Positions 1-64,000 of a DNA stretch of 64,000 nt are shown piece after piece. The stretch lies in the NCBI RefSeq assembly GCF_008122265.1, contig NZ_CP043042.1, forward strand, positions 2,604,001 to 2,668,000, written 5' to 3'. Within the stretch, counting starts at the first letter, position 1, and every line of letters starts with the position of its first letter. The notes under the pieces are model-generated. The model searched no databases and was not told the DNA's origin. It was given only the letters and a program-made list of their open reading frames with translations. The position numbers and the translations under genes are program-made. The DNA comes from Marinobacter fonticola. GTDB lineage: Bacteria; Pseudomonadota; Gammaproteobacteria; Pseudomonadales; Oleiphilaceae.

Positions 1-157
1 ATTCGCCACAGGGCAGAACCTCGATGGCATGCAGATGCACGTCACCTTCCCGGGTCAGCGCGAAGCGGGCGTTGGTCCCACCGATATCGCCGACCAGTTC
101 TAGCACGGTTTGATCGGTAATGGGGGGTTGATCAGTCATGGAGGCTTGGTCAGTCAT
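1..157 (-). CDS. glk: Glucokinase, N-terminal part (gene continues beyond the window)
   Basis: Only the first ~52 codons are present. The translation contains [16 protein letters not shown], the phosphate-binding motif of the ROK/glucokinase (Glk) family, which phosphorylates glucose with ATP in the cytoplasm. The first ATG (155-157) overlaps the edd stop codon as ATGA, and a second in-frame ATG lies at 137-139; both are followed by a similar TDQ sequence, so the exact start is uncertain. The overlap indicates edd-glk co-transcription and translational coupling, as in HexR-controlled Entner-Doudoroff operons. The product feeds glucose-6-phosphate to Zwf, encoded nearby. Confidence 0.85.
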
Positions 158-1974
158 GCGTCATGATTCCAGAAAAAACTTGCGCCCTCCTCCGGCGTCC
201 CGGCGGAACGACGGAGCCACCCGAACAATTCTCGACCCAATCCGGTATGCGCCCGGGAGAGGTCAACCTGCGCCGGCTCCCGCGTGACCAATTCCTCGTC
301 AGGGACCTCGAGGTCCAGACGCCCTTTAACCGCGTCCACGCAGATCGTGTCACCCGCCTTCACTTTAGCCAGCGGGCCCCCATCCAACGCCTCGGGATAA
401 ACATGAATCGCTGCCGGCACTTTACCGGATGCGCCCGACATGCGGCCGTCTGTGACTAACGCGACCTTGAAGCCACGATCCTGGAGGACGCCGAGGTACG
501 GTGTCAGTTTGTGCAGCTCCGGCATGCCGTTGGCTTTCGGCCCCTGGAAACGCACCACCACAATGCAATCCTTATCCAAGTCGCCAGCATCGAACGCCTT
601 TGCCAGATCGTTCTGGTCATCGAAAATGACCGCGGGCGCGCGCACCACATGGTGCTCCTTCTTCACGGCGGAGACCTTGATCACACCGCGCCCCAGGTTG
701 CCATCGAGCACCCGGAGGCCGCCCTCCGGTGCGAAGGGATCGCTGGCAGAACTCAGCACGTCCGGATTTCCGGTTTCCTTGGCTGCGGGCGTCCAGACTA
801 GTTTTTCGCTCTCCAGCGACGGCATACGGGTGTAGCGATCCAGCCCACGGCCCACAACGGTTTCCACGTCCTCATGCAGATAGCCATGCTCCAGCAGCTC
901 CCGAATCAGGAACGGCGTGCCGCCTGCGTCGTGGAACGCATTCACGTCCTCCTGGCCATTGGGGTAGATCCGTGTCATCGACGGTACCGCTGAAGACAGC
1001 TCGGAATAGTCGTTCCAATCGATCGTGATCCCTGCCGCTTTGGCAATCGCGATCCAGTGCATGGTGTGATTGGTTGAACCGCCGGTCACCAGCAACGCAA
1101 CCAAGGCGTTGACGATACTCTTCTCGTCCACCATGTTACCCAGGCCAAGCTTGCCACCGTTGGGCCGGGACAGCCGGATCACCTGTTCGGTAGCCTCGCG
1201 GGTCAATGTATCGCGTAGATCGGTATTGGGATGAATAAAAGCCGAGCCCGGTACATGCAGCCCCATGACTTCCACCAGCAGCTGGTTGCTGTTGGCGGTG
1301 CCGTAGAACGTACAGGTGCCGGGACTATGATAGGACTGGCTCTCGGCTTCAAGCAGCTCGTCCTTACCGACCTTGCCCTCGGCATAAAGCTGGCGCACGC
1401 GCTGCTTCTCTTTATTGGGCAATCCGGATGGCATGGGGCCTGCAGGCACCAGGATCGTCGGCAGGTAGCCGTAGCTCAGTGCGCCAATCATCAGGCCCGG
1501 CACAATTTTGTCGCAAATCCCCAGCAGTAATGTGGCGTCGAACATATTGTGACTCAGCGCCACCGCCGTACTCATAGCGATCACATCGCGCGAGAACAGG
1601 CTCAGCTCCATGCCTGGCTGACCCTGTGTCACACCGTCGCACATGGCGGGCGTACCGCCGGCAAACTGGGCTACCGAACCCATGCCATGAGCCGCTTCGC
1701 GGATAATATCGGGGAAACTCTGGTAAGGCTGATGGGCGGACAACATGTCGTTGTAGGCCGAAACGATAGCGACGTTGGCCTGGTTCATAAGCTTAAGCGT
1801 GTCTTTGTCGGACTTTCCGCATGCGGCGAAGCCGTGGGCGAGGTTGCCACATGACAGTGTGCCCCGTTGCGGCGACTGCTCACCGAGTTGTGCCATGCGC
1901 TGCAAATAGTCCTCACGCTCCGCCCGGCTGCGATCGATTATCCGCTGGGTTACTTTTTCCACGATCGGATGCAT
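154..1974 (-). CDS. edd: 6-phosphogluconate dehydratase
   Basis: Converts 6-phosphogluconate to 2-keto-3-deoxy-6-phosphogluconate, the committing Entner-Doudoroff step. The 606-residue protein is full length for Edd of the IlvD/Edd family. Iron-sulfur cluster cysteines are visible in [29 protein letters not shown] and [11 protein letters not shown]. The start ATG follows AGGAG at a 6-base spacing. It is divergent from gapA and overlaps glk by 4 bases. Control by HexR is inferred from the operator-like word in the shared intergenic region. Confidence 0.96.
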
Positions 1975-2290
1975 GTATCTCTCCTAAATGTCTACCGCTG
2001 CCTGAATGTCTACCACTGCACAGTCCCCTGAATTGCCGGCTCGCGCTTGAGCGTTGCGCCGGGAACGTGCAGAGATCACCCCAGTCTAATTTTTAACCAA
2101 AATCCGCCAATAAGAGCGATTATGGATGTAATGCTACGTAATTCATTTGCAATTTTCACGAAATAATCTACATAAAACGAATTTATTTTGTTATGTTTAC
2201 TACATCAATTTGGCATACCGACCTGGAGAGGTCCCGATCCCCCTCCAGGCCGCCGACATAGACAACAAGCAGAGTCCGCGGAGGCCTGAT
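1975..2290. promoter_or_regulatory. edd/gapA divergent promoter region
   Basis: This 316-bp stretch holds no gene. It is AT-rich in its middle. A possible gapA promoter is TTGCAA (2147-2152), a 16-bp gap and TACATA (2169-2174). The word TTTACTACA (2196-2204), reverse TGTAGTAAA, matches the conserved half of HexR operators and recurs in the zwf/hexR intergenic region. The gapA ribosome-binding site GGAGG is at 2280-2284. The HexR assignment is inference from the shared word and the gene context. Confidence 0.5.
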
Positions 2291-3298
2291 ATGACTATTC
2301 GAATCGCTATCAACGGTTTTGGACGCATTGGCCGCAACACATTGCGTGCCCTTTATGAAAATAACTACCGGAACGACATGCAGGTTGTCGCCATCAATGA
2401 CTTGGGCGACGCCGAAACCAACGCTCACCTGCTCAAGTACGATAGTGTTCATGGACGCTTCGGCGGTGATGTCAGCCACGATTCGGAATCGCTATCGGTC
2501 AACGGCGACCGCATCGCCATTATCGCCGAACGCGATCCGGCAAAGCTTCCCTGGAAAGACTATCACGTCGACGTCGTTCTCGAATGCACCGGGATTTTCA
2601 CCTCCCGTGATGAAGCCGCCGCTCATATCCAGGCCGGTGCCGACAGCGTGATCATCTCAGCCCCTTCCGGAGACGCCGATGCCACCATTGTTTACGGCGT
2701 CAACGATGACGTGCTGACCGCTGAACATCAGATTATTTCCAACGCATCCTGCACCACCAACTGCCTCGCACCGGTGGTTAAAGCCATACACGAGGGTGTG
2801 GGCATCGAAAGCGGTCTGATGACCACGATCCATTCCTACACCAACGACCAAAAGCTCAGCGATGTCTACCACAAGGACATCTACCGGGCGCGTTCGGCGA
2901 CCCAATCCATGATTCCCACCAAGACCGGAGCGGCTGCCGCTATCGGCTTGGTGCTGCCCGACTTGGATGGCAAGCTCGATGGCCTGGCCGTGCGCGTGCC
3001 GACGATCAACGTCTCTCTGGTGGATCTGAGCTTCATTGCCAGCCGCGAAACCACAACCGACGAAATCAACGCCCTGGTTCGCGAAGCGGCCGAGAAGAAT
3101 CCAATTCTGGGCTATAGTGAAGAAAAACTCGTCAGCATCGACTACAACCATTCTGCCTTGTCGAGTGTTTTCGATGCCAATCACACGCGGGCACTGGGCC
3201 GTCACGTGAAAGTCATGGCGTGGTACGACAATGAGTGGGGCTTCTCCAACAGAATGCTCGATAACACCCGTACCCTCATGGCGGCCCGTAATAAGTAA
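2291..3298 (+). CDS. gapA: Glyceraldehyde-3-phosphate dehydrogenase, type I
   Basis: Oxidises and phosphorylates glyceraldehyde-3-phosphate with NAD(P)+ in the cytoplasm. The 335-residue product starts [15 protein letters not shown] (Rossmann dinucleotide motif), has the catalytic [11 protein letters not shown] with Cys154, and the partner His181 in [10 protein letters not shown]. An in-frame upstream ATG at 2147 would add 48 unrelated residues; the start at 2291 has GGAGG six bases upstream and matches the family N-terminus. pyk follows after 54 bp, so the two are probably one operon acting on the triose phosphate released by Eda. Confidence 0.97.
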
Positions 3299-3352
3299 GG
3301 CCCCAACCCCGCGGCCGCAAAGCACTCACTTAAAAGAACCAGAGGATTTTCA

Positions 3353-4801
3353 ATGCTCAGGCGCACCAAGATCGTCGCCACACTGGGACCCGCCACCGAC
3401 TCCCCCGAATCGCTCGCCGCCATCATTGCGGCGGGCGTCGATGTGACCCGTCTGAATTTCTCCCATGGCAGCGCCGAAGACCATATGGAGCGCGCGCGTC
3501 GTGTGCGGGAAGCTGCCGAGGCTCAAGGCCGGTTCGTTGCCCTGTTGGCCGATCTGCAAGGTCCGAAGCTTCGGATCGCCCGCTTCACGGATAATAAAAT
3601 TACCGTACAGGCTGGCCAAACGTTTGTTCTCGATGCCGCGATGGACAAAGAGGCCGGCACCGAGGAAAGGGTCGGTATAGATTACGAGCAACTGATTCGA
3701 GACGTGGTTCCCGGCGACATTCTGGTGCTGGACGATGGCCGCATCGAGATGGAAGTCGAACATGTGGACGATCACAGTATTTCGTCCCGCGTATTGATAG
3801 GCGGCCCCCTGTCGAACAACAAAGGGCTGAACAAGCGTGGCGGCGGTCTTTCGGCCGATGCGCTGACCGCCAAAGACAAGCAGGACATCAAGACTGCTGC
3901 CGCCCTGGGGGCCGATTATGTGGCGGTGTCTTTCGTCCGCACTGCGGATGATATGCACACCGCCCGGGCGCTTTTGCGTGAGGCCGGCTCTCAAGCTGCT
4001 CTGATTGCAAAGATCGAGCGTGCGGAGCTTGCGCATAACACCGACCAGCTTGATGCCGTTATCGAAGCCTCCGACGCCGTCATGGTCGCTCGCGGCGATC
4101 TGGCGGTGGAGATTGGCGACGCCGAACTGGTCGGGGTGCAGAAACACATCATCAGCCGCGCACGAAGCCTCGACCGTGTAGTGATTACGGCCACCCAAAT
4201 GATGGAATCGATGATCGAGAACCCGATGCCAACCCGGGCCGAAGTATCGGATGTCGCAAATGCCGTCATGGACTACACCGATGCCGTGATGCTGTCTGCC
4301 GAAACCGCGGTGGGGGATTACCCCAGGGAAGCCGTCGACGCTATGGTGCGCATCTGTCTGGGCGCGGAAAAGCAGCCTTCGATGCACCAATCCAACCATC
4401 GCATCCATGAACGCATGGAACGCGTCGACGAAGCTATCGCCCTGTCGGCCATGTACGCCGCCAATCACTTGGAAGACGTCAGTGCCATCATCTGTTTGAC
4501 GGAGACCGGCGCCACTCCCCTGCTGATGTCGCGGATTAAGTCGAGCCTGCCCATCTACGCCTTCTCTCGGCACCACAGCACTCAGCACAAGGTTGTGTTG
4601 TATCGTGGTGTGCAAACCGTACCTTTCGACTCAGAACTGGTTCCCAACGAAGAAACCAACGCGCGCGTGGTAGCGGAGCTGGTAGACCGTGGCGTGGTCA
4701 AGGAAGGTGACCTCGTGGTGGTCACTAAAGGCGATTACGTTAATGCCCAGGGCGGCACGAATACGATGAAGATTGTTCGGGTAGGCGCGGCTATCCAATA
4801 G
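3353..4801 (+). CDS. pyk: Pyruvate kinase
   Basis: Transfers phosphate from phosphoenolpyruvate to ADP. The 482-residue length suits a bacterial PykA-type enzyme. Visible motifs are KIVATLGPA and TRLNFSHGS at the N-terminus, KIERAEL (the conserved active-site lysine), [13 protein letters not shown], and [11 protein letters not shown] with [16 protein letters not shown]. The C-terminal allosteric domain is complete. The start follows AGAGGA. It lies 54 bp after gapA and is followed by an intrinsic terminator. Confidence 0.96.
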
Positions 4802-4873
4802 GGTCCGCTTACAGGATAGATCTCACCCGAAAGACTGACGACTGCGTTTGGTGCTCCCACCATCGTGGACTTT

Positions 4874-4915
4874 GGCAGGGAAACCCCTCTCCCAGAGGTT
4901 TCTCCTGCCCTTTTT
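4874..4915 (+). terminator. Intrinsic terminator of gapA-pyk
   Basis: A long imperfect hairpin (GGCAGG...AAACC, CCTCT / AGAGG, TTTC...CCTGCC) is followed by TTTTT. It lies 73 bp after the pyk stop. Confidence 0.85.
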
Positions 4916-5084
4916 ATTTCTTCTTTTTTCTTCCTTTCCCTTTTTCCCTCTCATACCGCTAGCGCTAGTCATACCGCTAGCGCAAGCACGCCTAGAGTTA
5001 TCCCATTCGCCAGTTAGCGCCGAAGGTAAGCATTTAGCACTGATGAAAGTGGTGAAAGTGAAGAAAGTGAAGAAAGTACGCTTA

Positions 5085-5110
5085 TAAAAAAAGCGCCCGC
5101 AGGCGCCTTT
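5085..5110 (-). terminator. Intrinsic terminator of the zwf-pgl-eda operon
   Basis: Read on the minus strand: AAGGCGCC, a three-base loop, GGGCGCTT, then a run of T. It sits 26 bp past the eda stop. Confidence 0.85.
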
Positions 5111-5135
5111 CCAATCGTTTTTTTGAACTTGGCAT

Positions 5136-5792
5136 TCAGCCTTTCAGCAAAGCCAGGCTCTCTTTCGCGATCGATGTAATCCGGTCCCAGTCTCCAGCGT
5201 CAATCGCATCTTGCGGCGTCAGCCAACTGCCGCCGACAGCGGCGACGTTTTCAAGACTCAAGTAGTCCGAGGCCGTTTCCTTCTTGATCCCTCCCGTCGG
5301 GCAAAAGCAGACATCCGGGAACGGGCCTGCGAACGATTTCAATGCATCGACGCCCCCCGAAACCGCAGCCGGGAAAAACTTGAAGTGGCGGAATCCGCGC
5401 TGATAGCCCATCAGCATTTCGGACATTGTGGCTACGCCAGGCAACAATGGCGCTCTCGCGGTGATCGCATGCTCCAGCAGTGATTCGGTCACGCCAGGGG
5501 TAATCACGAACCGGGCGCCAGCCTTGTCCACATCGCGGTATTGCTCGATTGTGGTGACGGTGCCGGCACCCACCCAAACTTCGGGCAACTCGGTACGCAA
5601 TTCGTGGATCGCATCCAGGCCATACGGCGTACGCAGAGTAATTTCCAGGATATTGATACCGCCAGCCACTAGCGCCCGACCCAGCGGGAGGGCATGTTCC
5701 GGCTTGTTGATGGCGATAACCGGCACCAGAGGACAGGCTTCCAGCAATGCCTGAACCTGGTTGCGGTGTGCTTCTGTCAGCAATGAGGGCAT
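5136..5792 (-). CDS. eda: KDPG aldolase (2-dehydro-3-deoxy-phosphogluconate aldolase)
   Basis: Cleaves KDPG to pyruvate and glyceraldehyde-3-phosphate, completing the Entner-Doudoroff route. The 218-residue protein has the Schiff-base Lys138 in HFKFFPAA and Glu50 in LEITLRTP, plus the phosphate-binding CPTGGI. The ATG at 5790-5792 is preceded by AGAGAG at 8 bases; an in-frame TTG just upstream is less likely. It follows pgl by 21 bp and is last in zwf-pgl-eda. Confidence 0.96.
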   Translation of the reverse strand: MPSLLTEAHRNQVQALLEACPLVPVIAINKPEHALPLGRALVAGGINILEITLRTPYGLDAIHELRTELPEVWVGAGTVTTIEQYRDVDKAGARFVITPGVTESLLEHAITARAPLLPGVATMSEMLMGYQRGFRHFKFFPAAVSGGVDALKSFAGPFPDVCFCPTGGIKKETASDYLSLENVAAVGGSWLTPQDAIDAGDWDRITSIAKESLALLKG

Positions 5793-5813
5793 CAAAATTT
5801 CTCTCTTTAAAAT

Positions 5814-6533
5814 TCAGGGGCTCCAGAACAAACGGACACCGGCGCCGAGAAACGCCCTAACGGGCATCTCTCGTATGGCCTTCATATCGCTAATCGCGGT
5901 CATCAGCGTATCCATCTTGTCGTCGCCACGAAGATGCAGGGCAACCCATTCCGCCCCTTCCAACGCACTTCGGGTCAGCGACAACCGTGGCAATGGCTGA
6001 GATGCGGGATGTAGCGCCATGCAACGGTCTGCGAGACTCTCATCCAGTGCTCCGTCGATCTCCGGCGCGTCCGGAAACAGTGAAGCGGTGTGGCCATCGT
6101 TGCCCATGCCGAGGATCACCACGTCGAGCGGCCAGGCCATCTCGGCCAGAGCGGCTTCCGCGAGCGGCTGCCCGGCATTGGCGGTATCGTGCTTCTGTTT
6201 CAAACCGACAAAGCGAGCCTTGTCAGCCGGACCTTGCAGCAGCGTTTCCCGGAGCAACCGCTCATTACTGTCGCTGGAGTCCGTCGCCACCCAACGTTCG
6301 TCTGCCAGGGTGATGTCTACCCGGGACCAATCCAGGGGCATCTCCCGCAGTTTTTCAAAGAACGGCTTGGGTGTACTGCCGCCGGAGACTGCCATGCTCG
6401 CGCGATCCTTCACCTCTAACGCCTTTGCAAGACGTTCAGCGACAGCATCGGCCAGACGCGAAGCAATCTCTGCAGCGTCCTCGCCAAGTACCGGTTCAAT
6501 CGTCGGTGGCCAATCCACCTCAGGCATCTTCAT
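5814..6533 (-). CDS. pgl: 6-phosphogluconolactonase
   Basis: Hydrolyses 6-phosphogluconolactone, made by Zwf, to 6-phosphogluconate. The 239-residue protein is of the DevB/SOL family: [24 protein letters not shown] and [16 protein letters not shown]. The start was placed at MKMPEVDW because GGAG lies five bases upstream; in-frame ATGs at 6548 and 6527 are alternatives. The reading frame overlaps the end of zwf by 14 bases, so translation is probably coupled. Confidence 0.94.
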
Positions 6534-7995
6534 ACCAACTCCTGCCATCTCGGGTTATCAGGGCAATCGACGCCACCGGACCCCAGGTGCCGGCCGCGTA
6601 GCGTTTGGGTGGGGAAGCGTGCTCTTCCCAGTTGGAAATGACCTGGTCGACCCACTTCCAGGCATACTCCACCTCGTCGCGACGCACGAAGAGGTATTGA
6701 TTGCCTTTCATGGCTTCCCAAAGCAGACGCTCGTACGCATCCGGTATGCGCTCCTGGTCAAAGGTCTCGGAGAACGTCAGTTCCAGTGGGCCTTGCCGCA
6801 GGCGCATCCCCTTATGCAACCCCTGGTCTTTCGTGAGGATTTGCAAGGACATACCTTCATCCGGTTGTAGCCGGATAATCAGCTTATTCGCGGCCAGATG
6901 CTTTTGATCGGGATCGAAGATGTAATGCGGCGCCGGTTTGAAGTGAATAATGATCTGCGACAGCTTCTCCGGCAGACGTTTGCCCGTCCGAATATAGAAA
7001 GGCACGCCGGACCAGCGCCAATTGGAGATCTCCGCCTTTAGCGCCACGAAGGTTTCCGTGGAACTGCCACGCACGGCATCTTCCTCTTCGAGATAGCCGG
7101 GCACCGGTCGGCCCGTTGAGGTTCCGGCCGTGTATTGACCACGCACCAAATGGGTTTCGACCAAATCCGGCGTTATCGGTCGCAGGGCCTTGAGTACCTT
7201 GACCTTTTCATCCCGAATACTGTCTGCCGACAGGTCGGACGGCGGGTCCATGGCGATCAGACATAGCAACTGCAGCAAGTGATTCTGGATCATATCCCGC
7301 ATCTGGCCGGCTTTGTCGAAGTAGCCCCAGCGCCCTTCGATGCCAACGCTTTCAGCCACAGTTATCTCCACATGGGAGATGTGGTTCTGATTCCACTGGG
7401 TCGCAAACAGGTTGTTGGCAAAGCGCAGCGCGATCAGATTCTGGACGGTTTCCTTACCCAGATAGTGATCGATACGGAAAAGCTGGTTTTCATTGAAGAC
7501 CTCGGCCAGCTCGTCATTGATTTCGTGGGATGATTCCAGATCGTGCCCAATCGGCTTCTCGACCACGACGCGCGTCGCCCCGTTTATACAATCCGTCTCT
7601 TTGAGGTTGCGGGCGATCATGCCGTAGATGGACGGTGGCGTCGCCATATAAACGATCAAAGCGCCGCCGCCCGTCTCGCGCCACTCGCGCAGACTGACGT
7701 AATCGTCGGTCGCCGCAAAATCGAGTTGTTTGTAATCGATGCGACTGAGGAAGCGGGACATCACGGCCTCGTCGAGCTCATCCACCTTGACGTATTCCTG
7801 CAGTTTCTGCTTCAGCTTCTCCCGTGCACCCTCGGCGTCATAGTCCTGCCGGGCCAGAGCGAGAATGCGCGTTTTCGGCGCAAGGAGGTCGGCCGCGTCA
7901 AGCTGGTATAGTGCGGGGAAGAGTTTACGCTGTGCCAGGTCACCCAGGGCGCCAAACATAATAAGGTCGCACTGGTTTTCGTTTTTCCGGCTCAT
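6520..7995 (-). CDS. zwf: Glucose-6-phosphate 1-dehydrogenase
   Basis: Oxidises glucose-6-phosphate to the lactone with NAD(P)+. The 491-residue protein has the N-terminal dinucleotide motif [15 protein letters not shown] and the active-site signature [13 protein letters not shown] (residues 174-186), with VEKPIGHDL before it. The start ATG follows AAGGA at 6 bases. It heads zwf-pgl-eda and is divergent from hexR, the usual arrangement for HexR control. Confidence 0.97.
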
Positions 7996-8108
7996 TCATC
8001 GTCCTTCAAAGCTGTTTAGGCGCCTTTTTGTCTCTGCATCGCGCACTGTTCTGTTTCTACATCACGCAACACGGGTGACAACGCTCAGGCGCGGTCCTCA
8101 GTAAACAA

Positions 8109-8124
8109 TGTAGTAATTTTGACA
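8109..8124 (+). promoter_or_regulatory. Candidate HexR operator, zwf side
   Basis: TGTAGTAATTTTGACA is an imperfect palindrome with TGT/ACA ends and shares TGTAGTAA with two other sites in this sugar cluster. The factor assignment is inference from the HexR regulon. Confidence 0.45.
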
Positions 8125-8171
8125 AAATAATGGCATCAAAAACCCATAATTCCAAGAATATTTATTTAATC

Positions 8172-8191
8172 TTGACTATTTTACTACACAA
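8172..8191 (-). promoter_or_regulatory. Candidate HexR operator, hexR side
   Basis: The minus strand reads TTGTGTAGTAAAATAGTCAA, with TGTAGTAAAAT matching the left half and centre of published HexR sites. It lies 19 bp upstream of a TATAAT hexamer (8210-8215) that is the likely hexR -10 box, so it could serve autorepression. Confidence 0.5.
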
Positions 8192-8268
8192 GCGACGTAC
8201 GAAAACCGGTATAATCCGCAGTCATAGCGTCTATTCAGTCAAGCAGAGTCTATCCGGGATAGCCAAAC

Positions 8269-9141
8269 ATGAATAAAACCAGTGACACCACTGCACCGAA
8301 TCTGCTGGAACAGATCCAGGGGAAGCTCGAGAGCCTGAACAAATCCGAGCGTAAGGTCGCTGAAGCCATCCTCCGCGATCCCAGTGCAGCCACCCGTTAC
8401 AGCATCGCCGCCTTGGCGCGGGCCGCCGATGTCAGCGAACCTACCGTCAATCGCTTCTGCCGTGGTTTCTCAACCTCCGGCTTCCCGGATTTTAAGATTC
8501 AACTGGCCCAAAGCATCGCCACCGGCACGCCTTATGTCAGCCAGAATGTGCGCCCTGACGATGACGTTGCCACCTTCTCCGACAAAATCGTACTCAGCAC
8601 AATAGCCAGCTTGGATAAGGCGCGGCAGGCGCTTGATCCTGTCGCTATCGGAACCGCTATCGACTACCTGATCCAGGCCAAACAGATCAATTTCTTCGGC
8701 ATGGGCGGTTCCGCGCCAGTGGCGATGGACGCTCAGCACAAGTTCTTCCGTTTCAATATTCCGGTTGTCGCCTACGACGACGTGCTGATGCAGCGCATGG
8801 TAGCCGCCGGCAATCATACCGGCGATGTCATCGTGGTTATTTCCTATACCGGGCGTACCCGGGACCTGGTGGACATCGCCGAATCCGCCCGCAACAATGG
8901 CGCGACGGTGATTGGCATCACTGCCCCCAACTCCCCGCTCTCCAGAGCCTGCACCGTAGCCTTGGAAGTAACGGCACCCGAAGACACCGAGGTTTACATG
9001 CCGATGACCTCGCGCATCATTCACCTGATGATCATCGATATCCTGGCCACAGGCGTAACCCTGAAACGGGGCAGTGATTTCCAGGGTCACCTAAAGAAAA
9101 TCAAGGACAGCCTCAAACCGACCCGCTTTAGCGCTGAGTAG
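8269..9141 (+). CDS. hexR: HexR-type transcriptional regulator (RpiR family)
   Basis: Cytoplasmic DNA-binding repressor of Entner-Doudoroff genes in pseudomonads and related bacteria; KDPG relieves binding in the characterised proteins. The 290-residue product has an N-terminal HTH_6 domain (roughly 1-80, with [12 protein letters not shown] and [11 protein letters not shown]) and a C-terminal SIS phosphosugar-binding domain (roughly 125-255, [13 protein letters not shown] and VVISYTGRT). It is divergent from zwf. The ribosome-binding site is weak. Confidence in the family is high, and the HexR label rests on context. Confidence 0.93.
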
Positions 9142-9158
9142 TTGTCAGGTGCCTACTC

Positions 9159-9186
9159 GGGAGCGGCACCCACACAAGCCGCTCCC
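9159..9186 (+). repeat. Perfect 9-bp inverted repeat after hexR
   Basis: GGGAGCGGC and GCCGCTCCC flank a 10-base loop, 17 bp past the hexR stop. No T-run follows on the plus strand, so it may end transcription poorly or protect the hexR 3' end. Confidence 0.6.
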
Positions 9187-9243
9187 CTAAAATTCCCCAC
9201 CGTCCCCTGCTACGCCCCTCCTCCCCCTTAAAACTCACCCCCC
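9184..9243 (-). other. G-run cluster with quadruplex-forming pattern (minus strand)
   Basis: The plus strand has C-runs at 9184-9187, 9195-9198, 9204-9207, 9215-9218, 9223-9227 and 9238-9243. On the minus strand five consecutive runs of at least four G are separated by loops of 4 to 7 bases, fitting a four-tetrad G-quadruplex. The stretch lies in the 320-bp hexR-lamB gap, which otherwise holds only short hairpins (9159-9186 and 9334-9354) and the lamB leader. Confidence 0.55.
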
Positions 9244-9333
9244 TTTTCTCCCGGTCTGGATGATGTGACGTCCTATTGCATTGCGGACTATGGATACGGG
9301 TTTCCCGAAACATGGGCAGGAAGCCGGGAAGAT

Positions 9334-9354
9334 GGCGCCCCGAGAACGGGCGCC
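9334..9354 (+). repeat. Inverted repeat upstream of lamB
   Basis: GGCGCCC, seven bases, GGGCGCC: a perfect 7-bp stem about 107 bp before the lamB start. It could be a leader hairpin; its role is unknown. Confidence 0.45.
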
Positions 9355-9461
9355 TCGGTCTTTCCTGGGGTGAGTAAACGCCTAGCGGTCTGGCTGGAGC
9401 CCGCTTGACCTGACGGTGACGAACCCTGCGCTCATAACAACACGAAAAGCACAGGACAGAG

Positions 9462-10736
9462 ATGATGCAAAATAACAACAGACGACTGTTTAGACTGACT
9501 CCGATCGCAGCGGCCATCGCGTCCGCGGCTTTCGCAACGCCGGCTTTCGCTGTGGACTTCAGTGGCTATGCGCGTGCCGGGGCTTCAACCAACTTGCAGA
9601 GCGGTGGCGAGCAGACCTGTTTCGGAAGTGGCGCTGCCGGTCACTTCGTGGGCCGCCTCGCTGACGAGTGCGATACCTATGCCGAAATCGGGCTGGGTGA
9701 CGAGCTGTATAACGAGAACGGCAAAACCTTCCGTTTCGACTCCATGGTCTCCTACGGGACCAACAACCAGGGTAACGATTTCCAGAGCTTCACCGGCGGT
9801 GATGGCGGTTATGGCGGCGGCGACATTGCCCTGCGCCAGCTCTTCGTGTCCGGCAACGCCTTCGACTCCATGCCCGACGCAACGCTTTGGGCGGGTAAAC
9901 GCTACTACCAGCGCCATGACGTTCATCAACTGGACCTTTATTATCTGAACAACTCCGGCTACGGCGGCGGTATCGAGAACATCCCGGCCGGGCCGGGCAA
10001 GCTGTCTCTTGCCTTTATCAACCACGATAATCCAGACGGCGAACAGTTTATCCAGAACAACAAGTTCGATGTTCGCTATGCATTCCCCGTCGGCGCCAGC
10101 ACGCTAACCCTGGTCGGCATCTATGGCATGGCAGACCTCACCGATCAGCAGGAAGACGCCGGCTTTGAGGACGAGGACGGCTACTTCTTCACCGCCGAAC
10201 TCGCAACCGGCATCCTGGGCGGGTTCAACAAGTTCGTGCTGCAATACGGTGCTGATTCCATGGGCTTTGGCGCTTTCGAAAACGGCGGCGGCGGCCGGGT
10301 CGCAAACAGCAATGTTTCCGGTTATCTGGAAAGCAGCTGGCGCGTGCTCGATCACGGTGTGATTGGCCTGAGCGGCAACTGGGAAATGGGCTATTCTGCG
10401 TTGTACCAACAAGGTTCCGCCCATGACTCCAACGCTGACGATGCCGAACGCTTCAGCGTCGTGGTACGCCCAACCTATAAATGGTCGCCGGTTCTGAGCA
10501 CCGCCATAGAGGTTGGTTACGACGATTTGCAGAATGCGGGTGTCGACTCTGAGTCAACCGACCTACAGAAAGTCGCTATCGCACAGCAATGGTCTGCTGG
10601 CGGCAGTTACTGGGCCCGCCCGGTCATCCGCGCCTACGCAGCCACCTTCTTCGGTGACCGAGCCGAGGCTGCCCGCGCCGGCGACGGCGTCGATGGAGAC
10701 ATCCAGCTCGGTGTCCAGATGGAAGCCTGGTGGTAA
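9462..10736 (+). CDS. lamB: Maltoporin-family outer-membrane porin (LamB type)
   Basis: Outer-membrane channel for maltodextrins or related sugars. The 424-residue precursor has a signal peptide cut after ATPAFA (residue 30). LamB hallmarks are LWAGKRYYQRHDVHQLD, the following GGGIENIPAG..GKLSLAF region, and the C-terminal QLGVQMEAWW ending in aromatic residues as beta-barrel proteins do. AGGA is 6 bases before the ATG-ATG start. It stands between hexR and pulA, so a role in taking up pullulanase products is likely. Exact sugar specificity cannot be read from the sequence. Confidence 0.9.
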   Translation: MMQNNNRRLFRLTPIAAAIASAAFATPAFAVDFSGYARAGASTNLQSGGEQTCFGSGAAGHFVGRLADECDTYAEIGLGDELYNENGKTFRFDSMVSYGTNNQGNDFQSFTGGDGGYGGGDIALRQLFVSGNAFDSMPDATLWAGKRYYQRHDVHQLDLYYLNNSGYGGGIENIPAGPGKLSLAFINHDNPDGEQFIQNNKFDVRYAFPVGASTLTLVGIYGMADLTDQQEDAGFEDEDGYFFTAELATGILGGFNKFVLQYGADSMGFGAFENGGGGRVANSNVSGYLESSWRVLDHGVIGLSGNWEMGYSALYQQGSAHDSNADDAERFSVVVRPTYKWSPVLSTAIEVGYDDLQNAGVDSESTDLQKVAIAQQWSAGGSYWARPVIRAYAATFFGDRAEAARAGDGVDGDIQLGVQMEAWW

Positions 10737-10770
10737 GCCATCAATAAATATTAGCGTCCTTCCTTGACAG

Positions 10771-10809
10771 AAAACCTCCGCGCCTGCCCTCCAGGCCGGA
10801 GGTTTTTTT
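10771..10809 (+). terminator. Intrinsic terminator of lamB
   Basis: AAAACCTCCG, a GC-rich loop, then CCGGAGG and seven T. It lies 35 bp after the lamB stop, so lamB and pulA are probably separate or only partly linked transcripts. Confidence 0.9.
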
Positions 10810-10944
10810 CGTTTATAGCCCTTCAACTACGCCCCAAAACCTACGCCGCGAGAAAACCCGACAAAGAGGATGTTCCGCTACGACACGCAGGCGACTATTT
10901 CTTGCGCAGTATCAAAAACAACAACCGCACAAGGAATGCTTCTC

Positions 10945-13900
10945 ATGTCTCAACGCAATATTCTTAAATTGGCCTGCATACTCAGCCTCTCGCTGGGTGT
11001 GGCAGCCTGCAATTCCGGAGATGACGATTCTCCCGATCCCGGCAATCCGGGCGAGCAGAGCGAGCCGCTGATCGAACCCGGCCCCAATGAGGCCGTACTC
11101 TATTACCTGCGCCCCGATACCACATACGAGGGCTGGGGACTGCACCTATGGAACAACGAGACCTGCTCCGGCGCCGCCGCCCCAACCGACTGGGCCGAGC
11201 CGCTGGCGGCGGAAGGCGTTAGTGAAACCTATGGTGCCTACTACATTGTCGACACAACCGAGGATGCCGCCTGCCTGAACTTCATCATGCATAAGGGTGA
11301 CGAAAAAGACCTCGGCGACAACGACATGCTGTGGCGGTTCGATGAGCTGGGACGCCGGGTTTTCACCCTCAGCGGCTCAAGCGAACTGTCCAGCGATCCG
11401 ATTTCCACCGAAGCCACCAGCATTGAAGATGCCAGCGCCCATTGGGTGGACGCCGAAACTCTACTCTGGGACGACGCCGAAGGCGCAGCGCGAGTTGAAC
11501 TGCGATACGCCGAGGACGCCCGCATTCAGATCGGTGACGGTCAGCTTAGCGGTGGAACAGCCGTTGAGCTGTCTACCGGCACCCTCTCTTCAGAAGCCGC
11601 AAACAAATTCCCGCATCTGGCCGGCTGGCCGGCTTTCGAGGTTCCGCTGACAAATAGCGAGCGGGCCCGGGCGCTCAAGGGGCAATTGGTAGCCGCAGCT
11701 TTCAACAGCAACGATGAGCTGATGGCCGCGACACGCATCCAGATCCCCGGGGTTCTTGACGATCTTTTCACCTACGACGGGCCTCTCGGCGCCATCGTCT
11801 CGGACAGCGGCGTGAATTTTCGGGTCTGGGCGCCGACTGCCCGGTCGGTACGCCTGCATGTATTCAATGCCCGCAAAGAGACGCTCGACAGCTATCCGGT
11901 GGACATGACGGCGGATCCGAATCGGCCGGGAACCTGGATATACTCTGGCCCGCTTTCCCTCGACCGCATGTTCTATCAGTACGAAGTAACCGTTTTCCAT
12001 CCGCGCACGGACGCCGTGGAAACAACGATGACCACCGACCCTTACGCCCTGAGCCTGTCCACCAACGGACAATACGCACAAGTGGTGAGCCTCGACGACA
12101 GCGACCTCAAACCCGCCGGTTGGGACAGCTTGGCACCTCCAGCCGTTGCCAGCCCGGAGAATATCGTTGTCTACGAAACTCACATTCGTGATTTCAGCGC
12201 GGGCGACGCATCCGTTTCCGTGGACAGCCGCGGCAAGTACGGCGCTTTTTCCGAAGCCGGAAGCAGCGGCGTAGCTCACTTGCGGCGACTGGCCGCTGCG
12301 GGCGTAACTCATCTGCACCTGCTACCTGCATTCGACATCGCCACCGTGGACGAAAACCCGGCGAACGTCGTGGATATTGACGACAACTTCAGCCGGCTGT
12401 GCGATTTGTCCGAAGAAGCGGCCAGCCAATGGTCGAGCTATTGTGGCGACGGCACTATTCGCTCGGTGCTTGAGTCTTTCGATCCCACCACCGGTGATGC
12501 TCAAGCGCTTTACTCCGCATTGCGCGGGCTGGACAGCTTCAACTGGGGGTACGATCCGGTGCACTACACCGTCCCTGAAGGCAGCTATGCCTCGGAAGCA
12601 GACGGCACCGGACGCATCCTGGAATTCAGGCAGATGGTTCAGTCGCTCACCGACATGGGCTTCAACGTGGTCATGGACGTGGTGTACAACCACACCAACT
12701 CTTCGGGCCTGGCGGATAAGTCGGTGCTGGACAAACTGGTGCCAGGCTACTATCACCGCCAGAATCCGCAAACCGGCGCGGTGGAGCAATCCACCTGCTG
12801 TGAAAACACGGCTTCCGAACACGCCATGATGGAAAAGTTGATGATCGACTCGCTCGTTACCTGGGCAGATCAGTACGGCATTTCCGGCTTCCGTTTCGAT
12901 CTCATGGGCCACCACATGCTGAGCAATATGACCAAGGCCCTGGAAGCCGTTAAAGCGGTCGATCCCGACGCCTACTTCTACGGCGAAGGATGGAACTTTG
13001 GCGAAGTGGCCTCCAACGCTCGCGGCGTCAACGCTATTCAAACCAATATGGCGGGCACAGGTATCGGTTCGTTCAATGACCGGAGCCGCGATGGCATACG
13101 TGGCGGAGGACCGTTCGATGGCGGTACCGCATTGCGTCAAAACCAGGGCGTCGCCAACGGTCTTTATACCCAGCCCAATGCGTTGAACTCCGGCTCAGAG
13201 GACGAAAAGCTGCGACTGTTCCAAACCATGGATTGGATTCGTGTCGGTATCGCCGGCGGTCTGGCTGAATACAGCTTCGAAACCGCCGACGGTCAGGTTC
13301 GCACCGCAGCCGAAATCGATTACAACGGTCAAGCCGCGGGCTACACGGCCGATCCCCAGGAGTTGGTAAACTACGTTTCGAAGCACGACAATCAGACGCT
13401 CTGGGATAACAACCAATACAAAATCCCGTCCACGGTTTCCAGCAGCGACCGCGCAAAGATGCAGGTGGTCGGACTATCGGTGCCGATTCTCAGCCAGGGC
13501 ATTCCCTTCCTCCATATGGGCTCCGAACTCCTGCGCTCCAAATCCATGCAACGGGATAGCTACGACTCCGGCGACTGGTTCAATGCTGTCGACTTCAGCT
13601 ACCAGGAGACCGCATGGAATCGCGGTCTGCCAAGGGAAGACAAGGACGGCGACAACTGGCCCGTCATCCTGGACATTCTGGCCGACCCCAATGCCGAACC
13701 AACACCGGCGGATATCTTGACGACCCGTGATGCCGTGGAAGCTTTGCTACGAATCCGCCAGACGTCACCCCTGTTCCGGCTCCGAACCGGAGCGGCCGTG
13801 CAACAGCGCCTGACGTTTCATAATACGGGCCCAGGCCAGGTCCCAGGCGTACTCGCCTACAGCCTGGATGACGGCACGAACGCTGGTGCTGATTTGGACG

Positions 13901-14115
13901 CCGCGCGCGATGCGATCATGGTTGTCATCAACGCATCGCCCACGAGTCAGACCATCGGCACCGCACTGAGCGGCTTCACCTTGCACCCGGAGCTTAATGG
14001 CCGTGTTGCTGCGACGGCTTCTGCTGGCGACTTCACCGTACCGGGTATGTCTTTCGCGGTGTTCGAGCAGATCCAGTCGGGAGGGCAAGGCGCCGGGGCT
14101 CCGGTCCAGCCTTAA
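10945..14115 (+). CDS. pulA: Pullulanase, type I, surface lipoprotein
   Basis: Debranching glycosidase that hydrolyses alpha-1,6 bonds of pullulan and branched glucans outside the cytoplasmic membrane. The 1056-residue protein starts with a lipoprotein signal ending LGVAAC (Cys22), then an acidic linker, a PUD-type starch-binding domain (VLYYLRPDTTYEGWGLHLW), a CBM48-type domain (VNFRVWAPTARSVRL), and a GH13 catalytic domain. Catalytic residues are Asp652 (GFRFDLMGHH), Glu681 (YGEGWNFGE) and Asp815 (KHDNQTLW); FNWGYDP is the pullulanase signature. The start has AAGGA 8 bases upstream; longer in-frame starts lack a binding site. Its neighbour lamB supports glucan uptake. Confidence 0.93.
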   Translation: MSQRNILKLACILSLSLGVAACNSGDDDSPDPGNPGEQSEPLIEPGPNEAVLYYLRPDTTYEGWGLHLWNNETCSGAAAPTDWAEPLAAEGVSETYGAYYIVDTTEDAACLNFIMHKGDEKDLGDNDMLWRFDELGRRVFTLSGSSELSSDPISTEATSIEDASAHWVDAETLLWDDAEGAARVELRYAEDARIQIGDGQLSGGTAVELSTGTLSSEAANKFPHLAGWPAFEVPLTNSERARALKGQLVAAAFNSNDELMAATRIQIPGVLDDLFTYDGPLGAIVSDSGVNFRVWAPTARSVRLHVFNARKETLDSYPVDMTADPNRPGTWIYSGPLSLDRMFYQYEVTVFHPRTDAVETTMTTDPYALSLSTNGQYAQVVSLDDSDLKPAGWDSLAPPAVASPENIVVYETHIRDFSAGDASVSVDSRGKYGAFSEAGSSGVAHLRRLAAAGVTHLHLLPAFDIATVDENPANVVDIDDNFSRLCDLSEEAASQWSSYCGDGTIRSVLESFDPTTGDAQALYSALRGLDSFNWGYDPVHYTVPEGSYASEADGTGRILEFRQMVQSLTDMGFNVVMDVVYNHTNSSGLADKSVLDKLVPGYYHRQNPQTGAVEQSTCCENTASEHAMMEKLMIDSLVTWADQYGISGFRFDLMGHHMLSNMTKALEAVKAVDPDAYFYGEGWNFGEVASNARGVNAIQTNMAGTGIGSFNDRSRDGIRGGGPFDGGTALRQNQGVANGLYTQPNALNSGSEDEKLRLFQTMDWIRVGIAGGLAEYSFETADGQVRTAAEIDYNGQAAGYTADPQELVNYVSKHDNQTLWDNNQYKIPSTVSSSDRAKMQVVGLSVPILSQGIPFLHMGSELLRSKSMQRDSYDSGDWFNAVDFSYQETAWNRGLPREDKDGDNWPVILDILADPNAEPTPADILTTRDAVEALLRIRQTSPLFRLRTGAAVQQRLTFHNTGPGQVPGVLAYSLDDGTNAGADLDAARDAIMVVINASPTSQTIGTALSGFTLHPELNGRVAATASAGDFTVPGMSFAVFEQIQSGGQGAGAPVQP

Positions 14116-14145
14116 CGGGCAATCGCATTCACCTCGTCACAAATC

Positions 14146-14176
14146 AAAAAGGCAGGGCTTTTGGCCCTACCTTTTT
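14146..14176. terminator. Bidirectional intrinsic terminator between pulA and ppiD
   Basis: AAAAAGGCAGGGC / GCCCTACCTTTTT with a TTTTG loop, giving a T-run in both directions. It lies 30 bp after pulA and 85 bp after ppiD, which converge. Confidence 0.85.
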
Positions 14177-14261
14177 GATGGCTTCCTGCTCACGCAGCTC
14201 TGTTGCTTACGCTGCTTTTCTGCTCAAGCGATGTCCTTGCCTATCGCTACGCCCCGATTTA

Positions 14262-16127
14262 TCAGGGACGTTCGATGTCCGCGTCACTGCGCAATGACTC
14301 TGCGTAGGCGCCGTACTCACGCTGCCCACGCTGATTGGCGAGGAAGTTCGTCAACGCCTGGATCTCCGTATCCTTGCCTTCGACGTTACCATCCTGCACG
14401 CTCTGCAAGCTGATGATCACCGAGCGCTGTGCGCCGCTAACCCAATCATAGGTCGTCTTGTCGTCAGCCGGACGAGTCATGCTGAACGCTGCATTCAAGA
14501 CATCGAACTCTACATCGCGGGCGTTACGGGCCACGGACTCATGGGAAGTCCACTCGGCACCGACATCCTCGGCAACCTCGGCCGGTTCGTCGCCGTCCTG
14601 CAAGCGAGCCACCAATTCTTCGCTTCGTGCGGACAGTGCTTCGCTAATACGCTGGGCTGTGAGCTGCTCCCGAATCTGATCGCTAACCGCGGCCAGCTCG
14701 AGTTGCTCTTCCGTATGATTCTCCCGCACATGAGCGACCACAGCCGTGGTGTTATCCACGTCGATAACTTCGGTGTTGTAGTCACCGGAGAGCACATCCT
14801 CGGAAAACAGCTGGCGCACTAGACCCTGGTGATCCAAGGGTGCTTCCGCGCCTTCGCGAGTCACGCCTTCACGGGTCTGTATGTCCAGTCCCAGCTCTTC
14901 AGCCGGCACTTCCAGGCTAGGCTCGGAATATGAAATATCAGCCAGCTGGCTGCGTAATTCGGAGAAACGGCGGCCAGCCTTTTCACGGGCCAACTGCTGA
15001 CGAAGCGTCTCGCGCTGATCCTCGAAAGACGGACCTTCAGTTTTGCGAATATCCGTCAATTTGATGATGTGATAGCCAAATTGCGTCTCGACGGGTTCGG
15101 ATACATCGCCCTCGTCCATGCTAAACAGCGCCTCTTCAAACGCGCTGTCGTACACGCCTTGACCAGCGTATCCCAGGTCGCCGCCCTGCTCCGCGGAGGC
15201 CACGTCTGCCGAGTAGGCCTCAGCCAGCTCGCCAAAGTCTTCACCCGACGCCAGCTTCTCCTGCACTTCGTCCAGCTTGGCCTGAGCGTCGTCACCGGAT
15301 TCGATCAGGATATGCGCGGCGCGACGTTGTTCTTCGCCCCCGACGTTGGCGCGCTGCTGGTCATAGTAGTCGCGCAGCTCTTGCTCGCTGATTTCCACAT
15401 CCTCTGCTAAATCATCGAGAGACAAGACCAGATAAGCGACATCCAACCGCTGCGGCTGCAGGAAATTGGACTTATTGTCATCGTAGTAATCCTCGACATC
15501 GCCCTCTGTTACCTCAACCTCATCCGCAACAGCCGAGGCAGGGATACGCAGTGTATTAAAGGACCGGGATTGCGACTGTATGCGCAGGATGTCTTTGGCC
15601 GTCTGTTCGTTGACGATAGCGCTCGTCAAGATGCCGCTACGAATCTGGTTCACCATAAACTGGGTGCCTAGCGCTTCGCGGAACTCTCCCACGCCCATGC
15701 CCAAATTGCGTACGGCGCTGGTAAACGCTTCGCGGCTGAACTGGCCATTCGTTTGGAATTGGGGCATCGAGGTAATTAGCTGGTCAACGTCCTGCTCGGA
15801 CAGTGCCAGACCTTGTGCCTGGGCGTCCTGGGTCAGCACCGCCTCCTGGATCAGGCCCTCCAGTACGTTCTGACGAATCTGGTCCTCGTTCAAAAGCGAA
15901 GGATCAGCGTTTTCCATTTGGGCCAACTGCCGCTGGCGCTGCATTTGTACGGTGCGGGTAAACTCACGCTCGGTGATGTCCTGACCGTTAACGGTAGCAA
16001 CTTCAGGCTCCCCAGCGAACCCGCCGATGATGGCATCCACACCGAACATGGACAGACCGATTACCAGCAGCACAATGATGATTTTGGCAATCGTACTCTG
16101 GGCATTATTCCGGATATCTTGAAGCAT
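14262..16127 (-). CDS. ppiD: Periplasmic folding chaperone PpiD (membrane-anchored, parvulin fold)
   Basis: Assists folding of exported proteins near the Sec translocon. The 621-residue protein has a short cytoplasmic N-terminus, one membrane segment (about residues 13-35, KIIIVLLVIGLSMFGVDAI), a SurA_N-type region, and one parvulin domain (RRAAHILIESGDD to FGYHIIKLTDI). It starts MLQDIRNNAQ after GGGAGG; an in-frame GTG ten codons earlier is less likely because PpiD begins just before the anchor. Length agrees with E. coli PpiD. It is last in the tig-clpP-clpX-lon-hupB-ppiD order. Confidence 0.95.
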   Translation of the reverse strand: MLQDIRNNAQSTIAKIIIVLLVIGLSMFGVDAIIGGFAGEPEVATVNGQDITEREFTRTVQMQRQRQLAQMENADPSLLNEDQIRQNVLEGLIQEAVLTQDAQAQGLALSEQDVDQLITSMPQFQTNGQFSREAFTSAVRNLGMGVGEFREALGTQFMVNQIRSGILTSAIVNEQTAKDILRIQSQSRSFNTLRIPASAVADEVEVTEGDVEDYYDDNKSNFLQPQRLDVAYLVLSLDDLAEDVEISEQELRDYYDQQRANVGGEEQRRAAHILIESGDDAQAKLDEVQEKLASGEDFGELAEAYSADVASAEQGGDLGYAGQGVYDSAFEEALFSMDEGDVSEPVETQFGYHIIKLTDIRKTEGPSFEDQRETLRQQLAREKAGRRFSELRSQLADISYSEPSLEVPAEELGLDIQTREGVTREGAEAPLDHQGLVRQLFSEDVLSGDYNTEVIDVDNTTAVVAHVRENHTEEQLELAAVSDQIREQLTAQRISEALSARSEELVARLQDGDEPAEVAEDVGAEWTSHESVARNARDVEFDVLNAAFSMTRPADDKTTYDWVSGAQRSVIISLQSVQDGNVEGKDTEIQALTNFLANQRGQREYGAYAESLRSDADIERP

Positions 16128-16267
16128 GTTCCTCCCAGACGTCAGCTTGGCCGGCACTTGAATCGACCCACCCGGCTTGCTGCGTTAGGCCTCTTATTGA
16201 TGTTCCTCGGGAATACCAGTCGCTGCATGACACCGTCGGAAAATCAGGCAAGGGCAGCGTACTGAAC

Positions 16268-16300
16268 GTAAAAAGGCGCATCCTGCTAGGGATGCGCCTT
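16268..16300 (-). terminator. Intrinsic terminator after hupB
   Basis: The minus strand reads AAGGCGCATCC, a six-base loop, GGATGCGCCTT and further T: an 11-bp perfect stem with a T tail. It is about 125 bp past the hupB stop and separates hupB from ppiD. Confidence 0.8.
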
Positions 16301-16425
16301 GAAATCTGTGGGGCAGTTAATCAGTAGATTTCAGCATGATCAGGTGTGTCGAATTACCGGGACCAGATGCCTTGAAGAAACTACCCCGGCAATGCCTCCG
16401 CAGGCACTGCCGCGAAAGTCGCCTC

Positions 16426-16698
16426 TTACTTGACGGCGTCTTTCAGAGCCTTGCCTGCCTTGAAGCCAGGAACCTTTGAGGCTGGAATCTTGATTTCAGC
16501 GCCAGTCTGCGGGTTACGACCGGTACGCGCTGCACGCTCTTTTACAGAGAATGTACCGAAGCCGATCAGGGTAACCTGATCACCTTTTTTCAGTGCGTCG
16601 GTGACAGAGGCAACCATAGCATCCAGGGCACGTCCTGCACCGGCCTTGGAAATATCTGCTGACTCTGCGATTGCATCGATAAGTTCGGACTTGTTCAC
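16426..16698 (-). CDS. hupB: DNA-binding protein HU-beta
   Basis: Small nucleoid protein that bends DNA as a dimer. The 90-residue product shows the HU/IHF pattern: [18 protein letters not shown], the GFGTFSV turn, and the DNA-contacting arm around [17 protein letters not shown], ending [11 protein letters not shown]. The start codon is GTG with AAGGGG six bases upstream. It lies between lon and ppiD, the standard position for hupB. Confidence 0.96.
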
Positions 16699-16935
16699 AC
16701 TAAACCCCTTCGATTTCAGGTTGAAGATGTTATAGGTTGGTTTCTTTTTTTCGGAGCTTCCCGACTATCGCACAAGCGGTCGGAGAATTCCATTCTTCGG
16801 TTTTGTTATTCCTTTCGGTCATCTGGTATCGATCGGAATATCCTCAAAAACCCCGGGAGCCCTTGGTACAGGCTGCTTCAGGAGGAAACAGTTATACCAA
16901 CGGGCTCTCAGGCGTGTCAACAATGCCTTCTACGT

Positions 16936-19353
16936 TTAATGTGTATTTATGCGTTCGCCGGTATCGCCTTCTTCATCGCGTTTTTTTGCCGGTGTACCGT
17001 CTTTAGTCAGGTCCGCCGCATCCGGGTCTGGCTGATAGGCCAGCGCCACATCCAACACCTGATCAATCCAAGTCGCCGGCACGATCTCCAGTGATTCCTT
17101 GATGTTTTCAGGTATCTCCTTGAGATCACGGACATTTTCTTCTGGAATAATCACAGTCTTGATACCACCTCGATGGGCGGCAAGCAGCTTCTCCTTAAGC
17201 CCTCCAATCGCTAAGACGCGTCCGCGCAACGTGATTTCGCCGGTCATGGCCACGTCTGCTCTTACGGGGATTCCGGTAAGGGCGGAGACCAACCCGGTAC
17301 ACATACCCACGCCCGCACTCGGGCCATCTTTCGGCGTCGCGCCTTCGGGAACGTGGATATGGAGATCGTTGTGCTCGTAGAAGTCTTCCTTTATACCCAA
17401 TCCTGTAGCTCGACTACGGACAACGGTCAGGGCGGCCTGGATGGACTCCTGCATGACGTCGCCCAGCGAGCCCGTCTTGACAACCTTCCCCTTACCGCGG
17501 GTCAGCGCACATTCAATAGTCAGCAGCTCGCCACCTACCTGGGTCCACGCCAGACCGGTAACCTGACCCACCTGATTGGACTCTTCCGCCAGGCCGTACT
17601 TAAATTTGCGTACGCCGGAGTAATGCTCCAGAAGGTCCGGCGTCAGCTCGACCGACGCCTTCTCTCCCGACTCGACATGCTCACGCACGACCTTGCGGCA
17701 GATCTTGGCAATTTCGCGCTCGAGACTACGCACACCGGCCTCGCGGGTGTAGTAGCGAATCAGGTCGCGCATGGAATCGTCGGACACTACCAGCTCATTC
17801 TTACGCAGGCCATTAGCTTTGAGCTGCTTGGGCAGCAGGTGCTGCATGGCGATGTTGACCTTCTCGTCCTCGGTATACCCCGGAATGCGAATAATCTCCA
17901 TGCGGTCCAATAGGGCCGGCGGAATATCCATGGAGTTGGACGTACAGACGAACATCACGTCGGAAAGGTCGTAATCCACTTCCAGGTAGTGATCGTTGAA
18001 GGTGTGGTTCTGCTCTGGGTCCAACACCTCGAGCAACGCTGACGCTGGGTCGCCGCGGTGGTCCATACCCATTTTGTCGATCTCGTCGAACAGGAACAGC
18101 GGATTCTTCACGCCGACTTTGGATAGCTTCTGCAGCAGTTTGCCCGGCAACGCGCCAATGTATGTTTTCCGATGACCGCGGATCTCGGCCTCGTCACGCA
18201 CACCGCCCAATGCCATACGCGTGTACTTACGATTTGTGGCACGAGCCACGGACTGTCCCAGGGACGTCTTACCGACACCAGGCGGCCCCACCAGGCACAG
18301 CACCGGCCCCTTGATCTTCTTCACCCGGCTCTGCACGGCCAGGTATTCGAGGATACGTTTTTTTACTTCGTCCAGGCCGTAATGGTCTTGGTCGAGAATT
18401 TCGCGAGCCTTGTCCAGATCATGGCGAACACGGCTGCGCTTCTTCCACGGCACCGCCAACATCCAATCGATGTAACCCCGGACAACCGTCGCTTCGGCGG
18501 ACATCGGCGACATCATTTTGAGCTTGTTCAGCTCTGCGTCGGTCTTCTTGCGCGCCTCTTCCGGAAGCCCGGCCTCCTCGAGTTTCTGTTCGAGCTCCTC
18601 AAAATCGTTATTACCTTCCCCGAGTTGACCCATCTCTTTCTGGATGGCCTTCATCTGTTCGTTGAGGTAATACTCGCGCTGACTGCGCTCCATCTGCTTC
18701 TTGACGCGGCCGCGTATACGCTTCTCAACCTCGATCAGGTCGATTTCACCGTCAAGACGGCCCAGCAAGAGCTCTACTCTCTTGCGTACGTCGAGGCTTT
18801 CAAGCAGTTCCTGCTTCTCGTGGATTTTCAGTTCCAGGTGGGCGGCCATGGTATCCGCGAGACGCTCAAGGTCATCAATGCCCGTCAGCGAATTGGTCAC
18901 CTCCGACGGTACTTTTTTGGAAAGTTTGACGTATTTTTCAAACTCTTCGGACAGCGTCTTGACCATGACGGACTCTTCGCGCTCCGGCAGCGTATCCTCG
19001 TCCAGCAGCGCGGCACGCGCCATGAGATACTCGCCTTCCTCGATGGAATCCATACGCGCACGGGCGTTGCCCTCGACCAGTACCTTCACGGTTCCGTCTG
19101 GCAACTTCAGCATCTGCAGCACGGTCGCCAGCGTGCCCATGTCGTAAACGTCCTCCGGCGCCGGATCATCCGTGCCCGCATCGCGCTGGGCAACCAACAG
19201 GATTTCCTTACTCCCCTCCATGGCCGCTTCCAGGGCTCTGATGGACTTCTCCCGGCCAACAAACAGGGGAACAACCATGTGGGGGAAGACCACCACATCC
19301 CGCAGGGGAAGCATCGGATAATCATTCATGGGGGATTCAGGTATCGGTGTCAT
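16936..19353 (-). CDS. lon: ATP-dependent protease Lon
   Basis: Cytoplasmic AAA+ serine protease that degrades misfolded and regulatory proteins. The 805-residue protein has an N-terminal LON domain ([21 protein letters not shown]), a coiled-coil segment, Walker [12 protein letters not shown], Walker [10 protein letters not shown], and the protease domain with Ser679 ([11 protein letters not shown]) and Lys722 ([12 protein letters not shown]), matching E. coli numbering. The start [13 protein letters not shown] has AGAGGA about 6 bases upstream; a 27-codon in-frame extension has no family match. It follows clpX across a terminator. Confidence 0.97.
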
Positions 19354-19370
19354 AGAGATTCCTCTGACTG

Positions 19371-19388
19371 ACGTGTCGAGAGACACGT
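19371..19388 (-). promoter_or_regulatory. Leader hairpin just upstream of the lon ribosome-binding site
   Basis: ACGTGTC-GAGA-GACACGT (minus strand ACGTGTC-TCTC-GACACGT) is a perfect 7-bp stem with a four-base loop, ending 5 nt before the lon Shine-Dalgarno sequence. It may stabilise the leader or modulate initiation. Confidence 0.5.
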
Positions 19389-19593
19389 GGCGGAAACGAT
19401 CAAACGCAAGCGCCGTTACCTTGATCGCATACAAACGGACTATAAGCCGAACAGCCTCCAGGCCATCACGCCACAGAACGGCGACTGCCAGCTTCCTTTG
19501 CCTTTTATCATTGGGGTTCAGCTAAGGGAATACAATGCCTATCGGTGTCCTGTTGTAACAGGATTGTTGAGAACTGAAGCGTTTCTCCAGACA

Positions 19594-19623
19594 GCAAAAA
19601 GGGGCGCGAGCGCCCCTTTTTGC
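19594..19623 (-). terminator. Intrinsic terminator after clpX
   Basis: GCAAAAAGGGGCG / CGCCCCTTTTTGC with a four-base loop: a 13-bp perfect stem with T-runs in both orientations, about 100 bp past the clpX stop and before the lon promoter area. Confidence 0.9.
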
Positions 19624-19724
19624 TTCACATGAACTCCGTTCCACCAGAGCGTCGCCCCAATGAGAACGTTGTTCCACAAGATCATGAGCCCTACAGCAAC
19701 GAAGACCCAGATCGAGCCGCCGAG

Positions 19725-21008
19725 TTAATCCTCCGGCACCGCCTTGGCGTGGTCGCTGTTGGCGTAGATCTTAAACGGCTCGGAATCGCCGCTGATGACG
19801 CTTTCGTCGATGACCACTTTGCTGACGTCATGCTCAGATGGAATCTGGTACATGGTATCCAGTAGCGTCGCCTCAAGGATGGAACGCAGACCGCGAGCAC
19901 CGGTTTTGCGCTCCATGGCTTTGCGAGCCACCGCGCGCAGCGCGTCATCGCGGAAATCGAGTTCCACGTCTTCCATGTCGAAGAGCTTCTGGTACTGCTT
20001 GGTTAGCGCGTTTTTAGGCTCAGTGAGAATCTGAACCAGCGCTTCCTCGTCCAGCTCTGTCAACGTGGCTACCACGGGAAGACGACCGACGAACTCAGGA
20101 ATCAAGCCATACTTGACCAGATCTTCCGTCTCCACATCCTTGATGATATCGCCCGTACTCTTGCGATCATCCTCACTGACCACGGACGCCGAGAAACCGA
20201 TACTGCTCCGCTCGGAGCGCTCGCGGATCACCTTATCCAGACCCGCAAATGCGCCGCCGCAGATAAACAGAATGTTGCCTGTATCCACCTGCAGGAACTC
20301 CTGCTGCGGATGCTTACGGCCACCCTGAGGCGGCACCGAAGCCACGGTACCTTCGATCAGTTTTAGCAGCGCCTGCTGAACACCTTCCCCCGATACGTCT
20401 CGGGTAATGGAGGGGTTGTCGGACTTACGGGAGATCTTGTCGATCTCATCGATGTAGACGATACCCCGCTGGGCTTTATCCACATCGTAATCACACTTCT
20501 GCAGCAGCTTCTGAATGATGTTCTCGACATCTTCACCGACATAGCCAGCTTCAGTCAGCGTGGTGGCGTCTGCAATGGTGAACGGCACATTCAGCATTCG
20601 CGCGAGGGTTTCCGCCAGCAACGTCTTACCGCTACCGGTAGGACCGATCAGCAGAATGTTACTCTTGCCCAGTTCCACCTCTGCTTTACCTTCACCGTAG
20701 CGGAGGCGCTTATAGTGGTTGTAGACCGCAACCGAGAGGACAACTTTGGCTCGGTCCTGGCCAATGACATACTGGTTCAGCGTGTCGCGGATTTCTGCGG
20801 GCGTTGGCAGCCGATCACTCTGCTCTTCCTGTGCACTTTCCTGGATTTCTTCCCGGATAATGTCATTACACAGGTCGACACACTCGTCGCAGATGAATAC
20901 CGAGGGCCCTGCAATGAGCTTGCGGACTTCATGCTGGCTCTTTCCGCAAAACGAGCAGTAGAGCAACTTGCCGTTATCGTCGCCCCTGCCGTTTCTGTCA
21001 TCTGCCAT
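19725..21008 (-). CDS. clpX: ATP-dependent Clp protease, unfoldase subunit ClpX
   Basis: AAA+ unfoldase that recognises substrates and threads them into ClpP. The 427-residue product has an N-terminal zinc-binding domain (YCSFCGKS and CDECVDLC), Walker [16 protein letters not shown], Walker [10 protein letters not shown], and the ClpP-contacting loop region around RSSIGFSA. The start [11 protein letters not shown] has AGAGG upstream; a 24-codon extension has no family support. It follows clpP by 188 bp. Confidence 0.97.
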
Positions 21009-21196
21009 TGAAATACCTCTGTCTTGGCTTACATTTCTTTTGCCGGGAACCGGATCAGAGATTCCGGCCGTTCCCGACATACGTCCGCGATTCTATTTAC
21101 GATCACGGCACGTCCCTGCGAATTCTGGTGGCCCCCGCCGAAGGTCTGGACCGTCGCCTATATAGAGCCGCCCTTTGACGGGCCACCGAATCAGTA

Positions 21197-21832
21197 TTAT
21201 TTATTCGACACGCGTTTATCAAGTACGGAGTCGACCAGACCATAGTCCTTGGCCTGGTCCGCGTCCATGAAGTAATCGCGATCGGTATCACGGGAAATGG
21301 TCTCAAGGTCCTGACCCGTGTGCTGCGCCAGCAGACGGTTGAGCGTCTCACGGATCTTGAGGATTTCACGGGTGTGGATTTCGATGTCGGAAGCCTGACC
21401 CTGGTAGCCGCCCAGCGGCTGGTGAATCATCACCCTCGAATGCGGCAAGCACGCGCGCTTACCCTCAGCGCCACCGGCGAGCAAGAATGCCCCCATGCTT
21501 GCGGCCTGACCAATACAAAGGGTGGCCACATTGGGCTTGATGAACTGCATGGTGTCGTAAATGGACATACCCGCAGTTACGGAGCCGCCCGGACTGTTGA
21601 TATAAAGATGAACGTCCTTATCCGGGTTCTCGGATTCCAGAAACAGGAGCTGCGCGACGATCAGGTTCGCCATGTGGTCCTCGACAGGACCCACCATGAA
21701 GATGACACGCTCCTTGAGAAGACGGGAATAAATGTCAAACGAGCGCTCACCGCGGGCGGTCTGCTCGATAACAATCGGTACCAGACCTGAATTGGTCACC
21801 ATGGTCGGGCCGTCATAAGGTTTTTGCATCAT
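21197..21832 (-). CDS. clpP: ATP-dependent Clp protease, proteolytic subunit ClpP
   Basis: Self-compartmentalised serine protease. The 211-residue precursor has the catalytic triad Ser112 ([11 protein letters not shown]), His137 ([10 protein letters not shown]) and a probable Asp186 (RDTDRDYFM), plus [12 protein letters not shown]. The start is one of two tandem ATGs; the N-terminal ~15 residues are the usual cleaved propeptide. It lies between tig and clpX. Confidence 0.97.
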
Positions 21833-22090
21833 GATGTGCCTGAACTCCTTTACTGTTTGAGCGAACCAGTCGGTGATATGGGGATCACCCGACCGGAAGT
21901 CAACTGAGCGCTCTCCAAAAACAGGCCCAGCTTTGTTCCTAACACCCTGTTTTCTGGGGAGGAGCGATTTAGGTTCTTCCTTAGAGACCCTTTGAATAAA
22001 AGAGGCCCTTTGAATAAATCCCGAACAGCTTCAAGCGGTCAGGTCTTATTCAGAAGGCTCTTAGGGAACTTCATCAAAGGTTCCTTAGAT

Positions 22091-22115
22091 AAAAAACAGC
22101 CGGTAAATCCGGCTG
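22091..22115 (-). terminator. Intrinsic terminator of tig
   Basis: Minus strand: CAGCCGG, a five-base loop, CCGGCTG, then six T. It is 111 bp past the tig stop. Confidence 0.9.
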
Positions 22116-22162
22116 CTTCGTAGTGTAGCGCATCTATTCCCGAGGAAACGAAACAGATCTTT

Positions 22163-22212
22163 GTGGGAGTGTTGCACAACAGCACTAACACGCTACGTTG
22201 TGCAACTCCCAC
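22163..22212. repeat. REP-like imperfect inverted repeat after tig
   Basis: GTGGGAGTGTTGCACAAC (22163-22180) pairs with GTTGTGCAACTCCCAC (22197-22212) with a two-base bulge and a 16-base loop. The GTGGGAG ends resemble the REP elements common in pseudomonads. It lies just after the tig stop codon. Confidence 0.6.
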
Positions 22213-22226
22213 AACCACAGCCATTT

Positions 22227-23537
22227 TTAGCGCTGAGGCTGTCCCGCCTGAACCGCTTCCTCGTACTTCATCTTCTTCTCTTTAACCTTGGCTTTTTCAA
22301 GCACATGGTCGACAACCGCGTCTTCCAGAACTACAGATTCGATCTGGGCCTTTTCCTGCGGATTGCTGTTGTAATGGGCAATTACTTCATCAGGCGATTC
22401 GTAGGTCGATGCGATCTCCTGAATCTTCTCATCAATCTTTTCCGGTGCAGCTTTGATGTCGTTCTGGCGAATCAGTTCCTGGAACAACAAACCGGTTTTG
22501 ACGCGGCGCTTGGCTTGATCAGTGAACAGCTCAGCCGGCAGCTGCTTGGGATCCATTTGCATCTGACCGCCAAAACGCTGAACCGCGTCCTGCCGTAGAC
22601 GATCAATTTCCTGATCGATCAGCGCTTGCGGTATTTCGACCTCGGTACTCTCAAGCAAACCGTCAACAACGTCGTTCTTGACCTTGTTGGATACCGCTTG
22701 ATTGAGCTCGCGCTCCATATTCTTCTTCACTTCGGTGCGGAAACCTTCCTCATCTTCAGCCTCAACACCGAATTTCTTGAAGAATTCCTCGTTCATTTCC
22801 GGCAACACCGGCTCTTCAACCGTATGAACCGTGATTTCGAACTTGGCCGGCTTCCCCGCCAGCTCTTCATTTTGGTAATCCTCGGGGAAGGTCACTTCGA
22901 TTTCGAGCTCTTCTCCGGCCTTAGCGCCGGTAACACCTTCCTCGAAGCCGGGAATCATTTGACCCGAACCGAGTGTCAACTTATGGCCTTCGGCGGAACC
23001 ACCTTCAAAGGCTTCGCCATCGATATAGCCTTTGAAATCGATGGTTACCACATCCTTCTTCTTGGACTTGCGCTTTACCGACTTCATGTCAGCCTGCTGA
23101 CGACGCAGGTTGTCGATCATGTTATCGAGGTCTTTATCACCCACGTCTGCCTTGGGCTTCTCGATTTCGATCGTGCTCAGATCACCGAGCTCAATCTCCG
23201 GCAATACTTCGAAAATAGCGATGAACTCAAGGTCCTTGCCTTCGTCCATGGCCTTCGGCTCGAAACGCGGCCAGCCTGCCGGTGAAATATCCTTCTCTTC
23301 AAGCGCCTTGACGTAGCTGTCGCGCATGACTTCGCTCACAATTTCCTGGCGAACCCCCGCTCCAAAACGACGCTTAACGACGCTCATCGGCACCTTACCC
23401 GGGCGAAAGCCATTCAGGCGAACAGTGCGCGCGGTTTCCTGCAGACGCTTTTGCACAGCCTGATCAATCTCCTGGGCGGGCACACCAATCGTCATGCGAC
23501 GCTCGATGTTGGACGTCGTTTCAACAGACACTTGCAT
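22227..23537 (-). CDS. tig: Trigger factor
   Basis: Ribosome-associated chaperone with peptidyl-prolyl isomerase activity. The 436-residue protein has the N-terminal ribosome-docking signature GFRPGKVP (residues 43-50), an FKBP-type domain in the middle (VVTIDFKGYIDGEAFEGG to VTFPEDYQNEEL), and a long helical C-terminal domain. It follows four tRNA genes and precedes clpP, a conserved order. Confidence 0.97.
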   Translation of the reverse strand: MQVSVETTSNIERRMTIGVPAQEIDQAVQKRLQETARTVRLNGFRPGKVPMSVVKRRFGAGVRQEIVSEVMRDSYVKALEEKDISPAGWPRFEPKAMDEGKDLEFIAIFEVLPEIELGDLSTIEIEKPKADVGDKDLDNMIDNLRRQQADMKSVKRKSKKKDVVTIDFKGYIDGEAFEGGSAEGHKLTLGSGQMIPGFEEGVTGAKAGEELEIEVTFPEDYQNEELAGKPAKFEITVHTVEEPVLPEMNEEFFKKFGVEAEDEEGFRTEVKKNMERELNQAVSNKVKNDVVDGLLESTEVEIPQALIDQEIDRLRQDAVQRFGGQMQMDPKQLPAELFTDQAKRRVKTGLLFQELIRQNDIKAAPEKIDEKIQEIASTYESPDEVIAHYNSNPQEKAQIESVVLEDAVVDHVLEKAKVKEKKMKYEEAVQAGQPQR

Positions 23538-23755
23538 GGAAGTTCCTCGAATTACCGATTCATGGGTTAGTGGATACGGGCGAGAAGAAATACATCCTAT
23601 AAATGACGCTATTTCCGCTCGAACCCGCGAAAACTAAAACGCGTATTTTATCACGCTTTTGGTGGCAGAGAGAATCGCCAGAGAAGTCGACTTCACACAA
23701 TTGAGCGGTGAAATGACTATGGAAGTAACAAAAAGAAAGGGATAAAGAAGAGAAT

Positions 23756-23840
23756 TGGTGCGAGAGGAGAGACTCGAACTCTCACGGGTTGCCCCACTGG
23801 AACCTAAATCCAGCGCGTCTACCAGTTCCGCCACTCTCGC
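23756..23840 (-). tRNA. tRNA-Leu (UAG)
   Basis: 85 nt including encoded CCA. The acceptor arms GCGAGAG/CTCTCGC pair, the T loop has GTTCGAGTC, there is a long variable arm, and the anticodon loop TTTAGGT gives UAG. It is last of four tRNA genes upstream of tig. Confidence 0.95.
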
Positions 23841-23914
23841 TGACCACCGACCGGAGCACCGATGACAGCCGCCACCTTAGATCCCAGTCAAAACGAACAC
23901 AACTTCCGAAAAAG

Positions 23915-23991
23915 TGGGGTGGACGAAGGGGTTCGAACCCTCGACCGCAGGAGTCACAATCCTGAGCTCTACCAACTGAGCTACGTCCACC
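23915..23991 (-). tRNA. tRNA-His (GUG)
   Basis: 76 nt plus the extra 5' G at 23991. Acceptor arms GTGGACG/CGTCCAC pair, C is at the discriminator position as expected for tRNA-His, CCA is encoded, and the anticodon loop TTGTGAC gives GUG. Confidence 0.95.
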
Positions 23992-24157
23992 ACATTATTG
24001 CGCCGAGCTCGCACGTTGCGGGCCCAGACTTGAGACCGGAAAGGCGGCAAAGACTGCTACCTATTCCAACTTTGCTGCGGGGCCTGATTCCGTTCCTAGA
24101 ACCGCGGTTACGGAAACTCCAGACTAAACTGGGGAACTTTAACCCGCCGGGTTTGAA

Positions 24158-24234
<77 letters not shown>

Positions 24235-24274
24235 TTGACCTTTCGCCCACCTGAATGACCAGGTTTTTTAAAAG

Positions 24275-24351
24275 TGGTCGGGGTAGAGAGATTCGAACTC
24301 CCGACATCCTGCTCCCAAAGCAGGCGCGCTACCAGACTGCGCTATACCCCG
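24275..24351 (-). tRNA. tRNA-Pro (UGG)
   Basis: 77 nt with encoded CCA. It has CGGGG/CCCCG at the acceptor end, the D arm AGCGCAGTCTGGTAGCGC, and the anticodon loop TTTGGGA, giving UGG. It is first in the Pro-Arg-His-Leu series. Confidence 0.95.
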
Positions 24352-24396
24352 TTCCATACGACCTGAACAACAGATGCCTCAGCAAAGTTGGCGCGA

Positions 24397-24425
24397 ATGA
24401 TACCGGCGGTTCCGGGGTCCGTCAA
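24397..24425 (-). promoter_or_regulatory. Sigma-70-type promoter of the tRNA operon
   Basis: On the minus strand TTGACG (24425-24420), a 17-bp spacer, TATCAT (24402-24397), then the GC-rich discriminator TCGCGCC. A GC-rich discriminator is typical of stable-RNA promoters under stringent control. It lies about 46 bp before tRNA-Pro; the rest of the 304-bp gap to folD (24352-24655) has no gene. Confidence 0.75.
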
Positions 24426-24655
24426 CATCGATTTCCGATTACTTGCCTTTCTTGCTCACTCTTTTTCTGCTCCGTTGGCCGAAACGCGGAAGCGTGCGAC
24501 AATAGCGCGCAATTTTCCACGGGTCACGCTCACCATGACGAACGCCGCGCGCGCTATCACCCGGCGCTCCCACTGCGGCACACAGTCCGTGTTGATCCCG
24601 CAATCACACGCACGCGCAGACTAACAACCTGCGCCAAAATCAGATTACACAGGCA

Positions 24656-25513
24656 ATGACAGCAGAACTGATTGATGGAAAGAAGATCGCCGCCCAAGTC
24701 CGGGAGGACGTCAGACTAGGCGTCCAGTCTCGCATCGACCAAGGGCTTCGCGCCCCAGGCCTTGCGGTGGTGCTCGTCGGCGAAGACGCCGCCTCAAAGG
24801 TCTATGTAGGCAACAAGCGCAAAGCCTGTGACCAGGCCGGGATTATTTCGCTGTCTTACGATCTACCGGTGGATACGACCCAGCAAACACTGGAATCGCT
24901 GATCGATGAGCTTAACGCGAATCCCGCAGTCGACGGCATCCTGGTGCAACTGCCCTTGCCAGAGCACCTCGACGCTGACCCTATCCTGGTAAAAATCCAT
25001 CCGGACAAGGATGTGGATGGCTTCCATCCTTTCAATATCGGACGACTCGTCCAACGCCGCCCGGAACTGCGGCCTTGTACGCCTGCGGGCATCATCACCC
25101 TGCTCGACTCCATTGGCACCCCTTACAAGGGCCAGCACGCGGTTATTGTGGGCGCATCCAATATCGTCGGACGCCCTATGGCCATGGAATTGCTCATGAA
25201 GGGTGCGACCGTCACCGTCACCCACCGCTTTACCCATAACCTGCCCGGCTATGTTGCCGAGGGTGACATCGTGATTGCGGCGGCCGGCAAGCCCGGGTTG
25301 GTGAAAGGGGACTGGATTAAACCCGGCGCAACAGTGATCGACGTCGGCATCAATCGCACCGAAGAGGGCAAGCTGATCGGCGATGTGGAGTTCGCCAGGG
25401 CCGCCGAGCGTGCGGCCTACATTACGCCAGTGCCTGGCGGCGTCGGCCCAATGACGATTGCAACGCTTTTGCAAAACACCCTCTTTGCCGCCAACGAGCT
25501 GCACGCCGATTGA
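24656..25513 (+). CDS. folD: Bifunctional methylenetetrahydrofolate dehydrogenase / methenyltetrahydrofolate cyclohydrolase
   Basis: Interconverts one-carbon tetrahydrofolates in the cytoplasm. The 285-residue protein has catalytic Lys54 in [11 protein letters not shown], the signature [20 protein letters not shown], and the NADP-binding [17 protein letters not shown]; it ends with [18 protein letters not shown]. The Shine-Dalgarno sequence is weak (CAGG). It converges on glcB with a shared terminator. Confidence 0.97.
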
Positions 25514-25560
25514 CAGTATGCGACGGGCCAGAAGCCCGAATGTCGCCAAAGAAACAACAA

Positions 25561-25589
25561 AAAAAAACCCCGCCGAGCGGGGTTTTTTT
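25561..25589. terminator. Bidirectional intrinsic terminator, folD / glcB
   Basis: Seven A, CCCCGC, CGA loop, GCGGGG, seven T: symmetrical and usable from both sides, 47 bp after folD and 12 bp after glcB. Confidence 0.93.
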
Positions 25590-25601
25590 GTGTCCGGACG
25601 C

Positions 25602-27782
25602 TTATTGACCGAACTTGGCCTTGGCCTTCAGGCGGTAAGCATGCAGAAGCGGCTCGGTGTAGCCGTTCGGCTGCTCGCGACCTTTTAGCACCAGGTCAAC
25701 CGCGGCCTGGAAAGCGACGCTCTCGTCGAAGTCCGGCGCCATGCTGCGGTAGGCAGGGTCTTTAGCGTTCTGGCGATCAACCACCGAAGCCATACGCTTC
25801 ATGGTTTCCATGACCTGCTCTTCGGTACAGATGCCATGGTAGAGCCAGTTGCAAATGTGCTGGGATGAAATACGCAGAGTCGCACGGTCTTCCATCAGCC
25901 CCACATCGTTGATGTCGGGCACCTTGGAACACCCCACACCCTGATCGATCCACCGCACCACATAACCCAGGATGCCCTGCGCGTTGTTGTCCAGCTCTTG
26001 CTGGATTTCATCTGCAGACAGCGCTTCCGGATTCTCCAGTAGAGGGACCGTCAGAATATCGTCCAGACTCGCGCGGGCCCGCTTGGCTAACGCCTCCTGA
26101 ACCTCGGCCACACTCACCTGATGATAATGCAGCGCATGCAACGTGGCTGCGGTCGGCGACGGTACCCAAGCGGTATTGGCACCCGCTTTCGGATGGCCGA
26201 TCTTGGCCTCCATCATTCCAGCCATCAAATCCGGCATGGCCCACATGCCCTTACCGATCTGCGCATGGCCCTTCAGGCCCGACTCCAGACCGATATCCAC
26301 GTTCCACTGCTCGTAAGCCTGGATCCAGGCGGCAGACTTGATATCGCCCTTACGGATGATCGGTCCCGCTTCCATGGCAGTGTGAATTTCGTCACCAGTG
26401 CGATCGAGGAAACCGGTATTGATGAAGATACAGCGATCTTTGGCGGCTTCGATGCAAGACTTGAGGTTAACCGTCGTGCGGCGCTCCTCGTCCATGATGC
26501 CGACTTTCAGGGTATAGCGCGGCAGACCAAGCGCGTCTTCGACACGACCGAAGAATTCATTAGTGAAAGCCACTTCTTCCGGTCCGTGCATCTTTGGTTT
26601 GACGATGAACACGCTGCCTTGGGTCGAGTTCTGGAACGGTCCATTGCCCTTCAGGTCATGGATGGCGATCAGCGACGTCAGCACGCCGTCCATCAGACCT
26701 TCCGGGATCTCGTTGCCGTCCTTGTCCTGGACCGCGTTGATCGTCATCAGGTGGCCCACGTTGCGCACCAGCATCAAACTGCGGCCCTTCAGGCTCAGCT
26801 CGCTGCCGTCAGGCGCGGTGTACGTGCGATCAGCATGCATTTTGCGGGTAACCCGCTCGCCGCCTTTCTCGAAGGTTTGCTCGAGATTGCCCTTCATCAG
26901 ACCGAGCCAGTTGCGGTAAACCACGACCTTATCATCCGCATCCACGGCGGCCACGGAGTCTTCGCAATCCATAATGGTGGTCAGCGCGGACTCAACCAGA
27001 ACGTCTTTGACGTGGGCACCGTCGTCCTTTCCGATCGAATGGGTGGCATCAATCTGGATTTCGAAATGCATGCCGTTCTTCACCAGCAGGAGCCCGGTAG
27101 GCTCGCTCGCGGCGCCGGTGTAGCCCACAAATGCGGATTCGTCTTTCAGGCCGGTGGCTTTGCCATCGTGCAACTTAACAACCAGCTTACCGTCCTCGAC
27201 AAGGTACTTGGCTGCATCCTTGTGACTGGCATCGGCCAGCGGAGCGGAACCGTCGAGCATGTTGCGGGCATATTCGATAACCTTGGCGCCGCGCACCGGA
27301 TTGTAGCCCGGACCTTTGTCGGCGCCATTCTCCTCGGAAATGACGTCGGTGCCATAAAGCGCATCATAGAGACTGCCCCAACGGGCGTTAGCCGCATTCA
27401 AGGCGAAACGCGCGTTCATCACAGGGACGACAAGCTGCGGACCTGCCAGGGTGGCAATTTCAGGGTCCACGTTGGCAGTGGAAATATTGAAGTCCGACGG
27501 CTCGTCGACCAGGTAACCAATCTCTTTCAGAAACGCCTTATAGTCGTCCAGCTTGATCGGCTGCCCTTTGCGCTCGGTGTACCAGCCATCCAATTTCGCC
27601 TGGATATCGTCGCGCTTTGCCAGCAACGCTTTGTTGCGCGGGGCCAGCTCGTGAATGATGGCGTCAAATTCTGCCCAGAATTTGTCAGCATCAACGCCGG
27701 TGCCCGGGAGCGCTTCGTTGTTCACAAAGTCGTACAAGACTTTAGCGACCTGTAGGCCGCCGACTTGGACGCGTTCTGTCAT
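25602..27782 (-). CDS. glcB: Malate synthase G
   Basis: Condenses glyoxylate with acetyl-CoA to malate, the second step of the glyoxylate shunt. The 726-residue length identifies the monomeric G isoform. Typical segments include [19 protein letters not shown] at the N-terminus, [48 protein letters not shown] and the late [19 protein letters not shown]. It is monocistronic between terminator and cysS. Confidence 0.97.
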
Positions 27783-27936
27783 CGTTATCGCCTCAGTGGG
27801 TTGCTATATTCAATGGTTTGCGAGCGCGGAGTTCTGGACGCTATCCGGTCCACCTCCTTTGTATGACCGCCGACCATCACTACTGGCAGCATGCGCTTTT
27901 CGAAGCGCGATAGTTTACGTGAAAGTACAGATAAAT

Positions 27937-29319
27937 TCATGTCCGACGCCAGCTGGTGCCTTCCCGTGAATCGTCCAGGACGATACCCTGCGCGGCCAAC
28001 GCATCGCGGATACGGTCAGCCCCCGCAAAATCCCGGTTACGGCGAGCTTCGGCCCGGGCTTCGATCTGCCTCTCTATTTCGTCGGCGCCGGGCCCTTCAG
28101 CACTGTCCGCCTGGAAAAAGGCTTCAGGATCCTGCTGTAATAATCCCACAACGCCGCCGAGGCGCACCAGCACCCCCGCCAGTTTGGCCGCTTCCTTATC
28201 GTCTTCGCTGCGTCTCAGGCGGTTGATTTCAGAGGCCACCGCATGAAGCACCGTATTGGCGCCAGCGGTATTGAAGTCATCATCCATCGCTTCCTGGAAA
28301 CGCTGATCGAACTCAGTCTCCGCCACGTCGCTGACCGGCTCCAGACCACGTAGCGCATGATAAAGACGGGTCAGGGCGCTGGACGCCTCCATGAGGTTGT
28401 CTTCAGAATAATCCACCTGGCTGCGGTAATGACTCGACACCAAAAAATAACGCACGACCTCGGCCGGATACTTGTCCAGAATCTCGCGAATAGTGAAAAA
28501 GTTGCCGAGAGACTTGGACATCTTCTCCTTGTTCACCCGCACAGCGCCCGCGTGCATCCAGTAGTTGACGAAATGCTTGCCCGTGGCGGCTTCGGATTGG
28601 GCGATTTCGTTCTCGTGGTGGGGGAACAGAAGATCCGGGCCGCCACCGTGGATGTCGAACGTATGGCCCAGGCAGCAGGTAGACATGGCGGAGCACTCAA
28701 TGTGCCAGCCAGGACGACCGCTACTCCAGGGAGACTCCCAGCTGACCTCGCCGGCCTTGGCCGCTTTCCAAAGCGCAAAGTCGGCGGGCGTACGCTTCAC
28801 TTCGGAGACGTCCACCCGGGCACCGGCAATCAGATCGTCCAGCTTCTTCCTGGAAAGCTTGCCGTAGCCCTCAAACTGCTCCACCGCAAAATAGACGTCG
28901 CCGTTATCCGCTGGGTAGGCAAACCCTTTGTCGATCAAGATCTGGATCATCCGCAGCATGTCGTCCATATACCCGGTCGCACGGGGCTCTTCGTTCGGTG
29001 CAATGACACCCAGAGCCCGCTCGTCTTCGTGCATGGCTTCGATCATGCGTTCGGTTAGGGCGGTAAAGGCCTCACCGTTCTCGTCCGCTCGACGCAGAAT
29101 CTTGTCGTCGATATCGGTGATGTTGCGCACGTAGGTGACGTCGTAACCGCGGTGCCGCAGGTACCGGGTGATCACGTCGAAAGCGACCAGCACCCGCGCA
29201 TGCCCCAAATGGCAGAAGTCGTAGACCGTCATACCACAGACATACATCCGCACCTTGCCTGGTTCCAGGGTTTTCAGTGCTTCCTTTTTTTGCGTCAGGG
29301 TGTTGTAGAGCTGAATCAC
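27937..29319 (-). CDS. cysS: Cysteinyl-tRNA synthetase
   Basis: Charges tRNA-Cys. The 460-residue class I synthetase has zinc ligand Cys28 (YVCGMTVYD), the HIGH-type HLGH (37-40), ECSAMS and [11 protein letters not shown] for further zinc ligands, and [11 protein letters not shown]. No ATG fits the N-terminus; the GTG at 29319 gives [13 protein letters not shown] and the family length, whereas an in-frame TTG at 29334 lacks a binding site. It follows glnS by 43 bp, probably co-transcribed. Confidence 0.94.
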
Positions 29320-29362
29320 GTTATTTGGGTCCAAGGTTGTTTGGGGCCGATGCTGTCGATGC

Positions 29363-31039
29363 TTACTTTTGCGCCTTCGCCCAGGAGTCGCGAAGGGTCA
29401 CTGTGCGATTGAAGACCGGCTTTTCGGCCGTCGAGCGGGCGTCGTCCAGAAAGAAATAGCCCTCGCGCTCAAACTGGTAAGGAATATCGTCGCGGGGCTG
29501 CGCCAAGCTTTTCTCGACGCGGGCGCCAGCTTTGACAATCAGGTTTTCGCTATTAATGTGGGTGACAAAGTCCACATCCTTGTCGCTGTCCGGAGCCTCG
29601 TGATTGAACAGACGGTCATAGAGATAGACATCGGCCTCGACGCTGTCGTCAGCGGAAACCCAGTGAATCACGCCGTTGGGCTTGTAGCCCTCGGGGTTCA
29701 CCCCCAATGTCGCGGGATCGTATTCGCAACGCAGTTCAACGATCTCGCCGCTGTCGTCACGGATAACGTCGCGACAGGTCATCACATAGCCACCCCGTAG
29801 ACGCACAGCCTGCTGCGGCGCCAGACGCTTCCATTTACGTGGCGGCTCCTCGGCAAAGTCCTCGCGGTCGATATAAAGGGTGCGCGTCCATGGCACTTCA
29901 CGGCTGCCCATTTCCGGGTCTTGCGGATGCACCGGCAGCGTTAGCGATTCGGACTCACCTTCGGGATAGTTGGTCAACGTCACCTTGATCGGGCGCATCA
30001 CGCACATGGCGCGCGGAGCACGAGCGTTTAGGTCTTCCCGGATGGCATGTTCGAGCATACCCAGGTCCACGGTCCCCCCAGCCTTGCTCACACCCACCAT
30101 GTCGCAGAAGTTGCGTATGGACTGCGGCGTAAAACCGCGGCGACGCATGCCGGAAATGGTCGGCATGCGCGGATCGTCCCAGCTATCCACGAACCCTTCG
30201 TCCACCAAACGCTTGAGCTTGCGTTTGCTGGTGATGGTGTAGTTCAGGTTCAGACGTGCGAACTCAATCTGGCGCGGCTTGCATGGCGCTGAAATATTAT
30301 CGATCACCCAGTCATAGAGCGGGCGATGATCTTCGAACTCCAGAGTGCACAGCGAATGGGTCGTACCTTCCATCGCATCCGAAATCGGGTGGGTAAAGTC
30401 GTACATCGGATAGATGCACCACTTGTCGCCGGTCTGGTGGTGCGACGCAAAGCGGATACGATAAAGAATCGGGTCGCGCATATTAATGTTGGGCGAGGCC
30501 ATGTCGATCTTGGCTCGCAGAACCAGAGCGCCGCCCTTGTGCTTCCCGTCACGCATCTCGTGGAACAGCTTCAGGTTTTCCTCGACCGGGCGGTCACGGT
30601 ACGGGCTGTTGCGGCCCGGCTCCGTCAGGCTGCCCCGGTACTCGGCAGCTTCCTCGGCTGTGAGCGCGCAGACGTAGGCTAGACCCTTTTCGATCAGCTC
30701 CACAGCAAAGTCGTAAATGGCGTCAAAGTAGTTGGATGCATAGCGCACGTCGCCAGACCACTCGCCACCCAACCACTTCACATCGCGTGTGATGGCATCG
30801 ATGTACTCTTGCGATTCCTTTTCCGGATTGGTGTCGTCGAAGCGCAGAGTGCACTCGCCATCAAAGGTTTCAGCAATGCCGAAATTCAGGCAAATCGACT
30901 TCGCGTGACCAATGTGCAGGTAGCCGTTGGGCTCCGGCGGAAACCGGGTCACCACTTTGCCCTGATGCTGACCACTAGCAACGCTTTCTTCGATCAGGTT
31001 TCGGATAAAGTTGTTGGCTTTTCGGGATTCTGCGCTCAT
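29363..31039 (-). CDS. glnS: Glutaminyl-tRNA synthetase
   Basis: Charges tRNA-Gln. The 558-residue class I synthetase has [17 protein letters not shown] (HIGH motif), the second signature TSKRKLKRL, and the C-terminal beta-barrel anticodon domains (from about residue 350). The start [12 protein letters not shown] is usual. It is divergent from ppiB. Confidence 0.97.
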
Positions 31040-31072
31040 AGATACTCATCTGGTGATCGATGGAAAACCGCT

Positions 31073-31078
31073 ATTATA
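31073..31078 (-). promoter_or_regulatory. Possible glnS -10 element
   Basis: A perfect TATAAT on the minus strand 34 bp before the glnS start. The expected -35 region is poor, so this is tentative. Confidence 0.4.
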
Positions 31079-31229
31079 CGCATAGATGAGGCTGTATCTC
31101 ATGCATCCGCATGAATGCTCGCGTACAATTTTGCCAATAGAACGTTTCGGGCAATCCAGGAGTTGTTCAGAGGCTCCACCACCCAACCCGAAGACTTGTC
31201 TGACCGAGAGATAAACACAGGAAACCCTA

Positions 31230-31739
31230 ATGATTCTGCTGAAAACGAACCACGGTGATATCAAGATCGAACTGAATTACGACAAGGCGCCCAATACCGC
31301 CGCCAATTTTGAGCAGTACGTGCGCGACGGGTTTTACGACGGTCTGATCTTTCACCGAGTCATCAGCAACTTCATGGTTCAGGGCGGTGGCTTCGAGCCA
31401 GGCATGGTGCCGCGTAAAACCGGCGCATCCATTCGCAATGAGGCGAATAACGGTCTGAGCAATATGATTGGCACCCTAGCCATGGCCCGGACCATGGATC
31501 CGCATTCGGCGACCGCTCAGTTCTTTATCAACGTCGAGAACAACGGCTTTCTCGACCATACCGCGGAAACCGCCGAGGGCTGGGGCTACTGCGTATTCGG
31601 CAAAGTGGTTGAAGGCATGGACACGGTCAACAGCATTCGCGGCGTACGCACAACCATGCGCCACGGCCACCAGGACGTGCCGGCTGACGATGTCGTGATC
31701 GAGTCTGCGGAAGTCCTGGAGGATGGAGGCGCGGCGTGA
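31230..31739 (+). CDS. ppiB: Peptidyl-prolyl cis-trans isomerase B (cyclophilin)
   Basis: Cytoplasmic prolyl isomerase; there is no signal peptide. The 169-residue cyclophilin has [13 protein letters not shown] (catalytic Arg), [34 protein letters not shown], and ends in a short acidic tail. Its stop overlaps the lpxH start as GTGA, so the two are translationally coupled, as often seen in gammaproteobacteria. Confidence 0.95.
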
Positions 31740-32461
31740 CCACGCTTTTCATCTCGGATCTCCATCTTGAAGAATCGCGCCGGGATATCACCGACGCGTT
31801 TCTCAAGTTCCTTGAAGACAGGGCAATCCATGCCAACACGCTTTATATCCTCGGGGACTTCTTCGAGGCCTGGATTGGCGACGATGAACACACCCCCTTG
31901 CAGGAAGAAGTGGGCGATGCGCTTCGAAAGCTGACCGATACCGGCGTCACGCTTTATTTGATGCATGGCAACCGAGACTTTCTAATCGGCGAGGATTTCT
32001 GCAGTCGCGTCGGCGGTACGTTGCTGGATGACCCGACCCTGATCGACCTCTACGGCACGCCGACGCTGCTCATGCATGGCGACAGCCTGTGCACGGCCGA
32101 TGTGGAATACCAGAAATTCCGCGCCAGTATGCGCAACAAGCAATGGCAGGACATGTTTCTCAAGCGGCCATTGGAAGACCGCCAGTTGGTGGCCCGTCAA
32201 TTGCGTCAGATGAGCATGGCCAAGAACCAGGGCAAGCAGGAAGCCATCATGGACGTCACCAAAGGCGAAGTCGTTGAGGTGATGGAAGCGCACGGCGTGC
32301 AACGCCTTATCCACGGCCATACCCACCGCCCTGCTGTGCACGACCTCGAGGCCGATGGCCAGGCAGCGAAGCGCTTCGTGCTGGGCGATTGGGATAAGCA
32401 CGTCTGGTGGATCGAAGCCAGCGCGGACGCCCCACCCGAACTCTTACACGAACCGCTGTAA
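31736..32461 (+). CDS. lpxH: UDP-2,3-diacylglucosamine diphosphatase
   Basis: Hydrolyses UDP-2,3-diacylglucosamine to lipid X in lipid A synthesis at the inner membrane face. The 241-residue metallophosphoesterase has [39 protein letters not shown] and HGHTHRP, all metal-ligand blocks in order. The start is GTG within the last four bases of ppiB. Confidence 0.95.
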
Positions 32462-32511
32462 CATGCCCGGGCGTCACTAGCACGACGCCGGCATTGCAAT
32501 AGCCCGAGACC

Positions 32512-32533
32512 GGGGAGGCGCTTAGCCCTCCCC
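32512..32533 (+). repeat. Perfect 7-bp hairpin after lpxH
   Basis: GGGGAGG, eight bases, CCTCCCC, 50 bp after the lpxH stop. No T-run follows; it may be a weak terminator or 3' stabiliser for ppiB-lpxH. Confidence 0.5.
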
Positions 32534-32557
32534 AACCTCGCTTGCTCACATCCCCGC

Positions 32558-32607
32558 CTGTCACAAACTCTTCAATCGCACGACACGAAACTGCCACGCA
32601 TTCGTCA
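32558..32607 (+). promoter_or_regulatory. Candidate Pho boxes upstream of phnC
   Basis: CTGTCA (32558), TCTTCA (32569), CTGCCA (32591) and TCGTCA (32602) all start in one 11-bp register, with a weaker ACGACA at 32580 filling the missing slot. PhoB half-sites are CTGTCA-like with 11-bp spacing. The block ends about 65 bp before phnC. PhoB control is inferred; no clear -10 was identified. Confidence 0.5.
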
Positions 32608-32672
32608 CACGCTCTCCCTAAGGTCTAGACATCTGGACGACAACGTCCAATCGACGACTGCGGGAGGCAATC

Positions 32673-33512
32673 ATGCGGCATGACACCGTCATCGACATCA
32701 GCAGGCTGAGCAAAAGCTTCGGTGCTAACAAGGCACTGAAGAACATTGAACTCAGCATCTGCCCGGGAGAGATGGTCGCGCTGCTCGGCCCCTCGGGCTC
32801 CGGCAAATCCACCCTGCTCCGCCACGTTGCCGGACTCGCCTGCGGTGACCGTAACGCCGACGCATCCATCAACGTGCTCGGCAAGAACGTGATGCATGGC
32901 GGGCGCCTGAAGGGCGACATACGCCGGACCCGTGCCGATATCGGCTATATCTTCCAGCAGTTCAACCTGGTCAGCCGCAGTTCCGTGATGACCAACGTAC
33001 TGATCGGTCGATTGGGACGCATACCGGCCTGGCGCGCGACCCTGGGCCTATTCACCCCCGACGAGCGCCGTAGGGCTATGGCCGCATTACAGCGAGTGGG
33101 CCTCGCCCACCACGCCGATAATCGCGCGTCTCAGCTTTCCGGAGGGCAACAGCAGCGGGTGGCCATCGCCCGGGCGCTGGTCCAGGAGGCCGAAGTCATC
33201 CTCGCCGACGAACCCATTGCTTCACTCGATCCCGAATCTTCCCGCCGCATTATGACCAGTCTTCGCGACATCAATCAGAAGGACCGCAAAACCGTTGTGG
33301 TCACCCTGCATCAAGTGGACGTCGCATTGGAATACTGCCCGCGGGTCGTCGCCCTTAAAGACGGCGAAATCTTCTACGACGGACCTGCGGAGCACCTATC
33401 CCCCAGCACTCTAAGAGCGCTTTACGGCCACTACCCGGATTGGGTGGACAGTCCCGAATCAGCCGCCCCGCGGCACACCCCCACTTTGGTCGCGGCTGCC
33501 CAGGCCGGCTGA
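32673..33512 (+). CDS. phnC: Phosphonate ABC transporter, ATP-binding protein
   Basis: Energises phosphonate uptake at the cytoplasmic face of the inner membrane. The 279-residue ATPase has Walker [14 protein letters not shown], the signature [15 protein letters not shown], Walker [13 protein letters not shown], and the Q-loop [15 protein letters not shown] is five bases before the ATG. It is the first gene of the thirteen-gene phn operon. Confidence 0.95.
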
Positions 33513-33578
33513 TAGTAAAACCAAAAAACCATAGTAAAACCATAGCAAAACCAAAAACCCGACAGTCTGGAGGACGTC

Positions 33579-34568
33579 ATGAAAGCCCTTACCCGATCGC
33601 TTATTGCCACCGCCCTGGTGCTCTTTGGCCTAACCGGCCAGGCCGTAGCCGAGGATATGAAAACCCTGAACTTTGGCATTATTTCCACGGAAAGCTCACA
33701 GAACCTACGGCAAGTCTGGGACCCCTTCCTGAAAGACATGGAAAAGCAGACAGGGATGGAGGTGAAAGCCTTCTTCGCACCGGACTACGCCGGCATCATC
33801 CAGGGTATGCGCTTCGACAAGGTCGACGTGGCCTGGTATGGCAACAAATCTGCCATGGAAGCCATTGATCGCGCCGGCGGCGAGATCTTTGCCCAAACCG
33901 TCGATGTCACCGGCAACCCCGGGTACTGGTCTCTGCTGGTGACCAGCAAAGACAGCCCGCTGAACACCGTCGACGATATCTTCAAGAACCCGGGCGAGCT
34001 GACATTCGGCAATGGCGATCCCAACTCCACATCAGGCTACCTGGTGCCTTCCTATTATGTCTTTGCCAAGCGCGACGTTCAGCCCAAAAACGTTTTCAAG
34101 CGGGTGCTGAACAGCAACCACGAGAGCAATCTGCTGGCAGCCGCCACCGGCCAAGTGGATTTCGCCACGAACAACACCGAAAGCCTGGCTCGTTTGCAGG
34201 AAACCCACCCAGAGAAGGCGGAACAGATCAAAGTCCTGTGGAAATCACCGCTCATTCCGGCCGATCCCATTGTGTGGCGTAAGAATCTGCCCGAGTCGGC
34301 CAAGACAAAGATCTGGAATTTCTTCATGGACTACGGCAAGGGCGAGCGAGAAGCCAACGTTCTCGCCGATCTGCAGTGGGCACCTTTCAAAGCGTCCAGC
34401 AACGATCAACTGATCCCCATCCGTCAACTCGCACTCTTCAAGCAGCGCGCTGAAATCGAAAACAGCGACAGCCTCTCCGCCGAAGAGAAGTCCACCAAGC
34501 TGGCCGAGATAGACGCAAACCTAGCCAGCCTGGAACGCCGCATGGCCGCCCTCGACGCCCGCGACTGA
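33579..34568 (+). CDS. phnD: Phosphonate ABC transporter, periplasmic substrate-binding protein
   Basis: Captures phosphonates in the periplasm and delivers them to PhnE. The 329-residue precursor has a signal peptide cut after TGQAVA (about residue 24). PhnD-family features are NFGIISTESSQNLRQVW, DVAWYGNKSAMEA, TFGNGDPNSTSGYLVPSYY, and a C-terminal coiled segment rich in Glu and Lys. GGAGG precedes the start. The 66 bp upstream carry short repeats of TAGTAAAACCA. Confidence 0.95.
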   Translation: MKALTRSLIATALVLFGLTGQAVAEDMKTLNFGIISTESSQNLRQVWDPFLKDMEKQTGMEVKAFFAPDYAGIIQGMRFDKVDVAWYGNKSAMEAIDRAGGEIFAQTVDVTGNPGYWSLLVTSKDSPLNTVDDIFKNPGELTFGNGDPNSTSGYLVPSYYVFAKRDVQPKNVFKRVLNSNHESNLLAAATGQVDFATNNTESLARLQETHPEKAEQIKVLWKSPLIPADPIVWRKNLPESAKTKIWNFFMDYGKGEREANVLADLQWAPFKASSNDQLIPIRQLALFKQRAEIENSDSLSAEEKSTKLAEIDANLASLERRMAALDARD

Positions 34569-34579
34569 TCACCGAACCC

Positions 34580-34618
34580 GAGCCGGGGACCTACTAGCAT
34601 TCGCATGAGCCCCGGCTC
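34580..34618 (+). repeat. Inverted repeat between phnD and phnE
   Basis: GAGCCGGGG and CCCCGGCTC form a perfect 9-bp stem around a 21-base loop, 11 bp past the phnD stop and before the phnE binding site. Such 3' hairpins often protect a binding-protein message so that it outnumbers the membrane subunits. Confidence 0.65.
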
Positions 34619-34635
34619 ATCCAAGGAGAAACCGA

Positions 34636-35439
34636 GTGACCGCACTCAACGTCGATCAACACCTACAGGCCCATATGCGGCACCGCCGGACCTCGCTGTG
34701 GCAATGGCTGGGCTGGGCCCTGTTCGTGGCCGTGCTGATCGTGTCCTGGGAAGGCGCCGATATGCGACCCATGACGCTGATCAACGACGCGGGAAACATG
34801 GCGGTGTTCGCAGGGGATTTCTTTCCACCCAATTTCGACAACCTGGACCTGTATCTGGAGGAAATGCTTATCACCATCCAGATCGCCGTTTGGGGCACGG
34901 TTTTGTCGATCGTTATGGCGATCCCCCTGGGCATTTTATCGTCCGAGAACCTGGTGCCCTGGTGGATCTACCAGCCGGTTCGCCGGGCGATGGACGCGTG
35001 CCGCGCGATCAACGAAATGGTCTTTGCAATGCTCTTTGTCGTGGCTGTAGGACTAGGGCCCTTCGCCGGTGTTCTGGCGTTGTTCGTTCACACCACCGGG
35101 GTACTCGCCAAGCTCTTTTCCGAGGCTGTCGAAGCTATCGATCACGGGCCGGTCGAAGGCGTTCGAGTCACCGGCGCCAGGCCGGTGCACGAGATCATCT
35201 ATGGGGTGATTCCCCAAGTCCTGCCTCTATGGATCTCCTATTCACTTTATCGCTTCGAATCCAACGTCCGCTCCGCAACGGTGGTCGGTATGGTCGGCGC
35301 CGGCGGCATTGGCGTCATTCTTTGGGAAAGCATACGCGGCTTTATGTTCGCCGAAACTTGCGCCGTCATCCTCGTGATTGTGGCGACGGTCACGCTGCTC
35401 GATGTGCTCTCCCAGCGAATCCGTAGGCGATTCATCTGA
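34636..35439 (+). CDS. phnE: Phosphonate ABC transporter, permease
   Basis: Inner-membrane channel of PhnCDE. The 267-residue protein has an N-terminal membrane segment ([14 protein letters not shown]), several later hydrophobic helices, and the EAA loop [19 protein letters not shown] that contacts PhnC. The start is GTG with AAGGAG seven bases upstream. Confidence 0.95.
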
Positions 35440-35466
35440 GTGTGGGAGCTTCGCCCGCATCCACAC
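35440..35466 (+). repeat. REP-like hairpin between phnE and phnF
   Basis: GTGTGG and CCACAC flank GAGCTTCGCCCGCAT, starting at the base after the phnE stop. The core resembles the GTGGGAGCTTCGCCCGC type of REP sequences. Confidence 0.55.
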
Positions 35467-35496
35467 TTGTCTAGATATCTATACCACGGAGTCCAA

Positions 35497-36210
35497 ATGG
35501 CGATTTATCAGGCTATAGCCCAGAAACTTCAGGATGAAATTCGCGAGCAGTTCCAGGTCGGGGAATACCTGCCGCCGGAACACCAGCTCGCCGATCGTTT
35601 CAGCATCAACCGTCACACGCTACGCCGGGCGGTAGAAGAGCTCATTCAGGCCGGCATGCTGGAGCGCCAGCATGGCCGCGGCACCCTAGTCCTGAACAAC
35701 TGCATCGAGTACGAAATCGGTGCCCGCGGACGCTTTTCCGAAGCGCTGGAGAATATGGGCCTGCATCCCTCGACCGAGGTGCTGGATTTTGCGCTGATGG
35801 AGGCTGGGCGCAAGGAAGCCCATCATCTGGGCATCGCGCCGGGAGCCGGCATCGTCCGGATCGACACCCTGCGCCGGGCCGACGGGCGCCCCATGACGTT
35901 GTTATCCCACTACCTGATCGCCACGCGGGTACCGGATATTCAAGATCACTACCAAGGCGGCTCGCTGCACGCGGTGCTGGAATCGGTTTACGGTCTTCGC
36001 CTGCAACGCCAGCAGAGCTTTATCAGTGCCGCGCTGCCCCGGCGCGACGAAATTGCACACCTCTGCTGCGCCCGCCATCAGCCTTTACTCATTATTCGTT
36101 CACGCAATGTGATCGCCGGTACCCGGGAGGTCGTCGAGTACAGCATTTCCCGGTGCCGGGCCGACCGCTTTGAACTACGTGTTACACCCGATCCGGAGAT
36201 ATCCCCATGA
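35497..36210 (+). CDS. phnF: GntR-family regulator PhnF
   Basis: Probable local regulator of the phn genes. The 237-residue protein has an N-terminal winged helix (LADRFSINRHTLRRAVEELI) and a UTRA/HutC ligand-binding domain, with GMLERQHGRGTLV linking them. The start MAIYQAIAQKL has CGGAG five bases upstream; an earlier in-frame ATG at 35440 runs through the REP-like hairpin and is rejected. The stop overlaps phnG as ATGA. Confidence 0.93.
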   Translation: MAIYQAIAQKLQDEIREQFQVGEYLPPEHQLADRFSINRHTLRRAVEELIQAGMLERQHGRGTLVLNNCIEYEIGARGRFSEALENMGLHPSTEVLDFALMEAGRKEAHHLGIAPGAGIVRIDTLRRADGRPMTLLSHYLIATRVPDIQDHYQGGSLHAVLESVYGLRLQRQQSFISAALPRRDEIAHLCCARHQPLLIIRSRNVIAGTREVVEYSISRCRADRFELRVTPDPEISP

Positions 36211-36659
36211 CCCAAAGCCAATCCCATGCGCGACAGGGCTGGATGGCGGTGCTTTCGCGCGCGTCCATCCGAGAACTGGAAGACGGCCTGACCCTGTTGG
36301 ATTCACCCCCAGCCTACCGCCACCTACGTCCACCGGAGTGCGGCATGGCTATGGTGCGCGGACGTACGGGTGGCAATGGTGGAGCGTTCAACCTCGGCGA
36401 GGTCACCGTGACCCGCTGCGCGCTATCGCTGGACGATGGAACCACTGGCATGAGCTGGGTACTCGGTCGCGACAAGCGTCATGCCGAGCTTGCCGCGCTA
36501 TTCGACGCCCTGTTGCAAACCGGCCGGTACGACGAGCTACAGCACCAGCTGATCGAACCCTGCCGTGGCCGCTGGCAAGCCGCACAGACACGCAAGACGC
36601 GCCAAGCCGCAGCAACCAAGGTGGACTTCTTCACGATGGTCCGAGGAGAGAACGCATGA
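36207..36659 (+). CDS. phnG: C-P lyase core complex subunit PhnG
   Basis: With PhnH, PhnI and PhnL it supports the nucleosidase/transferase step that attaches phosphonate to ribose-5-triphosphate; PhnGHIJ form the core complex. The 150-residue product has ARQGWMAVLSRAS, GMAMVRGRTGGNGGAFNLGE and TRCALSLDDG, as in the family. It overlaps phnF and phnH by 4 bases each. Confidence 0.94.
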   Translation: MTQSQSHARQGWMAVLSRASIRELEDGLTLLDSPPAYRHLRPPECGMAMVRGRTGGNGGAFNLGEVTVTRCALSLDDGTTGMSWVLGRDKRHAELAALFDALLQTGRYDELQHQLIEPCRGRWQAAQTRKTRQAAATKVDFFTMVRGENA

Positions 36660-37267
36660 CACCACGCCAAAGTCAGCAGCTTTGGGCCGGCTTCGAGGAA
36701 CCCGTACACCAATCCCAGCAAGCCTTCAAAGCCATTCTCAAGGCGATGTCCGAGCCCGGTGTAATCGTTGGGCTAGACGGCCCCGAACCGATGGGCGACC
36801 TTTGCCCCGCGGCGTGGGCAACCCTGCTCACCCTGACCGACAACGATACTGCGGTTTGGATCAGCCCGGGGCTGGCCCACCGCGGTGTCGAGGACAATCT
36901 ACGTTTCCACTGTGGCGTACCGATTAGCACCGAATCCGACTTGGCGGATTTCGCGGTACTGACCCTCGATGAGTGGTCTTGCCTGGACGGTTTTGCAACG
37001 GGCAATCATGAAACACCCCATCAGACGACAACGCTCATTGTCCAGGTGCCTGCATTGGACGAGGGACATGCCTATCAGCTCTCCGGGCCGGGCATACAAG
37101 ACTGCCGCCCTGTGCACGTCTCCGGCCTCACCGACGACCACCTTCGCTTGTTCGAGAACAATCGCCAGCGCTTCCCAACCGGCCTGGACATCGTGCTGGT
37201 CAGTGCTGACCAGCTCCTGGGATTGCCTCGCACCACGCGGATTCAACTGTTAGAGGAGGAGCACTGA
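36656..37267 (+). CDS. phnH: C-P lyase core complex subunit PhnH
   Basis: Structural subunit of PhnGHIJ. The 203-residue protein begins MTPRQSQQLWAGFEEPVHQSQQ and has FKAILKAMSEPG and the C-terminal PTGLDIVLVSADQLLGLPRTT. A much longer open frame runs upstream but is a shadow of phnG; the ATG inside the phnG stop (ATGA) with GAGGAGAG before it is the start. Confidence 0.94.
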   Translation: MTPRQSQQLWAGFEEPVHQSQQAFKAILKAMSEPGVIVGLDGPEPMGDLCPAAWATLLTLTDNDTAVWISPGLAHRGVEDNLRFHCGVPISTESDLADFAVLTLDEWSCLDGFATGNHETPHQTTTLIVQVPALDEGHAYQLSGPGIQDCRPVHVSGLTDDHLRLFENNRQRFPTGLDIVLVSADQLLGLPRTTRIQLLEEEH

Positions 37268-38382
37268 TGTACGTTGCCGTTAAAGGCGGAGAGCAGGCTA
37301 TTGACCAGGCGCATGCGCTCATGGCCCACCGCCGCCGGGGGAATCCCGGCATCACCGAACTTTCAGTCGCGCAAATTCGTGAACAGCTTCACCTGGCAGT
37401 CGACCGGGTGATGAATGAAGGCGCGCTATACGACCCAGAACTGGCCGCTCTCGCCATTAAACAGGCCAGCGGCGACTTGGTGGAAGCCATTTTTTTGGTG
37501 CGTGCCTATCGCACCACGTTGCCCCGGTTCGGAAGCACCGAACCGATGGACACAGCGGCCATGCGCGCTGAGCGCCGGGTATCCGCCATTTTCAAAGACC
37601 TGCCCGGGGGCCAGTTATTGGGTCCGACCTATGACTACACCCACCGGCTGCTCAACTTTGCGCTGCTGGCCGAAGGGCACGATTCCGCACCACCGGCCGA
37701 AGCGGACACCGAGAGCGGTTTGTTGCCCCGGGTCAACGCCATCATGAATAACGACCGCCTGCTGGAAACCGAAGTGCCCGGCCCCGCAGCGGCCACCGAT
37801 CTCACCCGTGAGCCACTGGAGTTCCCCGCCGATCGCGCCACCCGTCTACAGGCCTTGGCACGGGGTGACGAGGGGTTCCTGCTGTCACTGAGCTACTCGA
37901 CCCAGCGTGGCTACGGCCGTAACCACCCGTTTGCGGGCGAAATCCGGACAGGCGAGGTGGCGCTGGAACTTCATCCAGAAGAACTCGGTTTCGCCGTCGT
38001 CATCGGCGATATCACCGTTACCGAGTGCGATATGGTCAATCAGTTTGCGCTGGAAGGTGCCGATCCGCGCTTTACCCGCGGCTACGGCCTGGCCTTCGGC
38101 CGCTCGGAACGCAAAACCATGGCGATGGCGCTGGTCGACCGTGCACTCAGGGCACGGGAACTGGACGAGCCACAGGATGCCCCCGCCCAGGACGAAGCCT
38201 TCGTGCTTGCCCATTGCGACAACGTTGAGGCTTCCGGTTTCGTGTCCCATCTCAAGCTACCGCACTACGTGGATTTCCAAAGCGAACTGGCCCTGTTGCG
38301 CCAGCTTCGAGACGAGGCAAAGCGCGGCAATCGCGAAAACGATTCACGTCCCGCCTCGCCCAATCTGGAGGAGCCCGCATGA
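37267..38382 (+). CDS. phnI: C-P lyase subunit PhnI (nucleosidase component)
   Basis: PhnI supplies the nucleosidase activity of the GHL/I transfer step. The 371-residue product starts MYVAVKGGEQAIDQAH, and has YDYTHRLLNFALLAEGHD and SYSTQRGYGRNHPFAGEIR, characteristic of the family. Its start shares one base with the phnH stop (TGATG). It is preceded by GAGGAG. Confidence 0.95.
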   Translation: MYVAVKGGEQAIDQAHALMAHRRRGNPGITELSVAQIREQLHLAVDRVMNEGALYDPELAALAIKQASGDLVEAIFLVRAYRTTLPRFGSTEPMDTAAMRAERRVSAIFKDLPGGQLLGPTYDYTHRLLNFALLAEGHDSAPPAEADTESGLLPRVNAIMNNDRLLETEVPGPAAATDLTREPLEFPADRATRLQALARGDEGFLLSLSYSTQRGYGRNHPFAGEIRTGEVALELHPEELGFAVVIGDITVTECDMVNQFALEGADPRFTRGYGLAFGRSERKTMAMALVDRALRARELDEPQDAPAQDEAFVLAHCDNVEASGFVSHLKLPHYVDFQSELALLRQLRDEAKRGNRENDSRPASPNLEEPA

Positions 38383-39254
38383 GCCTCACTCCCCTTACCC
38401 GTTCCACCGGTCCCGACCCGGCCTACAACTTCGGCTACCTGGATGAACAGACCAAGCGCATGCTGCGGCGCGGCCTGCTCAAAGCCGTTGCCATTCCCGG
38501 ATACCAGGTTCCATTTGCCGGGCGCGAAATGCCCCTACCGTATGGCTGGGGTACCGGCGGCATGCAAGTCACCGCGGCCGTGATCGGTGCAGACGACACC
38601 TTAAAAGTCATCGACCAGGGGGCCGACGACACCACCAATGCCGTCTCCATCCGCAAATTCTTCCAGCGGGTATGCGGCGTTGCCACCACCGAGAAAACCA
38701 CCGACGCGACGCTGATCCAGACACGGCACCGGATTCCCGAAACCCCGCTACGGGCGGGCCAGATCCTGGTATTCCAGGTGCCGATTCCCGAGCCTTTGCG
38801 CTTCATCGAACCCCGCGAGACCGAGTGCCGCACCATGCATGCGCTGGAGGAATACGGCGTTATGCACGTAAAACTCTACGAGGATATTGCGCGCTTTGGT
38901 CATATCGCCACCACCTATGCCTACCCCGTCAAAGTGAGCGGTCGCTACATCATGGACCCCTCGCCCATCCCCCGATTCGATAACCCGAAGATGAACCATA
39001 GCCCGGCGCTGATGCTCTTTGGCGCCGGCCGGGAAAAGCGCCTCTACGCCATCCCGCCTTGGACCGACGTCACCAGTCTGGACTTCGAGGACTACCCCTT
39101 TGAGGTTCAACAGTGGGAGGCGCAATGCGCTTTTTGTGGCGCGGACGCGAGCTTCCTCGATGAGGTGGTGACCGACGACCAGGGCGGACGCTTATTCGTC
39201 TGCTCCGATACCGATTATTGCAGCCAGCGCCAGGAGGCCCGCCATGACCAGTGA
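38379..39254 (+). CDS. phnJ: C-P lyase (radical SAM carbon-phosphorus lyase)
   Basis: Breaks the C-P bond of ribose-1-phosphonate-5-phosphate by S-adenosylmethionine radical chemistry. The 291-residue protein keeps the Cys250-X2-Cys253-X21-Cys275 cluster ligands, the substrate Cys281 five residues on, and Gly32 (RRGLLKAV), all matching the spacing known from E. coli PhnJ. The start overlaps phnI as ATGA. This complete motif shows that the pathway is catalytically intact. Confidence 0.96.
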   Translation: MSLTPLTRSTGPDPAYNFGYLDEQTKRMLRRGLLKAVAIPGYQVPFAGREMPLPYGWGTGGMQVTAAVIGADDTLKVIDQGADDTTNAVSIRKFFQRVCGVATTEKTTDATLIQTRHRIPETPLRAGQILVFQVPIPEPLRFIEPRETECRTMHALEEYGVMHVKLYEDIARFGHIATTYAYPVKVSGRYIMDPSPIPRFDNPKMNHSPALMLFGAGREKRLYAIPPWTDVTSLDFEDYPFEVQQWEAQCAFCGADASFLDEVVTDDQGGRLFVCSDTDYCSQRQEARHDQ

Positions 39255-40074
39255 AACGTTGGCGGCGCCCGCCGTCACGCCGGAAAGTGAGATTGACGCA
39301 CGGCCGGCACCTCTGCTCGCAGCTCGCCAACTGACGCACCACTATGCCAACGGCCGTGGATGCGACGACATCGAGCTGGACCTGTTTCCAGGCGAAGTCA
39401 TGGGTATCGTCGGTGAATCCGGCTCCGGCAAGACCACCCTGATGCGCTGCCTCAGCGGCAAGCTCCGCCCCCAGCACGGCCAGGTCAGCTACCACTCAAG
39501 CCAATTTGGCACGGTGGATTTACTGACGCTCAACGAGTCCCGGCGACGCGTACTGGCCCGCACCGAGTGGGGCATGGTGGAGCAAAACCCGCGGGACGGT
39601 CTGCGCATGCGCGTGACTGCCGGCGCCAATCTCGGCGAAAGGTTGATGGCCGTTGGCGAGCGCCATTACGGCCGCATCCGCGAGACCGGGGAGCATTGGC
39701 TCAACGCCGTGGAAATCGATGTCGACCGCATGGACGACTTGCCGAGGGATTTCTCCGGAGGCATGCAGCAGCGTCTGCAAATCGCCCGCAATCTGGTCAC
39801 GCGCCCCCGGCTGCTTTTTATGGACGAACCCACCGGCGGCCTGGACGTCTCGGTGCAGGCCCGCTTGCTCGACCTGTTGCGCCAGCTGGTGCGTGAACTG
39901 GATCTGGCAGTGGTCATTGTCACCCACGATCTTGCGGTCGCGCGCCTCTTGGCCCACCGGCTGGTGGTGATGCGCCAGGGCCACATCGTCGAGCAGGGTC
40001 TGACCGACCAGGTACTGGACGATCCGCAGCATCCTTATACGCAACTGCTCGTATCGTCGGTACTTGCGGGCTGA
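39244..40074 (+). CDS. phnK: C-P lyase ABC-type protein PhnK
   Basis: ATPase-like subunit that docks on the PhnGHIJ core. The 276-residue protein has Walker A GIVGESGSGKTTLM, signature DFSGGMQQRLQIARNL and Walker B RLLFMDEPTGGLDVS. It has an extra ~20-residue N-terminus before the ABC fold. It overlaps phnJ by 11 bases. Confidence 0.93.
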   Translation: MTSETLAAPAVTPESEIDARPAPLLAARQLTHHYANGRGCDDIELDLFPGEVMGIVGESGSGKTTLMRCLSGKLRPQHGQVSYHSSQFGTVDLLTLNESRRRVLARTEWGMVEQNPRDGLRMRVTAGANLGERLMAVGERHYGRIRETGEHWLNAVEIDVDRMDDLPRDFSGGMQQRLQIARNLVTRPRLLFMDEPTGGLDVSVQARLLDLLRQLVRELDLAVVIVTHDLAVARLLAHRLVVMRQGHIVEQGLTDQVLDDPQHPYTQLLVSSVLAG

Positions 40075-40092
40075 CCCGTCACACGTTATCCC

Positions 40093-40112
40093 GGGTTGCC
40101 GTTGGGCAACCC
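40093..40112 (+). repeat. Hairpin between phnK and phnL
   Basis: GGGTTGCC-GTTG-GGCAACCC is a perfect 8-bp stem with a tetraloop, in the only sizeable gap (58 bp) of the downstream half of the operon. No T-run follows, so it is more likely a processing or stability element. Confidence 0.6.
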
Positions 40113-40132
40113 TCAGATCAGGAGATTGTCAC

Positions 40133-40840
40133 ATGGGGGCCATGATTCAGGTCGAGAACCTGTCCAAGTCGTTCACCCTGCATCAGCAGCACGGCATCAC
40201 GCTGGACGTGCTGCGAAACATCAACCTGAACGTCGACGCCGGTGAATGCGTCGTGCTCGGCGGACGCTCCGGTAGCGGCAAGAGCACGCTGATGCGCCTG
40301 CTTTATGCCAACTATCGTGCGCAAAGCGGGTCCCTGCGGATTCGCGGCGCCCAGGGCTGGGTAGACTTGGCTCGAGCCCATCCGCGTCAGATTTGGCGCC
40401 TGCGCCGGGAAACCCTCGGGTACGTCAGCCAGTTCCTGCGGGTGGTTCCCCGGGTCACCACGCTGGACATCGTTATGGAGCCCATGCTGGAACTTGGCGT
40501 CGACCGCGACGAAGCCGAAACCCGGGCCAGCACATTGCTGCAAAGGCTCAACATCCCCCAACGGCTCTGGTCATTGGCGCCAGCCACTTTTTCCGGCGGC
40601 GAGCAGCAACGGGTCAATATCGCCCGGGGATTTGCGGTGGGGCATCCGATTCTTCTACTCGACGAACCAACGGCGTCACTGGACCCCGCTAACCGCGAAC
40701 AGGTCGTCAGGCTCATCCATGACGCCAAACAAGCCGGCAGTGCGCTGGTCGGCATATTTCACGATACCGACGTCCGGGACCAGGTGGCCGACCGGATCTT
40801 CGAGATCGCCCCGGTTGCAGACATGGAGGAAACCGCATGA
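40133..40840 (+). CDS. phnL: C-P lyase ABC-type protein PhnL
   Basis: ATPase-like partner in the ribose-triphosphate phosphonate transfer step. The 235-residue protein has Walker [16 protein letters not shown], signature TFSGGEQQRVNIARGF and Walker B ILLLDEPTASLDP. AGGAG lies eight bases before the chosen ATG; a second ATG three codons on is possible. The stop overlaps phnM as ATGA. Confidence 0.94.
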   Translation: MGAMIQVENLSKSFTLHQQHGITLDVLRNINLNVDAGECVVLGGRSGSGKSTLMRLLYANYRAQSGSLRIRGAQGWVDLARAHPRQIWRLRRETLGYVSQFLRVVPRVTTLDIVMEPMLELGVDRDEAETRASTLLQRLNIPQRLWSLAPATFSGGEQQRVNIARGFAVGHPILLLDEPTASLDPANREQVVRLIHDAKQAGSALVGIFHDTDVRDQVADRIFEIAPVADMEETA

Positions 40841-41982
40841 GTCACTCGTTGATCCTGACCAACGTCAAGGTTGTCACGGCAACCGAAGTCTTCGACGGCA
40901 CCGTGGTTGTCGAGAACGGCCGAATCCTGCGCATCGATCAGGGCGTCACGTCGCTGGCCCATGCCGTCGATGGCGGCGGCGATTACCTGCTCCCTGGCCT
41001 GGTGGAGCTGCATACCGATAATCTGGAGAAACATTTTGCGCCTCGCCCGGGTGTCCGCTGGCCAGCCCGGTCGGCGGTCATGACCCACGACGCCCAGATC
41101 GTTGCGTCAGGCATCACCACGGTGTTCGACGCCCTGTCGCTGGGCGACGTGATGGACGACTCCAATCGCTTGCGCTACCTGCAGGATATGGTCGATGCTT
41201 TGGATGAGGCGCGCGAGGCCGGCGTTTATCGTGCGGATCACCTGCTACACCTACGGTGCGAAGTCTCCTATGAAGGTCTGCCGGACCTGTTTGGCGTCAT
41301 GGCAGACCATCCGATGGTCCACTTGGTGTCGGTCATGGATCATTCACCGGGCCAGCGCCAGTTCGTGCGGGAAGACAAATACCGCCAGTACTATCAAGGT
41401 AAGTACGGACTTAGCGAGCAACAGATGGAGGATTTCATCCTGAGCCAGAAAGCCAACAGCGAGAAGTTCAGCAGCCAATACCGCCGCACGGTCGTCGACG
41501 CGTGCCGCCACCGGGGAATTCCCCTGGCCAGTCACGATGACGCAACCCAGGCACACGTCGCCGAAGCCTGCAGCGACGGCATGACCATTGCCGAGTTTCC
41601 CACCACCGAGGCCGCAGCGAAAGCGTCCCACGAGGCTGGACTTAAGGTCCTCATGGGTGCGCCCAATGTGGTTCGAGGCGGCTCCCATTCAGGCAACGTG
41701 GCGGCGTCAGCGCTGGCGGAGATCGAGGTTCTGGATATTCTTTCGTCCGACTATTACCCCTCCTCGCTGCTCGACGGTGCGTTCCGGCTGTCTCGCGAGA
41801 ACGCCGCCTACACGCTGCCTCGTGCTATCGATACCGTCTCGCGGGCACCGGCTCGAAGTGCCGGACTTACCGACCGTGGCGAGATCGCCCAAGGCCAGCG
41901 AGCCGATCTTGTGCTGGCCCGTGCGGATACGCTCTCGCCGGTGATCCGGCAGGTGTGGCGGGAGGGCGAGCGTGTTTTCTGA
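40837..41982 (+). CDS. phnM: Alpha-D-ribose 1-methylphosphonate 5-triphosphate diphosphatase
   Basis: Releases pyrophosphate from the ribose-triphosphate phosphonate. The 381-residue amidohydrolase-fold protein has the metal-ligand block LPGLVELHTDNLEKHFAPRP (His59 and Asp61), later SHDDAT and TEFPTTEAAAK-like blocks, and SSDYYPSSLLDGAF. It overlaps phnL by 4 and phnN by 11 bases. Confidence 0.95.
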   Translation: MSHSLILTNVKVVTATEVFDGTVVVENGRILRIDQGVTSLAHAVDGGGDYLLPGLVELHTDNLEKHFAPRPGVRWPARSAVMTHDAQIVASGITTVFDALSLGDVMDDSNRLRYLQDMVDALDEAREAGVYRADHLLHLRCEVSYEGLPDLFGVMADHPMVHLVSVMDHSPGQRQFVREDKYRQYYQGKYGLSEQQMEDFILSQKANSEKFSSQYRRTVVDACRHRGIPLASHDDATQAHVAEACSDGMTIAEFPTTEAAAKASHEAGLKVLMGAPNVVRGGSHSGNVAASALAEIEVLDILSSDYYPSSLLDGAFRLSRENAAYTLPRAIDTVSRAPARSAGLTDRGEIAQGQRADLVLARADTLSPVIRQVWREGERVF

Positions 41983-42577
41983 AGTCAATTCTCGAGCCGG
42001 GCGCCTGTTCTACGTGATGGGCGCCTCGGGGGCGGGCAAGGACTATCTGCTCAAAGCCCTCGCCCGGTCGCTACCCGCCTACTCACAGGTTCACATCGCC
42101 CGGCGTTTCATCACCCGGCCCGCGCATGACGGTAGCGAAGAACATGTGCCTATCTCACGCGCGGAATTTGACTGCCTGCTTGCATCCGGCAACTTTGTGT
42201 TGAACTGGGAGGCTCATGGCCTGTGCTACGGAATCGAACAAACCGTCTGTGGCTGGCTAGAGCGAGGATACGACGTCATTGTCAATGGCTCGCGCGCCCA
42301 TTGTCCGCACGCGATGGAGCAGTTTGGCGACACTCTGGTTCCAGTACTGGTCGATGTTCCCGACAGCCTGCTTGAATCGCGCTTATACGGGCGTGGCCGG
42401 GAAAGCCGGGATGAGATTCGCAAACGGCTCAAGCGCCATCATGCCCTCAAGCAGTCCTTCCCAGCCGGCACGCTGGCGTTGAACAACAGCGGCCCGGTGG
42501 AAGAAACGGTAGCCGCATTTCTGGCGTTCATCGAAAAGGAGCGGCGCAATGAAACTGACGTTTCTGGGCACGGGTAA
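41972..42577 (+). CDS. phnN: Ribose 1,5-bisphosphate phosphokinase
   Basis: Phosphorylates ribose 1,5-bisphosphate to PRPP, linking phosphonate ribose to nucleotide synthesis. The 201-residue guanylate-kinase-like protein has the P-loop VMGASGAGKDYLLKAL and ARRFITRPAHDGSEEH. The start is GTG inside phnM. It overlaps phnP by 29 bases. Confidence 0.93.
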   Translation: MFSEVNSRAGRLFYVMGASGAGKDYLLKALARSLPAYSQVHIARRFITRPAHDGSEEHVPISRAEFDCLLASGNFVLNWEAHGLCYGIEQTVCGWLERGYDVIVNGSRAHCPHAMEQFGDTLVPVLVDVPDSLLESRLYGRGRESRDEIRKRLKRHHALKQSFPAGTLALNNSGPVEETVAAFLAFIEKERRNETDVSGHG

Positions 42578-43304
42578 TGTGCGCCAGGTGCCGGTATTCG
42601 GGTGCGATTGCCCGGCCTGCGAGCGTGGCCGGCTCGACCCACAATACAGTCGCGGTGCAGCCAGCGCTTTGGTCGAAGCCGGCGACTTCCGAATCTTGCT
42701 CGATGCCGGACGTCACGATCTGGTGGAAAGATTTCAGCCGGGCGATATCGATGCCATCTGTCTAACTCATTACCACATGGACCATGTCTATGGCTTGTTC
42801 CGTTTACGCTGGGGTGTCGCTCCCCCGATCCCAGTCTACGGCCCACCGGACGACACCGGCTGTGACGACCTGTTCAAGCATCACGGGATCTTGAATTTCA
42901 TGCCATCAGGCCGGGTTGGTGAACCCTTCAAACTGGGGCCGGTGATTGTTACGCCGCTGGCGTTGAACCATTCAAAGGTTTGTCACGGCTATGCGCTGGA
43001 ATGTGGCGGTCAAAAAATCGCCTACCTTACGGACACGGTGGGGTTGCCCGCAGAAACGGAAGCCTTTCTAGCCGGCTGGGGAAATTTCACCTTGATTATC
43101 GACTGCACCTGGCCCCCGCTGCAGGACGCACCAAGCAATCACAACGACCTGAACATTGTGCTGGGGCTCGTAGACCGGCTAAAACCCGAGACCACGTGGC
43201 TGACGCATCTCGACCATAGCATGGACCAGTGGCTGATGGCCGGCGGCGACCTGCAGCTACCCGATACCCTAGCCGTGGCGCGTGACAATCTGGTTCTTGA
43301 ATGA
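42549..43304 (+). CDS. phnP: 5-phospho-alpha-D-ribosyl 1,2-cyclic phosphate phosphodiesterase
   Basis: Opens the cyclic ribose phosphate released by PhnJ. The 251-residue metallo-beta-lactamase-fold protein has CDCPACERG (Cys19, 21 and 24; structural zinc), the metal block THYHMDH (His74, His76, Asp78, His79), LNHSK and THLDHSMD. It is last in the operon; no phnO lies between phnN and phnP. Confidence 0.95.
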   Translation: MKLTFLGTGNVRQVPVFGCDCPACERGRLDPQYSRGAASALVEAGDFRILLDAGRHDLVERFQPGDIDAICLTHYHMDHVYGLFRLRWGVAPPIPVYGPPDDTGCDDLFKHHGILNFMPSGRVGEPFKLGPVIVTPLALNHSKVCHGYALECGGQKIAYLTDTVGLPAETEAFLAGWGNFTLIIDCTWPPLQDAPSNHNDLNIVLGLVDRLKPETTWLTHLDHSMDQWLMAGGDLQLPDTLAVARDNLVLE

Positions 43305-43321
43305 GACTCGAACGAAAGATC

Positions 43322-43354
43322 AAAAAAAAGACCCCGAGGCAAGAAACCTGGGGC
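43322..43354 (-). terminator. Intrinsic terminator of fpr
   Basis: Minus strand: GGCCCC-AGG, loop, CCT-C-GGGGTC, then eight T. It lies 93 bp past the fpr stop and could also slow transcription coming from phnP. Confidence 0.8.
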
Positions 43355-43446
43355 CGGAGGGGTTTAGCTAGAATAAACTTAGGGACGCAGGATGGGACCG
43401 AGCCCCCGCCTGCATCCTTCCACACGTCCGTCTCTCGTCCGCGCTT

Positions 43447-44217
43447 TTAGCGCTCGACGAAGGCGCGCTCGATTACGTAGTGACCCAGATCCCCGTGACG
43501 CGCTTCCTGGAAACCTTGCGCATTCAGAATGCTGCAGGTGTCCTTGAGCATGCTCGGGCTACCGCAGATCATGAAGCGGTCGTCTTCCTTGTTGAACGCC
43601 GGCAAACCCAAATCAAACATGAGTTTGCCGCTCTCCATCAGATCGGTAAGGCGGCCCTGGTTGCGGAAGTCTTCTCGCGTCACCGTCGGGTAGTAAAGCA
43701 GTTTGCCATCCACCATCTCACCGAAGTATTCGTTGTCCGGTAGACCCGTGATCTCTTCCTGATACGCCAGCTCAGTCACATGGCGCACGCCGTGGGTCAA
43801 GATCACCTTGTCGAAGCGCTCGTAGACTTCCGGATCCTTGATAATGCTCAGGAACGGCGCAAGTCCGGTGCCGGTGCTGATCAGATATAGATTGCGGCCA
43901 GGCAGCAGGTGGTCAACCACCAAGGTGCCCGTCGGCTTGCGGCTGACCAGAATCTCGTCGCCCACCTGGATCTTTTGCAGCTTGGAGGTCAGCGGGCCGT
44001 CCTGCACCTTGATCGAGAAGAACTCGAGCTGCTCCTCGTAGTTGGCGCTGGCAATGCTGTAAGCGCGCATCAAAGGCTTACCGTCGCTTTCCAGGCCAAT
44101 CATGATGAAATGACCGTTCTTGAAGCGAAAGCCGGGGTCACGGCTGGTCGTAAAGCTGAACAGCGTGTCGTTCCAATGGCGAACGCTTGTTACAGTTTCG
44201 CGATTCATATTGCCCAT
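43447..44217 (-). CDS. fpr: Ferredoxin--NADP+ reductase
   Basis: FAD enzyme that moves electrons between NADPH and ferredoxin or flavodoxin, used in oxidative-stress defence. The 256-residue protein has RHWNDTLFSF, the FAD motif MRAYSIAS (50-57), SIKVQDGPLTS, the NADP motif STGTGLAPFLS and the C-terminal YVIERAFVER, strongly like pseudomonad Fpr. ATG at 44217 or three codons later are both possible. It is divergent from finR. Confidence 0.95.
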   Translation of the reverse strand: MGNMNRETVTSVRHWNDTLFSFTTSRDPGFRFKNGHFIMIGLESDGKPLMRAYSIASANYEEQLEFFSIKVQDGPLTSKLQKIQVGDEILVSRKPTGTLVVDHLLPGRNLYLISTGTGLAPFLSIIKDPEVYERFDKVILTHGVRHVTELAYQEEITGLPDNEYFGEMVDGKLLYYPTVTREDFRNQGRLTDLMESGKLMFDLGLPAFNKEDDRFMICGSPSMLKDTCSILNAQGFQEARHGDLGHYVIERAFVER

Positions 44218-44320
44218 AACGATCTATCCCAATGCAGCTGTTTAATCAGAACAAAAATGTCTAATAGTTGAGTGCAGCTTACCCCAAGAGTAACCTATCG
44301 ACAAAATGGGATATTTTCAT

Positions 44321-44334
44321 AACCTTATTCGGTT
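44321..44334. promoter_or_regulatory. Palindrome in the fpr/finR intergenic region
   Basis: AACC-TTATTC-GGTT lies 10 bp before finR. LysR-type regulators commonly bind such interrupted dyads (T-N11-A), so it could be a FinR site; this is inference. Confidence 0.4.
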
Positions 44335-44343
44335 TAATCGATA

Positions 44344-45225
44344 ATGAGATATACCTTCCGCCAGCTCGAAGTTTTCCTGGCCGCGGCCAATACCCAGAAC
44401 ATCACGCGGGCCGCAGACGCCCTGGCGATGTCGCAATCCGCCGCCAGTAGCGCCCTCAAGGAACTGGAGTCGCAGTTCGATATCCAGTTGTTCGATCGTG
44501 TCGGGAAGCGCTTACAACTCAACGAGCTTGGCAGACTGTTCCGCCCCCAAGTGGAAGCCCTGCTGTCACAGGGACGGGAACTGGAACTCGCACTGGATCA
44601 GCATACCGAAGTTGGCGCACTCAAGGTCGGCGCCACGTTGACTATCGGCAATTACCTGGCGGTTGGCGTAATGGCGCGCTACATGCGGACTCAGCCCCAC
44701 GCCCGGGTCTCATTGGAGGTTGCCAACACTCAGACGGTGGCCAGGCGGGTTAAGGATTTCGAATTGGATATCGGGCTAATTGAGGGCGAGCTGCAGTCGG
44801 ACGAGCTCGAGGTGATTCCCTGGCGATCGGACGAATTGGTGGTGTTTTGCTCGCCGGAGCACCCTTACGCGGATAAAAGCGGCCTCGATGACAACGATCT
44901 AACCTCCGCCACCTGGATCATGCGCGAAACCGGTTCGGGCACACGGCAGACCTTCGAACGCGGTATGCATGGCATCCTGCCCGATCTGAACATCCTGCTG
45001 GAACTGGAGCACACCGAAGCCATCAAGCGCGCGGTCGAGGCTAATTTGGGTATCGGCTGCCTATCGCGGGTCTGCCTTGCCGATGCTTTCCGTCGCGGCA
45101 GCCTGATCCCGCTAGCGGTGCCGGATTACCGTAAATTCGACCGGCAGTTCTACTTCATATTGCACCGGCAGAAGTATCGTAGCGCGGGGATCGGGCGATG
45201 GATGGCTTTGTGTCAGGAGCTTTGA
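44344..45225 (+). CDS. finR: LysR-type regulator, FinR-like
   Basis: Predicted activator of the adjacent fpr. The 293-residue protein has an N-terminal LysR helix-turn-helix (FRQLEVFLAAANTQNITRAA, SQSAASSALKELESQ) and a C-terminal effector domain. The symbol is assigned from divergence to fpr, the arrangement in Pseudomonas; sequence alone shows only LysR type. It converges on miaE with five bases between stops. Confidence 0.85.
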   Translation: MRYTFRQLEVFLAAANTQNITRAADALAMSQSAASSALKELESQFDIQLFDRVGKRLQLNELGRLFRPQVEALLSQGRELELALDQHTEVGALKVGATLTIGNYLAVGVMARYMRTQPHARVSLEVANTQTVARRVKDFELDIGLIEGELQSDELEVIPWRSDELVVFCSPEHPYADKSGLDDNDLTSATWIMRETGSGTRQTFERGMHGILPDLNILLELEHTEAIKRAVEANLGIGCLSRVCLADAFRRGSLIPLAVPDYRKFDRQFYFILHRQKYRSAGIGRWMALCQEL

Positions 45226-45230
45226 GACAT

Positions 45231-45863
45231 TCAAGGGGCTGCTGGCTTGGCGGAGGCTGACGCGACTGGACCGCTATGAAACCGGAATTCCGTATCCGGC
45301 TTCTCAATGAGCCCCTTCTCGATGTCAAGAAAGACTGCAACACGATCATCGATGGGCGCGCCAGCGGCTTTCTCCGCCAGCTTCAGGTAATCCTGATAAT
45401 GCCGCGCCTCCGATTTGAGCAGGCTGCTATAAAACGTTTCCAGCGCCTCGTCCAGATGGGGCGCCAGCGCCGCGAATCGCTCGCATGACCGGGCCTCGAT
45501 AATAGCGCCGACGATCAGGACATCCACAAGGCGCCCGGGATCCTCCGTCCGCACTTCCTTACGCAGTTCTGCTGCGTACCGCGCAGGTGTCAGATGGTCG
45601 TAGGCGACGCCGCGTTTTTTCATAATGGCCAGCACCTGCTCAAAGTGCCGCAGTTCCTCCCGCGCCAGGCGCGACATCTTGTTCAGCAGCTCGGGATTGT
45701 CCACATAGCGATACATCAGACTAAGCGCGGTGGACGCTGCCTTTTTCTCGCAATGGGCATGATCGATCAGCATCAGATCCTGATTGACCAGCGCATTTTC
45801 GATCCACTGGTCGGGCGTGCGGCATGGCAGGAAGCCATGGATTTCATCAAGTGCGGCTTGCAT
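45231..45863 (-). CDS. miaE: tRNA-(ms2io6A) hydroxylase
   Basis: Diiron oxygenase that hydroxylates the isopentenyl group of ms2i6A37 in certain tRNAs. The 210-residue protein is a ferritin-like bundle with Glu39 (HAHCEKKAAS), Glu70-X2-His73 (REELRHFEQV), IIEARSCERF and the second E-X2-H (KSEARHYQDY), all diiron ligands. A low-complexity ASASAKPAAP tail ends it. Minus-strand TATAAT at 45908-45913 is a plausible -10. Confidence 0.93.
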   Translation of the reverse strand: MQAALDEIHGFLPCRTPDQWIENALVNQDLMLIDHAHCEKKAASTALSLMYRYVDNPELLNKMSRLAREELRHFEQVLAIMKKRGVAYDHLTPARYAAELRKEVRTEDPGRLVDVLIVGAIIEARSCERFAALAPHLDEALETFYSSLLKSEARHYQDYLKLAEKAAGAPIDDRVAVFLDIEKGLIEKPDTEFRFHSGPVASASAKPAAP

Positions 45864-45971
45864 ATCGGCTAAATCGGTTCCCTAGACTATCTATTCAGTG
45901 GCGATGGATTATACATGATTCATCCAGGTCATCTCTGCCAACGGCAAACACAAGGCCGCCCTTAGTACAAC

Positions 45972-46000
45972 TTAACTTCGTCAGGGATTTCCGCTAGAAT
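45972..46000 (+). promoter_or_regulatory. Probable acnB promoter
   Basis: TTAACT, a 17-bp spacer, TAGAAT. Transcription would start near 46007, giving a leader of about 306 nt. The whole gap from miaE to acnB (45864-46312, 449 bp) holds no large gene. Confidence 0.65.
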
Positions 46001-46015
46001 TGCGGCCCGAACTCG

Positions 46016-46131
46016 GTGTCCTGTCGGGCTAATTCATTGACTGCTGCCGGGGTCCGCGCCGCAAGCGCCTGTCGGTACTGGGATTATCCAGGCGCCTGCC
46101 AGTAGATGAATGAATTAGCCAGACGGGACAC
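46016..46131 (+). ncRNA. acnB leader, long rod hairpin 1 (possible cis-regulatory RNA)
   Basis: The arms 46016-46038 and 46109-46131 match at 21 of 23 positions (GTGTCC..GTC..GGCTAATTCATT). Inside, 46041-46046 pairs with 46100-46105 after a small internal loop, and GCGCCTG (46065-46071) pairs with CAGGCGC (46089-46095). The whole is a rod of about 116 nt starting some 10 nt after the predicted transcription start. No known RNA family was recognised; a palindromic mobile repeat is the alternative. Confidence 0.55.
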
Positions 46132-46136
46132 GCACC

Positions 46137-46158
46137 GGGGAAGCAATGATGATTCCCC
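46137..46158 (+). promoter_or_regulatory. acnB leader, hairpin 2 over the leader-ORF ribosome-binding site
   Basis: GGGGAA (46137-46142) and TTCCCC (46153-46158) form a 6-bp stem with a 10-base loop. The 5' arm is the purine-rich ribosome-binding site of the leader ORF, and the loop contains its two ATGs. Confidence 0.5.
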
Positions 46159-46199
46159 AGTCACCAATAACCCTGCTCAATGAAGGAGCCACTGAATAA
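46146..46199 (+). CDS. Possible acnB leader peptide (17 codons)
   Basis: ATG-ATG opens a frame of 17 codons ([17 protein letters not shown]) ending TAA at 46197-46199. GGGGAA is 3 bases before the first ATG and GGGGA is 7 bases before the second. The stop codon falls within the 5' arm of hairpin 3, so a terminating ribosome would open that stem. There is no run of a single regulatory codon. Translation is unproven; the case rests on the binding site and position. Confidence 0.4.
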
Positions 46200-46271
46200 G
46201 TAACTTACCCTTCCTTAGCCGCCATCTGGCGCGCCCAGGAAGGAAATGTAATCTATTTATTCAGTGCCTCC
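46185..46271 (+). promoter_or_regulatory. acnB leader, hairpin 3 (terminator-like)
   Basis: GGAG-CACTGAATAA-TA-TTAC-CCTTCCT on the 5' side pairs with AGGAAGG-GTAA-TA-TTATTCAGTG-CTCC on the 3' side with small bulges, capped by GCCGCCA/TGGCGC. It is followed by only four T, so terminator strength is doubtful. ACCCT (46207-46211) inside it could alternatively pair with the acnB ribosome-binding site AGGGT (46302-46306). Confidence 0.6.
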
Positions 46272-46312
46272 TTTTGACACCGCAGGGCATCCTAACTGAT
46301 GAGGGTCTTACC

Positions 46313-48907
46313 GTGTTAGAAGAGTACCGTAAACACGTCGAAGAGCGCGCGGCACTGGGCATTCCTCCCAAACCCCTGAACGCCGAGCAAACCGCTGCAC
46401 TGGTTGAGCTTCTGAAAACCCCGCCAGCGGGTGAAGAAGAGGAGCTGGTCTATCTGTTGGAAAACCGCATTCCGCCGGGCGTGGATGAGGCCGCCTACGT
46501 CAAGGCCGCGTTCCTCACCGCTGTCGTTAAAGATGAGGCCTCCTCGCCGCTGATCAGCAAGGAAAAGGCCGTCGAACTGCTGGGCATGATGCAGGGTGGC
46601 TACAACATCGCCACAATGGTCGACCTACTGGATAACGACGACCTGGCCAAGCTGGCTGGCGAGAAGCTGAAGAAAACCCTGCTGATGTTCGATGCCTTCA
46701 ACGACGTGAAGGAAAAGATGGATGCCGGCAACGCGGTCGCCAAGGATGTCATGGAATCGTGGGCCAACGCCGAGTGGTTCACCGGTAAGAAGAAAGTACC
46801 CGAGAGCATGAAAATGGTCGTGTTCAAGGTTACTGGCGAGACCAACACCGACGACCTATCTCCGGCTCCGGATGCCTGGTCACGTCCTGACATCCCGTTG
46901 CATGCCCGCGCAGCCTACAAAATGCCCCGTGACGGCCTGAACCCGGAAGATCCGGGCACCACTGGCCCGATGTCTCAAATCGACGAGATCAAGGACAAAG
47001 GCCTTCCCGTTGCCTTCGTCGGTGACGTTGTGGGTACCGGCTCTTCCCGTAAGTCTGCAACCAACTCCGTACTCTGGTTCTTCGGTGAAGACATGCCGGG
47101 CGTGCCCAATAAGCGCTCCGGCGGTGTCTGTATCGGCAACAAGGTGGCCCCGATCTTCTTCAACACCATGGAAGATGCCGGCGCCCTGGTTTTCGAAGCA
47201 CCGGTCGACGACATGAACATGGGCGACGTCATCGAGATCCGCCCGTACGAAGGCAAGATCCTGAATGAAGCCGGTGAGACCATCTCCGAATTTGGCTTCA
47301 AGTCCGACGTGATCCTGGACGAAGTCCAGGCCGGCGGCCGTATCCCGCTGATCATCGGCCGTGGCCTGACAACCAAGGCGCGTGAAGCCCTGAATCTGGG
47401 TGCGACCGACCTCTTCCGCCTGCCAAAAGATCCGGAAGCCGGCGAAAAAGGCTTCACCCTGGGCCAGAAAATGGTGGGCCGAGCCTGTGGCCTGGAAGAA
47501 GGCAAAGGCGTGCGTCCAGGCACCTACTGCGAGCCCGAGATGGCTACCGTGGGCTCTCAAGACACCACCGGCCCGATGACCCGTGACGAGCTGAAAGACC
47601 TAGCCTGCCTGGGCTTCCAGTCCGATCTGGTTATGCAGTCTTTCTGTCACACCGCCGCCTATCCCAAGCCGGTCGACGTGGAAATGCAACACTCCATGCC
47701 GGACTTCATCCAGACCCGTGGCGGTGTTGCCCTGCGTCCGGGCGACGGCATCATTCACTCCTGGCTGAACCGCATGCTGCTGCCGGATACCGTCGGTACC
47801 GGTGGCGACTCCCACACCCGCTTCCCGATGGGCATTTCCTTCCCCGCCGGCTCCGGGCTTGTGGCGTTTGCTGCGGCCACCGGCGTTATGCCGCTGGATA
47901 TGCCGGAGTCGGTTCTGGTGCGCTTCAAAGGCGAAATGCAGCCGGGCATCACCTTGCGCGATCTGGTCCATGCGATCCCGCTCTATGGCATCAAGCAAGG
48001 CCTGCTGACCGTCGAAAAGAAAGGCAAGATCAACGAGTTCTCCGGCCGTATCCTGGAAATCGAAGGCCTGGAGCACCTGACCGTCGAGCAGGCGTTCGAG
48101 CTGTCTGACGCCTCTGCAGAGCGCTCCGCAGCCGGTTGTACCATCAACCTGTCCGAAGACTCCGTTGCCGAGTACCTACGCTCCAACATCGTTATGCTGC
48201 GCTGGATGATCGCGGAAGGCTACGGCGATCCGCGTACGCTTGAGCGTCGCGCCAAGAAGATGGAAGAGTGGCTGGCCAGCCCGAGCCTGATGCGTGCCGA
48301 CAAGGACGCGGAATACGCCCACGTCATCGAGATCGACCTGGCCGACATCAACGAACCGATTGTCTGCTGCCCGAACGACCCGGACGATGCCAAGGTGCTG
48401 TCCGAAGTGGCTGGCGATAAGGTGGACGAAGTGTTCATCGGCTCATGCATGACCAACATTGGTCACTTCCGTGCCGCCGGTAAGCTGCTCGAGCAGCATA
48501 AAGGTCCGCTGAGCACCCGTCTGTGGATGTCTCCGCCGACCAAGATGGACCAGGCGCAACTGATGGAAGAAGGCTACTTCAACACCTACGGCACTGCCGG
48601 TGTACGGACCGAGATGCCCGGCTGCTCGCTGTGCATGGGTAACCAGGCCCGTGTGGCGGCCAAGTCCACGGTACTGTCCACCTCCACCCGTAACTTCCCC
48701 AACCGTCTGGGCGATGGCGCCAACGTGTACCTGACCTCTGCGGAACTGGCGGCTGTGGGTGCGGTTCTCGGCAAACTGCCAACACCTGCGGAGTACATGG
48801 AGTACGCCAAGGACCTGAACAGCATGTCCAAGGACATCTACAAGTACCTGAACTTCGATCAGATGGAGAAGTACACCAGCAAGGCGGCCAAGGCTTCCGT
48901 AGCCTAA
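46313..48907 (+). CDS. acnB: Aconitate hydratase B (bifunctional aconitase / 2-methylisocitrate dehydratase)
   Basis: Main TCA-cycle aconitase. The 864-residue protein has the HEAT-like N-terminus [17 protein letters not shown], then the swivel domain and the catalytic domains with [4Fe-4S] ligands Cys712 (GSCMTNIGH), Cys771 and Cys774 (GCSLCMGNQ), within two residues of E. coli AcnB. The start is GTG with GAGGG seven bases upstream; a TTG 13 codons earlier overlaps hairpin 3 and is rejected. E. coli AcnB is known to bind RNA as apo-protein, which makes the structured leader notable. Confidence 0.96.
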
Positions 48908-48941
48908 TCTCCTGACTGGGTTGTCCAAGGGCCCTGCCCCG

Positions 48942-48975
48942 AAAAAACGCCAGCTCCCGCAGCTGGCGTTTTTTT
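48942..48975 (+). terminator. Intrinsic terminator of acnB
   Basis: AAAAAACGCCAGCT, CCCGC loop, AGCTGGCG and seven T, 34 bp after the acnB stop. Confidence 0.93.
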
Positions 48976-49056
48976 GTCCATACGGATTGGCATGAACGGA
49001 AAATCACCGCACATTCCAGGTAAGGCGCAAAAAAGATGGGCACCTTCGGCGCCTCA

Positions 49057-49117
49057 GAAGCTAAAGCGTCTGCTACATACCCGAGGTTGGAACAAATGTA
49101 GCCGATGCTTTAGCTTC
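49057..49117. repeat. 61-nt REP-like hairpin between acnB and ychJ
   Basis: GAAGCTAAAGC pairs with GCTTTAGCTTC (11 bp) and GCTACAT with ATGTAGC (7 bp), separated by a symmetric 4-by-4 internal loop and closed by a 17-base loop. Both stems are perfect. The 304-bp gap (48908-49211) holds otherwise the acnB terminator and the ychJ binding site. Confidence 0.65.
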
Positions 49118-49211
49118 GGAGTAGCCCGCAGGGCTGCCTTTGCTTGAGTCTCGCTGGAAGCACGCTGTCCCGTTTTAACCTGGCTTCCCCATAACCGCCC
49201 AGGAGCAATAG

Positions 49212-49682
49212 ATGAAGAACGAAGCCTGCCCCTGCGGCAGTCAGCAGCCCTACTCCTCATGCTGCGGGCCACTCCATGAAGGAGGCCGCGTGGCTGCAAC
49301 GCCCGAAGCCCTGATGCGGTCACGTTTCGCGGCCTTCGCCACGCACAAGCCCGATTACCTGCTGCTCACCTGGCATCCGAAAACACGGCCGTCCCAACTG
49401 GACCTGAAAGACGCCCCGGTCTGGACCAGCCTACAGATTCTGGATGCCTCGCAAACCGGCCCTCAAGGCGCCGTGCACTTTCGGGCCATCTACTGGGACA
49501 AAGGACAATGGGGCTATCTGGAAGAAAGATCGGACTTTGCCCGGGAAGACGGGCAATGGCTTTATGTCAGCGGGGATCCCCGTCAAGGACTATTGAAGCC
49601 AGGCCGCAACGACCGCTGCCCCTGTGGGAGCGGTCGCAAATACAAGGCCTGCTGTATTAATCGTGATGACACAAAAAGTTAA
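49212..49682 (+). CDS. ychJ: YchJ-family SEC-C motif protein (UPF0225)
   Basis: Function not established for the family. The 156-residue protein has a zinc-binding SEC-C motif at each end, CPCGSQQPYSSCC (residues 6-18) and CPCGSGRKYKACC near the C-terminus, around a YchJ middle domain (ALMRSRFAAFATHKPDYLL, VHFRAIYWDKG). GGAG is six bases before the ATG. Its TAA stop is shared head-on with the ectD stop in the four bases TTAA. Confidence 0.9.
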   Translation: MKNEACPCGSQQPYSSCCGPLHEGGRVAATPEALMRSRFAAFATHKPDYLLLTWHPKTRPSQLDLKDAPVWTSLQILDASQTGPQGAVHFRAIYWDKGQWGYLEERSDFAREDGQWLYVSGDPRQGLLKPGRNDRCPCGSGRKYKACCINRDDTKS

Positions 49683-50647
49683 GAGTCACCATGGCGTAGG
49701 GGTTGAACACCCTGCCCAGCCAGTTCCGGGAAATCGTCGTGCATGGTCAGTGCCTCATTGTTTTCCCGTGCCCCAAGAAACTCCGGCCGTGTATGGGGCG
49801 CGGCATAAGGTTCTCCAAGGCGGTTTTCGACACTGTTGTAGACAAAGAACAGATTCGACCGCGGCCATGGCGACATGTTTTTGTTGGACGCATGCAATGT
49901 ATTGCATTCGAACAACAGCAACGACCCCGCCGGCCCTTTGGGTGCCTGGATCCCGCCTCGGTTGGCCAGCATCGCCAGGGCGTCCTGATCGGGCACACCC
50001 AGACGCTGGGCTTTCAACGAGTCCGTCCAATTCATGTCCGGTGTCTCGCCCATGCACGGCACAAAATAGTGATGGGAACCGGGAATCAGCATCAGAGGCC
50101 CGTTGAACTCGTTGTTATCCGTTAGCATAAGTGACGCACTGACGGCTCGCATCCTAGGCATACCATCTTCGGAGTGCCAAGTCTCAAAGTCCGAGTGCCA
50201 GTCGAACCCACTGCCCTGAAAGCCGAACTTATCGTTGATGCGTGATTGGTGGATGTAGACTTCGCTTCCTAGAAGCTGACGAACCATCCCGAGAATACGT
50301 GGGTCCCGGGTCAGTCGGCTAAAATGATCGGAAAGCTCGTGCATCGCAAATACCGACCGGATCTCTCCCGATTCGGGATCCGTAATGATTTGATCCGACT
50401 CCATCAGCTTCTTATCGCTGGCCATCTCTTTGAGCTCGTCAAAGAATGGCTGCATCCGTTCTTGGGAAAAAAATCCCTCGAACCAGAGAAAGCCGTCACG
50501 CTCGTATTTGGACAATGCCACTTCACCAAGGGGGCCATCCCAGCGCCATTGGTTGCGAGAATGTACGACAGGGTCAAGACGAACGAAGGGATCGATGCCG
50601 TCGCCTTCTTTCAATCGCGAAGGGTAAGGGTTTGTTTCGTTGGTCAT
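49679..50647 (-). CDS. ectD: Ectoine hydroxylase
   Basis: Fe(II)/2-oxoglutarate dioxygenase that converts ectoine to 5-hydroxyectoine, an osmolyte. The 322-residue protein carries the EctD signature FDWHSDFETWHSEDGMPRMR and iron ligands His151, Asp153 and His252 (TLHASNKNM). Start at MTNETNPYPS with GAGG nine bases upstream; an in-frame TTG five codons earlier is less likely. No ectABC genes are in the window, so ectoine must be made elsewhere or imported. Confidence 0.94.
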   Translation of the reverse strand: MTNETNPYPSRLKEGDGIDPFVRLDPVVHSRNQWRWDGPLGEVALSKYERDGFLWFEGFFSQERMQPFFDELKEMASDKKLMESDQIITDPESGEIRSVFAMHELSDHFSRLTRDPRILGMVRQLLGSEVYIHQSRINDKFGFQGSGFDWHSDFETWHSEDGMPRMRAVSASLMLTDNNEFNGPLMLIPGSHHYFVPCMGETPDMNWTDSLKAQRLGVPDQDALAMLANRGGIQAPKGPAGSLLLFECNTLHASNKNMSPWPRSNLFFVYNSVENRLGEPYAAPHTRPEFLGARENNEALTMHDDFPELAGQGVQPLRHGDS

Positions 50648-50872
50648 AGCGGATAACCTCAATTTCTCTGCAATGCATCAAAATTTTGGCCGTCCGGATT
50701 AGCTCCAGGCATCGCTCCGTGAGCCAGTCACGGAACTTCAGAGGGCCCGACGTCTAGGCTGGTCCTTCGGCCATCGCGGGATATTAAAAACACGCTTGCA
50801 TAGGGCGCTCCAAAACAGATCCAACAGGCTTTGGAATTCCCTAACACTCTATGTGTACCATACTCCGTTTTC

Positions 50873-51916
50873 TCAACCACCGAACAACAACATAAGGCAA
50901 ACACCGAGCACGTAAAGTACGATTATTGCGAAACTTTCAGAACCGATGCGGGCTATGCCCTGCTCCTGCCGCCGAATCAACCCCATCATCAGAATGCCGC
51001 ACATGAGCAAGGTCAGCGCTACCCAGAATTGCGACGAGTCGCGCATGGCGTGATAGATGGAACCGTCTCTGTACGCCACGTCCGACGCCGCCATGAACAA
51101 CGTATCGAAGGCGTTGCCGCCGATAATACCGCCTATCGCCAGTGTAAGCGCGCCGCGGCGCACCGCTGCGATCGACGTCACCAGCTCGGGAATCGAGGTA
51201 CTGACCGCCGTAAACAATACGCCCACAGCGGTCAGCGACATTCCCGACGCCGATGCAATCTTATTGGCCGTCGGCTCCAGCAGCCATCCCGCTAGCCCGA
51301 GGCCAGCGGTCAACAGTGCGAACTCCACCCCTAGCCTTGATAACGGTGGCATTTGGCCTACATCGTCGGGCACGTCCTGACGCGTCTCCCGGGTGAACGA
51401 GGGACGCCACATGGGCTCCAGACGCGCCTTTTTGACCAGCCGAATCCCGTATATATACATCCCGAAAAGAATAGGCGTCGCTGGGTGAACGCCCCAGATC
51501 GTGACATCCGGCGACAGCGGCGCAAACAGGATCAGCCCGAGGAGAGAAATCAACAGCGCATTCTGGAGCATGTTGGGCACCGAAGCGGCGGCATGCTCCA
51601 GGTTCGCCCGCCGATAAACCAGATCGGCCATCGCCAGAAAAAAAGTCTGTACGGCAATACCGCCCATCGCGTTGCTGATGGCCAATTCGGGATGCCCACG
51701 CCAGGCCGCCGTGACCGATAGCACAGCCCCCGAAAGCGACGTCGCCGCCCCCAGGATAACCGCGCCTGCAAGCGCTTCGCCGATACCCAGGCGGTCGGCG
51801 AGCTGGTCCACTACCCGGGTCAATCGTGTGCCCAAAATACCGATGATCAGCGCACAGACGCAGAAGATGATCACGCTGACCGAGATAGACCAGTTTTCCG
51901 GGCTTAGGCTAGACAC
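50873..51916 (-). CDS. Na+/Ca2+ exchanger-family membrane protein, divergent first alpha repeat
   Basis: About ten hydrophobic helices in 347 residues and two inverted exchanger repeats. The second repeat is canonical: STSIPELVTSIAAVRRG with Glu244, and GGNAFD with Asn268 and Asp271. In the first repeat the corresponding Pro-Glu is Ser62-Gly63 (ATSLSGAVLSV) and the GSN turn is GGI (residues 85-87), so ion-ligand positions are missing on one side. Ion specificity cannot be called. GTG start with GAGGAG five bases upstream, only 13 bp after nuoN, so probably in the nuo transcript. Confidence 0.8.
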   Translation of the reverse strand: MSSLSPENWSISVSVIIFCVCALIIGILGTRLTRVVDQLADRLGIGEALAGAVILGAATSLSGAVLSVTAAWRGHPELAISNAMGGIAVQTFFLAMADLVYRRANLEHAAASVPNMLQNALLISLLGLILFAPLSPDVTIWGVHPATPILFGMYIYGIRLVKKARLEPMWRPSFTRETRQDVPDDVGQMPPLSRLGVEFALLTAGLGLAGWLLEPTANKIASASGMSLTAVGVLFTAVSTSIPELVTSIAAVRRGALTLAIGGIIGGNAFDTLFMAASDVAYRDGSIYHAMRDSSQFWVALTLLMCGILMMGLIRRQEQGIARIGSESFAIIVLYVLGVCLMLLFGG

Positions 51917-51929
51917 ACAAACTCCTCTA

Positions 51930-53372
51930 TTAGTGGCCGGCGACCGAAAGGTTAGCCATCCAGTCGATTGCCGGTGTCGGGTAGACGCCCAGCAAAATCA
52001 CCAACAGCGCCAGCCCCAGCACCACGACGCCTCCAGCACGAACCCCCCAATCGTGGGGCGCATCCCGACGGCGCATGCCCGGCTCGACCAGATAGAGGGT
52101 GACCAGCACCCGAAGGTAGTAGTAAAGCCCGATGGCACTGCCAACCAGAATACCGCCCACCAGCCACCAGCGGCTGGCCTCGACCGCCAGGGCAATGATG
52201 TAGAACTTGCCGATAAAGCCCGCGGTAAACGGAATGCCGGCCAATGAAAGCAACGTCACCGTCAGCACGGCCGCTAGATAGGGCCGCCGCCAAAATAAAC
52301 CGCGATAATGATGCAGCGCTGAAGCATCTTCCCCGCTGTAGGGACTGGAAAGCACGGTGACCACGCCAAACGCACCCAGGGTGGTAATCAGGTAGGTGAT
52401 CAGATAAATCCCTGCCGTTTCCACGGCTAACCCGTCGGCAACCACCAACGCGACCAACAGGTAGCCGAAGTGCGCAATCGAGGAATACCCGAGTAAGCGC
52501 TTCAGATTGGGCTGGACCAGCGCAAGAATGTTGCCAGCGAGCATGGTGACTAACGCCAGCGCCGTTAAGATCACGTGTGGACCGGCTTCGTGGAACACCG
52601 GTATTTCCATCACGATCCTGAGAAAGACGATGAAGACAGCCGCCTTGCTTGCCGTCGCCAAAAACGTCGCCGACGGTCCTGGGCCCCCTTGATAGACGTC
52701 CGGTGTCCACAGGTGGAAGGGCACGAAGGAAAGTTTGAAGCCCAGGCCAACCAGCATCAGGCCAGCACCCGCAATCGCCCAGACACCGCTAGTGCCCGAC
52801 AGTTCGGCGCCGATGGCAGCAATCTCGAGTTCTCCAGTTTCCGCATAGAGCAACGCCATGCCAAAAAGCAAAAAGGCGGTGCCCGCGGCGGAAAGGATTA
52901 GATACTTGATGCCCGCCTCCAGGGAGCGTTCGTCCCGGAAGGTATAGGCCAGCATGCCGTACAGCGGCATCGAGAGTAGTTCCAGGCCGAAAAAGAGGGT
53001 GGCAAAGTGGCGACTCGCCACTAACACCATGCCACCCGCGGCAGCACACAGCAGCAGCAGGTAGAATTCTTCCTTGGGTCCGGAATAACCCTCCAGATAG
53101 GCGTGGCCGAAGGTTACGCACGCCAGTGACGAGACCAGCACCACGGCCATACCGAACACAGTAAGGCCGTCGAACACCAGCAAAGGTGTTTCTACGGTGT
53201 CCATCAGCCCAACCGCCAGCAGCGAAACCAGCGCAGCGTTCAGGCCGACTACCGCCACCAGGAACGTCACCGTGTGCTGACGCCGCCAAGCAATCCCCAG
53301 CATCACCACAACGGCCGTGGCGCAAACCAGGATGACAGGCGTGAGGGCAAAGATGTCGGCTTTTGTCAGCAT
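51930..53372 (-). CDS. nuoN: NADH-quinone oxidoreductase subunit N
   Basis: Antiporter-like proton-pumping subunit of the complex I membrane arm. 480 residues, about 14 hydrophobic helices, with SMPLYGMLAYTFRDERSLEAG, KLSFVPFHLWTPDVYQG and LGYSSIAHFGYLLV in order, as in the Nqo14/NuoN family. GGAGGG is five bases before the chosen ATG; the ATG three bases earlier overlaps nuoM by four. It is last of the nuo genes. Confidence 0.95.
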   Translation of the reverse strand: MLTKADIFALTPVILVCATAVVVMLGIAWRRQHTVTFLVAVVGLNAALVSLLAVGLMDTVETPLLVFDGLTVFGMAVVLVSSLACVTFGHAYLEGYSGPKEEFYLLLLCAAAGGMVLVASRHFATLFFGLELLSMPLYGMLAYTFRDERSLEAGIKYLILSAAGTAFLLFGMALLYAETGELEIAAIGAELSGTSGVWAIAGAGLMLVGLGFKLSFVPFHLWTPDVYQGGPGPSATFLATASKAAVFIVFLRIVMEIPVFHEAGPHVILTALALVTMLAGNILALVQPNLKRLLGYSSIAHFGYLLVALVVADGLAVETAGIYLITYLITTLGAFGVVTVLSSPYSGEDASALHHYRGLFWRRPYLAAVLTVTLLSLAGIPFTAGFIGKFYIIALAVEASRWWLVGGILVGSAIGLYYYLRVLVTLYLVEPGMRRRDAPHDWGVRAGGVVVLGLALLVILLGVYPTPAIDWMANLSVAGH

Positions 53373-54922
53373 CATTGCCCTCCCATGAGCCAGTGAACCG
53401 TATCGACTTGGGCTCCGGCGGCAAATAACCGCTGAACCTCACCCATGACCGCGCCCGTGGTATCCAGCAGCAGCTGAGGATAGAGTCCGAACAGCAGCAC
53501 CAGGGCCAACAAGCCTGCCATCATGGTGTACTCGCGCCAATCCAGACCGCGCAACCGTTCCTCCCCCTGTGGCGGACCAAAGTGGACCCGCTGCATCAGT
53601 ATCAGTGAATAGATCGCGGCCAACACCAACCCCACACTCGCCAGAATTACCACTTCCGGCGCCGCCGGGAAGGTCCCGAACAGCACCATGAACTCGCCGA
53701 TAAAGTTCGCCGTTCCCGGCATGCCCAACGAGGCGGCGACAAAGCACAGGGAGAACCCCGGCAGGCTATCGAAACGTCCCCAAAGCCCGCCCATTTTGCG
53801 CATATCACGCGTATGCAAACGCTCGAAGAGTTGACCGCTGAGGATGAACAGGCCCGCCGCCGAGAAAGCATGGGCCACCATCAATACGACGACGCCCTGT
53901 AATGCAAGTTCAGAACCGGAGTAGATGCCGATCAACACGAAACCCATGTGAGAAATCGAGGTATAGGCAATGAGACGCTTGATATCCTGTTGCCCGCAAG
54001 CCAACAGGGCACCGTAGAAAATACCGATGACGCCCAACCCCATAGCGACCGGCGCAAAGGCCTGCGACGCCTCGGGAAACAGCGGCAGAGCAAAACGCAG
54101 CATGCCGTACGCTGCAGTTTTTAGCAGGATACCGGCGAGATCCACGCTACCCGCCGTCGGCGCCTGTGCATGGGCATCCGGCAACCAGCCATGCAGCGGT
54201 ACAACGGGCAGCTTTACGGCGAAAGCGATAAAGAAACCCAGCATCAGCCACATGGCCGTCGACTCCGACAAGGGCGTCTGCATCAGATCCGCATAGCTGA
54301 AGGAGTATTCGCCGGTATTAGCATGGTGGATAAACACCAGCGCCAGAATGGAGACCAGCATCAGCAGACCGCTGGCCTGGGTGTAGATGAAAAACTTCAT
54401 TGCCGCGCGGATGCGGGTCTTGCCCTCCGAGCCACTGTGCCCCCATAGCGCGATCAGGAAGTACATCGGCACCAGCATCATTTCCCAAAAGAAGAAAAAC
54501 AGGAAAAGATCGATGGCCAGAAACACCCCAACGACACCAGCCAGGATGAAGAGGAGGTTCAAATGGAAGAAACCGATCCGGTGTGCGATTTCCTTCCAGG
54601 AACAGATAACGGCCAGCATGCCGAGAAAGCCGGTTAACGCAATCAGGATCAACGAAAGACCGTCGAGCGCAAGATGAATATCGATACCAAACCTTGGGAT
54701 CCACGGCACCCGCCATTCCATCGCCCAACGCAGCGTATCCGCATCGCCGGTGGCTGCCGGCAACTGGTAATCCCCCTGCCACCAAAGCACCAGGGTGGTG
54801 ACGAAGACCGCTAACATGGTGGCCAGGGCAATCCAGCGTGGTGCCTTTTCACCCCAGCGGTCCGCCTGCCAGCACAGAAGGCCGCCAATAAAGGGAATCA
54901 GGATCAGCCAAATCAACACCAT
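53372..54922 (-). CDS. nuoM: NADH-quinone oxidoreductase subunit M
   Basis: Proton-pumping antiporter-like subunit. 516 residues with FFFFWEMMLVPMYFLIALWG (conserved membrane Glu), KLPVVPLHGWLPDAHAQAPT (conserved Lys and His), and LIAYTSISHMGFVLIG. AAGGAG lies 11 bases before the ATG, inside the small ORF that overlaps its start by 10 bases. Confidence 0.95.
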   Translation of the reverse strand: MVLIWLILIPFIGGLLCWQADRWGEKAPRWIALATMLAVFVTTLVLWWQGDYQLPAATGDADTLRWAMEWRVPWIPRFGIDIHLALDGLSLILIALTGFLGMLAVICSWKEIAHRIGFFHLNLLFILAGVVGVFLAIDLFLFFFFWEMMLVPMYFLIALWGHSGSEGKTRIRAAMKFFIYTQASGLLMLVSILALVFIHHANTGEYSFSYADLMQTPLSESTAMWLMLGFFIAFAVKLPVVPLHGWLPDAHAQAPTAGSVDLAGILLKTAAYGMLRFALPLFPEASQAFAPVAMGLGVIGIFYGALLACGQQDIKRLIAYTSISHMGFVLIGIYSGSELALQGVVVLMVAHAFSAAGLFILSGQLFERLHTRDMRKMGGLWGRFDSLPGFSLCFVAASLGMPGTANFIGEFMVLFGTFPAAPEVVILASVGLVLAAIYSLILMQRVHFGPPQGEERLRGLDWREYTMMAGLLALVLLFGLYPQLLLDTTGAVMGEVQRLFAAGAQVDTVHWLMGGQ

Positions 54923-55044
54923 GGCGTCGACATCTCCTTCGCAGTACGTGCATCGATCGGACGATAGAGCGTGATTTGACGATGCGCCATCCGTTGTCGA
55001 GGTCCCATTGACTGCCGAAGTGGCATCTGTTGTAGCGGCCTCAT
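54913..55044 (-). CDS. Possible 43-residue small protein between nuoL and nuoM
   Basis: ATG with GGAG at five bases opens a 43-codon frame ending TGA inside nuoM. The N-terminal half is a loose hexapeptide repeat (PLRQSM, GPRQRM, AHRQIT) rich in Arg, Gln and Met; the C-terminal half is ITLYRPIDARTAKEMSTPWC. It has no membrane helix and resembles no complex I subunit known to me. It fills an otherwise unusual 136-bp gap in a tightly packed operon, and could couple translation to nuoM. Confidence 0.45.
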   Translation of the reverse strand: MRPLQQMPLRQSMGPRQRMAHRQITLYRPIDARTAKEMSTPWC

Positions 55045-55058
55045 GCGCTCTCCTTTGC

Positions 55059-56930
55059 TCAGTAATTCAGTGCCAGCACCAGCAAGACCACTGTTGCACC
55101 CAGTGCCATCGACGTCGCGTAAGTACGCAACCGGCCAGTCTGGGTCCGTGTCAGCCCGGCATTGAACAGCCGGACCACACCGGCAACCATTCCGAAAATC
55201 CGGTCGACTAAATCTTTGCGCATCACGTGCACGATCCACCGGTAAGGGCGGACAAGCGTTCGTTCGAACAGCCAATCGAAGCCCCAGGCGTGATGCCAAT
55301 AGGTCCAAAGCATCGACGGCCACCCCTTCTCCACACGATTTGCGAGCCACTGGCGGCGATTGAGAAACAACCAAAGACCGATACCAATCCCGGCCAGCGA
55401 CGTGGCGGCAGCGAGCAATTCCAGCGTCGTGTGACCGGACTGGACCCACTCACCCGGTCCCTTCGGCAGCACGCCCTCCAGAGGCGGTGTTATCAGACCG
55501 CCCAAAAAAGTGGATAGGACGCCCAGGACGACCAACGGAAGACCGTGCTGGAGCCCGCGCCCGGGTTCGGCATGGCGGGCATTGTCACTGCCTGCCGCGC
55601 CGTGGAAGGTGCCGATAATCAAACGCAAGGTATATAGGGATGTCAGCAAGGCGCCGACCAGGCCTGCCAGCAGCAACCCGCTCTGATCCGCAGCGAAGGC
55701 CTGCCAGAGAATTTCGTCCTTGCTGTAGAAGCCTGCCGTCAATAAGGGTAAGGCCACGAGAGCTGCGCCGCCGACAACGAAGCCCGCGTACGCCAACGGC
55801 AACGTTCGCCAGAGTCCGCCCAGGCGCCGCATGTCCTGCTCGTGGTGACAGCTGATGATCACCGCACCCGCCGACAGGAAAAGCAGAGCTTTGAAGAAAG
55901 CATGGGTCATCAGGTGGAAGACGGCCGCATCGTAGGCGCCCACACCCAACGCCAGGAACATGTAGCCGATCTGGCTCATGGTGGAATAGGCCAACACCCG
56001 TTTTATATCGGTTTGCGCCAGCGCTGCGAAGCCTGCCATGAGCAAGGTCAGAGCACCGATGACCCCAACCAGGTACTGGGCGTCCGGCGCCAGATCGAAG
56101 AGTCCGTGCAGACGCGCGATCAGGTAAACACCGGCGGTGACCATCGTCGCGGCGTGGATTAAAGCGGATACCGGCGTCGGCCCGGCCATCGCATCGGCAA
56201 GCCAGGTATGCAGCGGTAACTGCGCGGATTTACCCAGCGCGCCGCCTAAAACCAGCAGTGCGGCAATCTCCACCGTGGGATTGCCCCGGTCCCACAGTTC
56301 AGGCGCCATACGAAGGATTTCGGCGATGTTCAGCGTGCCAACCTCGCTAAACAGTAAAAACAGTCCAATGGCCAGAAAGACATCGCCGATCCGGGTCACG
56401 ATAAAAGCTTTGAATGCCGCAGCACCGTTGGCTGGGTCCCGATAGTAGTAGCCGATTAGCAGATAGCTGCACAGACCGACGCCTTCCCAGCCGAGAAATA
56501 GCAGCAACAGGTTATCGCCCAACACCAATAACACCATGCTGAACACAAACAGGTTCATGTAGGCGTAGAAGCGGGTTATGCCCTCCTCGCCACGCATATA
56601 CCACGCGGCGAAAAGATGGATCAGGAAACCCACACCGGTTATCACGCCAAGCATGGTGAGAGAGAGCCCATCAAGAGCCAGGCCGATGGTCGGCTTGAAG
56701 TCGCCGACGGAAATCCAAGTCCACAAGGTTACGGCCACCGGCTCGCCGTTGCCCGCCAGAAATTCCACGGCAATCACCGCGGTTACCAGCGCCGCCAGCC
56801 CAACGCTGGTGAACCCGACAACGGCGCTGCTACGTTCCCCCAGCCGCCCGTGGGAGAAAGCCAGGATAAGCATACCGATCAACGGCAGTAGAAAGGTCCA
56901 GGGCAAGAGTGATGTCGACAAATCCATCAT
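55059..56930 (-). CDS. nuoL: NADH-quinone oxidoreductase subunit L
   Basis: Distal proton-pumping subunit with the long lateral helix. 623 residues, many helices, with [20 protein letters not shown] (conserved Glu), [20 protein letters not shown] (conserved Lys/His region) and [17 protein letters not shown]. Two tandem ATGs overlap the nuoK stop by four or one base; GGGA is seven bases before the first. Confidence 0.96.
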
Positions 56931-57235
56931 CCTCGCATCCCGCTTGCTTTATCCGTATCCAGAGTCCGGAAGCGATGGAACAGTTGGATCAACAGCGCCA
57001 GGCCGACACTGGCCTCGGCCGCCGCCAGGGTAATTACCAGCAAAAACATGGCCTGCCCTTCCGGCTGCTGCCAGGCGGTGCCCGCTACAATGAAAGCTAA
57101 ACCGGCGGCATTGAGCATGACTTCCAGGCTCATTAGCACAAACACCATATTGCGCCGGAACATCAGGCCCGCCAGTCCCAGGGCAAAAAGCACCGCCGCG
57201 AGGATCAGACCATGCGCCATGGGGATGCCGCTCAT
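56927..57235 (-). CDS. nuoK: NADH-quinone oxidoreductase subunit K
   Basis: Small membrane subunit of the proton channel region. 102 residues, three helices, with two conserved membrane glutamates in [15 protein letters not shown] and [14 protein letters not shown]. Overlaps nuoJ and nuoL by 4 bases each. Confidence 0.96.
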
Positions 57236-57774
57236 TGCTCCCCTCCTTTTTTGGCGCTCTTGGGAGACTCGGTCGATTTAATCGGCCCTATCCGGCCGAC
57301 GTGGGACGCCGTCACCAACGCCGCCAGCAACAGCATCGCCGCCAACTCCACCACCAGCAGCCACGGTCCGAAAAGCGTCTTGCCCACCGCCTTGGCTGTC
57401 AGGGTTTCACCCTCAATCATTCCTCCGGTGTCGCCGCGCCAGAGACTAAACACCAGCACGCCGAGTAACGCCATGGCGAGAATCGAGGGACCGGCCCAAG
57501 TGCTGGCTTTAAGCCATAGCCGTTCCTGGGCAGCCGCGCCTTCGCCCAAGTTCAGAATCATCACCACGAACACAAAGAGCACCATGATGGCGCCGGCATA
57601 AACGATAATTTCCAACGCCCCGGCGAAAGGCGCGCCGAGGGCGAAGTACACCATAGCCACCGCGATCAGCGACACGATCAGATAGAGCAGCGCATGAACA
57701 GCGTTGGTGCCGGTTATGACACCCAGCGTCGCCAGCACTGCTACCAGTCCACTGAGGTAAAAGGCCAGTTCCAT
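57232..57774 (-). CDS. nuoJ: NADH-quinone oxidoreductase subunit J
   Basis: Membrane subunit near the quinone site. 180 residues, five helices, with [20 protein letters not shown] and the conserved [20 protein letters not shown]. It starts 46 bp after nuoI and overlaps nuoK by 4 bases. Confidence 0.95.
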
Positions 57775-57820
57775 CCTCGCTTTTCCCTTTTTTGAACTCC
57801 ATTATTTACGTGCTCGCCGA

Positions 57821-58363
57821 TTAGGGGAGCAGCGTCTTCACGTCTATCGGTTCCTGCTCGTTCTGAGCCTTGCCCTTATCCTTACCGGCAATCGATAGGC
57901 CGGCGACCTTGTAGAAATGATAATCGTGGTCTTTCCCAGGCCCGTTTATCAGTAGATCTTCTTTTTCGTACACCAGCTCCTGGCGGTCGTACTCGCTCAT
58001 TTCGAAATCCGGAGTGAGCTGAATCGCCGATGTCGGACAGGCTTCTTCGCACATGCCGCAAAAAATGCAGCGCGAAAAGTTGATGCGAAAGAACTCCGGG
58101 TACCAACGGCCGTCTTCCTGCTCGCCTTTCTGCAGCGCTATGCAGTCAACCGGACAGGCCACAGCGCAGAGGTTACAAGCAACACAGCGCTCCTCCCCGT
58201 CCGGGTCCCGGGTCAGCACGATCCGGCCCCGGTAGCGGGGCGGCAAGTCCACCGCCTCCTCCGGATAGTTCACCGTCTCCCGCTTGCGGAACGCGTGCAT
58301 GAAAATAATGCCCATGGTCTTCAACTGCGACCACGTCGCCGTCAGCAGCCATTTCAATGTCAT
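57821..58363 (-). CDS. nuoI: NADH-quinone oxidoreductase subunit I
   Basis: Carries clusters N6a and N6b of the peripheral arm. 180 residues with two [4Fe-4S] motifs, [16 protein letters not shown] and [16 protein letters not shown]. An amphipathic N-terminal segment precedes them. The start shares one base with the nuoH stop (TGATG). Confidence 0.97.
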
Positions 58364-59355
58364 CAGCCACCTCCCGTGGCGGGCGTATCCAGCAGGATGA
58401 CCGCACCGGTTATTAGCAAGTTGATCAGTGTCAGGGGCAGACAGACCTTCCAGCCGAAGCTCATCACCCGGTCATACCGGGGGCGCGGCAAAGCAGCCCG
58501 CAACAGCACGAAGAGCATCAGGAAGAAGCCGGTCTTGAGCCCGAACCAGATAATCGGCGGCAACCAGGGTCCATGCCAGCCGCCGAAGAAAAGCGTCACG
58601 ATCAGTGCCGAAACGAGCACCATGCCGACATACTCGCCAATGAAGAACATGCCGAACTTCATACTGGAATATTCGATGTGGTACCCATCTGCCAGTTCCT
58701 GTTCTGCCTCGGGCTGGTCGAACGGGTGGCGGTGGGTAACCGCGATCCCGGCGATCAAAAAGGTACAGAAACCGAAGAACTGGGGAATGATGAACCACAG
58801 ATCCGCCTGAGCCTGCACAATCTCACGCATATTGAACGACCCCGCCAGGGCCACCACACCCATCAGCGCCAGGCCCATAAAGACTTCATAGGACAATGTC
58901 TGTGCCGACGCGCGCATGGCACCGATCAATGCATACTTGTTGCCGCTGGACCAGCCCCCGAACAACACCGCGTAGACGTTGATGCCAGCCATGGCGAAGA
59001 AAAACAGCAGGCCGATGTGCAGGTCCGCCACGCCCCAGCCTGGCGTTATGGGGATGATCATGAACGACAGCAGCAGCGAGGCCATCGCGATAGCCGGGGC
59101 CAGCACAAACAGCTTGCGATCGGCGAAGGGGGGAATCCAATCTTCCTTGAAGAAGATCTTGATCATGTCCGCGAAAAGCTGCATCGACCCGAACGGCCCC
59201 ACCCGATTGGGGCCATGGCGATCCTGCCAGAGCCCCAGCAAGCGGCGTTCGATGACGGTCATCACCGCGCCCAGCAGGACCGCGCCCAATAGAATCACCA
59301 CCGCCTGGAACATGGCGTAAAGAACGGCCAGCACTTCCGGCGTTAGCCAGCTCAT
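58363..59355 (-). CDS. nuoH: NADH-quinone oxidoreductase subunit H
   Basis: Membrane anchor forming the quinone chamber. 330 residues, about eight helices, with [20 protein letters not shown] and the loop [20 protein letters not shown], both conserved in NuoH. Overlaps nuoG by 4 bases. Confidence 0.97.
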
Positions 59356-62126
59356 GGACGCGCCTCCCCGCCATCGGGCCGTGCTTGATCCGGCACAAAG
59401 GTATCGGACCCGGCCAGGCTGACCACGGCCCAGCGCTCAGCTTCGAATTCGGCACCCTGGCCCGCGGGAACACCCACGAGACCGGAGGGCATGCCCGGGT
59501 CGATACTCAGTGGGAACTGTTGGCTAATAGGCCCGGCAGCAATCGTCAGGTGTTCGCCCTCGGTGGCGCCAAGCTGTCGCGCATCGTGTTCGCAGAGGAT
59601 GACGCAAGCCTCGCCGGCTCGCTCGATAATGGGCTCTGCCCGGGCGGAGGTCTCCTCGCCGCCGAACAGCCGAGGCAAAACGACGACCTGCCATTCATGC
59701 GTCCGCGCATCGAAGGCCGGCGGAATACTGTCGGCATAGCGGTAACGTCCAGGTGCCGGCTCGACCAGACGAATGCCCGAGTCGCCCGCGGTCAAATGGC
59801 CACCGACCTCGTCGGTAAACTTGTTCCAGGCCTGGGGCGAATTCCAGCCCGGCGCCCAGGCAAACGCCACCGTATTACGAGGCCGGTCGTAGCCGTTGTA
59901 GCCTTCCATCGAAAACGAGAAAGGCGTATCGGCGTCCTGCGGCGCCCGAGGTTCGCTGACATTCAGGTGGGCCCGCATGGAGGTGCGCCCACTGTAACGA
60001 TGCGGCTCACGGGCCAGCTTGGTACCGCCCACCCGATAGTCGGCGCCCGGCGCTGCGTCAACGATACGCGCGAGCGCCGGGTAATGATCGGCACACGCCT
60101 GAGTCACGCTGTCCAGGTTGATGTCCGAAACCATCTGGCGCTGCAGTCCACACTTGAGTGCATGCAGCCAACGCCAGCTTTCGTGGATGTTGGTTTCCGG
60201 GCGGATATAGGCGGGGTCGTACACCTGGAAGAAGCGCTGTGCCCTGCCTTCCATGCTGACCAGTGTGCCGTCCGCCTCGGCAAAACTCGCCGCCGGCAGT
60301 GACAGATGAGCGCGGTCCAGGGTCTCGGTGCGCTGATGATCCATCACGATCACGGTCGTGGCTTGGCTCAGTGCGCGATCGACCTGCGCTTTCGGCAAAC
60401 GTTGGTATAGATCGTTCTCCAGCACGACGAGCGCGTCCGCCCGACGTTCGTGCAATTCGTCCAAAGCCCATTCCAGCGAATGGCCACCCAGCATCGGCAT
60501 ACCGGTACTGTTCGCCTCGCGCCGAACCAGCATAAAGCCCCCGTCGCAAGCCCGGCGCGCCAGGGCGCGGGCAATGTTGCCGGCGGCATCGAGGATATCG
60601 GTGGAGCACAGCGAGCCACCGCTGACGACCAACGGCCGGTCAGCAGCCATCAGCGCAGATGCAATCTGTTGAGCAACCTCTTTGTCGGCGTGCTCCAAAT
60701 CCGCCACGTCCGGCGCTGCCGCATCGATAAAGTGCGCAATGGCATAACCGAGGCGGGCAATATCCTCCGGCGCCCGTCGCGGCGTCGGCTTGCTGATGCT
60801 ATCCAGCCCCGTCGCGGTGGGATAGAGCGAGAACAACGGATAGCGGCTATCTTGGCCCAGCGTCTTGATCGCCTCTGCATTCCAGGCGGGAATGCCACGG
60901 CTTTCCGCATGCTCACCGCGCCGCCCCAGGATCGCCTGGCGTACCGATAACCCGATGCGAGCGGCGCTCTGAATCAGATCCTCACCCAGTACCAACACGG
61001 CGTCATGCTCTTCCACCTCGCGTAGCGTGGGTGTCCGCAGACCGGTGGAAGCGCTCAGTTCAGCCATGCGGTGCAGGCAGGCCAGTTCGCTGGCCGCAAT
61101 GCCCGTCGAAAAATTGTCGGGTCCGACCAGCTCACGCAACTGGTGATTACTCTCCAGGCTGGCGCGGGGAGAACCGATCCCGATTACCCGTTGCGCATCC
61201 CGCAGGGCGTCGGCGCCGCGATCCAGCGCTGCGTCGACAGAGAGCGCAACGACCGGTTCAGCCTCACCGCTACGCCATTCCGGCTGTAACGGCCGGTCTT
61301 TCCGGTTGACGTAGCCGTAACCGAAGCGACCACGGTCGCAAAGAAAGAAACGGTTGACCTCGCCGTGGTAACGGTTCTCGATGCGCCGGATATCCCCGTA
61401 GCGCTCGCCGGGGGAAATATTGCAGCCCACCGAGCACTGGTGACAGATGCTGGGGCCAAACTGCATGTCCCACTTGCGGGTGTACTGTTCACTGTGGGTT
61501 CGATCGGTGAATACACCGGTCGGACACACTTCGGCGAGGTTGCCGGAAAACGGACTTTCCAGCGTTCCTTCCTCGTATCGTCCGAAGTAGATATTGCTAT
61601 TGGCGCCGAAAGCCCCAAGGTCGGTGCCGCCTGCGTAGTCGTTGTAGAAACGCGTACAGCGATAGCAGGTAATGCAGCGATTCATCTCATGGGCGATGAA
61701 CGGTCCCAGGTGCTGGTTGCGGTGCGTGCGCTTGCGAAAACGGTACCGGCGACGGTCGTGGCCGGTCATGACCGTCATATCCTGCAGGTGGCAGTGGCCG
61801 CCCTCCTCGCACACGGGGCAATCATGGGGATGATGGATCATCAGCCATTCGATAACGCTGGCGCGGAATTCACGGGCCTCATCGTCGTCAATAGAGATTC
61901 GCGTTCCGTCGGACGACGGCGCCATGCACGCCATCACCAGCATGCCCTTGTCGTCGTCCTCATCCTTGTACTGTTTGACGGCACACTGTCGACACGCCCC
62001 CACACTGCCCATGGCCGGATGCCAGCAGAAATAAGGAATATCCAGCCCCAGCGATAGGCAGGCGTGGAGTAGGTTATCCGCTCCGTCTACCTCGTAGGAA
62101 TCGCCATCCACATGGATCGTCGCCAT
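59352..62126 (-). CDS. nuoG: NADH-quinone oxidoreductase subunit G
   Basis: Iron-sulfur subunit of the peripheral arm. 924 residues: N-terminal [2Fe-2S] ([17 protein letters not shown]), the His-Cys3 cluster ([12 protein letters not shown]), N4-type cysteines (CITCYRC, CPTG), and CHQCSVGC with a later FLCDRG for the extra N7 cluster found in E. coli-type enzymes, then a molybdopterin-oxidoreductase-like domain. Start [10 protein letters not shown] with GAGG nine bases upstream; a 24-codon extension runs into nuoF and is rejected. Confidence 0.96.
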
Positions 62127-62130
62127 ACGC

Positions 62131-63501
62131 TTACACCTCGCCAACCGGTATCGGATCCGCGTGCGCTTCCCGACGCGGGTGACTGACACCGTCTTCAAAC
62201 TCCCTGCGGAAATATTTCAGGGCGCTGGACAACGGCATGGCGGCGCCAGGCGCATGAGCGCAGAACGTCTTGCCGGGGCCCTGGTCGTCCGCCAGTTTGT
62301 TCAATAACTCGATGTCGCCTTCTTCACCTTCGCCGCGCTCCAGGGCTTCCAGAATACGCACGGTCCAGGGCAGGCCATCGCGGCAAGGCGTGCACCAGCC
62401 GCAGGATTCCCGGGCAAAGAAAGCCTCGAGATTACGCATTAGCGAAACCATACTTTGTTGGTCGGTCACCACCGTTAGCAGTCCCGTTCCCAGGCGGCTG
62501 CCCTCTTTGCCGATGGTGTCGAAATCCAGCCCCAGGTCGAGATGCTCAGGCAGCAGAAAGCCGGTACTGCCACCGCCGGGCAACCACGCCTTCAATGTCT
62601 GACCGTCGCGGATACCACCGGCCCGCTCCAGGATCTCCCGCCCGGGGGTGCCGATCGGCAACTCCCAAAGCCCGGTGCGATTCACCCGGCCCGAGACGCC
62701 GTAAATTTTGGTGCCGCCGTCTTCGCTCAAATCTCCCGAAATTCCCTGAAACCATTCGGCGCCATGCCGCATGACAGCCGGGGTATTGCAGAGCGTTTCC
62801 ACATTATTGACCACCGTGGGTTTGCCCCAGGCGCCGGATTGACCGGGGAAAGGCGGCTTGGCCCGAGGGTTGGCCCGTTTGCCTTCCAGGGAATTGATCA
62901 GCGCCGTTTCCTCGCCGCAGATATAACGGCCGGCGCCGGTGTGAAGCGCGATATCGAAGTCGAAACCACTACCGGCGATGTTGCCGCCCAGCCAGCCGGC
63001 GGCACGGGCCTCATCCAATGCGCGCCGCAACGAACGCTCGGATTCGATGTACTCGCCGCGCAGAAAGATATAGCCAAAGCGTGAGTTGTTGGCGTAGGCC
63101 CCAAGGATCATGCCCTCGATCAGCAGGTGCGGCAGTTGCTCCATCAATAGGCGATCTTTGAACGTGCCCGGTTCCATTTCATCGGCATTGCAGACCAGAT
63201 ACCCCCGCGGCAGGTCGCCTCCCTGCATGGTGAGACTCCATTTAACGCCTGCTGAAAAGCCAGCGCCGCCCCGCCCTCTGACGTTGGCGGTTTTCATCGC
63301 CTCGATCACATCCTGGCCACTGAGTTCGTTCAGTACCTTCTTTACCGCGGCGTAGCCATCTTTTTGCACATACTCATCCAGATGGACGGGTTCGCCGTCG
63401 TCCCGCAGACGCCAGGTCAGCGGATGGGTTTCCTCGCGGCGCTCATCCGCCGTCTGGCGCAGCTGGCAGCGGTATCTGAGCTGGGAAATTTCTCGGCTCA
63501 T
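62131..63501 (-). CDS. nuoF: NADH-quinone oxidoreductase subunit F
   Basis: NADH- and FMN-binding subunit. 456 residues with [16 protein letters not shown] (NADH site), [19 protein letters not shown] (FMN region) and the [4Fe-4S] ligands [12 protein letters not shown] plus TFCAHAPG. It overlaps nuoE by 4 bases and ends 4 bp before nuoG. Confidence 0.97.
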
Positions 63502-64000
63502 GGGTAACCCTCCAGAAGCACATCCACGTCCCCGGGTTCAACCGGACCGAAGGTATCGTCATCGATCATCAGCGCCGGACCACGGTCGCAGGCGCCTAAA
63601 CAACACACCGGTAACAGCGTAAAGCGACCGTCGTCCGTGGTTTGGCCAAAACCGATGCCCAGGCGCTGGGATAGCGCTTCACGCACAGCGTCGTAATCGG
63701 TCAGGAAGCAGGAACTGCTATCGCAGACCAGGATCACGTGGCGGCCTACGGGCTGCCGAAAGATCAGACTGTAAAACGTCGCGACGCCCTCGACCGAGGC
63801 CGGCGAAACACCCAGCACCTCGGCAATGGCCGGTATCGCGCCATCGGGCACCCAGCCGTGCCGGCGCTGCACGATCTTCAGTGCCTCGATGCACGCCGCC
63901 TGGGGCTGTTCGTAATGATCGCGCTCATGGCGAATCGCTTCGCGGTCATCGTCGCGCAGGACGAAACCATCGCCGTCGGTGGCAATCGGCGTTGCACGCG
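63498..64000 (-). CDS. nuoE: NADH-quinone oxidoreductase subunit E (5' end beyond the window)
   Basis: The frame is open to the window edge. A GC-rich stretch lacks an internal start of good quality; the upstream residues [23 protein letters not shown] match the usual NuoE N-terminal helix, so at most a few residues plus the start are missing. The [2Fe-2S] thioredoxin-like domain has VCDSSSCFL and [13 protein letters not shown]. nuoA-D are expected upstream. Confidence 0.93.

Follow-up and report, generated by a model that had tools for sequence, protein, structure and literature searches.

Mobile palindromes in the acnB leader of Marinobacter fonticola, probably captured as 5′-UTR stem-loops

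Introduction

The mRNA of ompA carries a stabilizing stem-loop in its 5′ UTR. Stem-loops have also been described as a protection against RNase cleavage (PMC7509114, excerpt). Among mobile elements, MITEPsy1 and ISPsy2 (IS5 family) of Pseudomonas syringae insert at CTAG or YTAA, and sequences similar to a P. stutzeri homologue have been noted in Marinobacter aquaeolei (PMC3189936, excerpt). The NEMIS/Correia elements of Neisseria and the enterobacterial ERIC elements are likewise MITE palindromes, which are co-transcribed with their neighbours and have a proposed role in mRNA processing or stability (PMC2229807, excerpt). In Escherichia coli, acnB is under post-transcriptional control: RyhB binds its ribosome-binding site, and binding of apo-AcnB to acnB mRNA is reported in the 3′ UTR (PMC4150767, excerpt).

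Here, we discuss the acnB leader in a 64,000-nt stretch of the M. fonticola genome (contig NZ_CP043042.1, positions 2,604,001 to 2,668,000), which we call the window and to which all coordinates refer. Like the ompA-type stem-loops, this leader has a strong 5′-UTR stem-loop upstream of the ribosome-binding site; unlike them, its hairpin very probably comes from a mobile element, and its stabilizing effect is putative. Both MITEPsy1 and the palindrome of the acnB leader are short and non-coding, and their ends are similar: the right end of MITEPsy1 contains CCTCTGAAAAAG (PMC3189936, excerpt), and the ends of the acnB family read CCTCTGAAAAG or CCTCTGAATAAG. Unlike MITEPsy1, the family in the M. 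fonticola genome comprises a few copies of 39–114 bp with variable centres and no parent found, and two genera have retained one family copy in front of acnB. NEMIS/Correia and ERIC differ from it in names, hosts and ends, and the acnB family occupies two places in one leader with frozen arms. The control known from E. coli concerns the same gene and is post-transcriptional; however, it acts at the ribosome-binding site and the 3′ UTR (PMC4150767, excerpt). The matches listed in our literature search, mostly outside subscription journals, included no published description of the acnB-leader palindrome.

Results

The gene behind the leader (46313..48907, + strand, GTG start) encodes AcnB (NCBIfam TIGR00117). 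All pieces that the original prediction had claimed upstream of it were present, i.e., a promoter-like site, a rod, a small hairpin, a 17-codon ORF and an 87-nt hairpin. The promoter-like site TTAACT-17-TAGAAT (45972..46000, + strand) has 9 of 12 matches, whereas shuffles gave 0.6 sites of this grade on average, i.e., approximately one by chance. Its support comes from conservation: mean identity over seven genomes was 71% in this region vs 29% directly upstream. Transcription is expected from this sequence to start near 46007. The predicted fold of the leader (46006–46330) reached −146 kcal/mol (z −8.6, 0 of 100 shuffles), and the leader hairpins are real structures, better than chance. An Rfam scan of the window returned four tRNAs only and no family above gathering score at the leader; two matches to eukaryotic snoRNAs were both far under gathering score. 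In a plasmid collection, nine E. coli records matched, and in each the match was confined to the beginning of the acnB coding sequence. For comparison, upstream regions were available for 109 of 112 acnB loci (L001 and L002 repeat the window, and L103 lacks upstream DNA), or 110 with that of G006, a genome of another genus.

Two stems of the leader were paired despite changed letters. The first stem, small hairpin P1 (46137..46158, + strand), keeps its pairing across seven genomes, and its fold (46134–46160) reached −10.3 kcal/mol (z −2.7, equalled by 4 of 200 shuffles). The second, stem P2, is formed by CCCUGC (46171..46176, + strand) and GCAGGG (46282..46287, + strand) and encloses the 87-nt hairpin. 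Over the seven genomes, 49 of 56 cells were paired in P1 and 42 of 42 in P2, shares that are inflated because the windows of both stems were picked for best pairing; one P2 pair varies among UA, UG, CG and GC. The closing of P2 around the 87-nt hairpin had been overlooked by the original prediction. Downstream lies the 13-letter ribosome-binding segment AACTGATGAGGGT (46294..46306, + strand), which 74 of the 110 loci share letter for letter within the 30 nt preceding acnB; the last 18 nt before acnB had a mean identity of 95% (seven genomes). A weak hairpin covers this segment and the GTG in the predicted leader fold, and a consensus fold built from 30 base leaders pairs the segment with GCCUUU in the P1 region. 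Masking of the ribosome-binding site may thus regulate acnB, while the palindrome itself is unpaired with the segment in the predicted fold.

The 17-codon ORF (46146..46199, + strand) was not conserved and, judging from its distribution, is probably not a gene. It had been read as part of a leader-peptide attenuator or translation-coupled switch, which we now consider extremely improbable. In the window's own genome, the ORF has a possible binding site, and its stop lies within the 5′ arm of the 87-nt hairpin; frames ending at the same stop also exist in G002 (16 codons) and, starting from TTG, in G006 (22 codons). However, the ORF as such is unique to M. fonticola among the seven genomes carrying the hairpin, and its ATG is missing or the ORF shortened in 5 of the 6 hairpin-bearing relatives: G003 retains the ATG but has just 4 codons, and G004, G005 and G001 have no ATG at the ORF start. 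The ACCCT of the 5′ arm, a supposed anti-RBS, is likewise confined to the window's own genome, with GCCCT in three of the other six and TCCCT, GCCTG and GCCCG in the rest, and no conserved U-run follows the hairpin. Among the frames listed, none was common to all seven leaders. Two further frames were rejected: a TTG frame inside the hairpin (…YLFS… in 5 of 7), which lacks its TTG in M. fonticola and is shortened in G003; and a GTG frame starting in the 3′ arm, present in just 4 of 7 genomes. An intrinsic terminator is unlikely, with a U-run 3′ of the hairpin in only part of the genomes.

Feedback through the leader by iron or AcnB had also been suggested. By analogy with E. coli, where apo-AcnB binds acnB mRNA and RyhB its ribosome-binding site, apo-AcnB or an iron sRNA would act on the leader, and both the identity of the gene and the ribosome-binding segment shared among acnB leaders are compatible with this. 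We nevertheless regard such feedback as very unlikely: the E. coli binding is reported in the 3′ UTR (PMC4150767, excerpt), the palindrome family also precedes sthA and other unrelated genes, and RyhB, the sole iron sRNA searched for, was not found in the M. fonticola genome by a search in which the E. coli control was positive.

The rod (46016..46131, 116 nt, no strand assigned) folded at −64.2 kcal/mol over 46014–46133 (z −5.7, 0 of 200 shuffles equal) and was missing from G003 and G001, i.e., two of the six same-genus genomes. Its arm pattern occurred in 13 of 58 genomes and included five inverted pairs approximately 170–240 bp apart. A backwards control pattern matched in two genomes (five times in G005, once in G052), so weak single matches there may be due to chance. 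Elements of the rod family are dispersed, with identical terminal repeats (GTGTCCYGTCNGGYTAATTCRTTGAYCTACTG) in inverted pairs (e.g., G002 C11, G006 C3 and G017 C13), as in MITEs; the most complete ones measure approximately 264 bp, and among the 12 loci listed, 4 had CTAG adjoining the family end on one side and 3 had it on both. By its ends and arms, the rod is a decayed copy of this dispersed palindromic MITE, unrelated to the family of the 87-nt hairpin, and its assignment to a regulatory design is not supported. Absence from close relatives, named earlier as evidence against the leader hairpins, thus holds for the rod and not for the 87-nt hairpin. The rod arms were conserved at 90–94% in four genomes vs 69% at fourfold sites, and part of the arm conservation described below may therefore be general to leader palindromes. 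In blastn searches of the window's own genome, both the rod and the 87-nt hairpin initially appeared single-copy; their dispersed relatives were revealed by pattern and profile searches.

The 87-nt hairpin (46185..46271, no strand assigned), a palindrome of the GGAGCCTCTGAATAA family with 24-nt arms, folded at −45.8 kcal/mol over 46184–46272 (z −8.8, 0 of 200 shuffles equal). All 6 genomes of the genus carry it, as does G006, which amounts to 7 of 163 genomes in the taxonomic family. Mean identity over the seven genomes was 98% in the arms, compared with 37% in the centre, 64% at third codon positions and 29% in the upstream spacer. In six genomes, 45 of the 48 arm sites were invariant vs 75 of the 241 fourfold-degenerate acnB sites (31%; Fisher p 1e-16). 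What is supported of the original prediction is a structured acnB leader, the last hairpin of which proved conserved and constrained, and selection likely acts on the arms. The arms of leader palindromes hardly covaried within a lineage, and for this reason their invariance also fits a role at the DNA level, in which a regulator or transposase would bind them as DNA and the hairpin RNA would be incidental. The descent of the arms from transposon-like ends agrees with such a role, but the hairpin is situated 3′ of the promoter-like site, its two arms stand 37 to 59 nt apart depending on the genome (seven genomes), and we know of no regulator for the arms as a DNA site; a DNA-level site is thus distinctly unlikely. 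A 13-bp helix with a 2x2 internal loop appeared in the folds of four genomes from two genera and in the seven-genome consensus. RNase III or RNase E could cleave this helix and so release the downstream mRNA, a mechanism suggested for the NEMIS palindromes of Neisseria; as a precedent, MITE transcripts are cut by RNase III or expose RNase E sites (PMC2229807, excerpt). Processing should, however, require the helix and not its exact letters, and we consider this alternative unlikely.

Dispersed relatives of the 87-nt hairpin were recovered with two models. R3, whose training set included two of the nine copies later found, located nine family places in the M. fonticola genome (E <= 0.01), eight of them besides acnB. 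These copies are palindromes of 39–114 bp, near-perfect to decayed and apparently intergenic. With model R1, 41 core genomes yielded 15 strong matches, each directly upstream of acnB, and there were additional family copies at non-acnB loci in other Marinobacter; searches over 40 genomes were run with stricter filters. Copies stood at different loci among related genomes, and the eight other copies of M. fonticola matched no flank of the 12 non-acnB places that the model search reported in G002–G006. The family ends, and in part the target letters, fit MITEPsy1: YTAR preceded 4 of 7 family elements, the element of L212 was flanked by TTAG on one side and CTAG on the other, and TAAA stood on both sides of one of the eight non-acnB copies. 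At the flanks of the acnB hairpin, we saw no target duplication. The exact end GGAGCCTCTGAATAAGTC occurred as a single copy in each of 4 of 390 genomes, the copy in M. fonticola being the 39-bp palindrome between gyrA and serC; it had no match in viral contigs, and no second GGAGCCTCTGAATAAGTC end (<=3 mismatches) lay within approximately 1.5 kb at the three foreign loci. The 87-nt hairpin is short, does not code, carries inverted repeats at its ends and has dispersed relatives, as a MITE would, and its origin from mobile palindromes is well supported. A search with exact ends found no intact parental insertion sequence; since a parent with diverged ends could escape such a search, we file the hairpin as MITE-like and not as a proven IS5 derivative.

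The same family was found at two further positions. At 26 core Marinobacter acnB loci, it lies elsewhere in the leader, directly behind the expected transcription start, with arms 97% and 100% identical, the centre 73% and third positions 69%. In seven species (seven genomes), it always stands 30 nt before the ATG of sthA, a gene name confirmed for one of the seven, with arms at 95–96% vs 65% at third positions. Conversely, the family hairpin was absent from 32 of the 68 acnB loci in the tree, so acnB can do without it. This tree excluded L047, L062 and L080 (second records) and most non-Marinobacter loci, as did an earlier one, which also lacked G006 and whose bootstrap had not settled; site-I variants L041, L071 and L100 were assigned by eye. 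The seven genomes with the 87-nt type occupied three separate places in the tree; well-supported branches require each of the three changes, and G006 had a very long branch and an unsure place. The 87-nt type may reflect one old insertion with later losses, separate insertions or leader transfer. Because its carriers are scattered, the odds that stem-loops were captured are slightly lower. The palindromes could instead be functionless relics, with arms conserved by youth, by exchange of the leader among strains or by a mutational quirk; both families occur elsewhere in the genome, many species lack palindromes, and the arms of the rod are conserved too, though lineage-restricted. Against this stand the invariance of the arms where fourfold sites vary, the scrambling of the element's own centre and flanks, which is unexpected under recent transfer, and a matching pattern in a second lineage elsewhere in the leader, and we regard neutral relics as fairly unlikely.

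Discussion

Family membership, dispersed copies, a shared leader place and frozen arms are the observed side of the reading that we favour, at a probability of roughly 0.57: mobile palindromes have been captured as 5′-UTR stem-loops of acnB, probably affecting mRNA life. The idea of a regulatory acnB leader survives in its structure and its constrained last hairpin, without the rod and the leader peptide. The base leader would be short and structured, consisting of P1, a linker, stem P2 and the ribosome-binding segment, into which mobile palindromes dropped. Inside P2, the M. fonticola lineage would have received a MITE-like member of the GGAGCCTCTGAATAA family, the 87-nt hairpin; in part of the genus, a second, unrelated palindrome, the rod, would have come to lie just after the expected transcription start; and in other Marinobacter, the GGAGCCTCTGAATAA family would have settled at a different place, right behind that start. 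After capture, the arms would have been held by selection, with the centres free to change. We infer the function of the hairpin as follows. The palindrome would be transcribed as a long 5′-UTR stem-loop and act as RNA rather than DNA, and this stem-loop would shield the 5′ region of acnB mRNA from RNase E-type decay or serve as a processing site. That it acts on the life of acnB mRNA is, taken by itself, close to an even chance, if slightly below it. More tentatively, one palindrome family might have supplied 5′-UTR control hairpins to central metabolic genes of Marinobacter on at least three occasions (acnB at two places, and sthA), its arms kept by selection because a shared ribonuclease or RNA-binding protein acting in trans reads them, and might so seed a small post-transcriptional carbon/redox regulon, an extension that we think possible but on balance unlikely.

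The hairpins and small ORFs of a single leader should not be called an attenuator without its relatives, since a regulatory leader that looks designed can be built from transposon debris. Additionally, this locus offers a measurable case of capture, with one family at two places in the same leader and arms near-fixed amid drift. Should the arms influence the lifetime of the mRNA, MITE-seeded control of housekeeping genes would become directly testable by comparing sister species that differ in the presence of the element.

Results and discussion

We analyzed the leader of acnB in the window, which is part of a complete 4.54-Mb chromosome whose nearest named acnB loci come from Marinobacter. 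The gene (AcnB by NCBIfam) starts with GTG at 46313 and is preceded by a promoter-like site (45972-46000; by itself a match no better than chance), a 116-nt palindrome termed the rod (46016-46131), a small hairpin, P1 (46137-46158), a 17-codon ORF (46146-46199), and an 87-nt hairpin (46185-46271; arms GGAGCCACTGAATAAGTAACTTGCC and GTAATCTATTTATTCAGTGCCTCC) enclosed by stem P2 (CCCUGC, 46171-46176; GCAGGG, 46282-46287). Compared with shuffles, folding was stronger for the rod (z = −5.7), the small hairpin (z = −2.7), the 87-nt hairpin (z = −8.8), and the entire leader (z = −8.6). The structures described in the original prediction are sound.

The 87-nt hairpin is kept in close relatives: its arms precede acnB, with one or two changes, in 6/6 genomes of the genus, and also in a genome of another genus (G006). 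Across these seven genomes, mean identity was 98% in the arms and 37% in the centre, compared with 71% in the promoter, 64% at third codon positions of acnB, 37% in the rest of the 5′ leader (rod presence counted in), and 29% in the spacer upstream of the promoter. Of 48 arm sites, 45 were invariant across the six genus genomes; at fourfold-degenerate positions, the count was 75 of 241 (p = 1e-16, Fisher test). A model of this type matched 7 of the 163 genomes of the host's family at E <= 1e-6, always upstream of acnB; at E <= 0.05 in 58 relatives, the only extra matches were to a 41-nt palindrome in G039 and a weak match in G051. The former (G039:C20:254727-254767, L114), from another family of the order, has perfect arms and the same ends.

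At a second position, directly behind the expected acnB transcription start (site I), 26 further Marinobacter loci carry GGAGTCTCTGAATAA...TTATTCAGAGGCTCC or a near variant of this palindrome, mostly preceded by TTAA-, TCAA-, or TCAG-like letters; in these core loci the arms were 97% and 100% identical, the centre 73%, and third positions 69%. A model built from them found matches in 30 of 41 core genomes (E <= 0.05), including 15 strong ones, all immediately upstream of acnB, seven upstream of sthA, and further ones at unrelated loci. The seven sthA copies (L188-L191, L193, L194, and L196, each in a different core Marinobacter genome; sthA identity checked by NCBIfam in one) belong to the same family, with arms GGAGCCTCTGAAAAG...CTTTTCAGAGGCTCC that were 95-96% identical versus 65% at third codon positions. 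They all end exactly 30 nt before the ATG and stand behind TATAAAAAT (four genomes) or its variants (three). Other palindromes of ~35 to 185 nt, with ends GGGAGCCT..., occupy site I in three Marinobacter (L041, L071, and L100), reflecting either separate decay or separate insertions.

A family-wide model located nine places in the own genome, near-perfect to decayed palindromes that are apparently intergenic: acnB and those at 1251155, 2453376, 3009154, 4018624, 609075, 195652, 1770294, and 3486336 (L223-L230). One lies in the gyrA-serC gap (neighbours named with NCBIfam) and one immediately upstream of an ndk-like ORF (recognised by eye). Among the places reported in relatives, a counterpart exists for the acnB copy alone; compared by flanks, the other eight match none of the 12 non-acnB places reported in G002-G006. 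The ends and the YTAR-like target of the family resemble those of MITEPsy1, an IS5-type MITE of Pseudomonas syringae, and the MITEPsy1 paper (PMC3189936) mentions related sequences in Marinobacter aquaeolei. A search with exact ends found no intact parental element.

Across the palindrome family, 9 of 20 pairs changed on both sides and the covariation score exceeded all 500 shuffles, as expected for inverted repeats at the DNA or RNA level. Within a lineage, pairing was invariant and did not covary, a pattern compatible with a role at the DNA level or a sequence-specific one.

On the acnB tree, 32 of 68 loci lacked such a hairpin, and the palindrome is dispensable at clade level. Site I required seven changes, at least four of them forced (six changes without G006). 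For the 87-nt type, three changes were needed (two without G006), each of them forced because G001 and G006 stand apart from the other five carriers. The acnB of G001 (L009) is separated from those of the five further genomes placed in that genus; that of G006 (L125), a very long branch of unsure placement, joins one core Marinobacter. Either acnB was exchanged between lineages or the tree is artefactual. Given this scatter, the 87-nt type may descend from a single old insertion that other loci have lost, or may reflect more than one gain.

Insertion-free leaders, found in many species, span only ~80-90 nt from the expected start and consist of P1, a linker, P2 (CCCGC/GCGGG type), AACTGATGAGGGT, and the GTG. 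In 30 such leaders, RNAalifold recovered P2 with compensatory changes at both of its outer pairs; P1 was not chosen, its GCCUUU pairing instead with the ribosome-binding segment, so that masking of this segment is possible. In the seven genomes with the 87-nt hairpin, both stems were kept with altered letters (P1, 49/56 cells paired; P2, 42/42; windows picked for pairing). AACTGATGAGGGT (46294-46306) precedes acnB in 74 of the 110 loci, including eight that are not of the Marinobacter type; this conservation seems greater than a plain ribosome-binding site calls for, and the segment could conceivably be an sRNA target.

The rod, proposed as part of the regulatory design, does not fit that role. 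Its arm pattern (<=2 mismatches) matched 13 of 58 genomes, five as inverted pairs (backwards control: two genomes). Complete elements are mostly dispersed ~264-bp palindromes, frequently adjoining CTAG, with ends GTGTCCCGTCTGGTTAATTCGTTGAYCTACTG; the rod shares these ends, inner CAGTAGAT included, around a collapsed centre, and is present in G004, G005, and G002 and absent from G003 and G001. The rod is a MITE relic and not a designed switch part. Despite this status, its arms were 90-94% identical in four genomes versus 69% at fourfold sites. Its family also includes a tandem arrangement in G002 and, in G017, copies with 53-bp deletions (L165, L145, and L156), variants that form a series of shrinking palindromes.

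The proposed peptide switch fared no better. Among the seven genomes, the 17-codon ORF is full length only in the window; frames ending at its stop comprise 16 codons in one relative and 22 codons from TTG in another, and the remaining relatives have a 4-codon stub (one) or no ATG at that place (three). The ACCCT of the 5′ arm suggested to pair with the acnB ribosome-binding site is likewise unique to the own genome among the seven. No conserved U-run followed the 87-nt hairpin, the leader in the window gave no Rfam match at gathering score, and RyhB was not found in the own genome. Feedback by AcnB through the leader is also unlikely; in E. coli, the feedback acts via the 3′ UTR (PMC4150767).

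The acnB leader structures are real and the peptide story is wrong; captured mobile palindromes under selection are a better account. In the simplest reading, the captured palindrome may act as a 5′-UTR stem-loop that would alter the life of acnB mRNA, without itself pairing with the ribosome-binding segment. Precedents are Neisseria and Yersinia MITE transcripts, for which RNase III cutting or exposure of RNase E sites was proposed (PMC2229807), and stem-loops that protect against RNase cleavage (PMC7509114). MITE-like palindromes taken into leaders are an already known kind; repeated capture at acnB and sthA is the aspect that merits testing.
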